DNA of 61,631 nucleotides. Source: Flavobacteriales bacterium. Lineage in GTDB: Bacteria > Bacteroidota > Bacteroidia > UBA10329. The DNA lies in the NCBI GenBank assembly GCA_021739625.1, contig JAIPBJ010000011.1:1-61631 (forward strand). The letters run 5' to 3'. The notes below the pieces were generated by a model. The model made no database searches and was not told where the DNA came from. It saw nothing but the letters and a program-made list of their open reading frames with translations. Positions 1 through 61,631 of this stretch are shown here, piece after piece. The position numbers were made by a program, and so were the translations under genes. Every line of letters starts with the position of its first letter. Position 1 is the stretch's first letter.

Positions 1-28
1 CGCTGCGAACGATTCGCAGCGGGCTTTT
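1..28. terminator. Rho-independent terminator hairpin, cut by window edge
   Basis: A 9-bp stem CGCTGCGAA / TTCGCAGCG with a CGA loop is followed on the plus strand by GGGCTTTT. Read on the minus strand it starts AAAAGCCC, so the element looks bidirectional. It lies just beyond the stop codon of the minus-strand T9SS cargo gene and probably ends that transcript; its left flank is outside the window. Confidence 0.7.
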
Positions 29-46
29 CATGACCGGTGAGTGCAA

Positions 47-1114
47 TCACTTCACCACCTCCATGCGCTTGGCGATGCGATTGCTGTCGGCAGTGATGGC
101 GTAGATGTAGGAACCTGCAGAGAGGGTTCCGGCTGCAACATTCACAGTGTGAACACCAGCAGCGCGGCTACCTTCTTCCATGGTGCAGACCAGTCTGCCA
201 TTCATGTCGAATACATTGATCTCAACTGCCTTGGCAGAAGATTCCAGAGCGTAGTCGATACGGACATTGTCACTTGTCAGGGCAGGGTTGGGATATGTGG
301 TCAGTTTCACACCGTTGATGAATCCCTGTTCCTCAATACCGATAAGGCTTTCTTCCACAATCGCAAAGATGCCCACGTATGCGTTCAGCGGGGTCTGCAG
401 CGTAGCATTGGTCTTGGCCCACAGTGTCTGTGGGGCAATGTCCACACCGAAATTGGTCCAAGTATAGTCACCGTCTGCAACACCTTGGGCGCTGGCATAC
501 ACAGCGGCCGTGTCAGCAGCATCAGTGCCGTTGTACAGGTCCTTGATGTCAACGCTGATTGCGAAATCGCTGTTCACCCACTGCGCGGTCGGGAAGAATA
601 CGATGGTGTTCACGTCCACATTGACATCGGCAAAAGGCAGATTGACGGTCTTCAGAACCTGATCGGGACCGATCGCATCAGGCGCGGTGGATGCAGCAGT
701 TCCCAGTGCTTTGTTCTCACCCAGCGACCAGAGTTTCACCTTCAGATCGCTCGGGCTGGACGAAACGGCTTCCTTGGCTCCGAACCATAGTAAAGCACCA
801 GTGACATTGTACGGATTATTGACTATGTATCCTGAGGCGAACTCGTAGTTCATCTGAACCACAGGAATCCCCTGAATCTCACCTGGAAGGGCATTGGATC
901 CGAAAACGTAGCCGGACTGCGCCACGTAAAGCCATGCCTCCGTTCCGAACTCTGCAAGATTCAACGTGTCGGCCACTTCGATACCGGAGGTGTTGGGGCC
1001 GACCGGTTCAACTTCTCTCATCTGCGAAGCGGTCAGCTCCTGTTTGATGAGACTTTGCGCCATGGCACCTGAACCGGCAACAAGCAATGCACTTACAATG
1101 TAGATTTTTTTCAT
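47..1114 (-). CDS. Secreted protein with T9SS type A sorting domain
   Basis: A 355-residue protein of unknown function, exported and probably surface-attached or released by the type IX secretion system. The start at 1114 is chosen because it opens a canonical signal peptide (MKKIYIVSALLVAGSGAMAQ); the frame is open further upstream but that stretch is not signal-like. The body shows no domain I recognise and has many Asp/Asn/Thr residues typical of beta-rich secreted proteins. The last 80 residues carry the type A C-terminal domain: a TYPNP motif, NVFDMNGRLV, and the AGSYIYAI...AKRMEVVK ending. It is the last gene of a minus-strand block below obg, but 210 bp separate the two, so it probably has its own promoter. 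Substrate or partner cannot be inferred. Confidence 0.85.
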   Translation of the reverse strand: MKKIYIVSALLVAGSGAMAQSLIKQELTASQMREVEPVGPNTSGIEVADTLNLAEFGTEAWLYVAQSGYVFGSNALPGEIQGIPVVQMNYEFASGYIVNNPYNVTGALLWFGAKEAVSSSPSDLKVKLWSLGENKALGTAASTAPDAIGPDQVLKTVNLPFADVNVDVNTIVFFPTAQWVNSDFAISVDIKDLYNGTDAADTAAVYASAQGVADGDYTWTNFGVDIAPQTLWAKTNATLQTPLNAYVGIFAIVEESLIGIEEQGFINGVKLTTYPNPALTSDNVRIDYALESSAKAVEINVFDMNGRLVCTMEEGSRAAGVHTVNVAAGTLSAGSYIYAITADSNRIAKRMEVVK

Positions 1115-1324
1115 GATGAAAAGTTTATGGGTTGGTAATGAGGCGGTGAAATTAGAAACCCTGCCAAATTTCGGGTGCCTTTGCAGTAATGTTCCTGTGA
1201 AAAATTGCCAAATCGGCAAGATGTCAGATGACGTACATGTTCTGAAGGGATGCACCGGTTCAATGATGACGGATTCTGTTCTGGTCAGACCACGGTCCAA
1301 CATCTCAGACCTCTCGGTCAAGAT

Positions 1325-2320
1325 TCAAACACCCTTCTCCAGCTTCTTCCAGATGACATCCTTCAACTCTGTGAGACCTGTCTGCGCCTGAGCAGAGATG
1401 AAAACGAACGGCAGATCGACCTTGATGGACGCTTTCAGTTCAGCCATCAGCTCCTTGTCGAGCATGTCGCACTTGGTCACCGCAAGGATTCGGGCCTTGT
1501 CAAGAAGTTCAGGATTGAACAGCTCCAGTTCGTTCAACAGGATACGGTACTGGCCGTTCACATCATCGGCATCTGCAGGCACCATGAACAGGAGAACAGA
1601 ATTGCGCTCGATGTGCCGCAGAAACCTGAGCCCAAGCCCCTTGCCCTCATGCGCGCCCTCAATGATGCCCGGTATGTCTGCCATCACGAACGATCGGTGG
1701 TCTCGATAGCTCACAATGCCGAGGTTGGGCACCAAGGTGGTGAATGGGTAGTTTGCAATCTCAGGTCTGGCTGCCGAGAGCACCGATAGCAAGGTCGATT
1801 TGCCCGCGTTCGGGAAGCCGACAAGACCCACATCGGCCAGCAGTTTCAATTCGAGGGTCACCCACTGTTCGATGCCCTGTTCGCCAGCCTGAGCGAAGCG
1901 CGGAGTTTGGTGGGTGGGCGATTTATAGTGGTCGTTGCCCTGACCGCCACGTCCTCCTGGCACCAGGATCCTTTCCTCACCATCTTCCGTTATTTCAAAG
2001 AGCACCTCGCCCGTGTCCCGGTCACGGGCCACCGTTCCGAGAGGCACATCCAACATCTCATCTTTTCCAGAGGCGCCAGTGCTGGTCGACCGTCCACCGG
2101 CCCCACCGTGCCCTGCCATGATGTGCTTGCGGTAGCGCAGATGCAGCAAGGTCCATATCTGGGTGTTGCCACGCAGAATTATGTGTCCGCCACGGCCACC
2201 GTCACCACCATCAGGCCCGCCTTTGGGCGTGATGCGTGAACGTTCGAGGTGGGCAGACCCCGAACCCCCATTGCCGCTTCTACAGCAGATGTAAACGTGG
2301 TCTATGAAATTGGATTTCAC
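1325..2320 (-). CDS. obg: GTPase Obg (CgtA), ribosome assembly
   Basis: Large-subunit ribosome assembly GTPase of 331 residues. Residues 1-158 form the glycine-rich Obg domain ([28 protein letters not shown]). The G domain follows: P-loop GFPNAGKST near 165, switch [11 protein letters not shown], and the G4 motif TKCD. There is no C-terminal OCT extension, as is usual in Bacteroidota. The start codon is GTG at 2320, matching the family N-terminus (xxNFxDxVxIxCRSGxGG); no ATG precedes it. It lies downstream of adk on the same strand with a 64-bp gap, an arrangement (hpt-adk-obg) common in this phylum. Confidence 0.97.
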
Positions 2321-2384
2321 CTGCGGAGAATTTAGAGAGAATTGAAAATGGAAAACAATACTCCGCGGGCCAAGGCGGATTGGA

Positions 2385-2957
2385 TCAGCCTTTGTCTATG
2401 GCCTCGCAGATGCGCGAGAAGATGGTGTCAATTTCACCGATGCCATCAATCAGGCGAAGTTTGCCCTGCCGGGCATAAAAATCGGCAACTGGAGCGGTCT
2501 GTTCCTTGTAAACGGCAATACGGTTGGCGATGACCTCCGGGTCTGCATCATCTGCCCTGCCACTGGTCTCTGCACGTCCTTTCAGGCGCAGTTTCAGCTC
2601 ATCGTCCGCCACATCAAGTGCCACCATCATTCCAATGGACATGCCCTTTTTCTCCAACAGGCGGTCAAGCGCATCGGCCTGCACCGAGGTGCGTGGAAAT
2701 CCATCGAAAATGAAACCTTTGACATCAGGAGTCCTATCCACCTCTGCGGCCAACATGTCAATGGTCACCGCATCGGGCACAAGTTCTCCTTTGTCCATAT
2801 AGCTTTTGGCAAGCTTGCCGAGGTCGGTTCCGTTCTTTATGTTGAATCGGAACACGTCTCCGGTCGAGATGTGCTTCAATCCATAGTGAACAATGAGTTT
2901 CTCTGCCTGAGTTCCTTTGCCTGCCCCCGGAGGGCCGAAGAGTACGATGTTCAGCAT
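2385..2957 (-). CDS. adk: Adenylate kinase
   Basis: Converts ATP + AMP to 2 ADP in the cytoplasm. The 190-residue protein opens [17 protein letters not shown], the P-loop of nucleoside monophosphate kinases. FDGFPRT, the AMP-site motif, follows near residue 84. The LID region is short ([11 protein letters not shown]) and has no zinc-binding cysteines, so this is the short form of the enzyme. It is transcribed toward obg and lies downstream of hpt, so it is part of a purine/GTPase housekeeping block. Confidence 0.97.
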
Positions 2958-3103
2958 TTCTTTGTGGAATTTGTTGATAGTGGATCATGAACTGCACGAA
3001 GCTACTTTCGGGGGCAGAGCTTGGTGTTTGTGGTCAGCGTATCAGATTGGTCGGTTTGGTTGATGGATGGTTTGTTCTTGCTTTTTCTCTGGAAAATCGG
3101 TTG

Positions 3104-3646
3104 TCAGACCTTCAATTGATAGATGGCCGGTAGGTTGCGGCCGAGACCATCATAGTCGAGGCCATGGCCGACAACGAATCTGTCAGGGATTTCTATGCCT
3201 ACATATTTCAATTCAAAGACCCCTTGGAATGCATCGGGCTTGAAAAGCAGGGTACAGAGCGAAACGGATCTTGCACCTGCCTCGGCCATCCGCAGACGGA
3301 GGTTGTCCATGGTAAGACCACTGTCAACTATGTCTTCGATCACAATCACGTCTCTGTCGCGGACATCGGCTCCCAAGGGCATTTCCTCCTTCACCTCACC
3401 TGTGCTCGCTGTGCCTCGGTATGAGCTGACGCGGATGAAAGCCACCTCACAGTCGAAGGTCAATTGTTTGAAAATTTCGGCTCCGAACACAAAAGCTCCG
3501 TTCAGCACCACCACGATCAGCGGGGTTCGACCAGCGAAGTCCTTGTTCATCCTTTCAGCTATCGAGCTCACTGCAGATGCAATCTCCTCCTCACTCAAGT
3601 AGAGGACGAAGGTCTTGTCGTGAAGATGTACCTCTGGAGTGCTCAA
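3104..3646 (-). CDS. hpt: Hypoxanthine phosphoribosyltransferase
   Basis: Purine salvage enzyme that joins hypoxanthine or guanine to PRPP. At 180 residues it has the PRPP-binding motif VIVIEDIVDSGLTM near residue 100 and the family ending VVGHGLDYDGLGRNLPAIY. The start is TTG at 3646: an in-frame TGA lies two codons upstream and the next in-frame ATG would remove about 30 residues including conserved N-terminal sequence (HDKTFVLYLSEEEI). A perfect -7 box (TATCTTTG) lies about 20 bases upstream on this strand, giving a very short leader. It is divergent from purK, another purine gene. Confidence 0.95.
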   Translation of the reverse strand: MSTPEVHLHDKTFVLYLSEEEIASAVSSIAERMNKDFAGRTPLIVVVLNGAFVFGAEIFKQLTFDCEVAFIRVSSYRGTASTGEVKEEMPLGADVRDRDVIVIEDIVDSGLTMDNLRLRMAEAGARSVSLCTLLFKPDAFQGVFELKYVGIEIPDRFVVGHGLDYDGLGRNLPAIYQLKV

Positions 3647-3664
3647 TTTTCAGAAGAAGGGGTG

Positions 3665-3672
3665 CAAAGATA
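3665..3672 (-). promoter_or_regulatory. Bacteroidota -7 promoter element of hpt
   Basis: The minus strand reads TATCTTTG, a perfect match to TAnnTTTG, 18 bases upstream of the TTG start of hpt. No clear TTTG -33 box is seen. Confidence 0.55.
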
Positions 3673-3814
3673 GGCAAGGGAAAGTAAGGCTCTTGGATTG
3701 GCGGTTGCCCATTGATGGGTCACATCGGAAAGAATGCGCTGCGGATCTGGTCAAGGCATCGGATGTTCATCGGATCGGTGTTCTCCATTGGATATTCCTC
3801 CGACTTTTGCGCCT

Positions 3815-4951
3815 ATGAGTTACCGACCGAAAACACGGCTTGGAATACTGGGTGGGGGCCAGCTTGGCCGCATGCTGATCCGCGAGACCATTACCCTCGA
3901 TGTGGACGTGCATGTGCTCGAGCCCGACCCCGATGCCCCTTGCCGCCATATATGCCATCGCTTCACGCAGGGCAGTTTCAACGATTTCGATGCGGTGATG
4001 GCGTTCGGGCAGCAGGTGGACATCCTCACCATAGAAATTGAGCATGTGAATGTGTATGCGCTTGAGAAGTTGGAAGCCCAGGGGAAGAAAGTGTTCCCAC
4101 AGCCCAGCGTCATCCGCCTCATTCAGGACAAGGGTGCGCAGAAGGAGTTCTATCGGAAGCATGGAATCCCTACCCCTGATTACCGTCTGCTCGAAGCCGG
4201 AAGGATAAGTGAGCACACCGATTTTCTGCCTGCATTTCAGAAGCTGCGCAAGGGTGGTTATGATGGCAAAGGCGTGCAGTCCCTGCGGTCTGTGGACGAT
4301 TTGGCCAAGGCATTCGCTGAGCCGTCAATGTTGGAGAAGGCTGTGGACCTTGACAAGGAACTGTCGGTCATTGTTTCGAGAAATGAAAGAGGTGAGGTCG
4401 CCACATTCCCGGTGGTAGAGCTGGAGTTCAACCCCAAGGCCAATCTTGTTGAGTTCCTCTTCAGCCCCGCAAATGTGAGTGCAGAGGTGGAAGCCACTTC
4501 GCAGCGCATAGCTCGCGATGTAGCGGACAGACTCGGCATCGTGGGGCTGCTTGCTGTTGAACTTTTTCTCGACAGAAAGGGAAATGTGCTGGTGAATGAG
4601 ATCGCCCCGCGTCCGCACAACAGTGGCCATCAGACCATAGAAGGAAACGCCACATCCCAGTTCATGCAGCATCTAAGGGCGATCTTGGGCCTCGCTCCGG
4701 GCGATACGTCAATTTTGCACCCATCGGTGATGGTGAATCTTCTGGGCGAAGAAGGCTTCATTGGTGAGGCACTGTACGAAGGACTCGAAGAAGTGCTGTC
4801 GTGGAAGGGCGTGAATGTGCATCTTTACGGCAAGCGGTTCACCAAGCCTTTCCGCAAGATGGGCCATGTGACCATAATTTCAGAAACATTGGCGGAGGCG
4901 AAATTCATCGCCAAGAAAGTTCAGGAGACGTTGAAGGTGAAGTCTGTTTGA
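3815..4951 (+). CDS. purK: 5-(carboxyamino)imidazole ribonucleotide synthase
   Basis: ATP-grasp enzyme of purine biosynthesis that carboxylates AIR to N5-CAIR. The protein has 378 residues, usual for PurK. The start at 3815 is taken because the family N-terminus LGILGGGQLGRML begins nine residues later; the frame stays open upstream but only with low-complexity sequence. ATP-grasp motifs visible are RKGGYDGKGVQ, KELSVIVSRN and VNEIAPRPHNSGH. It is followed by purE after 100 bp, and both steps belong together (N5-CAIR made then rearranged). A near-match -7 box, GACTTTTG, is six bases before the start. Confidence 0.96.
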   Translation: MSYRPKTRLGILGGGQLGRMLIRETITLDVDVHVLEPDPDAPCRHICHRFTQGSFNDFDAVMAFGQQVDILTIEIEHVNVYALEKLEAQGKKVFPQPSVIRLIQDKGAQKEFYRKHGIPTPDYRLLEAGRISEHTDFLPAFQKLRKGGYDGKGVQSLRSVDDLAKAFAEPSMLEKAVDLDKELSVIVSRNERGEVATFPVVELEFNPKANLVEFLFSPANVSAEVEATSQRIARDVADRLGIVGLLAVELFLDRKGNVLVNEIAPRPHNSGHQTIEGNATSQFMQHLRAILGLAPGDTSILHPSVMVNLLGEEGFIGEALYEGLEEVLSWKGVNVHLYGKRFTKPFRKMGHVTIISETLAEAKFIAKKVQETLKVKSV

Positions 4952-5051
4952 GAAAACGGGAAATGGGGAAATGGAAAATGTTGTGACGACTGCCAAGAGA
5001 GCATTCGTAGATTCGTAAACATTCGTAATTCGTTGATAAACATTCGCAGCA
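4952..5051 (+). repeat. Intergenic filler with reiterated short words
   Basis: Between purK and purE the DNA repeats related words: first GAAATGGGGAAATGGAAAATG, then about five variants of ATTCGTA (ATTCGTAGATTCGTAAACATTCGTAATTCG, given here only as a description of the pattern from 5000 to 5050). No gene or hairpin is visible. Similar word-reiterating spacers occur elsewhere in the window. Confidence 0.5.
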
Positions 5052-5552
5052 ATGAAAAAACCACTGGTAGGCATCATCATGGGCAGCAGCTCAGACCTCA
5101 GCGTGATGAAGGACGCTGCAGACGTGCTCAAAGAAATGGGCGTTGAATATGAGATGACAGTGGTCTCTGCCCACCGTACTCCCGAGCGTATGTTCGACTA
5201 TGCCAAGAGTGCCAGCGACCGTGGGCTCAAAGTGATTATCGCAGGTGCTGGCGGTGCGGCACATCTGCCCGGGATGGTGGCATCGTTGACACCGCTTGCA
5301 GTGATCGGTGTACCGGTCAAAAGCAGCAATTCCATTGACGGTTGGGACAGCATCCTCTCCATTCTGCAGATGCCCAACGGTGTTCCGGTGGCAACCGTGG
5401 CCCTCAATGCAGCCAAGAATGCAGGCATCCTTGCAGCGCAGATCATCGGTGCAGGAGATGCTGCCGTTCTCCAACGCGTGGCCTCCTTCAAGGAAGGATT
5501 GAAACAGAAAGTGCTGGACGCGAAAGGCGAAGTCGAGAACTACGGTTCTTAA
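5052..5552 (+). CDS. purE: N5-carboxyaminoimidazole ribonucleotide mutase
   Basis: Rearranges N5-CAIR to CAIR in purine biosynthesis. It has 166 residues, the size of class I PurE. Visible family motifs are [23 protein letters not shown] with the catalytic-site Ser/His/Arg, [12 protein letters not shown] and GVPVKSS. It lies directly downstream of purK on the same strand, consistent with co-transcription. Confidence 0.97.
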
Positions 5553-5609
5553 GATCTGCCTGCTCCCCAAGACTAATTACTGGGCCGATGCCGTGCCGGC
5601 CAAATAACG

Positions 5610-5651
5610 TATGCGCGCATAATAATTTTCAACAAATGGTATGCGTGCATA
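5610..5651. promoter_or_regulatory. Two tandem palindromic operators before marR
   Basis: Site 1 (5610-5621) is TATGCGCGCATA, a perfect 12-bp palindrome; site 2 (5640-5651) is TATGCGTGCATA, one mismatch from it. They are 30 bp apart centre to centre, about three helical turns, and both continue as ATAA. Site 2 sits just upstream of a near-match -7 box (TATACTTG, 5661-5668), so occupancy would block RNA polymerase. MarR proteins bind such palindromes as dimers, so autoregulation is the natural reading. Confidence 0.65.
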
Positions 5652-5675
5652 ATAAATTTCTATACTTGCCCCGCA

Positions 5676-6164
5676 ATGGGAGAGAAGCGTCATCTGAAGC
5701 CAGAAGAGTCGGTGTGTTTTTGCACCAAGACGACTTGGCACGCCATTTCCAGACTGTACAACACGACAGGCGCCCAGCATGATGTGAGTGCCTCAACGGG
5801 CTTCGTTCTGCTGAATATAGACCTTGACAACGGAAGTCCTGCCACGCGAATCGCACCGCAATTGGGCATGGAGGCCCGCAGCCTCACACGTGTTCTGAAG
5901 AGCCTCGAAGAGAAAGGCTACATATATAAGGAGGCCGACCCCAAGGATGGTCGCGTGATGCGCATCTTCCTCACCGAAGAAGGCAGGAAGAAACGCGAAC
6001 TGGCCAAGATCGGTGTGGTGGCATTCAACAAGGCCGTGCGTGAAATAGTCCCTCCCGAAAAATTGGACATCTACTTCGAAGTGGCCAACACCATCAACGA
6101 AATCATCGACAAGCGGAGCATCTACGACAAGGTGAACGTCAATCAATTGAAAATTAAGAATTAA
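5676..6164 (+). CDS. MarR family transcriptional regulator
   Basis: Winged-helix DNA-binding protein of 162 residues. The wHTH spans roughly residues 45-115: LSxNTxA-like helix region (ATRIAPQLGMEARSLTRVL), then the wing with YIYKEADPKDGRVMRIFLT, the characteristic MarR D-x-R-D/G-R-V-like wing. The start lies eight bases after a TATACTTG promoter element, so the mRNA leader is very short. It is 79 bp upstream of fadN in the same direction and probably represses the beta-oxidation operon, perhaps releasing DNA on binding a fatty acyl-CoA; that ligand is inference from context. Two palindromic operators lie directly upstream. Confidence 0.9.
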   Translation: MGEKRHLKPEESVCFCTKTTWHAISRLYNTTGAQHDVSASTGFVLLNIDLDNGSPATRIAPQLGMEARSLTRVLKSLEEKGYIYKEADPKDGRVMRIFLTEEGRKKRELAKIGVVAFNKAVREIVPPEKLDIYFEVANTINEIIDKRSIYDKVNVNQLKIKN

Positions 6165-6243
6165 CAATTAAAAATGAGCGGTTCAGCTGCGTTTGCTCGT
6201 CACTGGTCGCTCGTCACTCATCACTAAAAAACATTCAGAAAAG
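6165..6243 (+). repeat. Spacer with reiterated words between marR and fadN
   Basis: The spacer opens with an AT-rich run of AATT-type words (AATTGAAAATTAAGAATTAAC ends the marR gene and runs into it) and continues with three copies of a GCTCGTCACT-like word. No hairpin terminator or -7 box is evident, so marR and fadN may share a transcript. Confidence 0.4.
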
Positions 6244-8640
6244 ATGAAAAGAACCATCAAGAAAGTGGCCATCCTCGGTTCTGGGGTCATGGGTTCGCGC
6301 ATCGCGTGCCATTTTGCCAACATCGGGGTTCAGGTGCTGCTGCTGGACATTGTTCCCCGCGAGCCGAACGATGCCGAGAAGGCCAAAGGACTGACCACGG
6401 AGAAGAAGGTTGTCCGCAACCGCATTGTGAACGATGCCTTGCAATTCGCCATCAAATCGAATCCCGCACCGCTCTATAAGAAGTCGTTCGCAGACCGCAT
6501 CACCACAGGCAACTTTGATGATGACATGAAGCTCATTGCCAACTGCGACTGGGTGATCGAGGTGGTCGTGGAGCGGCTCGACATCAAGCAGCTGGTGTTT
6601 GCCAATGTGGAGAAATTCCGCAAGCCCGGAACACTCATCACTTCCAACACCTCTGGCATTCCGATCCATCTGATGCTCGAAGGCCGCAGCGAAGATTTCC
6701 AAAAGCATTTCGCGGGCACGCACTTCTTCAATCCACCGCGATACCTGAAATTGCTGGAGGTCATCCCGACACCGAAGACCGACCCGGCCGTCACCGATTT
6801 CCTGATGGACTATGGAGACCGTTTCCTTGGCAAGACCACCGTGCTCTGCAAGGACACGCCCGCGTTCATCGCCAACCGAGTGGGGGTTTACAGCATTCAG
6901 GCGCTATTCCACATCGTTCAGGAAATGGGCCTCAGCGTTTCTGAAGTGGACAAGATGACCGGGCCGATTCTCGGTCGCGCCAAGTCGGCCACGTTCCGCA
7001 CGTGCGATGTGGTGGGCCTTGACACGCTGGTGCTGGTTTCCAAAGGACTTCACGCAAATTGCCCCAATGATGAGGCGCGTCACCTTTTCGAGATTCCGAG
7101 CTATATCACCAAGATGGTGGAGAACGGTTGGCTCGGTTCCAAGACCGGGCAGGGTTTCTTTAAGAAAGTAGGCAAGGACATCCTCGAACTGAACCTTCAG
7201 ACGCTGGAATACCAGCCTTCACCAAGGGTCGATTTCCCAACGTTGAAGGCCGCCAAGGCCGAGGACAACCTCGCGAAGCGGATGAAGATTCTGCTCGCAG
7301 GAACCGATAAGGCGGGCGAGTTCTACCGCAAGGCGTTCTACGGCCTATTCGAATATGCGAGCAACCGCATCCCTGAGATCTCTGACGACCTCTACAAGAT
7401 CGATGACGCCATCGGTGCAGGCTTCGGTTGGAAAATGGGGCCGTTCGCTGCTTGGGACGCCCTCGGAGTGGAGGAGACCATCAAGGCGATGGAGGCCGCT
7501 GGCCGCAAGCCCGCACAGTGGGTGCATGACATGGTGGCCAAGGGCATCAAGTCGTTCTACAGCACCGATAAGGGCAAGAAGCTCTACTACGACATCGCCA
7601 GCGGTGCCTACAAAGTGATTCCCGGAACAGAGAACCTGATCATCCTCGATGCGCTGCGCGAGAGCAACGTGGTGTGGAGCAACAGCGGTGCAACCCTGTT
7701 CGACATCGGTGACGGTGTATTGAATCTGGAGTTCCACACCAAGATGAACACCATCGGCAGCGAGATTCTGCAAGGGCTGAACAAGGCCATCGACATTGCC
7801 GAGGGCGATGAGAAATGGAAAGGCCTTGTGCTGGCGAATGATGGGGAGAATTTCAGCGCGGGTGCCAACCTCGGCATGATCTTCATGCTGGCCGCCAATC
7901 AGGAGATAGACGAACTGGACATGGCCGTGCGCCAGTTCCAGAACACGGTGATGCGCATCCGCACATCGGCCATCCCTGTGGTTTCTGCGCCTCACGGCCT
8001 CACGCTCGGTGGCGGCTGCGAGATCTGCCTTCACTCCGATAAGGTGATCGCTGCGGCAGAGACCTACATCGGTCTGGTGGAGTTCGGAGCGGGCGTTATC
8101 CCAGCGGGCTGCGGCTCGAAAGAGATGGCCCTGCGCGCATCGGACGATTTCCAGGAAGGTAACCTCCAACTGCCGGCTCTGCGCGAGCGTTTCCTCACCG
8201 TGGGCATGGCCAAGGTGGCCACCAGCGCAGAGGAGGCTTTCGACCTCGGCATCCTCAGAAAAGGAATTGATGAAGTGAGCGTGAGCTCGGAACACCGCAT
8301 TTCACGGGCCAAACGCGCAGTGATCGAGATGCACGCAGCGGGCTACACTCCGGCCGCAGAGCGCAAGGACATCCTCGTTCTCGGCAAGAAGGGCCTTGGC
8401 ATTTTCGTGGCGGGAGCACGCAGCATGGAGGCGGGCAAGTTCATCAGCGAGCACGACCGCATCATCAGCGAGGAGTTCGGTTATGTGATGGCCGGTGGCG
8501 ACCTCTCGGACGCCACCAAGGTCTCTGAGCGTTACCTATTGGACCTTGAGCGCAAGGCATTCCTCAAACTGGCCATGACCCGCAAGTCGATGGAGAGGAT
8601 GCAAAGCCTCATCACCACAGGCAAACCGTTGCGCAATTAA
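6244..8640 (+). CDS. fadN: 3-hydroxyacyl-CoA dehydrogenase / enoyl-CoA hydratase (FadN type)
   Basis: Bifunctional beta-oxidation enzyme of 798 residues. The NAD-binding dehydrogenase domain is N-terminal (VAILGSGVMGSRIACHFA with the GxGxxG loop; HFFNPPRYLKLLEV; KDTPAFIANRVG). The crotonase domain is C-terminal: NFSAGANLGMIF forms the oxyanion hole and EFGAGVIPAGCGSKE carries the catalytic-glutamate region. This domain order, dehydrogenase before hydratase, is that of Bacillus FadN and the reverse of Escherichia FadB. The start at 6244 fits the family N-terminus; the frame is open for 17 codons upstream in spacer sequence. It heads an operon with fadA and fadE. Confidence 0.95.
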   Translation: MKRTIKKVAILGSGVMGSRIACHFANIGVQVLLLDIVPREPNDAEKAKGLTTEKKVVRNRIVNDALQFAIKSNPAPLYKKSFADRITTGNFDDDMKLIANCDWVIEVVVERLDIKQLVFANVEKFRKPGTLITSNTSGIPIHLMLEGRSEDFQKHFAGTHFFNPPRYLKLLEVIPTPKTDPAVTDFLMDYGDRFLGKTTVLCKDTPAFIANRVGVYSIQALFHIVQEMGLSVSEVDKMTGPILGRAKSATFRTCDVVGLDTLVLVSKGLHANCPNDEARHLFEIPSYITKMVENGWLGSKTGQGFFKKVGKDILELNLQTLEYQPSPRVDFPTLKAAKAEDNLAKRMKILLAGTDKAGEFYRKAFYGLFEYASNRIPEISDDLYKIDDAIGAGFGWKMGPFAAWDALGVEETIKAMEAAGRKPAQWVHDMVAKGIKSFYSTDKGKKLYYDIASGAYKVIPGTENLIILDALRESNVVWSNSGATLFDIGDGVLNLEFHTKMNTIGSEILQGLNKAIDIAEGDEKWKGLVLANDGENFSAGANLGMIFMLAANQEIDELDMAVRQFQNTVMRIRTSAIPVVSAPHGLTLGGGCEICLHSDKVIAAAETYIGLVEFGAGVIPAGCGSKEMALRASDDFQEGNLQLPALRERFLTVGMAKVATSAEEAFDLGILRKGIDEVSVSSEHRISRAKRAVIEMHAAGYTPAAERKDILVLGKKGLGIFVAGARSMEAGKFISEHDRIISEEFGYVMAGGDLSDATKVSERYLLDLERKAFLKLAMTRKSMERMQSLITTGKPLRN

Positions 8641-8670
8641 ATCCGTCCTTTGCCGTTAGGGAAAGGATTC

Positions 8671-9261
8671 ATGAAACAAAAGATAGCCTTTTATGCGATC
8701 GTTGTGCTGTTCATATCGCAGCCCATTGCCCTTTGGGGGCAGACCTCTGAGCGTCCGAAATATGCGCCAAGGAAAAGCAACCATAGGAACGACAAGGATC
8801 AGTATGACAGGAAACAGGGCATTTGGATGCAGTACAGCGCATCGCGGGTGCTCATTGCAGAGATCAACTACCTTAACGACAAGAAGCACGGACTGTCAAC
8901 ACGGTATTATCCTCACAGCGGCACCGTCATGGAGCAGGCCGAGTACTTCGATGGCCGGCTCAATGGCAGCTACAAGAAGTTCTTCTACACAGGCAGTCTC
9001 AAGACCGAGGGGGAATATGATTTCAACAAGCGCACCGGCTATTGGGTCAGTTATTTCCATACCACAGGAGAGATCAGTTCGGAGGGCAGCTATGTCAAGG
9101 GGAAGAAGAATGGTGATTGGAAATTCTATGATTCCAAAGGGAAGCTCAAGTACACCTATGCCTATAAGAATGGTGTGCTTGTGGCCAAGAATGGAGTCAC
9201 ATTGGAGGAATTGAAAAGGCTGGAGATGGAGAAGAGTCAGACGATAACAACACCGAAGTAG
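8671..9261 (+). CDS. Exported YwqK/MORN-repeat family protein
   Basis: A 196-residue protein with an N-terminal signal peptide (MKQKIAFYAIVVLFISQPIALWGQ) and a run of MORN-like beta-hairpin repeats (G-x-W/S-x-x-Y-x-x-G-x-x-x): LNGSYKKFFYTGSLKTEGEY, RTGYWVSYFHTTGEI, KNGDWKFYDSKGKL. Such proteins are often annotated as YwqK-type antitoxin-like, but there is no toxin partner here and that label carries little functional weight. It is inserted between fadN and fadA in the same direction with 30 bp to fadN, so it may be co-transcribed; a link to fatty-acid use is not supported by its sequence. Confidence 0.75.
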   Translation: MKQKIAFYAIVVLFISQPIALWGQTSERPKYAPRKSNHRNDKDQYDRKQGIWMQYSASRVLIAEINYLNDKKHGLSTRYYPHSGTVMEQAEYFDGRLNGSYKKFFYTGSLKTEGEYDFNKRTGYWVSYFHTTGEISSEGSYVKGKKNGDWKFYDSKGKLKYTYAYKNGVLVAKNGVTLEELKRLEMEKSQTITTPK

Positions 9262-9395
9262 CGGAACAGCAAATCAGGGTTTCAGTGTCAGGAGTGCGCA
9301 GAGCCTTAGAGACCTTTTTCTTCTGCTGATAGCCTGAAAACCTGAAACGCTGATAAGCTCAAACATTAAACATTGAACTTTAAACCTTTTAAGAA
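9262..9395 (+). repeat. Spacer with reiterated words before fadA
   Basis: This 134-bp spacer repeats GCTGATAAG/GCTGATAGC, CCTGAAAAC/CCTGAAACG and then ACATTAAACATTGAACTTTAA-type words. No open reading frame, strong hairpin or -7 box is visible. Confidence 0.4.
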
Positions 9396-10571
9396 ATGAA
9401 CGCATACATCATAGCAGGATTCCGCACAGCAGTGGGCAAGGCCCCCCGTGGCGTATTCAAATTCACCCGTCCGGACGATCTGGCGGCAGATGTCATCAGG
9501 CACCTTGTGAAGTCGGTCCCGACCCTCGACCCGGAGACCATCGATGACGTGATTGCGGGCTGTGCCACGCCCGAAGCGGAAATGGGCCTCAACATGGGCC
9601 GCATGATCTCGCTCATGGGCCTCGACACGGTGAAAGTGCCGGGCATGACACTGAACCGCTACTGCTCATCGGGTCTTGAGGCCATTTCGATAGCCGCGGC
9701 CAAGATCCATTCGGGCCTTGCCGATTGCATCATTGCCGGTGGTGCCGAAAGCATGAGCCCGATGCCGTTCGGTGGCTGGACCGTCACTCCGAACTATGAG
9801 GTGGCCAAGCATCACAATGACTGGTATTGGGGCATGGGCCTGACGGCCGAGGCGGTGGCCGACAAATACAAGGTGAGCCGCGAGGATCAGGACGTTTTTT
9901 CCATGAAATCGCATGAGAAGGCATTGGCAGCCATCAAGGAGGGCCGTTTCAAGGATGGCATTGTGCCCATCACAGTGAATCATGTTTTTCTGGACGAGAA
10001 CGAGAAGCGTCAGGAGAAGTCATATATCGTTGACACGGACGAAGGCCCACGGGCCGGAAGCACCGTGGAGGCGCTCGGAAAACTCCGTCCGGTGTTCACC
10101 CCGCAGGGAAGCGTCACCGCAGGCAACAGCTCGCAGACCTCTGACGGTGCAGCCTTCGTGATGGTCGTCTCTGAGAAGAAGCTGAAGGAGCTCGGTGTGC
10201 AGCCTCTTGCCCGCATGGTGAGCTATGCAGTGGCCGGTCTTGAGCCGAGTCTCATGGGGGCCGGGCCCATTTACGCCATTCCAAAGGCGTTGAAGATCGC
10301 TGGGCTCAAGCAGAACGATATCGACCTCATCGAACTGAACGAGGCGTTCGCTTCGCAGTCGCTCGCAGTGATCCGTGAACTGGGGCTGGACGAGAGCCGC
10401 GTGAACGTGAACGGTGGCGCCATCGCCCTTGGTCACCCGCTGGGTTGCACTGGCGGTAAGCTGACGGTTCAAGTTCTGAACGAACTGAAGAGACGCAACG
10501 GCAAGTACGGAATGGTCACGATGTGCGTAGGCACGGGCCAGGGAGCAGCGGGGATCTTTGAAATGATGTGA
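9396..10571 (+). CDS. fadA: Acetyl-CoA C-acyltransferase (3-ketoacyl-CoA thiolase)
   Basis: Last step of the beta-oxidation spiral, thiolytic cleavage of 3-ketoacyl-CoA. It has 391 residues, normal for thiolases. The nucleophilic Cys is in [12 protein letters not shown] near residue 89; the GHP motif is in [15 protein letters not shown] and the second active-site Cys in [14 protein letters not shown]. Other family signatures are [13 protein letters not shown] and ELNEAFASQ. It is followed by fadE in the same direction, completing the fadN-fadA-fadE set known from Bacillus. Confidence 0.96.
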
Positions 10572-10573
10572 TG

Positions 10574-10652
10574 ATAAGCTGTTCGCTGCTCGCCATTCGC
10601 TGTTCGGATCCGAATGGCTAAAAGCGAGAGGTGAATAGCGACCGATAAACGT
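10574..10652. repeat. Long imperfect palindrome between fadA and fadE
   Basis: The spacer is centred on TTCGGATCCGAA and its arms pair imperfectly outward for about 25 bases each (CGCTGTTCGCTGCTCGCCATTC-like left arm against the reverse complement of ATGGCTAAAAGCGAGAGGTGAATAGCG). It could fold in RNA between the two cistrons. No U-run follows, so it is not a classical terminator. Confidence 0.45.
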
Positions 10653-10676
10653 TTTCAATTTCTAATCAAAAACAAA

Positions 10677-12467
10677 ATGGCAACACTTGAGAAAAAAGCC
10701 CTCAAAGGAGGCGAATGGATCGTCCGTGAGACGGAGGCCCAACACGTGTTCATTCCCGAGGAATGGAGCGAAGAGCAATTGATGATCGCGCAGACGTGTC
10801 GCGAATTCATCGAAAAGGAAGTAAGCCCGAACCTCGACCGCATCGACAAGATGGAGGAGGGGCTGATGGTGGACCTGCTGAACAAGGCCGGTGAGCTGGG
10901 GCTGTTGTCCATCACCGTGCCCGAGGAGTTCGGAGGCATGGGCGCATCGTTCAACACAAGCTGCCTGACGGCCGAGGCCACTGGAAGCGGTCACTCATTC
11001 TCGGTGGCCATCTCAGCGCACACCGGAATAGGCACGCTGCCCATCCAATACTATGGAAACGCTGCCCAAAAGGCCAAGTACCTTCCCGGACTCTCCACTG
11101 GCGAACTGAAGGCCTCATACGCCCTCACAGAACCAAGCTCAGGTTCTGACGCCAACAGCGGCAAGACCAAGGCCACGTTGAGTGCAGACGGCAGGCATTA
11201 TGTCCTCAACGGGCAGAAGATGTGGATCACCAACGCGGGTTTCGCGGACGTGTTCATCGTTTTCGCCAAGATCGATGACGACAAGAACCTCAGCGCCTTC
11301 ATCGTGGACGGCACAACTGAAGGTCTGACCCTGAATGCCGAGGAGAAGAAACTGGGCATCAAGGGTTCATCTACCCGTCAGGTGTTCTTCAACAACTGCC
11401 ATGTGCCTGTGGAGAACCTCCTGAGCGAGCGCGGCAACGGCTTCAAGATCGCGGTGAACATCCTGAACATAGGCCGTATCAAGCTGGGTGCTGCCGCCAT
11501 CGGAGGGGCCAAATCCATCATTGGCGATGCTGTGAACTATGCCAACGAGCGCGAGCAGTTCGGCCGTCCCATCAGCAAGTACGGGGCCATCCGCCACAAA
11601 CTGGCCGAGCAGACCATCCGCACATGGGTGCTGGAAACGGCCACATACCGTGCCGGGCAGGACATCGAGGACTGCATCAATGCGTTCATCGCTGAGGGTG
11701 TGGAGCCTGAACAGGCCAAGATCCAAGGGGTGGCCTCCTACCCCATCGAGTGAGCCAATATCAAGGTGTTCGGCTCTGAGGTGATCGACTTTGTGGTGGA
11801 CGAGGGCCTGCAGATCTACGGTGGCATGGGCTTCAGTGCCGAGGCCCCGATGGAGCGCAGCTATCGCGATGCACGCATCAACCGCATCTTCGAGGGTACG
11901 AACGAGATCAACCGCATGCTCACTGTTGACATGATCCTGAAGAAGGGCATGAAAGGCGAGATCGACCTGATGGGCCCTGCGCAGAAGGTGGCAGGCGAGC
12001 TCCTGAGCATCCCCGAAATGGAGGACGCTGGCGAGGGTGTTTTCGCCAACGAGCGCAGGTACATCCGCAACTTCAAGAAGGCGGGGCTGATGGTGGCTGG
12101 TGCTGCGGTTCAGAAGCTGATGGCGACCCTGAGCAAGGAGCAGGAGATCCTGATGAACATCGCGGACATCCTCATCGGCATCTATACCGCTGAGAGTGCG
12201 CTGCTGCGTGCCGAGAAGCTCATCTCGCTCCGTGGCGAGGAGGCCTGCAGCCTGCAGATCGACATGGTGAAGACCTACTTCAACGATATGGCCGACAACA
12301 TCAACAAGTTCGGCAAGGACGCCATTACCTCATTTGCCGAGGGCGATGAGCTCCGCGCCATGCTGATGGGCCTCAAGCGTTTCACCAAGACCGAGCCGTT
12401 CAACCACAAGGAGGCCCGCAAGCGCATCGCGGCCTTGGTGATCGAAGAGAACAAATATCCTTTCTGA
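10677..12467 (+). pseudogene. fadE: Acyl-CoA dehydrogenase, interrupted by in-frame TGA
   Basis: Read through, this is a 596-residue acyl-CoA dehydrogenase, the length of Bacillus FadE. It would oxidise acyl-CoA to trans-2-enoyl-CoA with FAD. A TGA at 11751-11753 splits it in the same frame into 358 and 233 residues. The first part has the N-terminal and middle domains (YALTEPSSGSDANSG, KMWITNAGFAD); the second has IYGGMGFSAEAPMERSYRD and INRIFEGTNEI, whose Glu is the catalytic base. A truncated product would therefore be inactive. At the break the sequence reads YPIE-stop-ANIKVFGSE where homologues usually have YAIECAxxKVxGSE, so the stop replaces a Cys. Both halves look otherwise intact, so the change is recent, recoded, or a sequence error. 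Confidence 0.85.
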
Positions 12468-12480
12468 GGATGAGCACCAG

Positions 12481-12513
12481 AGCTTCGTCAAACTTTCAAA
12501 GTTTGACGGAGCT
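12481..12513. repeat. 33-bp near-perfect palindrome
   Basis: The arms are AGCT-(T/C)-CGTCAAACTTT on each strand around a single central C; only one position mismatches. It lies immediately after fadE and before the terminator and could be a REP-like element or part of the 3-prime end of the fad transcript. Confidence 0.6.
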
Positions 12514-12525
12514 GGAGAATGAAGG

Positions 12526-12559
12526 CCGCCCTTCCCGAATTTGGGGAGGGCGGTTTTTT
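12526..12559 (+). terminator. Rho-independent terminator of the fad operon
   Basis: A GC-rich stem CCGCCCTTCCC / GGGGAGGGCGG around GAATTT is followed by TTTTTT. It lies 59 bases after the fadE stop codon and ends the marR-fad transcription unit. Confidence 0.85.
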
Positions 12560-12912
12560 GCTTTTGATCAGCCTCAGGGCACAGACCCTGATGTTTGTAG
12601 GAAAGAAGCGCAGCCCCGTCACAGCATGACGCTCACAATGGCACTCTGGTCACCCACCTCATGGTCGTCCATGAATAGGTGGGCATGATACTCCCGCTTT
12701 TCGGGCACGCCCTCCGCAAGATTGGGGCGCGTGTCGATGAACGGGCTGCGGGCGTCTTGGCCGTGGAAAATGCACTTGGCATACAGCGTGGTGCTGCTCG
12801 CGGTGCATTTCATATAGTGGAAGGCCAATGGGTGTCTTTGGCATCTCCCTGTTCACTATAGACCCTCAATAAAACCTCTTCCCGCTTTTCGCCTTGTCCA
12901 TAGCGGCCCAAT
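12560..12912. other. Gene-poor stretch, one doubtful minus-strand ORF
   Basis: No family is recognised here. On the minus strand 12619-12813 encodes 64 residues from an internal ATG (MKCTASSTTLYAKC...), with protein-like segments such as FHGQDARSPFIDTRP and EYHAHLFMDDHEVG; the frame is closed by a TGA shortly upstream. It could be a small gene or the remnant of a longer one. Confidence 0.35.
12619..12813 (-). CDS. Doubtful small ORF or gene remnant
   Basis: A 64-residue frame (69 if a TTG at 12828 is used) ending ...VGDQSAIVSVML. Composition and the polar, structured-looking middle (HGQDARSPFIDTRPNLAEG) are more protein-like than typical shadow frames, but I recognise no family. There is no -7 box in front of it and no neighbour in the same direction close by. 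It may be a broken C-terminal piece of a lost gene. Confidence 0.3.
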   Translation of the reverse strand: MKCTASSTTLYAKCIFHGQDARSPFIDTRPNLAEGVPEKREYHAHLFMDDHEVGDQSAIVSVML

Positions 12913-13203
12913 TGTGTTCGGGAAGGGGCAACCTGTGTTCAGGAAGCCTCAACCTGTGTTCGGGAAGCCTCAACCTGTGTTCAGGAAGGGTCAACCTGTG
13001 TTCGGGAAGGGTCAACCTGTGTTCGGGAAGGGTCAACCTGTGTTCGGGAAGGGTCAACCTGTGTTCAGGAAGGGTCAACCTGTGTTCGGGAAGGGTCAAC
13101 CTGTGTTCGGGAAGGGTCAACCTGTGTTCAGGAAGAGGGCAACCGTGTTCGGGATAGGTCAACCTGTGTTCGGGAAGAGGGCAACCGTGTTCAGGAAGGG
13201 AGT
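12913..13203. repeat. Tandem array, 14 copies of a 21-bp unit
   Basis: Ten copies of exactly 21 bp, then copies of 22, 20 and 22 bp and a final partial copy. Each unit contains TGTGTTCRGGAAG and most continue GGTCAACC; R alternates irregularly between G and A. The first three and last four copies diverge, the central seven are nearly identical. Both strands stay open in several frames because 21 is a multiple of three, but the frames have no start context and no terminal sequence beyond the repeat, so I treat the array as non-coding. There are no spacers between units, so it is not CRISPR. Confidence 0.95.
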
Positions 13204-13307
13204 GTGCAACGAACTGTGAAGAGGCTGTGCTTCTTGATGTCAACCGATGACCGCGTCCATACGGCACTGCGCGGACGCATCTTCCACAACACTGTGGTCA
13301 GGTTCAC

Positions 13308-13838
13308 TCACCAGTTCACCACCGCCTGATTGAAGATGTCCTGAATGAGCTGCTCGTTGATCTCTGCGATCAGCGTCTGCTCCACATCCGAGAGGTTGAC
13401 CCCCGAATTGAAGTCTGCAAACCGCGTGAAGGTCTTCTCAAAACTGTTGTCCTCGTTCTTCGTGTCGGTATAGGTGACGGTCACAGAAATGGACAGGCGG
13501 TTCTGCGCGGCAGCGTTGCCTTGGATGGACACGGGCTGCGTGCGATAGTCCGAGATGCGCCCCTCGAAACGGATGTCGCCATTGGCCGGCAGCAGGTTGA
13601 GGTTGGTCTGGTTCACGAACTTGTCCCTCAGCTGCTCGGTGAAAAGCTGCGGCATGTTGGGCGGTGCCAACGGGGCGTATGATGGGAAAGCGGCAATGCT
13701 CACGCTCTTCACATCGGGCGAAATGCTTGCTCCGGTGAAGGAATAGACCCCGCAGCCTGTGGTAGTTAAAAGGAAAATGGAAAACAGCCAATAGAAAATG
13801 GTAAGGCCAGACCGAGGCGTCCACCTGCCGTTGGGCAT
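13308..13838 (-). CDS. lptE: LptE-family lipopolysaccharide assembly lipoprotein
   Basis: Outer-membrane lipoprotein that plugs LptD in LPS export. The 176-residue protein has a lipobox LTTTGC and after it the family opening GVYSFTGASISPDVKSVSI, followed by LFTEQLRDKFVNQTNL and the C-terminal QTLIAEINEQLIQDIFNQA. The start at 13838 is preferred because it gives a normal signal peptide (positively charged, then IFYWLFSIFLL); the open frame upstream overlaps low-complexity spacer. It is the last gene of miaB-sigma54 regulator-lptE; in many Bacteroidota secG comes next, but here the 21-bp array follows. Confidence 0.85.
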   Translation of the reverse strand: MPNGRWTPRSGLTIFYWLFSIFLLTTTGCGVYSFTGASISPDVKSVSIAAFPSYAPLAPPNMPQLFTEQLRDKFVNQTNLNLLPANGDIRFEGRISDYRTQPVSIQGNAAAQNRLSISVTVTYTDTKNEDNSFEKTFTRFADFNSGVNLSDVEQTLIAEINEQLIQDIFNQAVVNW

Positions 13839-13912
13839 GGACACGATTCCCCATTTTACTGCAAAAGCAGTGAGCTCCCTTCGGTCGGTTCGATTTTCCA
13901 TTTTCCTAACCA

Positions 13913-15160
13913 TCACCCAAAGTTGTATTCCTTGATCTTCCTATACAGTGTCCGTTCAGAGATGCCAAGCTCATCGGCAGCGGCCTTGCGCCTTCCGCGA
14001 TGCTTCTCCAGTGCCTTCTTGATGAGTTCCATCTCACGGTCCTCCAACGATAGCGATTCCTCCACCTCCTCATGCGCATCGAAGGGCCGCTCGCCCGGAC
14101 GATGGATCTGCATATCTGGCGATGGATTGAACCCGCTGCCGCCCACCGTAGGCTCCACATCGCGGTGCATGCGGTTAATGGTCTGCGCGTGGGTCTCCGT
14201 AACAGCATAGGCGTGTTCGCCTGCGTTGGACACCATTTCCAGCACGATCTTCTTCAGATCATTGATGTCGCGCTTCATGTCGAACAGCACCTTGTACATC
14301 AGTTCGCGTTCCGAGAAATCGGTCGCACCACTGCTTTCCGGCTGCTGTTGGGGACGGATGGCAGGAAGGTTGCTCTTGCCGCCTTCGGGCAGATAATGGC
14401 GAAGGGTGTCGGCATTGATCTCGCGCTGCTGCTCAAGGATGCTGATCTGCTCGGCCACGTTCTTCAATTGGCGCACGTTGCCCGGCCAGGCATAGTTCAT
14501 CATCAACTGTTGCGCATCATCCGTGAGGCGCACGCTCGGCATGCGGTACTTCTCCCCGAAATCGCTGGCGAACTTGCGGAACAGCAGTACGATGTCGTCC
14601 CTTCGTTCGCGCAATGGCGGAATGATGATCGGCACCGTGTTGAGGCGGTAGAACAGGTCCTCACGGAAACGCCCGCGGCTGATGGCATCGGCCATGTTCA
14701 CGTTCGTTGCGGCCACCGTGCGCACATTGGTGCGCAGACTCTTGGACGAACCCACCTTGATGAACTCGCCCGTCTCCAGCACCCGCAGCAGACGCACCTG
14801 CGTGTTCAGCGGCAGTTCGGCCACCTCATCGAGGAAGATGGTGCCCCCGTCAGCCACCTCAAAGTAGCCCTTGCGTGCCTCATGCGCCCCGGTGAAGGAC
14901 CCCTTCTCGTGGCCGAAGAGCTCCGAGTCTATCGTCCCCTCAGGGATTGCACCGCAGTTCACTGCGATGTACTGCGCGTGCTTGCGCGCACTGAGCTGGT
15001 GAATGATCTGCGAGAACACCTCCTTGCCCGTGCCGCTCTCGCCCGTCACCAGCACCGAGATGTCGGTGGGTGCCACGCGCATGGCGGTCTCCAGCGCGTG
15101 GTTCAGCAGCGGGCTGTGGCCGATGATCCCGAAACGTTGTTTAACTCCTTCTAAAGTCAT
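13913..15160 (-). CDS. Sigma54-dependent Fis-family transcriptional activator
   Basis: AAA+ enhancer-binding protein of 415 residues without a receiver or other sensory N-terminal domain; the AAA+ domain starts at about residue 10. Walker A is GESGTGKE, Walker B GTIFLDEV, and the sigma54-contact loop is GSFTGA rather than the usual GAFTGA. The arginine-finger region FREDLFYRLNT and WPGNVRQLKN follow. Residues 260-360 form a linker of no known fold, and the end is a Fis-type helix-turn-helix (KAAADELGISERTLYRKIKEY). With no input domain, activity is probably set by its level or by a partner protein. Its place between miaB and lptE is conserved in the phylum. Confidence 0.93.
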   Translation of the reverse strand: MTLEGVKQRFGIIGHSPLLNHALETAMRVAPTDISVLVTGESGTGKEVFSQIIHQLSARKHAQYIAVNCGAIPEGTIDSELFGHEKGSFTGAHEARKGYFEVADGGTIFLDEVAELPLNTQVRLLRVLETGEFIKVGSSKSLRTNVRTVAATNVNMADAISRGRFREDLFYRLNTVPIIIPPLRERRDDIVLLFRKFASDFGEKYRMPSVRLTDDAQQLMMNYAWPGNVRQLKNVAEQISILEQQREINADTLRHYLPEGGKSNLPAIRPQQQPESSGATDFSERELMYKVLFDMKRDINDLKKIVLEMVSNAGEHAYAVTETHAQTINRMHRDVEPTVGGSGFNPSPDMQIHRPGERPFDAHEEVEESLSLEDREMELIKKALEKHRGRRKAAADELGISERTLYRKIKEYNFG

Positions 15161-15211
15161 TTTGTCGGAAAATGGGGAAATCGAAAATGGGGCAATGGTT
15201 GAGGTCAGAAC

Positions 15212-16654
15212 TCACCTCACAGCCACCCCCTTCAAAGTTGCCGAAGTACAGTCCTGCACCAGCACGTTCACATACTGCCCCTTCTCAAAGTTCTCACGGG
15301 GGAAGACGATGACCTTGTTCTGCGTGTTGCGGCCTTGGAGGAAGTCGGGCGATTTCCTGCTCGGCCCTTCTATCAACACCTCGAAGGTCTTGCCGATGTC
15401 GCGCCTGTTGCTCTCCTCACTGAGGCGCATCTGAAGGTCGATCACCTCCTGCAATCTGCGGCCTTTCACCTCCTCGGGCACATCGTCCTCCAGTTTCTTA
15501 GCGGCCAGCGTGCCCGGGCGTTCGCTGTACTTGAACATGTAGGCGAAATCGAACTGCGCGGCCTCGATGATCGAAAGTGTATCCTGATGCTCTTCCTCGG
15601 TCTCGGTGCAGAAACCGCTGATGGTGTCGGTGCTGATGCCGCATTCGGGCACCAGCTCGCGGATGCGCTGGATGCGTTGCAGATACCACTCGCGGGTGTA
15701 GCCACGGTTCATCAGATCCAACACACGGCTGTTACCACTCTGCACAGGCAGGTGGATGTAGCTGCACACGTTGCGGTACTTGGCCATCACGTGCAGCACG
15801 TCATCACTCAGATCCTTGGGATGCGAGGTGGAGAACCGCACGCGCAGCAATGGGCTGACCTGCGCCACACGTTCCATCAGTTCGGCAAAGCTCACTGTGC
15901 CTGTCAGGTCGCCCTTGGCGAGAATGTCCTTCTTGAGGCCACCACCGCCCCAGAGGTAGCTGTCCACGTTCTGGCCGAGCAGGGTCACCTCGCGGTAGCC
16001 ATCGGCAAACAACTGGCGGGCCTCCTCTACAATGCTTTCAGAGTCTCGGCTGCGTTCACGGCCACGGGTGAACGGCACCACGCAGAACGTACACATGTTG
16101 TCGCATCCACGGGTGATGCTGATGAATGCCGAGATGCCATTGCCGCCCAATCGCACGGGGGCGATGTCAGCGTAGGTCTCCTCGCGGCTCAGGAGGACGT
16201 TCACCGCCTTCTGGCCTGTCTCGGCCACGCGCACCAGATTGGGCAGGTCGCGATAGCTGTCGGGGCCCACCACGATGTCCACCAGTTTGTCCTCGTCCAA
16301 GAGTTTGGTCTTGAGGCGTTCGGCCATGCAGCCCATCACGCCCACCACAAGGTCGGGGTTGGTCTTCTTCACCCTGCGGAACTCATCAAGGCGGCCACGC
16401 ACACGCTGTTCAGCGTTGTCGCGGATGGCGCAGGTGTTCACCATGATCACATCGGCCTCCTCCATTATCCTGGTGGTCTGAAAGCCGTCCTTGATGAGTA
16501 CGGACGCCACGATCTCGCTGTCGGAGAAATTCATTTGGCAGCCGTAGCTCTCCACATAGAGCTTCTTGCCGTGGCCGTTCGTACCTGGCAGGTCAACGGC
16601 CTCGCCCTGACGTTCTTCAAGGATGACCTTCTCGGTCGTCAATTGCTCTTGCAT
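15212..16654 (-). CDS. miaB: tRNA-2-methylthio-N6-dimethylallyladenosine synthase
   Basis: Radical-SAM methylthiotransferase that adds the 2-methylthio group to i6A37 of tRNAs reading UNN codons. In 480 residues it has the UPF0004 domain with its three cluster cysteines ([32 protein letters not shown]), the radical-SAM motif [20 protein letters not shown] with CxxxCxxC, and a C-terminal TRAM domain ([11 protein letters not shown]...[12 protein letters not shown]). A perfect -7 box (TACCTTTG) is 20 bases upstream. It heads the miaB-sigma54-lptE unit. Confidence 0.96.
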
Positions 16655-16673
16655 TCCTTGGATTTAAGGGCGG

Positions 16674-16681
16674 CAAAGGTA
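16674..16681 (-). promoter_or_regulatory. -7 promoter element of miaB
   Basis: The minus strand reads TACCTTTG, a perfect TAnnTTTG match, 19 bases upstream of the miaB start codon. Confidence 0.6.
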
Positions 16682-16770
16682 GCGAATTGAAGGGGTGGCT
16701 GTCAGATTGGCAGACATGTGAACCTGTCATTCCAGTCCTGTGGCAAGCTTGCATCCACGCAAGTCGCGAA

Positions 16771-19700
16771 TCATCGGTACAGACTGAACTTCCCGAAGTA
16801 GTTGTGCGGTTCGCCCAGCACATCATAGACCCTTATCCTATAGGTGTAAATCCCTTGCGGAACCTGCGTGCCGTGGAAGGAACCGTCCCAGCCATAGCCA
16901 AGTTCATTGGATTCGAACAGCTGCTGATCCCAACGGTTGAAGATGCGCAGATGGTAGTTCTCCACGCTTTCTCCTTCAGGTTTCCATATCTCGTTCACGC
17001 CATCGTTGTTCGGGGTGAATGCCTCTGGGATATAGAGTGTGAATGCTGGATTGACCTTCAGCGTGGTAGAAAGCGTGTCCAAGCAGCCGAACTGTGTGGT
17101 AACGATCTGTGTGACTGTGAATGTGCCGGTGTCGGGATATTCAAATGAGGCGACCATGCCATCGATCTCCGTATAGGGATGGAAGATGAAAAGACTGCCC
17201 GTGACCCCATTGGCGCGGTTGGTAGCTACTGCCTTTGGTGCGAAGATGTTGAACACGTGGGCATTCAGCGAGAAATAGGCCGTTGGCTTGGGATGAGCAA
17301 CGATGTAGGCGTTGCGATTGCGCGAATGCGAACAACCGCTGTGTGTGGTCACCTGAAGGTTAACGTTGTATGTTCCGGCCATGTACGTCAGCGATGGCAG
17401 TGCCGTATTTGAGGTGGCACCATTGCCGAATTGCCAGCTATAGTACAGCGGACTTCCCACGTTATCGGACAGGTCGAGGAACTGGACCCCGAAAGGCTCA
17501 CAGCCTTGATTGGTATCCACAGCGAAATCGGCCACAGGCATCGGGAATACCTCAATGGGTGCAGAGAAGGTGTCGCTCACACAGCCATTGTCGGTGACGA
17601 CCAGCTTCACATCATGAGTGCCGGGCGTGTTGAAGATGAATCCCTGCGGGTTCTGCTGCGTGGATGACCCCGGAAATCCTACGGGGCCGAAATTCCAATA
17701 GAAGGTGGCTGTGGGGCCATAGAATCCGCCTGCATCCAGGCTGAAGGAATTGACATTGAAGCACAGTCCCTGCGGCACTTCAAATTCTGCCGTGGGCTTG
17801 GCATATACGGTCACGAAAACAGTGTCCTTGCTCAGGCATCCCTGCTCGTTGGCGGTGAGGATGAGCGGCATGCTCACAGTAGTATGGCTGCTGTTCACCG
17901 CAATGGTCGATGTCGCTGCGGCATCGGGGTTCGTCACAGCGTTGGCAGGGCTCCAAGAGTAGGTGACACCTGTCTGTGACGGAGAACCGATGTCCACCAT
18001 TTCACCGGGACACACGGCATGGTCCGTTCCAGCATCTACGGGAGGGTTGTCCAATATCTCCACCTGGCGTGTCTCGGTGGTGGAGACGCACCCGCCCCAG
18101 GCCACGGTGAGCACTACATCATAAACACCCGCCTGCTGCCACATCACCGCGATGGGGCCGATGCCATTGCCATTGGTCACCGTGCCTCCGTCAAAGTTCC
18201 ATTGGAACTGGGCCGAGGCATCGGCATTGCCTGTGTAGGTGACGATGATGGGCTTGCCCACGCAGCCATAGGCCGGAACAATGAATTCTGAAGTTGGCGG
18301 AGGAGTGAGGTTCACCTGCACCGCATCGCTGTTCTGGCAGCCGTCATTCCGCGTAACGGTGACAGTGTATTGCGTGTCCTGCGCAGGCGCGCACATCGGG
18401 TTGGCGATGTTCGGGTTCGAGAGCCCAGTGGTCGGACTCCAAGAGTAGCTCACATTGGGCGTGTTGCTCGATGCGTTCAACAGCACACTTCCTCCGATGC
18501 AAACACCGACATCATTGCCTGCGAATGCCGATGGGCCACCGTCCACTCCCACACTCACACTCGCAGTGGCGGGGCTTGAATTACAATTGTCATTGACAGT
18601 GACGGTATAGACAGTTGAAACGGTCGGGGCGGGGGCGATGTCCGGATCCGTGCCCATCCCATTGTCCCACTGATAGGTATAGAGTCCTCCGCCCCCAACG
18701 CCCTGTGCCCAGACAATTGCATTGCCTGTACAGATGGTGGTGTCGTTGCTGGTCTGAATGGTGATGGGCACCAGATCGGCAATGAAGATCTGGAATGTGT
18801 CGGTGGTGCCGCAGGTGGAGTTGATGAACACGAACTCGATGTATTCGTTCTGCTCCGCCACGTTGTCGTTGGGCGCAGTGATTGTGAATGACACGGAACT
18901 CTGACCCGCAGGAATGGTTATCGTGCTGTCGGCATTGAAGATGGTGATGTCATTGTAGTCCACACCGGGGGTGGCCGTTGAGTTCGAGATCCAGATGGGC
19001 ACGTTCATTGCCTGCTGTGTGGGCGGGCCGTTCAAGGTGAGTGTGATGACAGCATTACCGCATCCCTCATAGACGAAATTGTCGCCAGTGGCAGTGCTGG
19101 TCTCCACGCTCACGTTTCCAGTGGTCAGACTGTTCTCCTGAATGAAACAGCCTGAGTCATAGATACCGTCACCACCGTCCGATATCATGAGGCGCAGGGT
19201 GTAGGTCTCTCCGCAGAGAACCTCCGACTCTGCGGTCATGGTCACCGTCAGTCCATCAAAGCTGACCACCTGATCTGCTCCGTTGTCCAGATAGTAGGTC
19301 GCTGTTCCGCATCCTTGGTCATTGACCGAGTTGATGGAGACAGGTGTGTTAGTGCCCGGAATCAGCGCGATATTGGTCTGTGGCATCGGCACCGATACTC
19401 CCGTGATGGTGAAGGCGAACATGTCATTGAAGCCCTGACACACGAATTCAGGATATTCCTCTGAGCCGAATACGTAATTGAACTGGATGAGGTCGGCATT
19501 GGGAACGAAGTCGAATTGCAGTACCACCGCGTCCCAAGATGTCACTCCTGCCTGTGCCTCAAGGAATGGATGGCCCGGTTGTCCGTGGTTGTTTGAAGTG
19601 AATGCTCCGGCATTTCCGGGAATCTGAGTGACAAGACCGCTGGAAAGCACCACCCCGCTTGTCAGTCCGAGATTGGTGGGATTGCCTCCATTGACGAATG

Positions 19701-19878
19701 CCCCCACGGCCTGTGGCGATCCCGTGATGCTCGCATTGCTCACCACCACACCGGCACCCGCAATGATCTCTGCCAACTGCTGCGCGGTCTGCCCTGTGGT
19801 GACAGCGAGCTGCGCCTTCCCTACGAACGGGACTGCCATCGTCATCAATAAAAGGATCGGGGAAAGGAATTTTTTCAA
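16771..19878 (-). CDS. Choice-of-anchor L / PKD protein with T9SS type B sorting domain
   Basis: Large surface protein of 1035 residues. It starts with a signal peptide (MKKFLSPILLLMTMAVPFVG); the start codon is TTG, chosen because a perfect -7 box lies 20 bases upstream and the resulting leader is canonical. Residues 30-250 are a choice-of-anchor L domain (VLSSGLVTQIPGN, FDFVPNADLIQFNYVFGSEEYPEF, RLMISDGGDGIYDSGCF). A Calx-beta-like segment follows (PGVDYNDITIF), then several PKD/Ig-like repeats with GTHDVKLVVTDNGC-type motifs. The last 90 residues are the gliding-motility-associated domain: IPEAFTPNNDGVNEIW, IFNRWDQQLFES, QGIYTYRIRV. Such proteins act as adhesins or matrix components. It is the third gene of a three-gene minus-strand set. 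Confidence 0.92.
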   Translation of the reverse strand: MKKFLSPILLLMTMAVPFVGKAQLAVTTGQTAQQLAEIIAGAGVVVSNASITGSPQAVGAFVNGGNPTNLGLTSGVVLSSGLVTQIPGNAGAFTSNNHGQPGHPFLEAQAGVTSWDAVVLQFDFVPNADLIQFNYVFGSEEYPEFVCQGFNDMFAFTITGVSVPMPQTNIALIPGTNTPVSINSVNDQGCGTATYYLDNGADQVVSFDGLTVTMTAESEVLCGETYTLRLMISDGGDGIYDSGCFIQENSLTTGNVSVETSTATGDNFVYEGCGNAVITLTLNGPPTQQAMNVPIWISNSTATPGVDYNDITIFNADSTITIPAGQSSVSFTITAPNDNVAEQNEYIEFVFINSTCGTTDTFQIFIADLVPITIQTSNDTTICTGNAIVWAQGVGGGGLYTYQWDNGMGTDPDIAPAPTVSTVYTVTVNDNCNSSPATASVSVGVDGGPSAFAGNDVGVCIGGSVLLNASSNTPNVSYSWSPTTGLSNPNIANPMCAPAQDTQYTVTVTRNDGCQNSDAVQVNLTPPPTSEFIVPAYGCVGKPIIVTYTGNADASAQFQWNFDGGTVTNGNGIGPIAVMWQQAGVYDVVLTVAWGGCVSTTETRQVEILDNPPVDAGTDHAVCPGEMVDIGSPSQTGVTYSWSPANAVTNPDAAATSTIAVNSSHTTVSMPLILTANEQGCLSKDTVFVTVYAKPTAEFEVPQGLCFNVNSFSLDAGGFYGPTATFYWNFGPVGFPGSSTQQNPQGFIFNTPGTHDVKLVVTDNGCVSDTFSAPIEVFPMPVADFAVDTNQGCEPFGVQFLDLSDNVGSPLYYSWQFGNGATSNTALPSLTYMAGTYNVNLQVTTHSGCSHSRNRNAYIVAHPKPTAYFSLNAHVFNIFAPKAVATNRANGVTGSLFIFHPYTEIDGMVASFEYPDTGTFTVTQIVTTQFGCLDTLSTTLKVNPAFTLYIPEAFTPNNDGVNEIWKPEGESVENYHLRIFNRWDQQLFESNELGYGWDGSFHGTQVPQGIYTYRIRVYDVLGEPHNYFGKFSLYR

Positions 19879-19898
19879 AGCGAAGGGCAGAACGGTCG

Positions 19899-19906
19899 CA
19901 AATTTA
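19899..19906 (-). promoter_or_regulatory. -7 promoter element of the 1035-residue surface protein
   Basis: The minus strand reads TAAATTTG, a perfect TAnnTTTG match, 20 bases upstream of the TTG start at 19878. It shows that the gene can be transcribed apart from its upstream neighbour. Confidence 0.55.
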
Positions 19907-19925
19907 ACGAAAGCGTATCGGGTTC

Positions 19926-22094
19926 TTAATGTACCAAGGTGACGCTTCCTATGTATTCAAAGGGTTCTCCTTCTATCGACTGGAATGTGACCCTGTAGGC
20001 ATAGACGCCTTTCACCACTTCCGGGTTGCCTGAGTGCTGCACAGTACCATCCCACCATTCACGGTGATCCTCACTGTAGAACATCTGTTGGCCCCAACGG
20101 TTGAAGACCCACATCCTGTAGTTCTTCACGCCCATGGCGACAGGCCCCCAAGTGTCGTTGCGCGGATTGCCATAAGGGGTGAACGCATTGGGCAGCCAGA
20201 ACCTGAACTCCGGACGGACCCTCAGAAATGCCGTGTCGGTGGCCGTGCAGCCCAGATCGTTCACCAAGTGAAGCACCGGATAGTAGTTGCCTGTGTCGGC
20301 ATAGGTGTACTGAAAATCGCAACCTGCAATGTCAGCCGACAGTGTGTTGCCATCGTCCGGATCAATGTCGCACAGCACGGCATTGACAGAAGAACCATTG
20401 AATGAGAAATAGGGGTTGAAGATGCTCTGTGTGTCGGGTTCCACGGTCAGTTCTCCCGATGGTACGGGATGAACTGTCACATCCAACGGGGCCGACACTG
20501 AAACAGTGTCGATGCAGCCGCTTGTTGTCCAGACCGTGAGGGTGATGTCATAGCTCCCTGTCTCCGTGAAAACGAAGGTGGGGCCGGCCACGAATGAAGT
20601 TTCGCCATTCCCGAAATCCCAAAGGCGCTGATGGCCTGTGGCGGAATATGATTGGTCTGTGAATTGAACGGCCAACGGTGGGCAACCGATGTGCGGTCCC
20701 GGGTCGAACAGGGCCTGTGGCCTTGGGTAGGTGCTGATGACCGATTCATCAGAATCGGAGCAGATGGCCTGTGTGATGGTGAGGCTCACCGTGTATTCGC
20801 CTACACCATTGAACACTATGCCCACAGGATCCTGATCGGTGGAGGTGGCCGGTTGGGCATCTTCAAATTCCCAGAGGAATGTTGCCCCCGTGCCGAACTG
20901 GCCATCTGCAGTGAAGTTGAACGCATTGGCATCGGCACACTGCCCGTCCAATGGAGGAATGAGTGCGATGACCGGGTCGTAGATGAGAATAGGCCTTACG
21001 GTGGTGTCGGCACAGGGCAGTCCTGGATTGGCGATGAGGGTCACATTGAACCAGCCGGTGTCGGGGAAGATGTATGTTGGGAAGGTCTCGCTCGAAGGTA
21101 TGTTCTGCACCGAGTCCGCACCGAAATCCCATTCGAAATAGGTGGCGTTGATGCTATTGTTGCCGAAAGTGACCTCTCGTCCTGTGCATGGGTCGTGAAA
21201 TGCTTCTGGAACGGGGATCACTGCGGCCACAAAGCTCATGCAGCTCACTACGTTGAATTGGAAATCGCGTGTGTTCACACTAATGAGCTGTCCGTTGCGG
21301 TATTCCTCGGCACACACCCCGACCACATACTGCCCCTGCTGCATAGGAGTCCCGGTGAGCAGGCCTGTCGATGGGTCGATGCTCAGTGGTGGTGCGGCAT
21401 TCATGGGTGATGCAGATGAATATCCTGCGCCCCAGGTCACAAGTGAGTATGGAGGCGGGGCGGACGGGTTGGGCGCGGGGTCGGCCTGCGAACCACCGAT
21501 GTAAGGTGCGCAGAGCGAGTAAACGATGACATCGCCATCGGGGTCGGTGGCCGAGTGGTCGAATATCAACGGGTCGCCAGCGCAGAGCGCAATGGGAGGG
21601 AAAGCATTGAACCGGGGGTTCGAATTGCACGAATTGAGCGCAGCCTCGGTGATATGAATGTATGAGGTTGCACCTTGCGACCCCGGATTCACCAGATTGA
21701 CAATGGTGCCGTTGCGGCAGCAGCGCTGATAGCCTATGTGATAGCCACCGCTGAGGAATGGGAGTGTGACGGTGGTCTCATAGACCGCCTCTTCCACACA
21801 GATGTTGGGAGGGGCCTGAAGACAGGGATTATTGATGACCACAGGCATCTGCACCGAACCGTTGTGGTAGATCTGAAGGTCGGTGACTATGCCTCCGCTG
21901 CTGTTGAAAACAGTGACATTGGCAGGACTGTCGAATGGCGCCTCGCCTATCAGGCAGTCGCGATAGACCTTGAGCGTGATGCGGTACTGGCTGTTGCCAA
22001 GGCAGGTGTAGAAGATCTCACTGCCCACGATATGCGTGGCCGTTGCCCAGACGGGCAGCAGCAAAACTGCAAAGCATGTGATCAGTTTTTTCAC
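19926..22094 (-). CDS. PKD-domain surface protein with T9SS type B sorting domain
   Basis: Secreted protein of 722 residues starting at a GTG (22094) with a signal peptide (MKKLITCFAVLLLPVWATA). The mature N-terminus THIVGSEIFYTCLGNSQYRI is the opening of a Bacteroidota family often found with choice-of-anchor L proteins. Cys-rich loops and ICVEEAVYETTVTLP follow, then a cadherin-like LSIDPSTGLLTGTP segment and at least three PKD repeats (FEWDFG, FLWEFED, RLWDFGNGETSF). The C-terminus is the type B gliding domain (LPNAFTPYGNPRNDTW, VFNRWGQQMFYS, KGVYAYRVTF). It lies 10 bp after the next upstream gene, so those two are surely co-transcribed. Confidence 0.9.
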   Translation of the reverse strand: MKKLITCFAVLLLPVWATATHIVGSEIFYTCLGNSQYRITLKVYRDCLIGEAPFDSPANVTVFNSSGGIVTDLQIYHNGSVQMPVVINNPCLQAPPNICVEEAVYETTVTLPFLSGGYHIGYQRCCRNGTIVNLVNPGSQGATSYIHITEAALNSCNSNPRFNAFPPIALCAGDPLIFDHSATDPDGDVIVYSLCAPYIGGSQADPAPNPSAPPPYSLVTWGAGYSSASPMNAAPPLSIDPSTGLLTGTPMQQGQYVVGVCAEEYRNGQLISVNTRDFQFNVVSCMSFVAAVIPVPEAFHDPCTGREVTFGNNSINATYFEWDFGADSVQNIPSSETFPTYIFPDTGWFNVTLIANPGLPCADTTVRPILIYDPVIALIPPLDGQCADANAFNFTADGQFGTGATFLWEFEDAQPATSTDQDPVGIVFNGVGEYTVSLTITQAICSDSDESVISTYPRPQALFDPGPHIGCPPLAVQFTDQSYSATGHQRLWDFGNGETSFVAGPTFVFTETGSYDITLTVWTTSGCIDTVSVSAPLDVTVHPVPSGELTVEPDTQSIFNPYFSFNGSSVNAVLCDIDPDDGNTLSADIAGCDFQYTYADTGNYYPVLHLVNDLGCTATDTAFLRVRPEFRFWLPNAFTPYGNPRNDTWGPVAMGVKNYRMWVFNRWGQQMFYSEDHREWWDGTVQHSGNPEVVKGVYAYRVTFQSIEGEPFEYIGSVTLVH

Positions 22095-22103
22095 AGTTCC
22101 CCA

Positions 22104-24197
22104 TCAGTCCGGCAATACCATCACAGTCCCCTCCTTCAGCACATTCATCCCTGCGAAAGGGCGCACTTCTATTTTCCAAAGATATAGGCCACGGGGCACC
22201 AATTCTCCATTGAGGGTGCCGTCCCATGCATCGGCATCATAATGCACGCCCCGATGGATCTGCTGTCCCCATCTCGTGTAGATGCTCAGCACATAGCCTT
22301 GGTACGCCTCTCCTGTCATTCCGAAAAGGTCATTGAGGCCATCACCATTGGGAGTGAAACTGCTCGGCACATACACTTGCATGGGCGGATAGGACTTCAC
22401 CTGTATGCTTGAATCGGACTCGCAGCCGTTGACATTCACAGCAGTGAGGGTCACGGTATATTCGCCTTCCTCAGTGTAGGTGTGGCGCACACGCGGCTCA
22501 TTGTCCGATGCTCCGTCCCCGAAATCCCAATGAACCGTCTGTGTGCCTGGCGAGGTATTGGTGAACAGATAGGAGTCCTGACGCTCGTGCTCGGCCGTGA
22601 ACGTGGCCTGAAAATCATCGACACGGATGATGGCCGAGTCTGAAGCTGCGAATCCGCAACTGTCCGTTACCTGCACCCAGACCGGGGTCTCCACCGTTGG
22701 GCTGGCGATATAGCTGGACGTGTTCTCGCCTGAATCCCATTGATAGGTGATGGTGCCTGCCCCGCCCGTGACCACGGCCGTCACTTCCGTATCGCCCCCG
22801 TTGCATATCTGTGCATCGGCCACACTCACTGCCACGGGCACATAGCCGTTCATCGTGACATTGGTGGATGCCGAAGCGGTGAAGCCGCACTGGTCCGCCA
22901 CGGTAACCGTGTAGTTGGTGGTTGTGAGGGGTGATACGGTGATGTTGGTGCCCGTTTCGCCCGGCATGCCGCTCCAAGTGTAGGTGAACGGGGGATAGCC
23001 GCCTGTCACATCGGTCATGATGTTGTAATCCACCGGGCAGAAGAAGCTTGCCGCAGGCGAACTGACCACTGTGGGCCTGAGCGCGTCCAAGATGGTGAAG
23101 CTGACCTCCTGAAGCGGGCCGGTTGCGCAGGGGTTGACATCCAACATGGAGATGGTCACCGATTCAACGTTTTCCGCAACGCCATCCTCCAATATCATAA
23201 TGGTCACATTCACCGTGCCCTGCCCGGCCGCGAAGGTGATGCTGCTGCCGATGCCCGAATAGTCGGCCCCCGGTGTGGCAGTCCCGGTGAGGGAGATGTC
23301 CACGGTGAGCGGATTGTCGAACGGTGCCGAACGTTCGAACGAGAGCGACAGTTGACTGCACCCCTCCACCAGTTCAAGACCTGTGGCCGATGCAGAGAAA
23401 TTGGTGCTCGGCTCCACATTCACGGTCGGGCTGCTGAAACTGCCTGCTTCCAAGAACACCGCGCTGTCATACAGCCCATCGCCCGCATCGGCAATGGCCA
23501 GTTTGATGTGATAGGTTTCGCAGGGTGTGAGGATCGCGATGGCCGTGAACACGGTGGTGAAGCCATTGTACTCGACCGTCTGCCCGGGAGGATTCTCATT
23601 GTCGATGTAATACTGGGCGTTCACATTGGCATTCACGTTGTCGATGGCCACTGGCGTTGCAGTGCCGGGAATCAGGGCGATATTCTGCTCACCGCTGAGG
23701 CCCGGGCCGCTGATGAGGAAGGCGAACACATCGTTCACATCGGCACCCACATAGGTCATATACTCGTTGGATGCGAACTTGTAGCGGAACCTGATGGTGT
23801 CGGACGAAGGCACGAAATCGAATTCGAGAATGGCCGCATCCTTGGTGCCTGCTGGGGAACCCGATATGATCGCAAGGGCGGGGTAGCCCGGCCTATTGAA
23901 ATCCGTTCCCTGATCGCTGAACGGGGTTTCATTGGGACCGACAGCATCGGTGACCAGTCCTGAGGAGAGGATGACCCCATCAGAAAGCCCGATGTTGGAA
24001 TTCGCCCCGTTGAAATAGCCACGTCCCTGAGCATCGCCTGTGAACTGGATGTTGCTCACCTGCACGCCCTGACCGATCAGCACATCCTCGACCAGTTGCT
24101 GTGGGCTCTGCGCGTTGTTCACCACCAGCTGGCCCAGAACGGTTCCGGTGTTCAGAACAACGGTGAGAAGTATGATAGGAAAGGAGCTGCGACCCAT
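22104..24197 (-). CDS. Choice-of-anchor L surface protein with T9SS type B sorting domain
   Basis: First gene of the surface-protein set, 697 residues. The start at 24197 gives a signal peptide (SFPIILLTVVLNTGTVLG) and lies 12 bases after a perfect -7 box; the longer open frame upstream is shadow sequence. Residues 25-260 form a choice-of-anchor L domain (SPQQLVEDVLIGQGVQVSN, LEFDFVPSSDTIRFRYKFAS, AIADAGDGLYDSAVFLEAGS), similar to that of the 1035-residue protein. A Calx-beta-like segment (TATPGADYSGIGSSITF) and PKD/Ig-like repeats follow (HWDFGDGASDNEPRVRHTY). The end is type B: VPSSFTPNGDGLNDLFGM, IYTRWGQQIHRG, RGLYLWKIEV. Cell-surface adhesin role is inferred. Confidence 0.92.
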   Translation of the reverse strand: MGRSSFPIILLTVVLNTGTVLGQLVVNNAQSPQQLVEDVLIGQGVQVSNIQFTGDAQGRGYFNGANSNIGLSDGVILSSGLVTDAVGPNETPFSDQGTDFNRPGYPALAIISGSPAGTKDAAILEFDFVPSSDTIRFRYKFASNEYMTYVGADVNDVFAFLISGPGLSGEQNIALIPGTATPVAIDNVNANVNAQYYIDNENPPGQTVEYNGFTTVFTAIAILTPCETYHIKLAIADAGDGLYDSAVFLEAGSFSSPTVNVEPSTNFSASATGLELVEGCSQLSLSFERSAPFDNPLTVDISLTGTATPGADYSGIGSSITFAAGQGTVNVTIMILEDGVAENVESVTISMLDVNPCATGPLQEVSFTILDALRPTVVSSPAASFFCPVDYNIMTDVTGGYPPFTYTWSGMPGETGTNITVSPLTTTNYTVTVADQCGFTASASTNVTMNGYVPVAVSVADAQICNGGDTEVTAVVTGGAGTITYQWDSGENTSSYIASPTVETPVWVQVTDSCGFAASDSAIIRVDDFQATFTAEHERQDSYLFTNTSPGTQTVHWDFGDGASDNEPRVRHTYTEEGEYTVTLTAVNVNGCESDSSIQVKSYPPMQVYVPSSFTPNGDGLNDLFGMTGEAYQGYVLSIYTRWGQQIHRGVHYDADAWDGTLNGELVPRGLYLWKIEVRPFAGMNVLKEGTVMVLPD

Positions 24198-24208
24198 GGA
24201 GTGGTCTG

Positions 24209-24216
24209 CAAAGCTA
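24209..24216 (-). promoter_or_regulatory. -7 promoter element of the surface-protein operon
   Basis: The minus strand reads TAGCTTTG, a perfect TAnnTTTG match, 11 bases upstream of the ATG at 24197. It faces a divergent -7 box for the M20 peptidase 54 bp away. Confidence 0.6.
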
Positions 24217-24262
24217 CGGAATGGCTTAGCCCGTCCCATTCGCTGTCTCCGAGCGCAAACGC

Positions 24263-24270
24263 TACATTTG
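24263..24270 (+). promoter_or_regulatory. -7 promoter element of the M20 peptidase gene
   Basis: TACATTTG, a perfect TAnnTTTG match, lies 21 bases upstream of the peptidase start codon. Confidence 0.6.
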
Positions 24271-24291
24271 GCGGCCTCAAACAACAAGCGC

Positions 24292-25668
24292 ATGGACATT
24301 GCAAAAGTGAACGGATACATTGATGCCAACAGGGAACGTTTCCTCGCAGAACTTTTCGACCTGCTGCGCAAACCATCGGTGAGTGCCGACCCGGCCTACG
24401 CCAAGGACGTGCATGCAACGGCCGCGTTGCTTGCCACACATCTCACCGGGCTGGGCATCGACAATGTGGAGACCTGCCCGACCAAAGGCTTCCCGATCGT
24501 CTATGGGGAGAAGGTCATCGACCCTTCGCTGCCCACGGTGCTGGTCTATGGCCACTATGATGTGCAGCCTGCCGACCCCATCGACCTGTGGACATCGCCT
24601 CCCTTCGAGCCGGTGATCAAGGACGGGAAGATCTATGCCCGTGGCGCGTGTGACGACAAAGGGCAGATGTTCATGCACGTGAAGGCCGTGGAGCTGATGA
24701 TGCGCACCGAGGGCCTGCCCTGCAATGTCAAGTTCATGATCGAAGGGGAGGAAGAGGTGGGTTCTGACAATCTGGGCGATTTTGTGAAGGCCAACAAGCA
24801 ACGCCTCAAGGCCGATCTGGTGCTCATTTCCGACACGTCCATGCTGGCCAACGATGTGCCATCCATCACGGTGGGCCTGCGCGGTCTGAGCTATCTGCAG
24901 GTGGAAGTGACAGGCCCGAACCGCGACCTCCACAGCGGGGTCTATGGAGGTGCGGTGGCCAATCCCATCAACACGCTCTGCCAGATGGTGGCCTCGCTGC
25001 ACGATGCCGACAAGCGCATCACCATACCGGGCTTCTATGATGGCATCATCCCTGTCACTGCGCAGGAGCGGGCAGAGATGGCCAAGGCGCCCTTCGATGA
25101 GCAGGAATACATGCGCGACCTCGACATGAATGCGGTGGAGGGCGAAGCAGGCTACCTCACCATGGAGCGCTGCACCATCCGCCCCACGCTGGACCTCAAC
25201 GGCATCTGGGGCGGCTACATAGGTGAGGGTGCCAAGACGGTGCTTCCGTCCAAGGCATACGCCAAGCTCTCGTGCCGCCTTGTGCCGGGCCAGCTTCCCG
25301 ACAACATCACCCGTCTTGTGAAGGAGCATCTGGAGCGCATAGCCCCGCCATCGGTGAAAGTGAAGGTGACGCCTCACCATGGCGGCATGCCCTATCTCAC
25401 CCCGACCGATTTCGCGGGCTATCGCGCTGCGCACCGCGCCATGCAGACCACCTTCGGCAAGGCCCCGTTGCCTGCCCGTGGGGGTGGCAGCATCCCTATC
25501 GTGGCGTTGTTCGAGGAGGAGCTGGGCCTCAAGTCGGTGCTCATGGGCTTCGGTCTTGACAGCGATGCCATCCACTCGCCCAACGAGCACTATGGGGTGT
25601 TCAACTACCTCAAGGGCATCGAGACCATCCCGTTCTTCTACCAGTATCTGGTGGAGGAGTTGGGGTGA
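24292..25668 (+). CDS. M20-family dipeptidase
   Basis: Cytoplasmic di-zinc metallopeptidase of 458 residues, probably hydrolysing dipeptides. Metal-binding motifs are complete: LVYGHYDVQP with His and Asp, GACDDKGQ with the bridging Asp, EGEEEVGS with the catalytic and ligand Glu residues, and a C-terminal DAIHSPNE His. The dimerisation (lid) domain includes DLHSGVYGG. The start at 24292 follows a TACATTTG promoter and matches the family N-terminus; the open frame upstream runs through the divergent promoter region. No signal peptide. It is monocistronic. Confidence 0.93.
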   Translation: MDIAKVNGYIDANRERFLAELFDLLRKPSVSADPAYAKDVHATAALLATHLTGLGIDNVETCPTKGFPIVYGEKVIDPSLPTVLVYGHYDVQPADPIDLWTSPPFEPVIKDGKIYARGACDDKGQMFMHVKAVELMMRTEGLPCNVKFMIEGEEEVGSDNLGDFVKANKQRLKADLVLISDTSMLANDVPSITVGLRGLSYLQVEVTGPNRDLHSGVYGGAVANPINTLCQMVASLHDADKRITIPGFYDGIIPVTAQERAEMAKAPFDEQEYMRDLDMNAVEGEAGYLTMERCTIRPTLDLNGIWGGYIGEGAKTVLPSKAYAKLSCRLVPGQLPDNITRLVKEHLERIAPPSVKVKVTPHHGGMPYLTPTDFAGYRAAHRAMQTTFGKAPLPARGGGSIPIVALFEEELGLKSVLMGFGLDSDAIHSPNEHYGVFNYLKGIETIPFFYQYLVEELG

Positions 25669-25851
25669 ATGGGCCAAGGTATCCCGTGAACCTTCTCTGA
25701 GCTGCGTCCACAGCATGGGAGCGCCTCTGCCGCGCGGCATCTGAGCCGCGATGGGGGCGGTGTGCCGGGACGCATGGCACCGCACAGGCGGGTTTCTTTT
25801 TCGGTGGCTGGCTTTGCGATTGAGATGGGCAGCCTGTCTGTGCGTGCAGAC

Positions 25852-26103
25852 GCTGGAACTAAGGATTGTATAGGTCTTACTAAGGAGAACAGGGGTCTTT
25901 AGAAGGAGAACAGGGGTCTTACTAAAGAGAGCATGGGTCTTTAGAAGGAGAACTGGGGTCTTTAGAAGGAGAGCAAGGGTATTTAGAAGGATAGAAGGGG
26001 TCTTTAGAAGGAGAGCAGGGGTCTTGGGAAGGAGATCATGGGTCTTGGCATGGAGAGTATGGGTCTTAGCATGGAGAGCAGGGGTCTTGGCAAGGATAAC
26101 TGG
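25852..26103. repeat. Tandem array, 11-12 copies of a second 21-bp unit
   Basis: Eleven copies of exactly 21 bp start at 25873, each with GGTCTT (one GGTATT) at its head and mostly GGTCTTTAGAAGGAGARCAG in full form; a degenerate copy precedes them (25852-25872). The first three copies alternate ACTAAGGAG and TAGAAGGAG, the last four share GGCATGGAG or GGGAAGGAG. There are no spacers, no unit resembles the array at 12913, but the period is the same. The 183 bp between the peptidase stop and the array hold no gene that I can see. Confidence 0.95.
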
Positions 26104-26250
26104 CGAGTCGGAAAACGGGTGTGTGACGCAGGAAAGCAAGACCGAGGGAATGAAATGGGCTGATATGGCAAGTTGATATTCGATAATCCCGTTTGAAAAT
26201 GGAGAATATAGAATGACAGGGACGAGAAACCTATTTATATATGAGTTCTG

Positions 26251-26258
26251 TATGTTTG
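26251..26258 (+). promoter_or_regulatory. -7 promoter element of the small unknown gene
   Basis: TATGTTTG, a perfect TAnnTTTG match, lies 31 bases upstream of the ATG at 26290 and 147 bp after the last 21-bp repeat. Confidence 0.55.
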
Positions 26259-26289
26259 CACTGATATTTTGACGTGAACAATAGATGGT

Positions 26290-26538
26290 ATGAGACGGAT
26301 AAGCAAAAAGGAGGCTGAAAAGCTGAAGACACAGATGGGTGGAAAGCGTTCGCGGGTGCGGGCGGAGATTGAATTTTTGGAGGTGGGGGATATCATGCTG
26401 CTTGAGCGCCAGGATTGGACCCAGACGACACACGCGCCAACGCGGATTGTGCAACAGGTGGAGATTGCGTTGAAGAGGAAGTACACCTGCGAACGGCTGA
26501 TCGATAGTACAGGGTGGGTGATTGAGCGGAAGGAGTAG
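26290..26538 (+). CDS. Small unknown protein, paralogue of the one at 60800
   Basis: An 82-residue basic protein that I do not recognise. It aligns with the 81-residue product at 60800-61045 over its whole length with one single-residue gap and about 20 identities: EA..L near residue 8, L.VG(D/E) at 30-34, DW at 42-43, T at 47, LKR around 61, R....D..GW...R at the end. No signal peptide, membrane segment or Cys pair. A good promoter supports it being a real gene. It lies downstream of a 21-bp repeat array and upstream of TAGAGACG palindromes, exactly as its paralogue does. The basic, compact character would suit nucleic-acid binding, but that is inference. Confidence 0.7.
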   Translation: MRRISKKEAEKLKTQMGGKRSRVRAEIEFLEVGDIMLLERQDWTQTTHAPTRIVQQVEIALKRKYTCERLIDSTGWVIERKE

Positions 26539-26945
26539 CTGCAAGCCATTAGCTGCAAGGTCCGATTGTTGAAACCGTGGGGAAGTGGACTCAGGGATCC
26601 TTTGACAGGCGCAGGGACGATCAGTGCAACAAGCAGTTCGCTCCCGCTGGTCGGTTGGGACTGAAGGGACAGGCGGCACACCTGCTGAGTCTATTTCTTC
26701 GGGGTCAATGCCGCAGGTGTGGGTGTCATCAGCGAACCGGCCAGCATGGTGTGCTGGTAGGGGATAAGTAGGGAACGATAAGGCGGAAGACCTCGGACGA
26801 AGCGTGCCACGCACCTTACTGTCCGCGCCTGACGCGAGCTACAGCGCATGTTCAGAACTCTGTACGTCCTCTCTGAGAATATTGGAGCGCGTACAAAATT
26901 CTCTACAGCTGGAAGAACATCCCCTGTGGCACAGGCAACATCCTT
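26539..26945. other. Gene-free stretch downstream of the small unknown gene
   Basis: It begins with a repeated word TAGCTGCAAG (26536-26545 and 26550-26559). Minus-strand frames here have no recognisable product or promoter. Nothing else is seen before the palindromes. Confidence 0.5.
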
Positions 26946-26969
26946 TAGAGACGCCATTCGTGGCGTCTC
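26946..26969. repeat. REP-like palindrome, TAGAGACG family, variant
   Basis: TAGAGACGCCA, a TTCG loop, then TGGCGTCTC: a 9-bp perfect stem sharing the GAGACG...CGTCTC ends of the elements at 27019 and 61061 but with a different core. Confidence 0.7.
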
Positions 26970-27018
26970 CCGCACGCAACAGGAGATCGGTTCAGGAGAT
27001 GCGCAGTGCATCGGGCAG

Positions 27019-27046
27019 GTAGAGACGTTGCATGCAACGTCTCTAC
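27019..27046. repeat. REP-like palindrome, TAGAGACG family, 28 bp
   Basis: A perfect 28-bp palindrome; its left half is GTAGAGACGTTGCA. The central 26 bp are identical to the element at 61061-61086. It starts with GTAG, the tetranucleotide found at the base of REP hairpins moved by REP-associated tyrosine transposases. It lies five bases after the hisD stop codon and may also stop transcription. Confidence 0.8.
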
Positions 27047-27051
27047 ACAGG

Positions 27052-28329
27052 TCAATCCCGCATCCGCAGCGTCACCGCATTCCTGTGCGCCTGCAATCCT
27101 TCCGCCTCTGCCATCGCCTCAATGGCCGGGCCTATGTGGCGGATGCCTGCCTGCGAGATGCGCTGGAACGTAACCGATTTGCAGAACGATTGCAGGTTCA
27201 CCCCACTGTAGGCCCGTGCATGGCCGTTGGTGGGCAGGGTGTGGTTGGTGCCAGAGGCATAGTCGCCCGCGCTCTCGGGCGTCCAACTGCCGATGAACAC
27301 CGAGCCTGCATTTACGATTCCCCGGCAATAGAATTCCTCATTCGCGCAGCAGATGATGAAATGCTCGGGGCCATATTGGTTGATGAGGTCGAGGCAGGCC
27401 GCGTCATCGTCCAGCACAATGGCCTTGGAGTGTGCCAGCGCCCCGGCCGCGATGTCCTTGCGGGGCAGTTGGGCCAGTTGCAGGGCCAGTTCGTGGGCCA
27501 CGCGGGCGGGCAGGTCGGCATGGGTGGTCACCAGCAGCACCTGGCTGTCGGTGCCGTGCTCGGCCTGCGAGAGGAGGTCTGAGGCGACAAAGGCCGCGTT
27601 GGCAGTCCCGTCTGCCATCACCAGCAGTTCAGATGGCCCGGCAGGCATGTCGATGGCCACGCCCAGCCGCTGGGCATGTTGCTTGGCGGCCGTGACGAAC
27701 TGGTTGCCCGGCCCGAATATCTTGTACACCGCAGGTACCGTCTCCGTGCCGATGCTCAGGGCCGCGATGGCCTGCACCCCGCCCGCAGCGATCACATGGT
27801 CTATCCCCAGCAGATGGGCGCAATAGAGAATGGCCGGGTGAATTCGGCCCTGTCGGTCGGGCGGTGAGCACAGCACAATCTCGTTGCATCCGGCCAGCTT
27901 GGCGGGAATGCCCAGCATCAGCACTGTGGAGAACAGCGGAGCAGTGCCGCCCGGGATGTAGATGCCCACACGCTCGATGGGCCGCTCCTCGCGCCAGCAT
28001 TCCACGCCCGGGGCGGTCTCGATGATGGTGGGAACCAACCGCTGCGCAGCATGGAACCGCTCGATGTTCTGCTTTGCCAGTGCGATGGCCGCCTTCAGCG
28101 CATCGGGAATGTGCGCACCCGCTTGGGCCAGGGTGTCGGCATCGACCCGCAGCTGCGCGGGCCGCACCTTGTCGAACTGCTCGGTGAAACGCAGCACGGC
28201 CGCATCGCCCTCTGCCTTCACCGCTCCGAACACCTCATGCAACAGCGCATCGAGGTCGGCAGCGGGCCGCTCGGGCCTTGCCAGCAGTTGTGGCCAGGTG
28301 TCGCGGTCGGGTCTGATATGCAGTTTCAT
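27052..28329 (-). CDS. hisD: Histidinol dehydrogenase
   Basis: Zinc enzyme for the last two steps of histidine synthesis, L-histidinol to L-histidine with NAD. It has 425 residues. The family motifs are present: GIYIPGGTAPLFSTVLM, AGGVQAIAALSIGTE, GPGNQFVTAAKQ, DLLSQAEHGTDSQ with the Gln and His metal ligands, and GPEHFIICC / NHTLPTNGHARAYSGV. Two adjacent in-frame ATG codons allow a start at 28332 or 28329; the leader region upstream is spacer. No other his gene is in the window; hisD stands between a lipoprotein gene (upstream, 44 bp) and a REP-like palindrome. Confidence 0.95.
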   Translation of the reverse strand: MKLHIRPDRDTWPQLLARPERPAADLDALLHEVFGAVKAEGDAAVLRFTEQFDKVRPAQLRVDADTLAQAGAHIPDALKAAIALAKQNIERFHAAQRLVPTIIETAPGVECWREERPIERVGIYIPGGTAPLFSTVLMLGIPAKLAGCNEIVLCSPPDRQGRIHPAILYCAHLLGIDHVIAAGGVQAIAALSIGTETVPAVYKIFGPGNQFVTAAKQHAQRLGVAIDMPAGPSELLVMADGTANAAFVASDLLSQAEHGTDSQVLLVTTHADLPARVAHELALQLAQLPRKDIAAGALAHSKAIVLDDDAACLDLINQYGPEHFIICCANEEFYCRGIVNAGSVFIGSWTPESAGDYASGTNHTLPTNGHARAYSGVNLQSFCKSVTFQRISQAGIRHIGPAIEAMAEAEGLQAHRNAVTLRMRD

Positions 28330-28373
28330 CATCGGTATGAGCACTTTTCGCTTGGGCCTTGCGCCTTTTCCAT

Positions 28374-28829
28374 TCAATACTTCCCGAAACCAGCGGTCAA
28401 CGTATAATTGATATTGGTGGATGTGTCGCGCTGGGAGTAGGTCATGGTCATCGCGGTCCCGGAGATGTTCAGAAGGTCATAGACCAGCGTGTCCTCGGCC
28501 ATCCAAACGGTCAGCATGTCCTCGTTTGCCGAAAGCAGCCAGTTGCCCTGCTTGGTCTGCGGGTCTGATGGGAACTCCTTGGTAGGCCCCTCATCGGTGA
28601 TGAAAGTGCCATTGGCAATGAACTCAAGGATGTTGTCCTTGTCATATTCATAAAGCTGGCTGTAGTAGTCTGTGATGACCACACCACTCACGATCACTCC
28701 GGGGTTGATGGTGAGGGTGCTCATCTGCCAACGGCCATCGGTGAGCATTTCGGTGGTGGTGGGGTCTTCGGTGCAGGCACTGAAACCGAGCAGCAGCGCA
28801 AAGGCTAAGAGAATCGTCTGGCTTTTCAT
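28374..28829 (-). CDS. Lipocalin-like lipoprotein
   Basis: A 151-residue predicted lipoprotein with signal peptide and lipobox LGFSAC (Cys at about 19). The mature part resembles lipocalin-like proteins of Bacteroidota: L-x-D-G-R-W-Q-M-S-T near residue 32, a beta-rich middle (LEFIANGTFITDEG, GNWLLSANEDMLTV) and a final strand TYSQRDTSTNINYTLTAGF. Function unknown, probably on the inner face of the outer membrane. The start follows a perfect -7 box by 16 bases. hisD begins 44 bp downstream, so the two may be co-transcribed. Confidence 0.8.
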   Translation of the reverse strand: MKSQTILLAFALLLGFSACTEDPTTTEMLTDGRWQMSTLTINPGVIVSGVVITDYYSQLYEYDKDNILEFIANGTFITDEGPTKEFPSDPQTKQGNWLLSANEDMLTVWMAEDTLVYDLLNISGTAMTMTYSQRDTSTNINYTLTAGFGKY

Positions 28830-28844
28830 GTTGAGGATTTGAGG

Positions 28845-28852
28845 CAAAAGTA
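28845..28852 (-). promoter_or_regulatory. -7 promoter element of the lipocalin-like lipoprotein
   Basis: The minus strand reads TACTTTTG, a perfect TAnnTTTG match, 15 bases upstream of the start codon at 28829. It may also serve hisD. Confidence 0.6.
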
Positions 28853-28973
28853 ACTGGCAACAGGAATTCGCTGCGAAATGCAGAGAAGGGGCCTTGCAAA
28901 ATCGCACATCGGTTTGACAATGTGGTCATGGGCAATTAACTTCGTCCTGCCGAACATCCCCGAACATCCGCCC

Positions 28974-30218
28974 ATGAACCCCAACTACATCCTCCTTGCC
29001 ATTCCGTTCTTTCTGCTCACTGTGGTGGGCGAGTGGCTTCACAACTATCTCAAGCATCGTGGCAAGGATTTCGACTTTGCCGACAGCATCACCAACCTCA
29101 ATCTGGGGATCGGCAGTCAGGCGATCGGGGCACTGACCAAGGCCGGTCTGCTGATGGGCTATGATTATCTGAGCACCAACTTTGCGTTCTGGCATCTGGA
29201 ATTCTCACTGCTGAACTTTCTGCTATGTGTCGTTGTCTTTGACTACATCTACTATTGGGCGCACCGTTGGGGCCACGAGTGGAACATCTTCTGGGGCGCG
29301 CACATCGTACACCATCAGAGTCAGGAGTATAACCTCACTGTGGCATTGCGCCAGAGCTGGTTTCATAATTTCCTTGCCTTTCCGCTATTCCTGCCCATCC
29401 CATTCATGGGTTTTGACACGCTCACTTTTGCCGCTGCAGCGGGCATCGTCACGCTCTATCAGTATTGGATCCACACCAAGCTCATCAAGAACATGGGCTG
29501 GTTCGAATACATATTCAATTCACCGAGCCATCATAGGGTGCATCACGCCACCAATGCCAAGTATCTCGATAAGAATTACGCGGCCACATTCATCCTTTGG
29601 GACCGCATCCATGGCACTTTCATGGCTGAGGCCGAAGAGCCCACTTATGGCATCACCACTCCTTTCAACAGCTGGAATCCGGTGTGGGCCAACTTCCATT
29701 TCTATAGGGAAATGTGGGAGGGAAGCAAAAGGTTGAAGCCGTTGCACGAGAAGCTTGCGCTCATCTTCCGAGGGCCGGAATATCTTGGCCGTGTCTTGGG
29801 ACAGGTGAAGGACAATGCTGGCGAGCATGTGCCCGAACCCAAGTTCCGTACCGAGACCCCGAAGCACCTGATGGTGTATGTGGGCCTCCAATTCCTGCTG
29901 CTCACCTACTTTCTGGTGGCCTACATGAGTCAGCTCGAAGAGCTTTCGCTGTTCTATAGGTTGGCGTTCTTCTTCCTCATCTGCCTCAGCACGCTGTCTG
30001 TCGGTGCCATTTTGGAGAACAAGAGCTGGTTCTATATCGTGGAGATAGCACGGTTCCTGATGTTTCTGGTCATCTACAACCTTTGCTACTACACCTATTT
30101 TCAGGACTGGTTCACCTACAGCTTCCCATTCTCCATTGCCATCTCAGTCCTTTTCACAGGATGGATGCTGGCCGACCTGTATGTGCGCAGGCTGCGGCCG
30201 AGGCTGCAGCGTCATTGA
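28974..30218 (+). CDS. Sterol desaturase / fatty-acid hydroxylase family membrane protein
   Basis: Integral membrane di-iron enzyme of 414 residues. The His clusters of the family are complete: HRWGHEWN, HIVHHQSQEYN and HRVHHATN, all within residues 95-200, with additional His upstream (HNYLKH). About seven to eight hydrophobic segments are visible, three of them in a C-terminal extension of about 150 residues (LMVYVGLQFLLLTYFLVAYM, LFYRLAFFFLICLSTLSV). The true substrate is unknown: sterols, fatty acids or carotenoids are all possible in this family. The start at 28974 opens a hydrophobic segment; the upstream frame extension is not convincing. It converges with pyrH. Confidence 0.85.
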   Translation: MNPNYILLAIPFFLLTVVGEWLHNYLKHRGKDFDFADSITNLNLGIGSQAIGALTKAGLLMGYDYLSTNFAFWHLEFSLLNFLLCVVVFDYIYYWAHRWGHEWNIFWGAHIVHHQSQEYNLTVALRQSWFHNFLAFPLFLPIPFMGFDTLTFAAAAGIVTLYQYWIHTKLIKNMGWFEYIFNSPSHHRVHHATNAKYLDKNYAATFILWDRIHGTFMAEAEEPTYGITTPFNSWNPVWANFHFYREMWEGSKRLKPLHEKLALIFRGPEYLGRVLGQVKDNAGEHVPEPKFRTETPKHLMVYVGLQFLLLTYFLVAYMSQLEELSLFYRLAFFFLICLSTLSVGAILENKSWFYIVEIARFLMFLVIYNLCYYTYFQDWFTYSFPFSIAISVLFTGWMLADLYVRRLRPRLQRH

Positions 30219-30233
30219 ATGCCGGCAGTCTTT

Positions 30234-30941
30234 TCAGCCGCGCACCAGCGTACCCAGTTCTTCTCCTGAGAGCAGCTTGGCCAGATTGCCGCCCTTGTCC
30301 ATGTTGAAGACGATGATGGGCAGACTGTTCTCGTGGCAGAGGGTGAATGCGGTCATGTCCATCACTTGGATTCCCCGCTCGAAGATCTCCTTGAACGAGA
30401 TGCTGTCGAATTTCTCGGCCGAAGGATCCTTCTCCGGATCGGACGTATAGATACCGTCCACCCGGGTCCCCTTAAGGATCACATCCGCCTCGATTTCAAT
30501 GGCCCGGAGCGATGCTGCCGAGTCGGTGGTGAAATAGGGGTTGCCTGTTCCTGCCCCGAAGATGACCACACGTCCCTTCTCCAGATGGCGCACCGCACGT
30601 CTGCGGATGAAAGGTTCGGCCACTTCCTCCATCTTGATGGCAGACATCAGGCGGGTCTGTACGCCCAGCACCTCCAAGGCCGACTGAAGGGCCATGCTGT
30701 TGATCATGGTGGCGAGCATGCCCATGTAATCGCCCTGCACACGGTCCATGCCGCCCTCTGCCGCCTGAATTCCACGGAAGATGTTGCCTCCACCGATCAC
30801 TATGGCAACTTGGATACCTCCATCAACCACTTCCTTGATTTCGCGGGCATATTGGCCCAGACGGTCGTGGTCTATTCCGAACTGCTTGTCGCCCATCAGC
30901 GATTCACCGCTGAGCTTGAGAAGGATGCGATTGTATTTCAT
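30234..30941 (-). CDS. pyrH: Uridylate kinase
   Basis: Phosphorylates UMP to UDP; hexameric amino-acid-kinase-fold enzyme of 235 residues. It starts [17 protein letters not shown], the family ATP-site opening, and contains [10 protein letters not shown], a UMP-site [15 protein letters not shown] segment and [17 protein letters not shown]. The final gene of rplM-rpsI-rpsB-tsf-pyrH on the minus strand, although a hairpin terminator lies between tsf and this gene, so its expression may be reduced relative to the translation genes. Confidence 0.96.
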
Positions 30942-30967
30942 GGTTGCAAGTTGAGACTTTTGGATAA

Positions 30968-30993
30968 GAAAAAGGGGACCGAGGCCCCCTTTT
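30968..30993 (-). terminator. Hairpin between tsf and pyrH
   Basis: AAAAAGGGG pairs with CCCCTTTT around ACCGAGGC; read on the minus strand it ends in CCCCTTTTTC. It is a moderate terminator or attenuator after tsf. Confidence 0.65.
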
Positions 30994-31009
30994 ATCAAAT
31001 GATCTGAAA

Positions 31010-31831
31010 TCAGTTCAGCGAGAACCGTTTGAAATCCGTCACGGTCAGTTCCTTATCGTTCTTGCTGAGATATTCCTTCACGCTGATCTTGCCGTCCTTC
31101 ACAAAGACCTGCTCCAACAGTGTGCTCTCTTTGAAGAACTTGTTGAGGCGTCCCACAGCGATCTTCTCGGCCATGTCCTCTGGTTTCCCTTCCTGAATGG
31201 CAAGTTCCTTCCCAATCTCTATCTCTTTGTCGATCACCGACTGTGGAACAGTGTCCTTGTTCAGGGCCACGGGTGCCATGGCGGCCACCTGCATAGCAAC
31301 GTCCTTGGCGGCCGACTCGAAGTCACCGCCTTTGTTCAGACCTACGATTGAACCGACCTTGTTGCCGGGGTGATTATAGGCGACCACCGTGGCTGCTTTC
31401 ACATATTCCAACGCGCGGATCTCCACTTTCTCACCGGTCTTACCACTGAGGTCTGTAACGGCCTCAGCCACTGTGGCCGTGCCATAGGGCAGTGCGGACA
31501 GTGCTTCCGCAGATGCTGGCTGTTTGTCAAGTGCAAGGTTCAGAAGTTCGTTGGCGAATGAGACGAAGCTGTCGGTCTTTGCCACGAAGTCCGTCTCGCA
31601 GTTGAGCACCACTATGGCGGCCACTCCGTTTTTGGCACCGCCCAGCACCACACCCTCACGGGCATCGCGGTCAGAGCGCTTTGCAGCGATCTTCTGTCCC
31701 TGCTTGCGCAGCACGTCCACAGCGATGTCCATATCGCCATTGGCCTCTACGAGTGCTTTCTTGCAGTCCATCATTCCTGCGCCAGTCTGCTTGCGCAATT
31801 CATTCACCTGTGATGCTGAAATCTGTGTCAT
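31010..31831 (-). CDS. tsf: Elongation factor Ts
   Basis: Guanine-nucleotide exchange factor for EF-Tu, 273 residues. The N-terminal UBA-like domain reads [19 protein letters not shown], and the core has the ETDFVAK motif contacting EF-Tu. C-terminal part ends [15 protein letters not shown]. It follows rpsB with a terminator-like hairpin between them, as often seen for differential expression in this operon. Confidence 0.97.
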
Positions 31832-31888
31832 TGATTGTAATTGATGTGATTGTTGTTGTAATGGTCGTTTGCCCTCGGGCGGTCAATG

Positions 31889-31925
31889 AAAAAAGGCCGG
31901 CCTCACAGAGAAGTCGGCCTTTTTC
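31889..31925 (-). terminator. Hairpin between rpsB and tsf
   Basis: AAAAAGGCCGACTT and its partner GGCCGGCCTTTTTT form a GC-rich stem with an A-tract on one side and a T-tract on the other. It lies 58 bases upstream of the tsf start and could partly terminate the rpsB transcript. Confidence 0.7.
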
Positions 31926-31947
31926 CAGAATGTGATTCGGAAAATTC

Positions 31948-32709
31948 TCAGGCTTCAGCGTTCTCCTCGGTGCTGGCTTCAACAGCATCCTGCTGATCGT
32001 CCTTGCCGCTGTCCTTACCTGATTTGCGTTCGGCAAGACCTTCGGCAATGGCATCGGTTATCGCTCTCACGATCACTTCGATAGCGCTTGCTGCATCATC
32101 GTTGCCAGGGATTGCGAAATCAACTTCCTTCGGGTTACCGTTGGTGTCAACGATGGCCAAGGTAGGGATGCCGAGTTTCTGTGCTTCATTCACAGCAATG
32201 TGCTCTTTCACGATGTCAACGATGAAGATGGCCGAGGGCAGACGTGTGAGGTCGGCCACAGAACCGAGGTTCTTTTCCAGCTTCTCACGCTGACGGGTCA
32301 CCATAAGGCGCTCGCGCTTGTTCATGGTCTCGAAAGTTCCATCGGTCTTCATCTTGTCGATGGAGTCCATCTTACGCACCGCTTTGCGGATGGTGGCGAA
32401 GTTGGTGAGCATTCCGCCCGGCCAACGCTCGGTCACATAAGGCATGTTCACACGTTGTGACTCGCTTGCCACAATGGCCTGAGCCTGCTTTTTGGTGGCC
32501 ACGAAAAGGATTTTCTTTCCTGCACGTGCCATGCTGCGGGCTGCAGCGCACGCCTCTTCCAACTTGACGGCTGTCTTGTTGAGGTCGATGATGTGCGTCC
32601 CGTTCTTCTCCATGAAGATGTACGGGGCCATTGCCGGATTCCATTTGCGCTTGAGGTGTCCGAAGTGAACACCGGCCTCAAGGAGTTGCGATACTGTAGG
32701 TTGAGCCAT
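31948..32709 (-). CDS. rpsB: 30S ribosomal protein S2
   Basis: Small-subunit protein of 253 residues. Family signatures: LLEAGVHFGHLKRKWNP at the start, PGGMLTNFATIRK in the middle and DTNGNPKEVDFAIPGNDDA toward the end. The last 25 residues are an acidic, Lys/Glu-rich extension (SGKDSGKDDQQDAVEAS). It follows rpsI by 36 bp. Confidence 0.97.
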   Translation of the reverse strand: MAQPTVSQLLEAGVHFGHLKRKWNPAMAPYIFMEKNGTHIIDLNKTAVKLEEACAAARSMARAGKKILFVATKKQAQAIVASESQRVNMPYVTERWPGGMLTNFATIRKAVRKMDSIDKMKTDGTFETMNKRERLMVTRQREKLEKNLGSVADLTRLPSAIFIVDIVKEHIAVNEAQKLGIPTLAIVDTNGNPKEVDFAIPGNDDAASAIEVIVRAITDAIAEGLAERKSGKDSGKDDQQDAVEASTEENAEA

Positions 32710-32745
32710 TCTTTGCTTGTGAATAGAGTTGCTGTTGCAGTGCGA

Positions 32746-33132
32746 TCAACGCTTACTGAACTGGAATTTCTTACGTGCCTTCTTCTGACCGAACTTCTTA
32801 CGTTCCACCATGCGGGCATCGCGGGTCATCAGACCTTCGGCACGCAGGGCAGGCTTGCTTTCAGCATTGAGCTTCACCAGGGCACGTGAGATGCCCAACG
32901 AAATAGCCTCTGCCTGACCGGTGATACCGCCACCGTCCACGTTGACGACAACGTCATACTGGCCATCAACTGAAAGGACTTTGAACGGGCGCATCACTGC
33001 GCTTTGAAGCATGAGCGTGGGAAAATACTCCTTCACATCACGCTTGTTTACAATGATGCCGCCTTTGCCGGGCTTGAGATAGACGCGGGCCACCGCTGTC
33101 TTTCTTCTTCCAAGTGCATTGATAATTTCCAT
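32746..33132 (-). CDS. rpsI: 30S ribosomal protein S9
   Basis: 128 residues. Starts with the Bacteroidota form MEIINALGRRKTAVARVYL and ends with the tRNA-contacting tail KKARKKFQFSKR. The usual GGGITGQAEAISLGISRAL motif is present. It follows rplM by 16 bp. Confidence 0.97.
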   Translation of the reverse strand: MEIINALGRRKTAVARVYLKPGKGGIIVNKRDVKEYFPTLMLQSAVMRPFKVLSVDGQYDVVVNVDGGGITGQAEAISLGISRALVKLNAESKPALRAEGLMTRDARMVERKKFGQKKARKKFQFSKR

Positions 33133-33148
33133 CAGGAGGATGTTGTGA

Positions 33149-33604
33149 TCAGTTCAGGGAAATGGTACGTGGTTTCTGCGCCTCATGCGGATGCTCAGCA
33201 GCAGCATAAGCGTGCAGGTTATTGAAAAGGGCACTTCCCAAGCGGTTCTTGGGCAGCATGCCTTTCACAGCCTTTTCCACCAGTCCGGCAGGGTGCTTTG
33301 CAAGCACCTGCGCTACCGAACGGCTGCGTTGACCACCGGGATAGTTGGTGTAGTGGATGTATTCTTTGGTCTCGCGCTTGTTGCCAGTGAGTGCCACCTT
33401 GTCAGCATTGAGAACGATGACATTGTCACCGCAATCCACGTGCGGGGTGAAATTCACTTTGTTCTTTCCGCGCAGATAGTAGGCCACGGTAGAGGCCAAA
33501 CGGCCCAATGGAAGATTCTCTGCATCAATGACCACCCACTCTTTGGTGGTGGTGGCCTTGTTGGCAGAAATGGTCTTGAAGCTCGGTGCTTTCAGTGTTG
33601 CCAT
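33149..33604 (-). CDS. rplM: 50S ribosomal protein L13
   Basis: 151 residues with KEWVVIDAENLPLGRLAS, HVDCGDNVIVLNADK and the KHPAGLVEKAVKGMLPKN segment. The start at 33604 is preferred to the alternative 36 bases upstream because MATLKAPSFKTISANK fits the family. First gene of the rplM-rpsI-rpsB-tsf-pyrH unit. A small CCCCAA...TTGGGG hairpin (33635-33648) and a near-match -7 box (33652-33659) lie in front. Confidence 0.96.
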   Translation of the reverse strand: MATLKAPSFKTISANKATTTKEWVVIDAENLPLGRLASTVAYYLRGKNKVNFTPHVDCGDNVIVLNADKVALTGNKRETKEYIHYTNYPGGQRSRSVAQVLAKHPAGLVEKAVKGMLPKNRLGSALFNNLHAYAAAEHPHEAQKPRTISLN

Positions 33605-33651
33605 CTTACTCAGGTGATTCTGACGATATGTTGTCCCCAATTTTGGGGCTG

Positions 33652-33680
33652 CGAAGGTAAGCAGGTTTTTGAGAAATCAA
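33652..33680 (-). promoter_or_regulatory. Probable promoter of the rplM operon
   Basis: On the minus strand TACCTTCG (33659-33652) is one mismatch from TAnnTTTG, with TTGA 17 bases upstream (33680-33677) as a possible -33 box. The leader would be about 45 bases and contains a small CCCCAATTTTGGGG hairpin. Confidence 0.45.
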
Positions 33681-33689
33681 CACGTGGGT

Positions 33690-33983
33690 GTGAAAATCTG
33701 TGCAAAAGGGTTTTCAACACTGTTTTTCCTCTGCTGGGCACACGAATCGCGATGCTGCGGCCACTGATTGATTTGTTCGGTGGGCGCATGAGGGGCATCC
33801 GCTGAATCGGGTCTGCGGACCTCAAGCGTGCAGCATGTCGGCTTCCTTCGCCCAATTATCATGGCGATTTCCGTTCGTTGTTCCGTTCGTTGAAATGGGA
33901 TGAAAGAATTGAAGGCCAAATTTTTGAGAATCCCTCCTCACCTGAGGATTCCGGTCGTGGTTCCGGTTATGGAATAAATCGCC
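33690..33983. other. Gene-free spacer between rplM and guaA
   Basis: Both flanking genes are on the minus strand. Frames here have no family resemblance. A tandem pair of TTCCGTTCGTTG (about 33869-33892) is the only structure seen. Confidence 0.5.
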
Positions 33984-35510
33984 TCACTCCCACTCAATAG
34001 TCGCTGGCGGCTTGCTGCTGATGTCGTACACCACGCGATTGATGCCCCGCACCTTGTTGATGATGCGATTGCTCACCGTGCCGAGGAACTCGTAAGGCAA
34101 GTGGCACCAGTCGGCAGTCATGCCATCGCGTGAGGTGACGGCTCGCAGGGCCACAGCATTCTCGTACGTGCGCTCATCGCCCATCACGCCCACGCTGTTC
34201 ACAGGGAGGAAGATGGCGCCTGCCTGCCACACATCGTCATAGAGGTCGAATTCGCGCAGCGCAGAAATGAAGATGTGATCCACCTCTTGCAGGATGCGCA
34301 CCTTCTCTTCAGTGATGTCGCCCAATATGCGGATGGCAAGCCCAGGCCCGGGGAACGGGTGACGGCCCAGCAATCTTTCAGGCAGACCGAGGTATTTGCC
34401 CACTTCGCGCACTTCATCCTTGAAGAGCGTTTTGAGCGGTTCCACCACTTTCAGTTTCATGAAGTCGGGCAGGCCGCCCACGTTGTGGTGGCTCTTGATG
34501 GTGGCCGATGGACCTTTCACGGACACAGACTCGATGATGTCGGGATAGATGGTGCCCTGCGCCAGCCATTTCACATCCTGAATGGCATGCGCCTCGCGGT
34601 CGAACACCTCGATGAACACCCTGCCGATGATCTTGCGCTTGGTCTCCGGGTCCGATTCGCCTTTCAGCGCATCAAGGAAATGCTTCTTAGCATCAACGCC
34701 TTTCACGTTCAATCCAAGACCTTGGTAGGTTTCGAGCACGGTCTCGAACTCGTCCTTGCGCAGCAGCCCGTTATCCACAAAAATGCAATAGAGATTCGGT
34801 CCGATGGCCTTGGACAGCAGCATGGCCGCCACGCTGCTATCGACCCCGCCCGAAAGGCCGAGCACCACGCGGTCGTTGCCCAATTGCTCTTTGAGCTGCG
34901 CCACGGTGCTCTCGATGAATGAGTCGGGCGTGTGGCTCCGATCGCATCCGCAGATGTTCACCACGAAATTGCGCAGCAGGGTCAGCCCATCGACCGAGTG
35001 CGTCACCTCGGGATGGAATTGGATTCCCCAGGTTTTTTCGCCCTCAAACTGGAAGGCCGCCACCTTCACATCCTTGGTACTGCCGATGATGTCACAGCCC
35101 GATGGCAGCGCGGTGATGGTATCGCCATGCGACATCCACACTGTGGAACCGCTTGGCACACCTTTCAGCAGTTCGTTCTCGTGACTCACGAATGAAAGGT
35201 CTGAGCGACCGTATTCGCGGCTGTCGCTGGCTTCCACCTTGCCTCCGTTGGCCTGAGAGAGGTATTGCGCCCCATAGCACACGCCCAAGAGCGGCAATTT
35301 TCCTCGAATGCCAGAAAGGTCTGGGGCCGGGGCCTGCGCATCGCGCACCGATGAAGGACTTCCCGAAAGGATGACCCCTCGCACCTCATCTCCGTAGCTG
35401 GGTATCTTATTATAGGGATGAATCTCGCAATAAACGTTCAACTCTCGCACCCTGCGGGCAATGAGCTGTGTGTACTGTGAACCGAAATCGAGTATCAGAA
35501 TGGTCTGCAT
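33984..35510 (-). CDS. guaA: GMP synthase (glutamine-hydrolysing)
   Basis: Aminates XMP to GMP using glutamine and ATP. In 508 residues it combines a class I glutaminase ([12 protein letters not shown] with the nucleophilic Cys near 78; HPEVTHS with the catalytic His), a PP-loop ATP pyrophosphatase domain ([14 protein letters not shown]) and the C-terminal dimerisation domain ending [18 protein letters not shown] perfect -7 box lies 107 bases upstream. No guanine-type riboswitch fold is evident in that leader. Confidence 0.97.
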
Positions 35511-35616
35511 AAGGGCATGGTGAGAGATGCGTGACTTGAAGGATGTGGAACCCGGGTGAGATCGGGTCGATCGTAGTGCAATCGGATTTCCGTTTCAAAC
35601 GGCAAATCCAGGTTTG

Positions 35617-35624
35617 CAAAAGTA
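35617..35624 (-). promoter_or_regulatory. -7 promoter element of guaA
   Basis: The minus strand reads TACTTTTG, a perfect TAnnTTTG match, 107 bases before the guaA start. A divergent -7 box for the thioredoxin-like gene is 38 bp away. Confidence 0.5.
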
Positions 35625-35661
35625 TCCCTTCAAATGTGGAATGTCCATCCGATCGAATCAA

Positions 35662-35669
35662 TACATTTG
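35662..35669 (+). promoter_or_regulatory. -7 promoter element of the secreted thioredoxin-like gene
   Basis: TACATTTG, a perfect TAnnTTTG match, 27 bases before the ATG at 35697. Confidence 0.6.
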
Positions 35670-35696
35670 ATGAGTTTTTAACCAAAATCAACACAG

Positions 35697-36506
35697 ATGA
35701 AAAAATCTCTACTTACATTTTCAATTGTCGGCCTACTCGTTCCAGCGTCTCAGGCGCAGACCCCGCTCACTACCGCAGTGGATTTTACCGTGACCACCAT
35801 GGACGGTGATCAGGTGAACCTTTTCAACATCCTGGACGGTGGCAGCTATGCGGTCATTGATTTCATGGCCTACTGGTGTGGCCCATGCCTTCAAACTGCC
35901 CCTGAGTTTTCGCAGAGTTATACGACCTATGGTTGCAATACAGGGGACGTGTTCTTCATTTCCATCGAGGCCGATGGTACGGACGAACAGACGCTGGCAT
36001 TTGAACAGGATGCTGGTACCGTGGGCGGTGCTCCGATCGTGAGCGGTCTTGGTGGTGGAGGCGAAGCCCCACATACCGCTTATGGCATTTCGGCATTGCC
36101 CACCATGATACTGGTCGCACCTAACCGTCAGATCGTCAATCAGGACATCTGGCCCTTCTCCGCGTCCATTATGGCTAACCTGCTCACAGCAGAAGGGCTG
36201 ACAGCAAAGAGCTGCAACGTGGGCATCAATGATGTTGAGAGCGCAGGTACCGCTGTTGTGGCATTTCCGAATCCTTCAGCGGACAGGGTGAGCTTCCGTT
36301 TCGATCTCAATGGTTCGGGTCAGGCGACCATCGAGGTCTATGACATCATGGGTCAGCGTGTAAGTGTGGTGACCACAGACGGCCTTCTGGCAGGTGTCAA
36401 CACCATCGAGCTGCCTGTCGATGTTCTGGCAAAAGGCCACTACTCTGCACGCATCAGTGCTGCCAACGGTTTCGTTGGCCAGACGCGTTTCAGTGTGATG
36501 CGTTGA
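35697..36506 (+). CDS. Secreted thioredoxin-fold protein with T9SS type A sorting domain
   Basis: A 269-residue exported protein. After the signal peptide (MKKSLLTFSIVGLLVPASQA) comes a TlpA/thioredoxin-like domain (residues 22-170) with DFMAYWCGPCLQTAPEF, an intact CxxC redox pair, and the cis-Pro region ISALPTMILVAPN. Residues 185-269 are a type A sorting domain (AFPNPSADRVSF, VYDIMGQRV, KGHYSARI). The combination means a redox-active protein placed outside the outer membrane by T9SS, where disulfide handling of other surface proteins is a reasonable but unproven role. It is followed by a strong terminator and is monocistronic. Confidence 0.88.
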   Translation: MKKSLLTFSIVGLLVPASQAQTPLTTAVDFTVTTMDGDQVNLFNILDGGSYAVIDFMAYWCGPCLQTAPEFSQSYTTYGCNTGDVFFISIEADGTDEQTLAFEQDAGTVGGAPIVSGLGGGGEAPHTAYGISALPTMILVAPNRQIVNQDIWPFSASIMANLLTAEGLTAKSCNVGINDVESAGTAVVAFPNPSADRVSFRFDLNGSGQATIEVYDIMGQRVSVVTTDGLLAGVNTIELPVDVLAKGHYSARISAANGFVGQTRFSVMR

Positions 36507-36527
36507 TCCCTTTCGGATCAATAGTAA

Positions 36528-36568
36528 AGAAGCCGTCCCGGGGACTCTACGGGACGGCTTCTCTTTTT
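36528..36568 (+). terminator. Rho-independent terminator
   Basis: A 12-bp stem GAAGCCGTCCCG / CGGGACGGCTTC is followed by TCTTTTT. It lies between two convergent genes and can serve both. Confidence 0.85.
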
Positions 36569-36585
36569 ACATTGGATGCCGAAGG

Positions 36586-37854
36586 TCACTTGCGTGATGT
36601 GGGCAGCCAGACCACGAAGGTGCTGCCATTGTCCCCGCTTTCGACAACTATGGTTCCGCCATGGGCCTTGACCAGCGATTTGACATAGAACAGCCCGAGT
36701 CCGAATCCTTTCACGTTGTGAACATTGCCGGTGGGCACGCGGTAGAATTTTCCGAAAATCTCCCGTTGCAACTTAGTTGGGATACCGATGCCATTGTCGC
36801 TCACCCTGATGGCAATGCCCTGTCTGATATTTCCGGTTGAGATGACGATGCGTGGCTCGTGTTTGCAGTATTTGATGGCATTGTCGAGCAGGTTTCGGAT
36901 GATGTTCGAGAAATGCAATTCGTCCACACTGCTGATGGGGTCTGTTGCATTGAGTTCGAGTCCGATCGATCCCTTTCTTTCATCCAACAGGATCTGAACG
37001 CTGGCCGTAGCCTTTCGAATGAGTTGGTGCAGGTCGGCATCTACCAGATTCAGGTCGATCTCGCTCCGGTCGAACTGTGCCATTTGAAGCACTTTCTCCA
37101 CTTGAAGTCGCAACCTGTCGCTCTCATCATGGATCATGCGGTAGTATCGTTGGCGTTTGGCGGCATCGGCCTCCACTGCTCCGGACATGAGCAGGTCGCT
37201 CGAAGCTGAAATGGTGGAGATGGGAGTCTTGAACTCGTGGGTCATGTTGTTGATGAAGTCGCTCTTGATCTCAGAGAGCCGCTTCTGTTTTACGATGACG
37301 GCCAATGTGTAGGCAAAGAAGGCGAACACCATCAGCAGTATGCCGGAGCTCAGCAACCATAGGCCCATTTGCCCGGACAGATAGTTCTGCTTGTCTGGAA
37401 AGTACACTCCGAAATAGTGACTGTCCGAGTCCGATCTGGGAATTTCCACCTCCGTTGGGCGCTCGTATTCCTGGCCCGACAGTGCCACGAATCCATCGAA
37501 CACGAGACTGTCGGTGAAGCAGTCATATATGTTGTATTCGAAATCGGTGAGGATGTTCCTTGTGCGGAACTCGTTCTCCAGCAGGCTTTCGAGCAGGTAG
37601 GGGTGCAGGGTGTCACTGGTGGCCACCACGAAGTAATTGCGCGATAGCTTGCGCACCGGGGCCACTTCCGAACTGTCCTTGTTGATGTCTTTGATCTGAA
37701 GGCCCACTTCGCGCAAGGCAGCGGTCACGTTGTCGTCAAACTCCCGCTCGCGCAGCTCAAACGCCTTGTCCATCCAAAACAACTGCGTAAGCACCAGTCC
37801 AGCTATGGAAATGGTGGCAAGCAGAATGATGGTGCGGATGGTACGTCTAGTCAT
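36586..37854 (-). CDS. Membrane sensor histidine kinase, RprX-like
   Basis: A 422-residue kinase. The start at 37854 gives an N-terminal membrane helix (TIRTIILLATISIAGLVLTQLFW); the longer frame upstream overlaps the divergent gene and is rejected. A periplasmic domain of about 150 residues is followed by a second helix (LWLLSSGILLMVFAFFAYTLAVIV). The HisKA box is FINNMTHEFKTPIS (His near 205) and the ATPase has N, G1 and G2 boxes (NLLDNAIKY, VSDNGIGIP, GFGLGLFYVKSLV). The layout is that of Bacteroides RprX, but no response regulator gene lies beside it, so its partner is elsewhere. Confidence 0.9.
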   Translation of the reverse strand: MTRRTIRTIILLATISIAGLVLTQLFWMDKAFELREREFDDNVTAALREVGLQIKDINKDSSEVAPVRKLSRNYFVVATSDTLHPYLLESLLENEFRTRNILTDFEYNIYDCFTDSLVFDGFVALSGQEYERPTEVEIPRSDSDSHYFGVYFPDKQNYLSGQMGLWLLSSGILLMVFAFFAYTLAVIVKQKRLSEIKSDFINNMTHEFKTPISTISASSDLLMSGAVEADAAKRQRYYRMIHDESDRLRLQVEKVLQMAQFDRSEIDLNLVDADLHQLIRKATASVQILLDERKGSIGLELNATDPISSVDELHFSNIIRNLLDNAIKYCKHEPRIVISTGNIRQGIAIRVSDNGIGIPTKLQREIFGKFYRVPTGNVHNVKGFGLGLFYVKSLVKAHGGTIVVESGDNGSTFVVWLPTSRK

Positions 37855-37990
37855 TTCATGCGAAGGTATCGCAAACATGCGTGCCGTTGAAGCAGGCCTC
37901 CCCTTGTCAGGCGCACCCCCTCGATAGATTTTTCGCACCTGAACAGCGTGGATTTTCTGAACACATTTGCCGTTCGCAGGTTTACATCCC

Positions 37991-38896
37991 ATGCCGACCA
38001 TCCTCATCACAGGCGGTTCCGGACTCATCGGAAGCACACTCATTCCCCTGTTGCGCGATGCGGGCCATCAGGTGCGCATCATCGGGCGAACTGATGGGAG
38101 AAATGCGGATGTACCGGGCTTTAAATGGGACATTCAGAAAATGACCATGGACGGGACCGCCCTCGAAGGCGTCACCCACATTATCCACCTCGCTGGGGCC
38201 GGCATTGCAGATGGCCGTTGGACTGCCGCACGAAAAGAAGAGATAGTCACCAGTCGCATGATGCCCATGAAGCTGTTGGCCGACACGCTGTCTAAGCGTG
38301 GGCAGAAACTGGATGCATTCATCACCGCATCTGGCATCGGCTATTATGGGGCGGAAACCTCTGCACATATCTTCAAGGAAGATGATGCCCCTGCCGATGA
38401 TTTCCTCGGAAAGACCTGCCGACTTTGGGAGGAAGCCGTGCAGTTGTTCGATGGAATTGCGGCAAGAGAAGTGCGTGTCCGCACTGGAATTGTGCTCGAT
38501 AGCAAAGGCGGGGCGCTGCCCAAACTCATGGCACCCGCCAAGCTGGGACTGGCAGCGAACCTTGGCAGCGGCAAGCAATGGACGCCTTGGATTCACATCG
38601 AGGACATCTGCCGCATCTATCTGCAAGCAGTGGAGGATACAGATTTCAAAGGGGCCTACAATGCCGTGGCCCCTGAGCACGCCACTCAGAAACAATTGCT
38701 TTCGGCAATCAGCGCGGCCATCGGTAAACCTTTCTTCCTTCCCGGTGTTCCATCAGTGGCCCTCAAGTTGGTGATGGGCGATATGTCTCAGATGCTGACA
38801 GAGGGAAGCAGGGTGTCTTGCAAGAAGTTGGAGGAGACTGGTTTTGAGTTCCAACATCCGGTTCTGAAATTGGTCTTGGAGGACTTGTTGGCATGA
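37991..38896 (+). CDS. TIGR01777-family NAD-dependent epimerase-like protein
   Basis: Extended short-chain-dehydrogenase-fold protein of 301 residues. The nucleotide-binding loop is ITGGSGLIGSTLIP at the N-terminus; GIGYYG (near residue 118) carries the YxxxK-like region in degenerate form, and NAVAPEHATQKQL is typical of the TIGR01777 group (often mislabelled SulA-like). The start at 37991 is 22 bases after CACATTTG, one mismatch from the -7 box. In several phyla this domain is fused to an SRPBCC domain; here the SRPBCC gene is the next one downstream, supporting a joint role. Substrate unknown. Confidence 0.9.
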   Translation: MPTILITGGSGLIGSTLIPLLRDAGHQVRIIGRTDGRNADVPGFKWDIQKMTMDGTALEGVTHIIHLAGAGIADGRWTAARKEEIVTSRMMPMKLLADTLSKRGQKLDAFITASGIGYYGAETSAHIFKEDDAPADDFLGKTCRLWEEAVQLFDGIAAREVRVRTGIVLDSKGGALPKLMAPAKLGLAANLGSGKQWTPWIHIEDICRIYLQAVEDTDFKGAYNAVAPEHATQKQLLSAISAAIGKPFFLPGVPSVALKLVMGDMSQMLTEGSRVSCKKLEETGFEFQHPVLKLVLEDLLA

Positions 38897-39001
38897 AGAA
38901 AATTGAAAATGGAAGATTGAGAACAGTATGCAACTGCGATGGTCTCAAGTGACAGTCGCCACGATTTTCCATTTTCGTACTCCTATTTTTCCAATACAAA
39001 A

Positions 39002-39487
39002 ATGCTTTTGACAAGAATAGAATGCCGCCAGTTCATCCCCATCGGCCTTGACGAGGCTTGGGAGTTCTTCTCGAATCCGAGAAACCTGAAAAGGATCACT
39101 CCAGAGGAAATGAAGTTCAACATCCTGAGCGGTGGCGATGGGCCGATGTATCAAGGGATGGTGATTCAGTACACCGTCACTCCGCTGCTCGGAATCCAAA
39201 TGCCGTGGGTAACGGAGATCACACATGTGGACTATCGCAAGTATTTTGTGGATGAACAGCGTTTCGGCCCTTACAGCCTTTGGCATCATCTGCACAGGTT
39301 TGAGGAAGTGACCGGTGGTGTGGTGATGACCGACATACTTCACTATCGCATACCCCTCGGACCTGTTGGTAAATTGCTGGGCATTCTGTTCATCAATAAG
39401 AAGGTGAACAGCATCTTTGACTACCGGATCAAGGTGCTTGATGAGATTTTTCCGAAGGAGAACAAGACCGTCATGAACGCAGCCTGA
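39002..39487 (+). CDS. SRPBCC-family (START-like fold) protein
   Basis: A 161-residue helix-grip protein. It begins CRQFIPIGLDEAWEFFSNPRNL, the usual opening of ligand-binding SRPBCC proteins, and has GPYSLWHHLHRF and TDILHYRIPLGPVGKL typical of the subgroup that partners TIGR01777 epimerases. No signal peptide. It lies 105 bp after the TIGR01777 gene and 89 bp before the B12-binding regulator gene, all in one direction. The ligand is unknown; context suggests a hydrophobic pigment or lipid. Confidence 0.85.
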   Translation: MLLTRIECRQFIPIGLDEAWEFFSNPRNLKRITPEEMKFNILSGGDGPMYQGMVIQYTVTPLLGIQMPWVTEITHVDYRKYFVDEQRFGPYSLWHHLHRFEEVTGGVVMTDILHYRIPLGPVGKLLGILFINKKVNSIFDYRIKVLDEIFPKENKTVMNAA

Positions 39488-39576
39488 ATCGACAATTCGG
39501 GCAGTCGCACATCCGTAATTTGACACATTCGCCCCGCAGCTGCGGGGGTTCGTAGTTCGTATCAGCAGTCAAGGTC

Positions 39577-40470
39577 ATGGGACACTACAGCATCAAAGAC
39601 CTCGAAAAACTTTCGGGCATCAAGGCGCACACCATCCGCATCTGGGAGAAGCGCTACGGGCTGATCGTTCCTGACCGTACCGACACCAATATCCGGACAT
39701 ACTCTGATGATGAGCTGAAGAAACTGCTCAACGTTTCTATTCTGAACAGTCACGGCATCAAGATCTCCAAAATTGCCAACCTGCGGCCCGAGGATATGAA
39801 CCTGGAGCTGAACAGGATTCTGGACACCGACACCAAGTATGAGTCTCATATCGACAGTCTGGTGGTGGCCATGGTGGACCTGGACCGCAGAAGGTTCGAG
39901 AAGATCCTGGCCGACTGCAACCTGAGAATGGGCTTCGAGGATACGTGCATCCGCATTCTATATCCGTTCCTGCAGAAGGTGGGGCTCATGTGGCAGACCA
40001 ATGCCATCAATCCTGCGCAGGAACATTTTATCAGCAACCTCATCCGTCAAAAGCTTTTTGTAGCCATTGATGAACTCTATGACCCCGATCCGGACAACAG
40101 GCCCAAGGTGGTGATGGCCTTGCCCGAAGGCGAGATGCACGAGCTGGGACTGCTGTTCTACCGTTATCTCATGGAGCGCAGGGGTTTCAATACCATCTAT
40201 CTTGGACAGAGCGTGCCATTCGAGGACCTCGTACAGACCGTTCAGGCACACCGTGCAGATTATATGGTCACAGCCTTTGTGGCATGTGTGGGCACAGAGA
40301 GCATCTCTGACTATGTTGAAAGTATTGCCTCGCGTCTGCCTACCGTGCATGTCATTGCCACAGGCGGACAGGTAGGGCAGATGGCCTCTGATGATGTGGA
40401 CAGGGTGGACTATTGTTCTTCGGTGTCTGCGTTCATAAGCCTCATTGAGGGGTTGAGAGACCGGTCCTGA
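39577..40470 (+). CDS. MerR-family regulator with B12-binding domain (CarH/LitR-like)
   Basis: A 297-residue DNA-binding protein. Residues 1-70 form the MerR helix-turn-helix (YSIKDLEKLSGIKAHTIRIWEKRYGLI). Residues 85-180 are the four-helix cobalamin cap with MWQTNAINPAQEHFIS, matching the Trp/Glu-His region of CarH. Residues 185-297 are the Rossmann B12-binding domain, where GEMHELG corresponds to the DxHxxG signature (Asp replaced by Glu, cobalt-ligand His kept). CarH and LitR repress in the dark and release DNA when adenosylcobalamin is photolysed, so a green/blue light response is likely. A sigma factor and isoprenoid and pterin genes follow. Confidence 0.9.
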   Translation: MGHYSIKDLEKLSGIKAHTIRIWEKRYGLIVPDRTDTNIRTYSDDELKKLLNVSILNSHGIKISKIANLRPEDMNLELNRILDTDTKYESHIDSLVVAMVDLDRRRFEKILADCNLRMGFEDTCIRILYPFLQKVGLMWQTNAINPAQEHFISNLIRQKLFVAIDELYDPDPDNRPKVVMALPEGEMHELGLLFYRYLMERRGFNTIYLGQSVPFEDLVQTVQAHRADYMVTAFVACVGTESISDYVESIASRLPTVHVIATGGQVGQMASDDVDRVDYCSSVSAFISLIEGLRDRS

Positions 40471-40488
40471 CCGCTTTCTTCTACCTGT

Positions 40489-40524
40489 AAAGTCCCGTTC
40501 GGCCTGGCTGTTCGGGACTTTCTG
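40489..40524 (+). terminator. Terminator-like hairpin after the B12-binding regulator
   Basis: AAAGTCCCG and CGGGACTTT pair around TTCGGCCTGGCTGTT, followed by TCTGC rather than a long T-run. It is a moderate terminator. Confidence 0.6.
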
Positions 40525-40660
40525 CATCTGTTTCTCAGCCATAGTGGAAGTCCGCTGGTCGGTGGACGGACAGGCCGCACTTGCACGGACCGGAATAGTT
40601 CAATAAAGAGGATTGCACGGTGAACAAGGACCTCTCATTTCGTTGAATCGAAGGATTAAT

Positions 40661-40688
40661 GTTTAATAGAGAGAATTATGTAATAAAC
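40661..40688. promoter_or_regulatory. Inverted repeat upstream of the sigma factor gene
   Basis: GTTTAAT (40661-40667) and AATAAAC (40682-40688) face each other across 14 bases with one mismatch, in an AT-rich stretch 29 bp upstream of the -7 box of the sigma factor gene. It is a candidate site for the neighbouring MerR/B12 regulator. Confidence 0.3.
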
Positions 40689-40716
40689 AAAAAGATCAGT
40701 CAATAAAAATAGTCTT

Positions 40717-40724
40717 TACATTTG
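40717..40724 (+). promoter_or_regulatory. -7 promoter element of the sigma factor gene
   Basis: TACATTTG, a perfect TAnnTTTG match, 33 bases before the start codon at 40758. Confidence 0.55.
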
Positions 40725-40757
40725 TTCCATCAATTAAACAAAAGACTAAACAAAAAC

Positions 40758-41264
40758 ATGTCTGCACTTACCTTCAACGACCGACTGATCAAAATGAGCG
40801 ATGTGCTTGAATACTTCGCCCTAAGTCTGACCAAGGACAAGGAGCAAGCGCAGGATCTCCTGCAGGAGACCCTGCTCAAAGCGCTCACCTACAAGGACAA
40901 GTTCGCACCCGACACCAACCTCAAGGCTTGGCTTCACACCATCATGAAGAACACCTTCATCAACGACTATCGCAAGAACATGCGCGCCCGTGTAGTGGTC
41001 ACCACCAAGGACAACATCGAGGTGCTGGACTTTGTGCCGGCCACCACATTTGCCGCTCCGGACAGCTCCATCAGCCACAAGGAAATACTGCAATTCGTCA
41101 ACAAGTTGAGCGATGCCTATCGCGTGCCGTTCGTGATGCATTTCAGTGGCTACAAGTACAAGGAGATTGCTGAACAGCTCAACATTCCGATCGGGACTGT
41201 CAAAAGCCGCATCTATCTTGCTAAGCAGACATTGATGCCGAATTTGAGGGGAATCAGGGAGTGA
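40758..41264 (+). CDS. ECF-type RNA polymerase sigma factor
   Basis: Sigma-70 family protein of 168 residues with region 2 (FALSLTKDKEQAQDLLQETLLKAL, NLKAWLHTIMKNTFINDYRK) and region 4 (SDAYRVPFVMHFSGYKYKEIAEQLNIPIGTVKSRIYLAK). No anti-sigma gene follows. The position directly after a CarH/LitR-like regulator mirrors the LitR-LitS pairing of light-induced systems in which the B12 regulator controls an ECF factor that in turn activates photoprotection genes. The start at 40758 follows the family N-terminus; the frame opens a few codons earlier only through a TTG. Confidence 0.9.
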   Translation: MSALTFNDRLIKMSDVLEYFALSLTKDKEQAQDLLQETLLKALTYKDKFAPDTNLKAWLHTIMKNTFINDYRKNMRARVVVTTKDNIEVLDFVPATTFAAPDSSISHKEILQFVNKLSDAYRVPFVMHFSGYKYKEIAEQLNIPIGTVKSRIYLAKQTLMPNLRGIRE

Positions 41265-41325
41265 CGCATGGCTTGCGTACTTCCAGTCCGTAAATTCGTG
41301 ACTGTTCAAAGTCTGAATCAGATCA

Positions 41326-41868
41326 ATGGAAGAGCAGGTCGTTCTGGTGGATGGAGAGGACAATGTCCTCGGCACGATGGGCAAGATGCAGGCGCACCGC
41401 GAAGGCGTGCTTCACAGGGCGGTCTCGGTTTTCATAATGAATGGAAATGGAGAGATGCTTTTGCAGAAACGTGCGCTGTCCAAGTATCACAGTCCGGGCC
41501 TTTGGACCAACACCTGCTGCACGCATCCGCGACCAGATGAGGGCTATGCCGATTGCGCAGAACGCAGACTGAAAGAGGAGATGGGCTTCAGCTGCACACT
41601 TGTCCCTGCCTTTGCGTTCATCTATGAAGGAGATGTGGAGAATGGTCTCATGGAACATGAACTTGACCATGTTTTCTTGGGATGGTATGATGGTCCTGTC
41701 AATCCCGACCCTATCGAAGTGGAAGATCGTACCTTTGCACCGTTGGATGAAATCTCGGCACGTCTGAAAGACAGCCCACAGGAGTTCACCATCTGGTTCC
41801 GTGCTATCTTCGAAAGGGTCAGCGGGCACCTGTCAGGAATGGAATCCCACAAAAAGGGAGGAGTATAA
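41326..41868 (+). CDS. idi: Isopentenyl-diphosphate delta-isomerase (type I)
   Basis: Nudix-fold isomerase interconverting IPP and DMAPP, 180 residues. Active-site motifs are present: WTNTCCTHPRP with the catalytic Cys, and EHELDHVFLG with the Glu. REGVLHRAVSVFI and ERRLKEEMGF (Nudix-box remnant) also fit. The stop codon overlaps the next start (TAATG), so it is translationally coupled to the pterin gene. In many Bacteroidota idi follows carotenoid genes beside the same MerR-sigma pair; here no crt gene intervenes. Confidence 0.95.
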   Translation: MEEQVVLVDGEDNVLGTMGKMQAHREGVLHRAVSVFIMNGNGEMLLQKRALSKYHSPGLWTNTCCTHPRPDEGYADCAERRLKEEMGFSCTLVPAFAFIYEGDVENGLMEHELDHVFLGWYDGPVNPDPIEVEDRTFAPLDEISARLKDSPQEFTIWFRAIFERVSGHLSGMESHKKGGV

Positions 41869-42278
41869 TGAAGGTCACAGTCCACCGAAAGGCCCACTTC
41901 AATGCGGCACACCGTCTTCACAATCCAAGCTGGTCGGCAGCGCAGAACACTGAGGTGTTCGGCAAATGCAACAACCCGAACTATCACGGCCACAACTATG
42001 GTGTGACGGTCAGCGTGCGCGGTGAGATCGACCCCGGGACCGGCTATGTCATCGACATGAAGGTGCTGAAACAATTGATACGCACCCATGTTGAGGAACC
42101 GTTCGATCACCGCAACCTCAACCTCGACACTGAGGAATTCAAGAATGTAAACCCCACGGCCGAGAACATCGCGGTGGTCATCTGGCACAAGCTGCGACCC
42201 CATTTGAACGATGCCTTGGAACTTAAAATCACCCTACATGAAACTGAACGGAACTCCGTTGAATTTGACGGACATTGA
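41868..42278 (+). CDS. 6-pyruvoyl-tetrahydropterin synthase family (QueD-like)
   Basis: A 136-residue T-fold enzyme acting on 7,8-dihydroneopterin triphosphate. Zinc-binding His residues are in FNAAHRLH and NYHGHNYG; the catalytic Cys is in GKCNNPNYHGH; DHRNLNLD and the C-terminal HETERNSVEF complete the family signature. It may give 6-carboxytetrahydropterin (queuosine) or 6-pyruvoyl-tetrahydropterin (biopterin-type cofactors); sequence alone does not separate these. It overlaps idi by one base and folE by 41 bases, so all three are coupled. FolE makes its substrate. Confidence 0.92.
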   Translation: MKVTVHRKAHFNAAHRLHNPSWSAAQNTEVFGKCNNPNYHGHNYGVTVSVRGEIDPGTGYVIDMKVLKQLIRTHVEEPFDHRNLNLDTEEFKNVNPTAENIAVVIWHKLRPHLNDALELKITLHETERNSVEFDGH

Positions 42279-42933
42279 AGTAGAGCGCATTGAGGAGATC
42301 GGAGACAGCCATGCCTCCGCAAATCTGAACACTCCGATGCGTGCAGATGCCCACCTGCTTTCCGATACCGAGAAGATGGAACGCATAGCGGAGCATTTCA
42401 AAGAGATCATGCATACACTGGGCCTCGACCTGACGGACGACAGCCTGAAGGGCACCCCGCAGCGCGTGGCCAAGATGTATGTGAAGGAGGTGTTCAATGG
42501 CCTCAACCCTAAGAACCGTCCGACCGTGAAGCTGTTCGACAACAAGTATGGCTACAAGGAGATGCTTGTCGAGCGCGACATCACCGTCCATAGTTTCTGC
42601 GAGCACCATTTCGTGCCCATTATCGGCAAGGCACACATCGCCTATCTGAACAACGGCAAAGTGGTGGGGCTGTCCAAGCTCAATCGCATCGTGGACCATT
42701 ATGCCCGCAGGCCGCAGGTGCAGGAACGCCTTACTGTGCAGATCGCCAACGACCTGAAGGAAATGTTGCATACCGAGGATATTGCGGTGCTTGTGGACGC
42801 GCGTCACATGTGTGTTTCGCTGAGAGGCATTGAGGACGTGGCCAGCAGCACCCTCACCGCCAGCTACCACGGTGCTTTCCTGAACCGTGAGACCAAGGAG
42901 GAATTCCTGCACTACGTGTATGGAAAGAAATAG
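42238..42933 (+). CDS. folE: GTP cyclohydrolase I
   Basis: Makes 7,8-dihydroneopterin triphosphate from GTP. The 231-residue product has the zinc/active-site motif SFCEHHFVPIIGKAHIAY, LSKLNRIVDHYARRPQVQERLT and DARHMCVSLRGI. The chosen start lies inside the preceding gene (41-base overlap); a later ATG at 42337 would drop a non-conserved leader and remains possible. Being last in the light-associated set, it could supply pterin for photolyase or cryptochrome antenna cofactor, as folE is light-induced in some LitR systems; that link is inference. Confidence 0.95.
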   Translation: MKLNGTPLNLTDIEVERIEEIGDSHASANLNTPMRADAHLLSDTEKMERIAEHFKEIMHTLGLDLTDDSLKGTPQRVAKMYVKEVFNGLNPKNRPTVKLFDNKYGYKEMLVERDITVHSFCEHHFVPIIGKAHIAYLNNGKVVGLSKLNRIVDHYARRPQVQERLTVQIANDLKEMLHTEDIAVLVDARHMCVSLRGIEDVASSTLTASYHGAFLNRETKEEFLHYVYGKK

Positions 42934-42983
42934 GCGCTTTCGCTTAGTTGAATGTGTTGTCGGGAAGTCGCTAATTTGCGGCC

Positions 42984-45929
42984 ATGGCCCGCGACCCTGA
43001 GCATTCCGAGTTTCTGTCCGATGAGGATGATGGTCTTTCAGGGGCCCATCTTATCCTGAAGCAGTCCAACAGGGCCAAAGCATTTCTTCTTGCGTCATCG
43101 CAGATCCTGGCCGAGGCCGGAGCTCACCATGGCGATACGCTGCAGCGACTTGCCGAATTCGCATCAGAGTATTTTGATGCGGTCTGCAACATATCGGTGT
43201 CGCACCCCGGTGAGCACGTGATCAGGCCCATTGCGCTGCACCACAGGGACAGACGTGTCAATGATGCCATCCGCTCGGCATTTGAGCGGAACACGGTCAA
43301 GGTGGGAGAAGGCATGGTGGGCAAGGTGATGGCCGATGGTGTGGACATCATACAATTCTCTGCATCTAAGAAACTCAGAGAACGCACGGCCGCTTTCAGT
43401 CCGCACATCGTTCCCGAATCGATCATGTATCTGCCATTGCGAACGGGCAGAGGCATTCTTGGTGTAATCAACCTGGTGAGGTTGGAAGGCAGTCCTGCCT
43501 TTATCGAACAGGACGTGGACCTGATGCGCAGGCTCACGGTGCACGTAGCGCTGTTCCTTGACAATGCATGGCTTCGCGAATCGCAGGCACAGGAACTGGA
43601 ACTGAGAAAGCAGGCACAGGAGGAATTGGAAAAGGCCAATGCCACCGGGGCGTTTCTGCTCAAGGTGTCTCGTCTGCTCTCAGATCTGCACACGGAAAGA
43701 AGCCAGGTGCTGCAGAGCCTCACCGAAGAGGTGGCCGGTCATTTCAATGTTTTCTGCGTCATCTATGTGATGAATGCTGATGGTGTCGGCCTTCGGCCAA
43801 GGGCCTTTTATCACCGGCACGAGGACGTTCGCACTGCTTTGAAAGAGGTCTTTGAAGGCAATGGAATGGAGGATGGGCTGCATGCGGCCCGCCATGTGAC
43901 CCGGACAGGAAATCCTTTCATCTTCAAAGATGCTGCTGCCGGAAAGGCCGGTAAATTGCCGATGGATCCCAAGCTCAATCCTAAAGACTATGGGTTCTGG
44001 CCATTGAAGGGCGTTGAACCCATTGGGGCGATCTGTCTGTGCCGACTTCAACAGGATGATGCACTCACCGTGGACGAGGTGAACCGTGCGGCACAGTTGG
44101 CAACACATCTCTCGCTTTTTTTGGAGAACATGCAGTTGCATGACCGTCAGCAATTGGAAATTGCCGCAAGGCAGGCGGCCGAGCAGCGGCTCACCCGAAA
44201 TGAGTCGGATCTGCGCACCATTCTCAATGCCATTCCCATCAACATATCAAGGGTTTCGAAAGATCTCCACTATCGGTTCCTGAATGCCAGCTACCGCAAG
44301 ATGGGGATCGACCCGGAGGACCTTCTGGGGCAGCACATTGTCAATCTGCTCGGAGAGGAAGGACTGTTGCGCATTGGACCACGGATTGAAAAAGTGCTGG
44401 CGGGCGAAATGCTCAACTATGACGAGCAGTTGATCCTGTCCAATGGATCGCAGCGGCACTATAATGTGGTCATCGCCCCCGATTTTGATGACAAGGGCAA
44501 CGTGCAGGGCTTTTATTCCTGCACGGTGGACAGCACCGCCAAGATGGAGGCCGAACGTGAACTGCGCCTCAGCGAGGAACGCTACCGCTCACTGCTGCTG
44601 CACTCTGGCGATGCCTTCTGCCTGCACCGTTTCACGGGCGAGATCCTGGACGTGAACGAATTTGCCACCGAACTCCTCGGATATGACAGGGATGAGCTCT
44701 TGAGCATGAATATCAACCGTATCGACCGAGGATGGTTCAGACCTGAATATCCCGAGCTTCTGGCCAAGATCAGTCCCGACACGCCCGTCACTTTCGACAC
44801 TTCCCTTGTTCACAAGGATGGCCGCAGCATTCCGGTCGAGGTGCGTTTTGTGAAGCGGGTAGAGGAGGGCGAAGTGCTCATTCAGGCCCTTGTGCGCGAC
44901 AGGACCGAGAAACATCGACAGCAGGAACAGCTGCGGAAATCCGAGGAGTGGCTCCGCTTCCTGTTCGAGAATGTGAACGATGTGATCCTGGGCCTGCATT
45001 GGGACGGCACCGTTCTTTCCATCAACAGACCGCAACAGGGATATTCGGTATCGGATGTGGTGGGCAGCAACATCTATCACAGCATGGAAGCCTCAGTTGC
45101 CCTGAAATTGCAGGAGAATCTTGCACTGTCAAGTGAGACCGGCCAACCCTTCGAGATGATGATGCGCCATCTGGGCGCGGATGGAACCTACGAGTGGTAT
45201 CACACGCACTATTGCCCAGTGGAAAGCCGTGAGATGCTGATATGTGTGTCGCGCAACATCACTCACATGAAGGAATCGGAGCTGCAGGTGATGAACGGTA
45301 TGACCATCGGTCAGGAGCAGGAGCGCAGGCGGTTGGGGGCCGAGCTGCATGACGGGGTGGGGCAGATCCTATCGTCCATAGCCCTCGAACTATCGCAGAT
45401 GCGCGAGTCCAAGGCCTGCAATGATGACGTTCGTTCGCGCATGCAGGAACTTGGCGACCGCGTCACCGAGGCCATCAATGAGGTGCGCAACATATCACAC
45501 GACCTCATGCCTGGACTGCTCGACAGTTTCGGTCTTGCGCATGCGGTAAGGGAGGTCTGTCGCAACATGCAGGCACGGGCCGGCATTTCCATCATTGTTG
45601 ACAGTGTGGATATGGATACGGAGTATCCCGAAGCCGTGCAGACCCATCTTTACCGCATCACACAGGAACTCATCACCAACTGCGTGCGCCATGCACATTG
45701 CACACGGGTGCATGTGAACCTTATCGATCACGGTGACATGATCACACTGTCGGTGGAGGATGATGGCATCGGATTCAATACGGAGGAAAAGGTCAATGGC
45801 ATCGGTCTCAGGAATGTGCGCTCGCGGGCAAGTATCCTTGGAGGCACCTTGTCCGTAGAGAGTTCCGGAACATCCGGAACATTGGTTCTGGTGGAGATAC
45901 CCAAATATCAGGAAGATGGAAAAAATTAG
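42984..45929 (+). CDS. GAF-GAF-PAS-PAS-PAS sensor histidine kinase (NarL-type)
   Basis: A 981-residue soluble kinase with no membrane segment. GAF domains are at about 45-200 and 220-390; PAS domains start near 405 (DLRTILNAIPINISRV), 530 (RYRSLLLHSGDAFCLH) and 650 (WLRFLFENVNDVILGL). The HisKA_3 dimerisation box is RRRLGAELHDGVGQILSS (His near 788), and the HATPase domain ends with EDDGIGFNTEEKVNGIGLRN. The first two GAF domains and PAS set suggest cytoplasmic small-molecule, redox or light sensing; no GAF Cys for bilin attachment is obvious. It overlaps the regulator gene by 14 bases. Confidence 0.92.
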   Translation: MARDPEHSEFLSDEDDGLSGAHLILKQSNRAKAFLLASSQILAEAGAHHGDTLQRLAEFASEYFDAVCNISVSHPGEHVIRPIALHHRDRRVNDAIRSAFERNTVKVGEGMVGKVMADGVDIIQFSASKKLRERTAAFSPHIVPESIMYLPLRTGRGILGVINLVRLEGSPAFIEQDVDLMRRLTVHVALFLDNAWLRESQAQELELRKQAQEELEKANATGAFLLKVSRLLSDLHTERSQVLQSLTEEVAGHFNVFCVIYVMNADGVGLRPRAFYHRHEDVRTALKEVFEGNGMEDGLHAARHVTRTGNPFIFKDAAAGKAGKLPMDPKLNPKDYGFWPLKGVEPIGAICLCRLQQDDALTVDEVNRAAQLATHLSLFLENMQLHDRQQLEIAARQAAEQRLTRNESDLRTILNAIPINISRVSKDLHYRFLNASYRKMGIDPEDLLGQHIVNLLGEEGLLRIGPRIEKVLAGEMLNYDEQLILSNGSQRHYNVVIAPDFDDKGNVQGFYSCTVDSTAKMEAERELRLSEERYRSLLLHSGDAFCLHRFTGEILDVNEFATELLGYDRDELLSMNINRIDRGWFRPEYPELLAKISPDTPVTFDTSLVHKDGRSIPVEVRFVKRVEEGEVLIQALVRDRTEKHRQQEQLRKSEEWLRFLFENVNDVILGLHWDGTVLSINRPQQGYSVSDVVGSNIYHSMEASVALKLQENLALSSETGQPFEMMMRHLGADGTYEWYHTHYCPVESREMLICVSRNITHMKESELQVMNGMTIGQEQERRRLGAELHDGVGQILSSIALELSQMRESKACNDDVRSRMQELGDRVTEAINEVRNISHDLMPGLLDSFGLAHAVREVCRNMQARAGISIIVDSVDMDTEYPEAVQTHLYRITQELITNCVRHAHCTRVHVNLIDHGDMITLSVEDDGIGFNTEEKVNGIGLRNVRSRASILGGTLSVESSGTSGTLVLVEIPKYQEDGKN

Positions 45930-46563
45930 GATCCTGGTGGTTGATGACCACCCTATGATGCGCGGTGGGATACTGTCGCTGCTCAACCGACAGGGCGATA
46001 TGGAAGTGGTGGGCGAGGCCGACAGTGGCCATGAGGCCATTGAACTCATAGGACAACTTGCACCGGACCTGGTGGTGATGGACATCAACCTCAACGGTGT
46101 CATTGATGTCAGGTCAACGGAAGAGATCAAGGAACGATGGCCCAATGTGCATGTCGTGGCGTTCTCGATGCACAACGAGGTGCAGGTGATACGGAGGATG
46201 CTCAAAGCCGGAGCAGCGGCCTACCTGACCAAAAGTGCCCCCCACGATGAACTGATAATGGCCATCAGGTCTGTGATGAGGGGTGGCATCTATTATGACA
46301 GCGAAGTTATGGGTGTCATGGCCGATTCGGTCGCCAATGGATACGAGGAGATATCGCCAGACATGAACCTCAGTGCCCGCGAGCGGGAGGTGCTGTATTT
46401 CGTTTCCAAGGAATTCACCAATCAGGAAATGGCAGACCGCATGGACATCAGTCTGCGCACCGTGGAGACCCACAAGCGCAACCTGGTCAAGAAACTCAGG
46501 GTGAAGAACGTGGTGGGGCTGGTGCGCTATGCGATGGATAACGGCCCTCTTCTCGAAAGATAA
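45916..46563 (+). CDS. NarL/LuxR-family response regulator
   Basis: Partner of the upstream kinase, 215 residues. The receiver domain has the acidic pair DD (10-11), the phospho-acceptor Asp 56 in LVVMDINLNG and the Lys in YLTKSAP. The C-terminal LuxR-type helix-turn-helix is LSAREREVLYFVSKEFTNQE with DISLRTVETHKRNLVKKL. Stop and next start overlap by one base (TAATG), so the three genes 42984-47555 form one coupled operon. Confidence 0.95.
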   Translation: MEKIRILVVDDHPMMRGGILSLLNRQGDMEVVGEADSGHEAIELIGQLAPDLVVMDINLNGVIDVRSTEEIKERWPNVHVVAFSMHNEVQVIRRMLKAGAAAYLTKSAPHDELIMAIRSVMRGGIYYDSEVMGVMADSVANGYEEISPDMNLSAREREVLYFVSKEFTNQEMADRMDISLRTVETHKRNLVKKLRVKNVVGLVRYAMDNGPLLER

Positions 46564-47555
46564 TGACGGCCCGCAAAGAATCCCGTTGGACCTTGGATGC
46601 CGTTCCAAAACGCATCCTCATCTACATCCTCAGCGGCTATGTGCTGCTCCAGTTCGTATGGTGGGCCTATATGCTGGTCGAACTCAACGGGGAGATCTAT
46701 GGACTGCGCCTCGAAATGCTCACCACTTCGGGCATCCCTGCGCCTGAAGAACTGATACTGAAGGGCGAACTGGACGGCCGTCTCTCCAAACGCATCTGGA
46801 TGGTGCTGGGCGAAGGGGCCGTGTTCATGGTCATTCTTGTGCTGGGGTTCCGTGCCGTGCAGCGCAGCGTGGTGCGCGAGCTGCAACTGGCCGCGCAACA
46901 GCGCAACTTCCTGCTGTCGGTGACACATGAGTTGAAATCGCCACTGGCCGCCATTCGTTTGCAATTGCAGACCCTTGCCGGACGGGAGCTTCCAGAAGAG
47001 AAACGCCAGCAGATCTATTCCCGTGCGCTCTCTGATACGGACCGCTTGCAGGGTCTTGTGGAGAACCTGTTGCTGGTGAACAGGGTGGAGGCGGGCCGTT
47101 TCCCCGTCCATCTTGAGGAGACCGACCTCTCAGCTCTGGTGCAGCAGATCTGCGAAAGTCATTTTCATTCGCAGATGACGCAAAGCGTGGTCCGTGTGTC
47201 GCTGATGCCGGACCTCATGGTGCGCTGCGACCGCAGTGCCATGCGGAGCATCGTGGTGAATCTTGTGGAGAACGCCTTGAAATATGCCGTTGGCAGCCCG
47301 GTCGAAGTGCGCCTTTCTTGGGATGGTCATGGCCTTGTGCTGACCGTGGCAGACGAGGGACCGGGCATCCCCATGGCCGAACGGGAGCGCATCTTCCACC
47401 GATTTTTCCGCCTTGGAAACGAGGACACCCGCTCTACTAAGGGCACGGGCATAGGTCTTTATCTGGTTCGGCAGCTTGTGGAGATGCAGGGAGGAGCCGT
47501 TACCGTGACCGACAACAGGCCGCAGGGGGCGAGGTTTGAGGTGAGGATTCCATAA
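46563..47555 (+). CDS. Second sensor histidine kinase of the operon
   Basis: A 330-residue membrane kinase of the classical HisKA type, different from the HisKA_3 kinase two genes upstream. Two membrane helices (about 18-38 and 80-98) flank a short extracytoplasmic loop of about 40 residues. The H-box is LLSVTHELKSPLAAIR (His near 122). ATPase motifs are NLVENALKYAV, VADEGPGIP and GTGIGLYLVRQLV. Its cognate regulator would normally be an OmpR-type protein; none is present here, so it either signals to the NarL-type regulator (atypical) or to a distant partner. Confidence 0.9.
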   Translation: MTARKESRWTLDAVPKRILIYILSGYVLLQFVWWAYMLVELNGEIYGLRLEMLTTSGIPAPEELILKGELDGRLSKRIWMVLGEGAVFMVILVLGFRAVQRSVVRELQLAAQQRNFLLSVTHELKSPLAAIRLQLQTLAGRELPEEKRQQIYSRALSDTDRLQGLVENLLLVNRVEAGRFPVHLEETDLSALVQQICESHFHSQMTQSVVRVSLMPDLMVRCDRSAMRSIVVNLVENALKYAVGSPVEVRLSWDGHGLVLTVADEGPGIPMAERERIFHRFFRLGNEDTRSTKGTGIGLYLVRQLVEMQGGAVTVTDNRPQGARFEVRIP

Positions 47556-47630
47556 CGGGCGGAAAGATTCCCCCCAATCTCCGCTGATTTGATTTTCTTT
47601 GCCGCCCTTCAATATCACTAAAATCCTTGG

Positions 47631-50021
47631 ATGAAGAATCTTGTCATTGTCGAGTCACCCGCTAAGGCGAAGACCATAGAGGGATTCCTTGGAAAGGACT
47701 TCACCGTAAAATCCAGCTTCGGCCATATCCGCGACCTCCCCCAGAAGAACCTCTCTGTGGACACCGCCAACGGATACGCCCCAGACTATGTGGTGCCGAA
47801 GGACAAGGAGGCGCTGGTGAGGGAATTGAAGAAATTGGCCAAGGCCGCGGACATGGTCTGGTTAGCATCGGACGAGGACCGCGAGGGAGAGGCCATCTCG
47901 TGGCATCTGTTCGAGACCCTCGGGCTGGATGATAAAAAGACCCGTAGGATTGTTTTTCACGAGATCACGAAGTCCGCGATTCTCCAAGCGGTGGAGAACC
48001 CACGTCCCATAGACCAGAATCTTGTGAATGCCCAACAGGCCCGCAGAATTCTGGACAGGCTGGTCGGCTACGAACTTTCACCGGTGCTTTGGAAAAAGGT
48101 GAAGCCGAGTCTTTCTGCAGGAAGGGTGCAATCTGTTGCGGTTCGTCTCATCGTGGAGCGCGAACGTGAAGTTGATGGATTCAACAGCACATCTGCATTC
48201 CGTGTGCTTGGCTTTTTCACATCCAACGGAAAGGAGTTCAGGGCAGAACTGTCGGAGCGTTTCGCCACTGAGGCAGAGGCCAAGGCATTCCTCGAAAAGT
48301 GCAAGTCAGCCATTTTCACTGTCACCGACCTGCAGACAAAGCCTGCCAAACGCACTCCGGCAGCACCATTCACCACATCGACCCTGCAGCAGGAGGCCAG
48401 CCGAAAACTCGGTCTGCCTGTGGCCCGCACCATGCAGTTGGCGCAGAACCTCTATGAGGAAGGACACATCACTTATATGAGGACCGATAGCACGAACCTG
48501 TCGGGCCTTGCCATCAACTCTGCCAAGGATGAGATCATCAGCAGCTATGGCGAGCAATATCACAAGACCCGCCAATATGCAGCGAAGGCCAAGGGAGCGC
48601 AGGAGGCCCACGAGGCCATCCGTCCTACTTATATGAACAAGTACAGGGCAGGAAGCAGTGCCCAGCACGAACGCCTCTATGAACTTATCTGGAAACGCAC
48701 CATCGCCTCGCAGATGGCCGATGCCGAATTGGAGCGCACCACCATCGACATTCAGGTGTCTGGCGTGCCGCAACCATTTGTTGCCAAAGGAGAAGTCATC
48801 AAATTCGATGGTTTCCTCAAGGTCTATATGGAGGATACGGATGATGAGAACACCGATGAGGATCAGAAGGGTCTGTTGCCTTCGGTGAAGGTGGGCCAGC
48901 AGTTGGGAATGGAGCGCATCGAGGCCACAGAACGTTTCACGCAGGCCCCACCGCGCTACACAGAGGCCAGCCTTGTCCGCAAGCTGGAGGAATTGGGAAT
49001 CGGTCGGCCGTCCACCTATGCTCCCACCATCAGCACGGTCATCAACAGGGGCTATGTCGTCAAGGAGGACAGAGAGGGTGTGCAGCGCAGATACACCAGC
49101 ATCCTATTAAAGGGAGCGGATATCAAACAGGAGAGAAAGACGGAGATTACAGGTGCGGAGAAGGCCAAGTTGTTCCCGACCGACATAGGCGTGGTGGTCA
49201 CCGATTTTCTTGTTGAGAATTTCAAGGACATCCTCGATTACAATTTTACTGCACAGGTGGAACTTGAATTCGATGAGATTGCAGAAGGAAAGAAGGAATG
49301 GGTGAAGATGATAGATGGATTCTATCTCCCTTTCCATGAGGCCACGTTGCACACTTCAGAGCATTCCAAGAAGGCCACGGGCGAGAGATTGCTTGGGGTT
49401 CACCCGGAATCGGGCAAGAACGTGATGGCGAGATTGGGCAAGTTCGGCCCCATGATCCAGGTCGGGGATACAGATTCTGAGGAGAAGCCTGCGTTCGCCA
49501 GTCTGCTCGCAGGTCAGCGTCTCAGCGACATCACCTTGGAGCAGGCCCTCGACCTGTTCAAACTTCCCCGGAGGATGGAGGAATTTGAGGGAAAGGTGCT
49601 TTCGGTCGGAGTGGGCCGCTTCGGTCCTTTCGTAAAGCATGGCAGCACCTATACTTCCATCCCGAAAGGCGAAGACCCACTGGAGATCACCCGCGAGCGT
49701 GCCGTGGAACTGGTAGTGAGCAAGCGCGAGGCCGCAGCCAAGGCGCTCATCAACACCTTTAATGATGGAGATGATGTCATAGAGGTGAAAGAGGGGCGTT
49801 TCGGGCCTTACATCGCTGTGGGCAAGGACAACTTCAAGATTCCCAAAGGCACCGATCCGGCTTCCCTCACCTTGGAGTCCTGCAAGACCATCATGGCATC
49901 GGACGAGGCAAAGCCTAAGGGACGTTTCGGCAACAGGGCCAAGGCCAACGCTGCGAAGACTGCACCGAGACCGGCAGCCAAGAGCAAGAGCAAGCCCAGG
50001 CCCAAGCCCAAGGCGAAGTGA
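47631..50021 (+). CDS. topA: DNA topoisomerase I
   Basis: Type IA topoisomerase relaxing negative supercoils; 796 residues. The Toprim domain is at the N-terminus (VIVESPAKAKTIEGFL, SDEDREGEAISWHL) and the catalytic Tyr in HITYMRTDSTNLS near residue 283. The C-terminal part has Topo_C repeats (GKFGPMIQVGD, GRFGPFVKHG, GRFGPYIAVG) instead of zinc fingers, followed by a Lys/Ala/Pro tail that likely binds DNA. The start at 47631 is followed by MKNLVIVESP. It heads the topA - ureohydrolase - porP - gld run. Confidence 0.97.
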   Translation: MKNLVIVESPAKAKTIEGFLGKDFTVKSSFGHIRDLPQKNLSVDTANGYAPDYVVPKDKEALVRELKKLAKAADMVWLASDEDREGEAISWHLFETLGLDDKKTRRIVFHEITKSAILQAVENPRPIDQNLVNAQQARRILDRLVGYELSPVLWKKVKPSLSAGRVQSVAVRLIVEREREVDGFNSTSAFRVLGFFTSNGKEFRAELSERFATEAEAKAFLEKCKSAIFTVTDLQTKPAKRTPAAPFTTSTLQQEASRKLGLPVARTMQLAQNLYEEGHITYMRTDSTNLSGLAINSAKDEIISSYGEQYHKTRQYAAKAKGAQEAHEAIRPTYMNKYRAGSSAQHERLYELIWKRTIASQMADAELERTTIDIQVSGVPQPFVAKGEVIKFDGFLKVYMEDTDDENTDEDQKGLLPSVKVGQQLGMERIEATERFTQAPPRYTEASLVRKLEELGIGRPSTYAPTISTVINRGYVVKEDREGVQRRYTSILLKGADIKQERKTEITGAEKAKLFPTDIGVVVTDFLVENFKDILDYNFTAQVELEFDEIAEGKKEWVKMIDGFYLPFHEATLHTSEHSKKATGERLLGVHPESGKNVMARLGKFGPMIQVGDTDSEEKPAFASLLAGQRLSDITLEQALDLFKLPRRMEEFEGKVLSVGVGRFGPFVKHGSTYTSIPKGEDPLEITRERAVELVVSKREAAAKALINTFNDGDDVIEVKEGRFGPYIAVGKDNFKIPKGTDPASLTLESCKTIMASDEAKPKGRFGNRAKANAAKTAPRPAAKSKSKPRPKPKAK

Positions 50022-50029
50022 ACAGCTGA

Positions 50030-51196
50030 ATGAGCGACATCTCCATTTTCTTCCGTCCGTTGGGAAATGACTTCCCCACCCGTTTCGCGACAGGGACAAT
50101 GGGCAGCACGGTCTCATTTCACACTGGGGAATCGGAATGGCCGGCATTGGAGAAAGGTACGATGGTGATCCTTGGTTGCCCAGAGGTAAGGCGGAGCGGT
50201 TCCGGTCTGACCGAAGATGGCCTGGCCCGCATCCGCACATCATTCTATGGACTGGAGAATCATTTTCCGGTTCTCCGCATCATTGACCTTGGAAACATTT
50301 TGCCGGGCGACTCGGTGGAGGACACCTACTTTGCCCTCACAGCTGCCGTGACAGAGATTGTGAAGGCCAAGGCCACTGTTGTCATACTCGGTGGTGGACA
50401 GGATCTCACCTATGCCAATTATCTGGCCTATCAGAAGTTGGAGCAGGTGGTGAACATGGTCACCATCGACTCCCGATTCGATCTGGGCGATGTAGAGGAT
50501 GATATCACCTCCGAATGTTATCTGCAGAAGATCGTTCTCCATCAACCGAACATCCTCTTCAATTTCAGCAACCTTGCCTATCAGACATATCATGTCCACC
50601 CCCGGCAGACGGAACTGATGCACCGTATGTTTTTCGATACTTATAGATTAGGGGAGATCCAATCAAGGATTGAGGAGTCTGAGCCCGTCATCCGCACGGC
50701 CGACATGGGTTCTTTCGACCTTACGGCCATCCGGACCTCTGACAGCCCGGCAAATCACCGCAATGAACCCAACGGACTCTATGGTGAGGAGGCGTGTGCG
50801 CTCTGTCGCTATGCAGGCCTGAGCGATAAGATGTCCTCCTTCGGGCTTTATGAATACGATGAGAAGGCAGATGCAGATGGTCGCAGTGCCGCCCTTATAG
50901 GACAGATGCTGTGGTATTTTGCTTGGGGAATGGCGAACAGGAAGGGCGATTATCCATTCGCAGACCGTGAGGAGAATATCAAATACACCGTGACCATTGA
51001 AGAAGGCCGGTATGATATCGTGTTCTACAAGAGCCCGCGCAGCGACCGTTGGTGGATGGAGGTTCCCTACCCATCAAAGCGTGGACAGCAGTACGAGCGT
51101 CACTTCATGGTGCCATGCAGCTACAGTGATTACACGCTCGCCTGTGCCAATGAGATGCCCGACAGATGGTGGCAGACCTATCAGAAACTGGGATGA
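50030..51196 (+). CDS. Ureohydrolase-fold (formimidoylglutamase-like) protein, degenerate
   Basis: A 388-residue protein with the arginase/agmatinase fold, related to the Bacteroidota group annotated as formimidoylglutamase. The metal-binding motifs are altered: GGDHS appears as GGGQD (near residue 125), DAHxD as DSRFD, and SxDxDxxDP as SFDLTAIRTSD. With the His and two of the Asp ligands gone it is unlikely to hold the di-manganese centre, so it is probably not a hydrolase. It lies nine bases after topA and upstream of porP/gldKLMN, an association that suggests a link to gliding or secretion; this is inference. Confidence 0.75.
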   Translation: MSDISIFFRPLGNDFPTRFATGTMGSTVSFHTGESEWPALEKGTMVILGCPEVRRSGSGLTEDGLARIRTSFYGLENHFPVLRIIDLGNILPGDSVEDTYFALTAAVTEIVKAKATVVILGGGQDLTYANYLAYQKLEQVVNMVTIDSRFDLGDVEDDITSECYLQKIVLHQPNILFNFSNLAYQTYHVHPRQTELMHRMFFDTYRLGEIQSRIEESEPVIRTADMGSFDLTAIRTSDSPANHRNEPNGLYGEEACALCRYAGLSDKMSSFGLYEYDEKADADGRSAALIGQMLWYFAWGMANRKGDYPFADREENIKYTVTIEEGRYDIVFYKSPRSDRWWMEVPYPSKRGQQYERHFMVPCSYSDYTLACANEMPDRWWQTYQKLG

Positions 51197-51217
51197 TCGG
51201 ATTTTCTGTAAAATGTT

Positions 51218-51225
51218 CATCTTTG
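51218..51225 (+). promoter_or_regulatory. Possible -7 element upstream of porP/sprF
   Basis: CATCTTTG, one mismatch from TAnnTTTG, leaves a leader of about 130 bases before the porP start. No terminator separates it from the preceding gene. Confidence 0.35.
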
Positions 51226-51355
51226 CCGTCCACTTCAACTTGTGAGAATGAAAATTCTGACCGTTGAACTTGAACTGGATTTTTACTTACTTAGCCGCTT
51301 CTTTCACCATAGGCCATAAAGCCGATATCAAAGTCTGGAAATCGAACAACCTCTC

Positions 51356-52288
51356 ATGAAAAAGATCTTTACCGCAGTTGCAGCAGTGTCGTTGGTGTTC
51401 TTAGGAACTGTGACACAGGCCCAGCAGGATCCCCAGTTCACGCAGAACATGTTCAACCGTCTGTACAGCAATGCAGGCTATGCCGGTACCAGCGATGGTA
51501 TCTGTGCCACGGCCCTGCATCGTCAACAGTGGGTCGGATTTGACGGTCGCCCTGTCTCCACCATCGTCAATATCGATGGCACGGTGAAAGTGCTCCATGG
51601 CGGACTGGGCCTCTCCATCCTTTCGGATAAATTGGGTGCTCAGTATTCTGGCGGGGTGAAACTCTCCTATTCATATCATCTGAAGCTTGGTGGCGGCATT
51701 CTCGGTATCGGGGTTGAAGGGGGTATCCTGTTCAATACGCTCGATGGTTCTCAGCTGAACCCGATTCAGTCCGGTGATCAGAACATCATCACCACCAATC
51801 AGGGCGGTGTGGCGCCCGACCTCGGATTTGGTGTCTATTACACATCCGACAAGTTGTATGCCGGCATCTCTGCCAATCACCTCATCGGCCCCACTCTTGA
51901 GTATGCCGAAGGTGGCAACATCAGCGAAGTGACCATTGCACGTCACTACTATGCCATGGCCGGCTATACATGGGATGTCTCTGCCAACTTTGCTCTGAAG
52001 CCTTCGGTTTTTGTGAAGACAGATGCCGCGTCCGCCCAGTTCGACCTCAATCTGAATGTGATGTGGAAGAACATGGTCTGGGCCGGAGCCTCTTACCGTA
52101 TCGATGATGCAGTGGCCATTCTGGCAGGTGTTCAGCTTTACGGTTTCCGTTTGGGATACTCTTATGATATCACCACCTCTGGCCTTAATACATACAGCAA
52201 TGGCAGCCACGAGGTGATGCTCGGATACTGCTACAAACTGCGCAAGCCGGTAGTCAATCAGAAGTACAGGAACGTACGTTTCCTGTAA
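51356..52288 (+). CDS. PorP/SprF-family type IX secretion outer-membrane protein
   Basis: A 310-residue predicted beta-barrel. After the signal peptide (KKIFTAVAAVSLVFLGTVTQA) comes QQDPQFTQNMFNRLYSNAGYAG, the family signature, then GLGLSILSDKLGAQYSGGVKLSYSY and the terminal strands HEVMLGYCYKL. Members are needed for secretion of particular substrates (SprF) or attach to the cell surface machinery (PorP). Being upstream of gldK it corresponds to the PorP position of the por/gld cluster. Confidence 0.92.
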   Translation: MKKIFTAVAAVSLVFLGTVTQAQQDPQFTQNMFNRLYSNAGYAGTSDGICATALHRQQWVGFDGRPVSTIVNIDGTVKVLHGGLGLSILSDKLGAQYSGGVKLSYSYHLKLGGGILGIGVEGGILFNTLDGSQLNPIQSGDQNIITTNQGGVAPDLGFGVYYTSDKLYAGISANHLIGPTLEYAEGGNISEVTIARHYYAMAGYTWDVSANFALKPSVFVKTDAASAQFDLNLNVMWKNMVWAGASYRIDDAVAILAGVQLYGFRLGYSYDITTSGLNTYSNGSHEVMLGYCYKLRKPVVNQKYRNVRFL

Positions 52289-52459
52289 TCCAGTCCCACC
52301 CTTTGCAACATTTGAGGAATTATTCCGTTCAAGTCTCGCCAATCCGGTCACTTGTGATGACCAAAACAGGTTGCCGTCATGAAGGGAACAGTTCAATCAA
52401 AAGATGTTAACCAATATGGCGGGTCGAAATCAGTGACCCACCGTCTAAACAGGACTGCC

Positions 52460-53731
52460 ATGAGAAATGTACTTATGTTCGGGCTGGTTGCCGTTGCAAT
52501 CGCAAGCCTATCCAGTTGCGGTGGAGGCGGCAGGGGCCAACTGATCGGTGTGCAGGGCCGTGAGGAGTGGTACATGGACGATCCGTTCGGCATGTTGAAC
52601 ATTCCCATGGGAAGCTACAACATGGGACCAAGCGATCAGGATGTCCCGTACGCTGTGACTGCTCAAGCTAAGACGGTTTCGGTTCAGTCATTCTACATGG
52701 ATGAGACCGAGATCACCAATAACGAATACCGTCAGTTCGTATTTCATGTGAAGGATTCCATTGCGCATCTGCTGCTTGGCGAGGATCACATCCTTGAGGA
52801 AGGGGAGTACGGTGAACGCATCAACTGGGAAGAGTACATCGAATATGATGATGAAGAGGTGATGGAGGTGTTGGAGGAGATGTATCTGCCAGAACATGAG
52901 CGTTTCTACAAGAGGCGTGAGATCGATACACGGAAACTCAACTTCGAATACTTCTGGATTGACCTGAGAGAAGCTGCCCGCAAAGAGAACCGCGAGCAGG
53001 GCATGAAGGACCGTTCCGTGTTCATCAAGAAGGATATCATCAACGTCTATCCTGACACCCTGGCGTGGATACATGATTTCACGTACGCTTTCAACGAGCC
53101 GATGACCGAAATGTATTTCTGGCATCCTGCGTATGACGACTATCCTGTTGTAGGCGTTTCGTGGAAGCAGGCGCGTGCATTCTGTATCTGGAGGACACAG
53201 CTGCTGGACAGTTGGATGGATGGCAATGACGAGGCCTACGTGAACGATTTCCGTCTGCCCACCGAGTCTGAGTGGGAGTATGCTGCCCGTGGCGGTCTGG
53301 CATTGCAGTCCTATCCATGGGGCGGGCCGTACGTGCGTAACAGCCGGGGCTGTTTCCTTGCCAACTACAAGCCTTTGCGCGGCAACTATGTGGCTGACGG
53401 TGGATTCCATACTGTCAATGCGTCCAGATATGCTCCGAATGATTACGGCCTCTACTGTATGGCCGGCAACGTGGCCGAGTGGACGAGCAACGCATTCGAT
53501 GAGAGCGCCTACAGCTTCAGTCATGACCTGAACCCGGATTATGTCTATGAGGCCAAGGATTCCGATCCGCCATCCCTTAAGCGCAAAGTGATCCGTGGCG
53601 GGTCGTGGAAGGACATAGGATATTATCTGCAGACCGGTACCAGAACTTATGAGTATCAGGACACTGCAAAGTGCTACGTAGGTTTCCGTACAGTGATGAC
53701 CTTCCTCGGAAGGGATAAGGCGGATTTCTGA
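52460..53731 (+). CDS. gldK: Gliding motility lipoprotein GldK
   Basis: Outer-membrane lipoprotein forming the T9SS ring with GldN. 423 residues; the start at 52460 yields a lipoprotein signal with lipobox SLSSC. The body is a formylglycine-generating-enzyme-like (SUMF1) domain without catalytic role: FYMDETEITNNEYRQFV, VVGVSWKQARAFC, RLPTESEWEYAARGG, YGLYCMAGNVAEWTSN, RGGSWKD. Its identity as GldK rather than the related GldJ follows from gldL, gldM and gldN downstream. Confidence 0.93.
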   Translation: MRNVLMFGLVAVAIASLSSCGGGGRGQLIGVQGREEWYMDDPFGMLNIPMGSYNMGPSDQDVPYAVTAQAKTVSVQSFYMDETEITNNEYRQFVFHVKDSIAHLLLGEDHILEEGEYGERINWEEYIEYDDEEVMEVLEEMYLPEHERFYKRREIDTRKLNFEYFWIDLREAARKENREQGMKDRSVFIKKDIINVYPDTLAWIHDFTYAFNEPMTEMYFWHPAYDDYPVVGVSWKQARAFCIWRTQLLDSWMDGNDEAYVNDFRLPTESEWEYAARGGLALQSYPWGGPYVRNSRGCFLANYKPLRGNYVADGGFHTVNASRYAPNDYGLYCMAGNVAEWTSNAFDESAYSFSHDLNPDYVYEAKDSDPPSLKRKVIRGGSWKDIGYYLQTGTRTYEYQDTAKCYVGFRTVMTFLGRDKADF

Positions 53732-53788
53732 CCCGACAGATTTCTATCAATCAATTAACCATTCCAACAACCAACTCAAACAACAGTC

Positions 53789-54577
53789 ATGCACGGAAAG
53801 AAGTGGAAAAGTTTCATGGCGAAGCTCTATGGCTTCGGAGCAGCAATCGTAATCATCGGTGCGATGTTCAAGATCCAGCACTGGCCCGGAGCTGGCCCCA
53901 TGCTTGTTGTCGGTCTGTCAACTGAGGCCATCATCTTCTTCTTCTCTGCGTTTGAGAAACCGCATGAGGATCCAGATTGGAGTCTGGTCTATCCTGAACT
54001 TGCAGGTCTTCCCGGAGGCGATGGAGGTGACGGGGGCAAGAAGTCAGGACTCAGTGCCACTCAGGAGTTGGACAATATGCTGGCCGAGGCCAAGATTGGC
54101 CCCGAACTCATTGAGAGTCTTGGAAGCAGCCTGCGCTCACTCGGTGATAATGTCGGAAAGCTGGGAACGGTTACCGATGCTGCTGTTGCCACCGAGAGCT
54201 ATGTGACCAACGTGAAGAAGGCATCCGAATCTGTCGGAGGACTTTCTGAGGCCTATATCAAAGCATCTGCTTCGCTCGGAGCGTTGGTGGTTGATTCTGG
54301 CGAAGGTGTTTCGTTCGGTGATGAGATGAGAAAACTGGGCAGCAACCTGACGCAGCTCAATTCACAGTATGCGCTTCAGCTTCAGGGAACCAAACAGTTC
54401 TTGGAGGCATCGAGCCAACTTTATGGTGGAATGGGTGAACTCATGGGAACGCTGAATGAGTCTGTTGATGATGCCCGCAAATACAAGCAGGAGGTTGCTC
54501 AACTCGCACACAACATCAGCTCGCTCAATACCGTCTATGGCAATATGCTGTCTGCGATGAACCGCCCACAGGCCTAA
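53789..54577 (+). CDS. gldL: Gliding motility protein GldL
   Basis: Inner-membrane motor component of T9SS/gliding, 262 residues. Two membrane helices are visible: LYGFGAAIVIIGAMFKI and MLVVGLSTEAIIFFFSAF; Glu residues within the second (positions 46 and 56) correspond to the conserved charged residues implicated in proton-driven rotation. A Gly-rich linker (GGDGGDGGKK) and a coiled, helix-rich C-terminal half follow. Together with GldM it forms the 5:2 motor. Confidence 0.95.
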   Translation: MHGKKWKSFMAKLYGFGAAIVIIGAMFKIQHWPGAGPMLVVGLSTEAIIFFFSAFEKPHEDPDWSLVYPELAGLPGGDGGDGGKKSGLSATQELDNMLAEAKIGPELIESLGSSLRSLGDNVGKLGTVTDAAVATESYVTNVKKASESVGGLSEAYIKASASLGALVVDSGEGVSFGDEMRKLGSNLTQLNSQYALQLQGTKQFLEASSQLYGGMGELMGTLNESVDDARKYKQEVAQLAHNISSLNTVYGNMLSAMNRPQA

Positions 54578-54617
54578 CGTTTTCCTCATTTAACGCAACA
54601 GTAGCAACAGAATTAAG

Positions 54618-56345
54618 ATGGCAGGAGGAAAAGAGACCCCCAGGCAGAAAATGATCGGGATGATGTACCTGGTACTCACCGCCCTGTTGGCGTTGAACGT
54701 GTCCAAGGAAATCCTCAACTCTTTCGTTCTGATCAACGACAGTCTGGTGGTCACCAACACGAATTTCGAGGGTAAGAACGGCTCTCAGTATCAGGCATTC
54801 CAGCTTGCACTGGCCAATGACCAGAAAAAAGTGCAACCATGGCTTGATAAGGCTTTGGCCGTTAAGGGGGCGTCAGATTCGCTGGTTGTGCATCTGGAAG
54901 GTCTCAAGCAGTATCTGATCATGAAAACTGACAAACTGGACTCAGTAGAGGTCAATGGCCTCATTCGGGCCGTGCAGACAGCAGGTAATGACGATCAGAA
55001 GCTGGCAGCTCAGGTCCTTGTGGATTCTGTGTTCTCGTTGCGCAATGTGAACAGCAAGGACAACTATGACATTCCCACCAATATCATGATCGGTGGTGAT
55101 GAAGGGAATCCTAAGGACGGGCATTATACAGCGAAAGAGCTGAAGGCCATGATCGATTCCTTCCGCGAGCGTCTTGTTGGGGTCATAGACCCCTCTAAAG
55201 GAGGTTCTATCGTCAACGCGCTGCAACGGAATTTTGACACCGAGACGAAGTTGCGGGTCAGCGAGGCAGAGTTCCAGCCTTGGGAGCTTGCCAATTTCTC
55301 TCACATTCCACTTGCTGCGGTAGTTACCAATCTGACCAAGATTCAGACCGATATCAGGAATGCGGAGTCCGATGTGGTCAAATACCTTTATGGACAGGTG
55401 GATGCGGGCGACTTCAAGTTCGATACGCTGGCGGCCAAGGTGATCGCTCCGAATCTGGTCTTCCTCGGTGACGAATATTCGGCAGAGATCTTTGTGGCTG
55501 CGTTCAGCACCACGCAGAACCCTTCAGTTCATATCGGTAGCAAGGTGGACACCGTGAACAACAGGATCATCGGTTCCGTTGACTCGACTTCTGTGCAGGT
55601 GGACCGTGGTGTTGGTGTTTACAAGGTCAGGGCGTCTGCAGAGGGTTTGAAAGAGTATGCTGGCGTGGTTAAGGTGAAGACTCCTTCGGGCATGATCAAC
55701 TCCTATCCGTTCAAGAGCGAATACATGGTGATGAAGTCAGGTGTCGTTGTGTCACCGACCAAGATGAACGTGCTGTATCGCGGTGTTAAGAACCCGATTT
55801 CGATCTCTGTTCCGGGTGTTGCCCCAGAAAACGTACAGCCCACTTTGGAAGGCGGCAAACTTTCGCCCGATTCCAAATCAGGTAAGGGCAATTATATTGC
55901 CGAGGTCGCTGGTGGCAGCACGGCCAAGGTGCGTGTGTCGGCCAAGATCGAAGGCAAGGTGCGTCCAATGGGCGATTTCGAATTCCGCGTGAAGGAGGTT
56001 CCGAATCCTGTGGGAACGATTGCCGGTGTGCAGGAAGGCATAGTCTCTGCAAACCGATTGGCAGCTGCGCCCACGGTAATTCCCAAGATGGAGAATTTCG
56101 ACTTCGAACTGTTCTTCAAGACCACGAGATTCGATCTTGTCTATCAGGTGGGAACCGACCTTATCACAAAGAACGTGACGGGCGCAAGTATTCCTCCTGA
56201 GGCCTTGGATCAGATCAAGCGTCTCAAGAAGGGATCGAGGGTCTTCATAGAAAATATCAATGCGGTGATGTTGGATGACAATAAACAGCCTGCTGCTGGC
56301 GTTACACCTAAGCGGCTCGCGCCAATAAGCTTGCGTATCGATTAA
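54618..56345 (+). CDS. gldM: Gliding motility protein GldM
   Basis: Periplasm-spanning motor shaft, 575 residues. One N-terminal membrane helix (MIGMMYLVLTALLALNVSKEIL) enters the GldL pentamer; the rest is four periplasmic domains, including the GldM N-terminal helical domain and beta-rich C-terminal domains (e.g. NPSVHIGSKVDTV; VVSPTKMNVLYRGVKNPISISVPG). It starts MAGGKETPRQKMI, the canonical family opening. 41 bp after gldL and 6 bp before the gldN region. Confidence 0.96.
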   Translation: MAGGKETPRQKMIGMMYLVLTALLALNVSKEILNSFVLINDSLVVTNTNFEGKNGSQYQAFQLALANDQKKVQPWLDKALAVKGASDSLVVHLEGLKQYLIMKTDKLDSVEVNGLIRAVQTAGNDDQKLAAQVLVDSVFSLRNVNSKDNYDIPTNIMIGGDEGNPKDGHYTAKELKAMIDSFRERLVGVIDPSKGGSIVNALQRNFDTETKLRVSEAEFQPWELANFSHIPLAAVVTNLTKIQTDIRNAESDVVKYLYGQVDAGDFKFDTLAAKVIAPNLVFLGDEYSAEIFVAAFSTTQNPSVHIGSKVDTVNNRIIGSVDSTSVQVDRGVGVYKVRASAEGLKEYAGVVKVKTPSGMINSYPFKSEYMVMKSGVVVSPTKMNVLYRGVKNPISISVPGVAPENVQPTLEGGKLSPDSKSGKGNYIAEVAGGSTAKVRVSAKIEGKVRPMGDFEFRVKEVPNPVGTIAGVQEGIVSANRLAAAPTVIPKMENFDFELFFKTTRFDLVYQVGTDLITKNVTGASIPPEALDQIKRLKKGSRVFIENINAVMLDDNKQPAAGVTPKRLAPISLRID

Positions 56346-56371
56346 GTGAAGTGAACCTAATTCCCAGAGTC

Positions 56372-57220
56372 ATGAGAAAGTCAGTCATTGTTTTCGGGAT
56401 AATACTGGTGTCGGGCCTGTTGCCGATGACATCTGTGGTGGGCCAGAACGTACTTGACGGGGTGTATGTCAAGGAGCACTATCCTACAAGGAAGGTGGTG
56501 CCCTACACCCATCTCCGTGAGGCCGATGTGATGTGGGCCACGCGCATCTGGCGCAAACTTGACCTGAGGGAGAAAATCAACCATCCGTTGTATTACCCCA
56601 CGGAGGCCATCAAGAACCGCAGAAGCTTGGCCCAGGTCATAGTGGAAGCAGTGCGAGAGGGCAGCCTGACGGCCTACGATGCATTGGATGACGAGTTCAC
56701 CATCACGCTTACCAAGGCGGAGATCGAGCGCAAACTGAGCTATGTTGACACTCAGTATATCGAGAGCCCCGATCCTCCGTACGATCTGGTGATGACCCTC
56801 ATTCCTGAGGAGTTCGATCCTGCGTCTGTAAAGGAGTTCCGTATCAAGGAGGACTGGTTCTTCGACCGTCAGCGTTCGGTGTTGGACGTGCGCATCATAG
56901 GCATTCAGCCTGTGGCAGAGAACAAGGACAAGACAACGGGGGAGATCCGTGGTACTGAGCCGATGTTCTGGGTCTATTTCCCCGAGGCGCGCAACATCTT
57001 TGCCAGTGCCGAGGTGTTCAACCGTCAGAATGATGCGGAGCGGAAAACGTTGGAGGACATCTTCTGGAAGCGGATGTTCGGGTCATACATCTACAAGGAG
57101 AAGAACGTGTATGACCGTTCCATTGCCGACTATATGCTCAATACCCTCGATCAGCTTCTTGAGGCCGAGAAAGTGAAGGAGAACATCTTCATTCTCGAAC
57201 ACGATCTCTGGGAGTATTGA
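56372..57220 (+). CDS. gldN: Gliding motility protein GldN
   Basis: Periplasmic partner of GldK, 282 residues, secreted with a signal peptide (KSVIVFGIILVSGLLPMTSVVGQ). The mature protein shows the family sequence LREADVMWATRIWRKLDLREKINHPLYY and KMFGSYIYKEKNVYDRSIAD-like ending (RMFGSYIYKEKNVYDR). The start at 56372 is preferred; a GTG at 56351 is less signal-like. A strong terminator closes the porP-gldKLMN unit. Confidence 0.94.
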   Translation: MRKSVIVFGIILVSGLLPMTSVVGQNVLDGVYVKEHYPTRKVVPYTHLREADVMWATRIWRKLDLREKINHPLYYPTEAIKNRRSLAQVIVEAVREGSLTAYDALDDEFTITLTKAEIERKLSYVDTQYIESPDPPYDLVMTLIPEEFDPASVKEFRIKEDWFFDRQRSVLDVRIIGIQPVAENKDKTTGEIRGTEPMFWVYFPEARNIFASAEVFNRQNDAERKTLEDIFWKRMFGSYIYKEKNVYDRSIADYMLNTLDQLLEAEKVKENIFILEHDLWEY

Positions 57221-57241
57221 TCCTTTCAGCAGAAATCTGAA

Positions 57242-57275
57242 GAAAGCCCTGTGCCGATCGGCACAGGGCTTTTCT
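57242..57275 (+). terminator. Rho-independent terminator of the gld operon
   Basis: A 14-bp perfect palindrome arm AAGCCCTGTGCCGA with its complement, followed by TTTTCTGTTT. It lies 22 bases after the gldN stop, between convergent genes. Confidence 0.85.
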
Positions 57276-57286
57276 GTTTCTCAGCG

Positions 57287-57931
57287 CTACTGAATGAACC
57301 TGTAGCTCTTGCCCTGATGACGTTTCTCCTTCACCATCCGGTGAAAGTTCTCCAGCATGCTCAATGGCGAGTCCACCACTGTGGAATTGGCAAGCCAGGC
57401 GGGAACACTGCCCCCCGGGGTGCCATGGAACTCATAGACAAGCCTTGTGCGGCCACCCGATACGGGAGTGAAGGTCCATTTTCCGTCCCCACGGTCCAAT
57501 CTGATCATGGAAGGGTCGAGCGGGTAGGCTGAGGGCATGCATTTTGTGACCACGTTGACCGATCCCTTGCTCGGCCCTTTTCTGAAGAAGTACATGAAGG
57601 CGTAGTCCCTGTCGGTAACCGGCCATGGGGCCTTTAGCTTGACGTACTGGGTCTGAAGCGTGTCTCCCGAGGTGGAGATGCGTTCGGAATAGGTGCAGCT
57701 GGGAAACAGGGTGGTGAAATGTTCCACATCCTTCAGCACCGATACGCAGTTTCCCACAGGTGCATCAAAGACCGTTTCAGCGCGTGTGGCCTTGAGGGGC
57801 GATCCGGGCACTTCGCGGGTGGATATGCGTATGCCATTCTGCTCCTTTCTGAATTCCCATTCGCCCTGCGCCACAGCGGTGAACGATGGGAGTGCGAGCA
57901 GGAGGAGGGCCGGAATAAGATGGGGTCTCAT
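57287..57931 (-). CDS. Exported START-domain protein
   Basis: A 214-residue protein with a signal peptide (HLIPALLLLALPSFTAVAQ) followed by a START-like lipid-binding domain (EWEFRKEQNGIRISTREVPGS near the start, VKLKAPWPVTDRDYAFMY in the middle, WLANSTVVDSPLSMLENFHRM toward the end). Periplasmic lipid transfer or binding is plausible. It is downstream of the Fur-family gene with a 14-bp gap on the same strand, so it is probably the last gene of a three-gene operon. Confidence 0.85.
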   Translation of the reverse strand: MRPHLIPALLLLALPSFTAVAQGEWEFRKEQNGIRISTREVPGSPLKATRAETVFDAPVGNCVSVLKDVEHFTTLFPSCTYSERISTSGDTLQTQYVKLKAPWPVTDRDYAFMYFFRKGPSKGSVNVVTKCMPSAYPLDPSMIRLDRGDGKWTFTPVSGGRTRLVYEFHGTPGGSVPAWLANSTVVDSPLSMLENFHRMVKEKRHQGKSYRFIQ

Positions 57932-57945
57932 GGGGGTTGGGGGGG

Positions 57946-58362
57946 TCAGGTGGCCCTGTTGCATGCAGCGCAGACTCCGCAGACGATGGTCTGGATGTCG
58001 TTGGCAGTGTATCCGGAGGGCAGGTCTATCGGCATCTGTCCATGGCCATCGAGGCAAATGGTCATAGCGCAGGTATTGCAGTGAAAATGGGCGTGACTGT
58101 GATGATGCGCAAGGTCATTGCACCCGTCATTGCACAGTGCGAATTTGACCGCTCCGGTGGGGTCGGGGATGCGGTGGATGATGCCGCTGTCCTCGAAGGT
58201 GCGCAGGGTGCGATAGACGGTGACGCGGTCGGCCGGTTGCAAATGCTTTTCGATGGTGCGGCTGTCCACGGCCGCAGAACGCTGATTGAACAGGGCCAGC
58301 ACCTCCTTTCGGAAACCCGTGACCCGCAAGTTGTGCTTCCTGAGCAGTTTATCGGCCTCCAT
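57946..58362 (-). CDS. Fur-family metal-dependent repressor
   Basis: A 138-residue regulator of the Fur/Zur group. The N-terminal winged helix includes RVTGFRKEVLALFNQ and VTVYRTLRTFEDSGIIHRI; the C-terminal domain has the His-rich metal site HHHSHAHFHC, and two CxxC pairs (CNTC, CGVC) for structural zinc. The start codon overlaps the stop of the upstream lipoprotein gene by one base, so the two are translationally coupled. With a putative zinc-binding lipoprotein as partner, a Zur-like zinc response is more likely than iron. Two palindromes at 59294-59346 are its candidate operators. Confidence 0.9.
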   Translation of the reverse strand: MEADKLLRKHNLRVTGFRKEVLALFNQRSAAVDSRTIEKHLQPADRVTVYRTLRTFEDSGIIHRIPDPTGAVKFALCNDGCNDLAHHHSHAHFHCNTCAMTICLDGHGQMPIDLPSGYTANDIQTIVCGVCAACNRAT

Positions 58363-59177
58363 CACTCCACTGTGACATTGAAAATGACCGGCACCGCAGG
58401 ATTGTTCACCCCGTCAAATGCCCGCAGTTCGAAGATATAGCCACCAGCGGCAAGCGTGGGCGGCACTGTGGCCACGAAGTCGAAATCGAGCGCTGATCCG
58501 AGGCCCTCGAAGAACGACTCGTTATAAAGCATGAAGACATTGGCCGAGCTGTCGCGCCAAAAGCGTAATTCGACACGGCCATTGCCGCCTGTGCCCAGGT
58601 CGAGGTTGTCGCTTACGTTGCCTGCGAAGATGATGCTGTCGTTGGGGATGGTGTCGGTGAGGGAGACGGTCAGATCGGAGGTTGAAGGCAGTGTGACCGT
58701 CAGCACGGGGGGTACCGTGTCATCGCGGTTCAGCACATTGATGGAGAAATGCTCTGTGCTGGCCGAATTGCCAAAGAAGTCGGCCAATAGAATGCTGAAA
58801 TGGTAGGTGCCGGCCGTGGCGCTGTCCGAAACATGGACGGTGCGCTGTATGGTGGCCGATGTGCCGGTGATGTCAACAATGTCTATCACCTCCCAATCTG
58901 TGGTGGCCAATCTGGAATGGCCGTGGCAGTCGAAGTTCTGATGGATGTCGATCTTATACTGCGAGAGGAGCTCATCGTCCGTCACGGTCATGGAAATGGT
59001 GAGGCTGTCGCCCGAAAGCACAGAGATGACCAGCGGATCCTCTTCTCCGCAAACGATGCCCACACCGGGCGTTGGGGTGATGACAAGGTCTGAGATGACC
59101 GGGGCCTCGGTGTCGGCATCGCTACAGGCGGCCAAGGTGAAGGAGGCAAGGAGGAACAGGGCAAGAATGTGGCGCAT
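58362..59177 (-). CDS. DUF4625-like lipoprotein, putative zinc binding
   Basis: A 271-residue predicted lipoprotein; the start at 59177 gives a signal with lipobox TLAAC. Two immunoglobulin-like halves are visible: LTISMTVTDDELLSQYKIDIHQNFDCHGHS, resembling DUF4625 with a His/Asp/His cluster that could bind a metal, and a second repeat ending FELRAFDGVNNPAVPVIFNV. It heads an operon with the Fur-family gene and START protein. Family assignment is from the His-containing motif and overall layout and is moderately certain; metal binding is inference. Confidence 0.7.
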   Translation of the reverse strand: MRHILALFLLASFTLAACSDADTEAPVISDLVITPTPGVGIVCGEEDPLVISVLSGDSLTISMTVTDDELLSQYKIDIHQNFDCHGHSRLATTDWEVIDIVDITGTSATIQRTVHVSDSATAGTYHFSILLADFFGNSASTEHFSINVLNRDDTVPPVLTVTLPSTSDLTVSLTDTIPNDSIIFAGNVSDNLDLGTGGNGRVELRFWRDSSANVFMLYNESFFEGLGSALDFDFVATVPPTLAAGGYIFELRAFDGVNNPAVPVIFNVTVE

Positions 59178-59293
59178 GGCGAGAATGGGATGGGACAAAG
59201 TTCTTAAAGTTCGGGCATCATAGCACAGCAATGGTGCATAGTGGATGGTTCGGAAGGGCTTCTTCATGGGGTGTTTCAGGTCGGTGTTTGTTT

Positions 59294-59346
59294 ATGCAAC
59301 TATGCTGCAAATATAATCTGCCTTTGTTAATGCAACAGTGTTGCAT
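59294..59346 (-). promoter_or_regulatory. Promoter of the lipoprotein-Fur operon with two overlapping palindromes
   Basis: Site A (59294-59310) is ATGCAAC-TAT-GCTGCAA; site B (59330-59346) is ATGCAAC-AGT-GTTGCAT, a 7-3-7 inverted repeat perfect in its arms. Their centres are 36 bp apart. A perfect -7 box, TATATTTG on the minus strand (59315-59308), overlaps site A, and site B lies where the -33 box should be. Binding of a dimer to each would block initiation, the classic Fur/Zur repression layout. The transcript leader is about 120 bases. Confidence 0.65.
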
Positions 59347-59394
59347 GTGTTTTTTCTGAATGGCCCCCAAATGGATGTGGCGCGGCTGCTATTC

Positions 59395-59889
59395 CTACTC
59401 TTTGTCGTCTTTGTGCGCCATGAGCTTCAGCTCTGCTATGCGCGCTTCCACCGCCAGATGCAGCTTCTTCTTGCCCTTTTTGCCCATCAGGGGGTAATGC
59501 TGTCCTTCCGGCACCGGGTTCTTGCGCAGAAAACTGTTCCAGTCGGTATGGCCCGCGAAACGCATCAGCTCATCGAGGACGGACTGCGAAAGGTGGCAGG
59601 GAGCGCAATCGCCCTCGCTCAGCACTTTCATGATGTAGGCCTTGGAGATGTGTACATTCTTGTTGGCCACCAGCGACAGACGGTCTGCGCAGGTGAGCGG
59701 AATGCGGTGGTCTCCTTTCACTTTGATGCGGACAAGGTCTCGCATCAGCTGATAATGATAGGGATGTGTGAACATGTGAAAGGGATTGTGATCGGCCTTC
59801 CATCTCCCGAAATTGATGGGAGGCACTTCATATTGTTGATATTCAAAGTGTTTTGCTGTCCAAGGATAGTCCGATCCCACGCCAGTCAT
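59395..59889 (-). CDS. Unknown protein with helix-turn-helix-like domain
   Basis: A 164-residue protein from the ATG at 59889; a TTG at 59931 would add 14 residues. I do not recognise the N-terminal half (residues 1-75). Residues 75-125 resemble a putative DNA-binding domain recurrent in Bacteroidota: ISKAYIMKVL followed by LSQSVLDELMRFAGHTDWNSF, the pattern of a recognition-helix region and a conserved GYxxWxxF end. A cytoplasmic protein, no signal peptide. It lies alone on the minus strand between the promoter region of the lipoprotein operon and a divergent hypothetical gene. Confidence 0.6.
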   Translation of the reverse strand: MTGVGSDYPWTAKHFEYQQYEVPPINFGRWKADHNPFHMFTHPYHYQLMRDLVRIKVKGDHRIPLTCADRLSLVANKNVHISKAYIMKVLSEGDCAPCHLSQSVLDELMRFAGHTDWNSFLRKNPVPEGQHYPLMGKKGKKKLHLAVEARIAELKLMAHKDDKE

Positions 59890-59986
59890 TGGCCAGGAAA
59901 GGGCCAACGAAAATAGGTATTTGTTCGACAATCGGCCTATAACTTCGTCACTGTCATTTGATTACTAACCCATAAATAAAACCATC

Positions 59987-60490
59987 ATGGCAGTAGATCC
60001 CAATCTCAACTTCAATTTCACCCTGCCCGACCAGACCGGGATCCATGCCGCATTGGATGGAGCGCTGCTGATCCTCAACATGCCGACCGTACCCTATGTC
60101 AACCTGACATTGGACGAACGGAAGAACACCCCGTCCATCAGTGCCGAGCGTCTGCCCTACGTGCATGATGCGGTGAACAACATCCTTCCCGTGTTCCCCA
60201 ACCTGGCCAGCCCCAGCATTCCACTGGCCCGCGCCACAACGCTGTTCGAACTGGTCACCTTCGTTCAATCTGTGGTGCCCAAGATGGCCGAGCTCAACGA
60301 CCGCCTCACCGATCTGGGCATCAATGCCGAGCATCTGGTCTATAAGAGTATGCTCGACAGTTACAATACGGCCAAGCAGCAGGAAGGACGCATGCCGGGG
60401 GCTGATGTGCTGATAGCGGCCATCGCCCCATTGTTCGAGGATCAGGGAAGCAATGCAGAGGAGCCGCCCATTGAAGGCCCCAAGCCATGA
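59987..60490 (+). CDS. Conserved hypothetical protein
   Basis: A 167-residue protein with no signal peptide or membrane segment. The pattern LTLDERKNTPSISAERLPYVHDAVNNI, then PLARATTLFEL and a C-terminal helical part with LLDSYNTAKQQ-like spacing, resembles a Bacteroidota family of uncharacterised proteins in which 'LTxEERxxLPKMGDK' is followed by an alpha-helical tail. Function unknown. A near-match -7 box (TAACTTCG) lies about 40 bases upstream and a strong terminator follows, so it is monocistronic. Confidence 0.75.
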   Translation: MAVDPNLNFNFTLPDQTGIHAALDGALLILNMPTVPYVNLTLDERKNTPSISAERLPYVHDAVNNILPVFPNLASPSIPLARATTLFELVTFVQSVVPKMAELNDRLTDLGINAEHLVYKSMLDSYNTAKQQEGRMPGADVLIAAIAPLFEDQGSNAEEPPIEGPKP

Positions 60491-60509
60491 CCGCACCCAT
60501 GCTGTGAGG

Positions 60510-60541
60510 AACGTCCCGCCCGAAAGCGGGACGTTTTTTTT
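60510..60541 (+). terminator. Rho-independent terminator
   Basis: A 10-bp stem AACGTCCCGC / GCGGGACGTT around CCGAAA followed by TTTTTTT. It ends the preceding hypothetical gene and separates it from the third 21-bp array. Confidence 0.9.
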
Positions 60542-60558
60542 GCTGAAATGGGCGTTTG

Positions 60559-60776
60559 AAAGGCTTCAGAACGGATCGAGAACGGTGTGAATAACAAGGT
60601 AAAGGGTGTGAATAGCACGATAAAGGGCGCGATGGGCACAGAGAAAGGCCTGAAGAACAGGCAGAAAGGAGTTCAGAACAGGGTGAAAGGCACTTTCCGC
60701 AGGCTGAATGGCGCATATCGCAGTCAGAAAGGTGCCACGATCAATCTAAAAGGTGCTTAAAAGGCACGCTAAAAGG
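60559..60776. repeat. Degenerate tandem array, about 10 copies of a third 21-bp unit
   Basis: AAAGG (or AACGG, AATGG) recurs every 21 bp, with one copy of 22 and a final one of 23; a typical copy is AAAGGAGTTCAGAACAGGGT. The units are far more diverged than in the other two arrays, so the period is visible only through AAAGG and partial AGAACAGG. No spacers. It directly precedes the paralogous small gene, the last unit ending 24 bp before its start codon. Confidence 0.75.
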
Positions 60777-60799
60777 ATCTTTACTTTAAATCCATCAAA

Positions 60800-61045
60800 A
60801 TGAAAATCTTCAATGCAGATGAGGCCGGAGACCTCCACCCGCTGGGAAGGGGAAGGTTCAACTGGCTCTACAAGCGTCTGATACTGCTACAGGTTGGCGA
60901 GGCCATTGCGATACGTTACACCGACTGGAACACCAAGACACCGCCCTACAAGACCATACGCACAGCGGCCAAGAACCTGAAACGCGATTTTGACTATGGC
61001 CGCAATCCCGATGGCAGTGGGTGGTTGGTGAAACGGGTGGGGTAA
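60800..61045 (+). CDS. Small unknown protein, paralogue of the one at 26290
   Basis: An 81-residue basic protein related over its whole length to that at 26290-26538 (about 20 identities, one gap). Shared positions include EA..L, LLQVGE / FLEVGD, DW at 42-43, LKR and R.P/I-D..GW...R. No family is recognised. A -7-like TACTTTAA lies 15 bases upstream but is poor. It sits immediately after the 21-bp array and 16 bases before a TAGAGACG palindrome. The paired loci suggest the gene and the repeats spread or act together. Confidence 0.65.
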   Translation: MKIFNADEAGDLHPLGRGRFNWLYKRLILLQVGEAIAIRYTDWNTKTPPYKTIRTAAKNLKRDFDYGRNPDGSGWLVKRVG

Positions 61046-61060
61046 GGACGTTGCCAAGGT

Positions 61061-61086
61061 TAGAGACGTTGCATGCAACGTCTCTA
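61061..61086. repeat. REP-like palindrome, TAGAGACG family, 26 bp
   Basis: A perfect palindrome whose left half is TAGAGACGTTGCA; identical to the core of the element at 27019-27046. It lies 15 bases after the stop of the small unknown gene. Confidence 0.8.
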
Positions 61087-61162
61087 CGGCAAATGGCCGT
61101 GCACACATCCCCCGCCATCGGTCTATATGCGAAAGCATACAATATCTATTCCGATTCACTGA

Positions 61163-61224
61163 ACTATATCTTTTCACATATAATATCCTACTTTTGCCCC
61201 GAATTATATCCCATCGCATATAAT
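61163..61224 (+). promoter_or_regulatory. hip promoter with two HipB operators
   Basis: Operator 1 (61163-61184) is ACTATAT-N8-ATATAAT; operator 2 (61203-61224) is ATTATAT-N8-ATATAAT, a perfect 7-8-7 inverted repeat overlapping the hipB start codon. They are exactly 40 bp apart. A perfect -7 box, TACTTTTG (61189-61196), lies between them. The half-site spacing of eight bases equals that of the known HipB operators, so autorepression is expected. Confidence 0.75.
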
Positions 61225-61432
61225 GAAAGGGCTGGCAGCATTCGTCAAGGAGCGTAGGAAGGAGGTGAGCCTCACCCAGGAGGAGTTTGCCGAGCGCGCA
61301 GGCGTGGCCCTCACCGTTATCCGCAAGATAGAGCAGGGCAAGACCAACCTCAATATGGACAAGGTGAATCTGGTGCTGCGCATGTTCGGCCACGAGCTGG
61401 CCGCTGTAAGTAGCAAGGAACTGAGGGGATGA
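61223..61432 (+). CDS. hipB: HipB-like XRE-family antitoxin
   Basis: A 69-residue helix-turn-helix protein: FVKERRKEVSLTQEEFAERAGVALTVIRKIEQGKTN is the XRE HTH, and NLVLRMFGHELAAV the dimerisation end. It lacks the C-terminal extension of longer HipB proteins. Its ATG lies in the right half of operator 2 and its stop overlaps the next start (ATGA), as in toxin-antitoxin operons. Being first is normal for HipB. Confidence 0.92.
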   Translation: MKGLAAFVKERRKEVSLTQEEFAERAGVALTVIRKIEQGKTNLNMDKVNLVLRMFGHELAAVSSKELRG

Positions 61433-61631
61433 GAAGCGCAGAGGTCCATTACAAGCAATGGCTGGCCGGTACCCTCACCGAGACGGACGAGGGCGATTTC
61501 GTGTTCAGCTATGACAGCCGGTATGTGGCGGAACACCCCTCCGACCTTATCACCTTCAGCATGCCCGTCACTGACAGACCCTACACCGACAGGCGGCTGT
61601 TCCCCTTTTTCGATGGTCTTATTCCCGAAGG
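61429..61631 (+). CDS. HipA N-terminal subdomain protein (HipA or HipS), 3-prime truncated
   Basis: Only the first 67 residues are in the window: they match the N-terminal subdomain of HipA (QWLAGTLTETDEGDFVFSYD, SMPVTDRPYTDRRLFPFFDGL-like region, ending in FDGLIPEG). The 4-base ATGA overlap with hipB indicates coupled translation. In many Bacteroidota and in HipBST systems this subdomain is a separate short protein (HipS, about 100 residues) followed by a kinase gene (HipT); whether this is such a split system or a full-length HipA cannot be told because the sequence ends. Confidence 0.85.
   Translation, partial: MRSAEVHYKQWLAGTLTETDEGDFVFSYDSRYVAEHPSDLITFSMPVTDRPYTDRRLFPFFDGLIPE

Follow-up and report, generated by a model that had tools for sequence, protein, structure and literature searches.

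In the genome of a Flavobacteriales bacterium, a degenerate array of 21-bp repeats and the small gene that follows it are a single repeated unit. The array is most likely a tandem site read by the protein that the neighbouring gene would provide, and it looks like this protein's private landing strip on the chromosome. More precisely, we give a probability of about 0.6 to a reading in which the cassette's protein of about 80 aa binds the adjacent array and autoregulates a promoter located between the array and the start codon. We infer the binding, and the resulting control of the promoter, from the observed pairing of arrays and genes, their spacing, the private motifs, the boundaries of the cassettes, the position of promoter boxes and the substitution of the small gene by HTH genes.

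Layout of the two copies in the window

The window, i.e., the whole stretch of 61,631 nucleotides analyzed here, corresponds to contig 146 out of the 179 that make up a draft genome of 3.69 Mb. Copy 2 of the unit is found on its forward strand, downstream of a conserved gene of an unnamed family, called UpA (59987 to 60490), whose product of 167 aa is helical and acidic. A hairpin followed by a run of T (60511 to 60541), which on direct reading resembles a terminator, separates UpA from the array (60560 to 60748). The latter has eight units in strict 21-bp register (60581 to 60748), preceded by a ninth that is one base out of phase (60560 to 60580). Trailing AAAGG heads at half the spacing, about 11 bp, can be read directly in the gap between array and start codon (60749 to 60776). 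The small gene (60800 to 61045) encodes 81 aa of an unnamed family, with a predicted fold and a putative ability to bind the array. Copy 1, on the same strand, has an array of 12 units (25858 to 26114) with the motif AAGGAGAgCagGGGTCTT, which differs from that of copy 2, and a gene of the same family encoding 82 aa (26290 to 26538).

A sequence-only reading of this window had described array, paralogue and palindrome as one module. The copy 2 array is real, as it combines the 21-bp register with a maximal lag-21 score of 34.9, against 12.4 for the top of 1340 Markov-shuffled upstream regions. The 81-aa reading frame was borne out as well and has 12 more places in the genome. The distances given for copy 2 are those we find (about 24 bp from the last AAAGG head to the start codon, 15 bp from the stop codon to the palindrome), and the gap of about 175-186 bp between array and gene in copy 1 agrees with the 186 bp reported. 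The distance from the copy 1 stop codon to the palindrome does not: it is about 481 bp (26538 to 27020), instead of 407. Copy 2 is the more diverged array, as had been noticed, with a mean pairwise unit identity of 0.55 versus 0.71 for copy 1, and it is possible that it is also the older one. The idea that only the five-base head matters fails, since the conserved columns of the copy 2 units form two blocks (AA.GG.gc...ga.CAggctg).

The pairing of array and paralogue thus stood, being found in 51 of 56 members and duplicated together, while the palindrome did not belong to the module. The palindrome at 61061 to 61086, a perfect 26-mer, is a dispersed element. The source genome has ten exact copies of the pattern AGAGACG-N10-CGTCTCT, of which just 2 lie close to any of the family's 13 places, and sister genomes also have it away from the family. 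In the sister genome G003, the copy 2 gene has a counterpart with 84% DNA identity and the same upstream gene, and its array does not align. A related palindrome lies almost directly 3' of this orthologous gene, which suggests that the co-location at the copy 2 locus is old or recurrent. As a lead only, 4 of 8 palindrome places have a 21-bp array no more than about 0.7 kb away, and at L210 (1049 to 1612) three consecutive palindromes begin 11 bp past such an array. Further 3' of copy 2 we found a hipBA-like pair, in which an HTH_3 domain (61223 to 61432) is followed by the N-terminal domain of HipA, starting at 61429. Just 5' of this pair, a 24-bp direct repeat occurs twice, 40 bp apart (61161 to 61224); these repeats are likely HipB operators.

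A family of small genes paired with arrays

The family of the copy 2 protein, copy 1 included, occupies 13 places in the source genome. Members were identified in 32 of the 395 sampled genomes of the class Bacteroidia, spread over several families of this class, and related public records are metagenome-assembled genomes of Bacteroidia/Bacteroidetes. The proteins of about 80 aa are basic (mean net charge of +7). They have no family match in Pfam, NCBIfam or PHROGs, no HTH domain above cut-off in profile searches, no Rep initiator domain in Pfam or NCBIfam, and no match to solved structures by sequence or fold. Searches of plasmids, phages and IMG/VR gave no family match, and neither these proteins nor UpA matched the PADLOC models of anti-phage defence. 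The predicted model of the 81-aa protein (helix-strand-helix-strand-strand, pLDDT 82) has no match in the PDB at E<=0.001, including any solved DNA-binding protein. It resembles many uncharacterised phage proteins of 70-90 aa in BFVD, with a best E-value of 7.6e-4 and, for the best fold match, a probability of 1.0 and a TM of about 0.6. A conserved C-terminal domain characterizes the long single-copy relatives of 170-190 aa, which are array-free (L036-L041, L045, L047-L050, L052) and perhaps represent the housekeeping ancestor of the small proteins.

To quantify the association, we oriented 67 loci (56 short members with sufficient upstream sequence and 11 long single-copy relatives) and scored the 600 bp upstream of each start for lag-21 identity. 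A degenerate array with a period of 21 (or 42) bp precedes 51 of the 56 short members. The score exceeds the maximum of 1340 shuffles in 50 of them, and L061 adds a clean 42-bp repeat. The shuffles keep composition and neighbour frequencies, not phylogeny, and loci of related draft genomes, which are non-independent, were counted separately. The other five short members, which are truncated, weak or divergent, have no detectable array (L063, L072, L079, L080, L081), and the same scoring gave none in the 11 long relatives. In an open scan of lags from 6 to 63, 21 or its multiples came out as the top lag upstream, and not in downstream control regions, which had no array of comparable strength. 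The array is always on the 5' side of the small gene. Chaining of units gave 480 units and 429 steps, of which 422 measure 21 bp, six 22 bp and one 42 bp, a figure biased toward 21 because chaining penalises other spacings, which the open scan did not. A gene-linked array has about 10 units, and these are only about 57% alike despite their near-invariant spacing. A narrower alignment scan of contigs gave 6 loci, two of them from one additional genome, one with a 21-bp array and the other with lags of 33, 55 and 22 (multiples of 11). Period 22/44, or lags of 22, 33 and 55, were seen beside the same kinds of genes at L194, L196 and L218; these are near whole helical turns.

Recent within-genome duplicates reveal the boundaries of the cassette. 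In three pairs (L009/L011, L054/L065 and L066/L069), homology covers the array and the gene as one block, between unrelated flanks. The blocks begin at the array or within about 50 bp of it, the homology of L066/L069 extending about 50 bp further upstream, and stop at or near the gene end. Between L023 and L034, UpA has 94% DNA identity and the array and gene are far more diverged, as if the cassette 3' of UpA had been exchanged. Synteny was poor among the genomes compared for empty cassette sites.

Motifs, neighbours and possible roles of the array

Motifs were compared over any rotation and on both strands. In these comparisons, each copy has a repeat motif of its own, whose similarity to others tracks protein identity: among protein pairs that are 60-80% identical, motif similarity is above the 99% null in 79%, and below 50% identity it is at chance level. 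Clear matches between close relatives have the same orientation throughout. There is one exception, L001 and its likely ortholog L014, with 85% identical proteins and the same upstream gene; an alignment was obtained for their genes, with 84% DNA identity, and not for their arrays. Residue 51 is K in L001, L044 and L218 and E in L002, L014 and L032, and the array cores differ; the residue is a possible specificity determinant, on too few cases. We also scanned two motifs across their own genomes. That of L009/L011 is present solely in its two cognate arrays and the other in its cognate arrays and one further place, a solo array at C63, so that neither points to a wider regulon.

UpA is a recurrent neighbour, being immediately upstream in 22 loci. 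It has no matching solved structure in the PDB. The source genome has 3 UpA genes, all followed by array and small gene. A 21-bp array lies close on the 3' side of 14 of the 18 UpA homologues that lack the 80-aa gene, and arrays 3' of UpA often lie between convergent genes. At two of these array-bearing loci, L111 and L112, the next gene encodes an XRE-type HTH (HTH_3 match) with a coiled coil, and 13 of 46 relatives of this gene have an upstream 21-bp array, with L194 and L196 additionally having period 22. From this arrangement, HTH genes unrelated to the 80-aa family are seen to replace it behind UpA. The operator of a dimer is expected to be palindromic, and the units are significantly so (p<0.05) in 8 of 13 HTH-linked arrays. 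In the 80-aa family, whose units are asymmetric, this holds for 6 of 51 arrays (median p of 0.43). No other observation speaks as strongly for a protein that reads its array as this match between unit symmetry and the kind of neighbouring protein. Separately, 21-bp arrays lie directly 5' of genes of 214-245 aa at L121 (16016 to 17044) and L129 (11174 to 12147), one of which has a weak fn3 match; they belong to other unnamed families, which are possibly further users of such arrays.

The sequence-only reading had proposed that the array acts as operator or leader, of which the operator is now the most likely and the RNA leader is disfavoured. The -7 promoter box of Bacteroidetes, TAnnTTTG, is enriched in the interval from array to ATG, with 11 occurrences for 1.2 expected, and not within arrays, with 2 for 5.1 expected, although it is present in just 10 of the 51 loci. 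The copy 2 array and leader fold no better than shuffles (z of -0.69), and the array has no match in Rfam. Nor does the array resemble coding sequence, since stop-free frames amount to 0.89 versus 0.84 in column shuffles and the frame of the small gene is open across the array in 1 of 51 loci. Taken together, the shuffle-like folding, the lack of Rfam match and coding signal, and a promoter box downstream of the array speak for a site in the DNA rather than a leader in the RNA. A guide-RNA or CRISPR-like array has no support from the same folding and Rfam results, and no recurrent nuclease neighbour was seen beside the family loci. Phasing of A-tracts was also discarded, as a strong 10-11 bp A/T signal was not found inside the arrays.

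In the preferred reading, array and gene would form a self-contained cassette, whose basic protein would bind the adjacent array of about ten asymmetric units of 21 bp. With a protein bound at every second helical turn, all copies of it would come to lie on one face of the DNA. The bound protein would control its own promoter between array and start codon, resulting in autoregulation and possibly in a larger nucleoprotein structure. Each paralogue would have its own specificity, and copies would not cross-talk. Against an operator stand the five members without array, the mismatch of L001 and L014, the solo arrays and those between convergent genes, the small share of loci with a TAnnTTTG box, and a predicted fold that resembles no solved DNA-binding protein.

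Solo arrays are not rare. The window has one of 14 units that are 84% alike, intergenic and with no adjacent family gene (12905 to 13202). A survey of 374 kb of the source genome, picked independently of the family, revealed arrays with a period of 21 or 42 bp at about a dozen loci (L093, L095, L100, L141, L145, L146, L149, L151, L152, L155, L156, L159), and other periods from 12 to 59 were nearly absent, bar a few simple-repeat loci. This preference, together with the high homogeneity of several solo arrays, which resembles recent expansion, is what one would expect of neutral minisatellites generated by replication or recombination with a two-turn step, to which genes are merely adjacent. 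We regard this as very improbable, because 51 of 56 members have an array, always on the 5' side, and long relatives never do, because gene-linked units are about 57% identical yet exactly spaced, and because units are palindromic beside HTH genes and not beside 80-aa genes. The cassette could also be mainly a selfish or mobile element, in which the array would be a site for movement or amplification assisted by the protein. The solo copies, the three duplicate pairs with unrelated flanks, the apparent swap beside UpA in L023/L034 and the presence of as many as 13 places per genome fit such an element. However, the cassette has no recombinase, we noticed no terminal repeats or target duplications, and the searches of plasmids, phages and IMG/VR yielded nothing, which makes this improbable, if less so than minisatellites.

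The solo arrays and the UpA-linked arrays between convergent genes indicate that the operator role is not the whole story. The latter cannot serve as operators of a downstream gene, and about ten phased sites far exceed the needs of a simple repressor. The array may instead be a DNA-structuring or centromere-like site that the protein coats, as filament or anchor, with autoregulation secondary or absent. In line with this, two solo arrays share their motif with a gene-linked array elsewhere in the genome: L209 (G000:C63), where the small gene is missing, with L004 (0.90), and L227 (G008:C15) with L025 (0.94). Most solo arrays have no motif in common with gene-linked arrays of their own genome, and the neighbourhoods, including the 22 UpA loci, have no recurrent NTPase-like cluster or partition partner, UpA being helical and without structural match. 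We thus consider a structuring site unlikely, although it is the most serious of these alternatives.

Comparison with known systems

We searched the literature and found no description of such cassettes of array and gene. It is tempting to see in them an undescribed class of self-addressed cassettes of Bacteroidia, a proposal that we hold at somewhat less than even odds. Each would pair a small protein that binds DNA with a private array of about ten sites exactly two turns apart. At least two unrelated folds would be represented among these proteins, and the cassettes would multiply, diverge in specificity, shed solo arrays and swap behind UpA. If the pairing is what it appears to be, it provides dozens of natural protein-array pairs in which a protein of about 80 residues and a DNA motif have co-diverged. 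As each array would be about ten variants of one site, the recognition code of an uncharacterised fold might be readable from sequence. The abundance of tandem repeats with periods of 21 and 42 bp throughout such genomes would then also have a first point of entry.

Among repeats described in Bacteroidetes, BrickBuilt of Porphyromonas gingivalis is a minisatellite MITE of intergenic short tandem repeats with promoter activity (PMC4596501). Our arrays resemble it in being short tandem repeats and in their Bacteroidetes host, but BrickBuilt units are 23 nt long, common to all copies and MITE-borne, and no cognate small gene is described for them (PMC4596501). The TAACTGA heptamers are direct repeats upstream of start codons, reported from some Bacteroidetes as well (PMC4679880); they are one fixed 7-mer, unlike the private 21-bp motifs of the family. 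The small phage proteins of BFVD (70-90 aa) have a predicted fold like that of the family, although by sequence the family matched neither PHROGs nor phage records. The alternative HTH genes of the slot, with palindromic units directly upstream, are similar to XRE/HipB-type autorepressors. The cassettes differ from these by having about 10 units at exact 21-bp spacing and, in the 80-aa family, asymmetric units and no HTH match. Plasmid iterons are directly repeated sequences, each spanning about two helical turns, beside the gene of the Rep protein that binds them. The family's repeats, also of about two turns, adjoin a small gene too, but there is no Rep domain or plasmid match, and the 13 places, distributed over the draft genome, are probably chromosomal.

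Another parallel in layout is with plasmid centromere systems, where the array of sites and the promoter region coincide. Plasmid centromere-binding proteins are encoded beside a tandem array of their own sites (review PMC9178275). As in omega/pSM19035 with its heptads, ParR/parC and TubR, the gene of a small putative DNA-binding protein lies beside a tandem array (51 of 56 members). Centromere binders have ribbon-helix-helix or winged-helix folds, from which the predicted fold of the family (model with pLDDT of 82) seems to differ, and no NTPase (ParA, ParM, TubZ) is adjacent. Also in contrast with plasmid partition modules, the family is probably chromosomal, has 21-bp units and comprises numerous paralogues that differ in their motifs.
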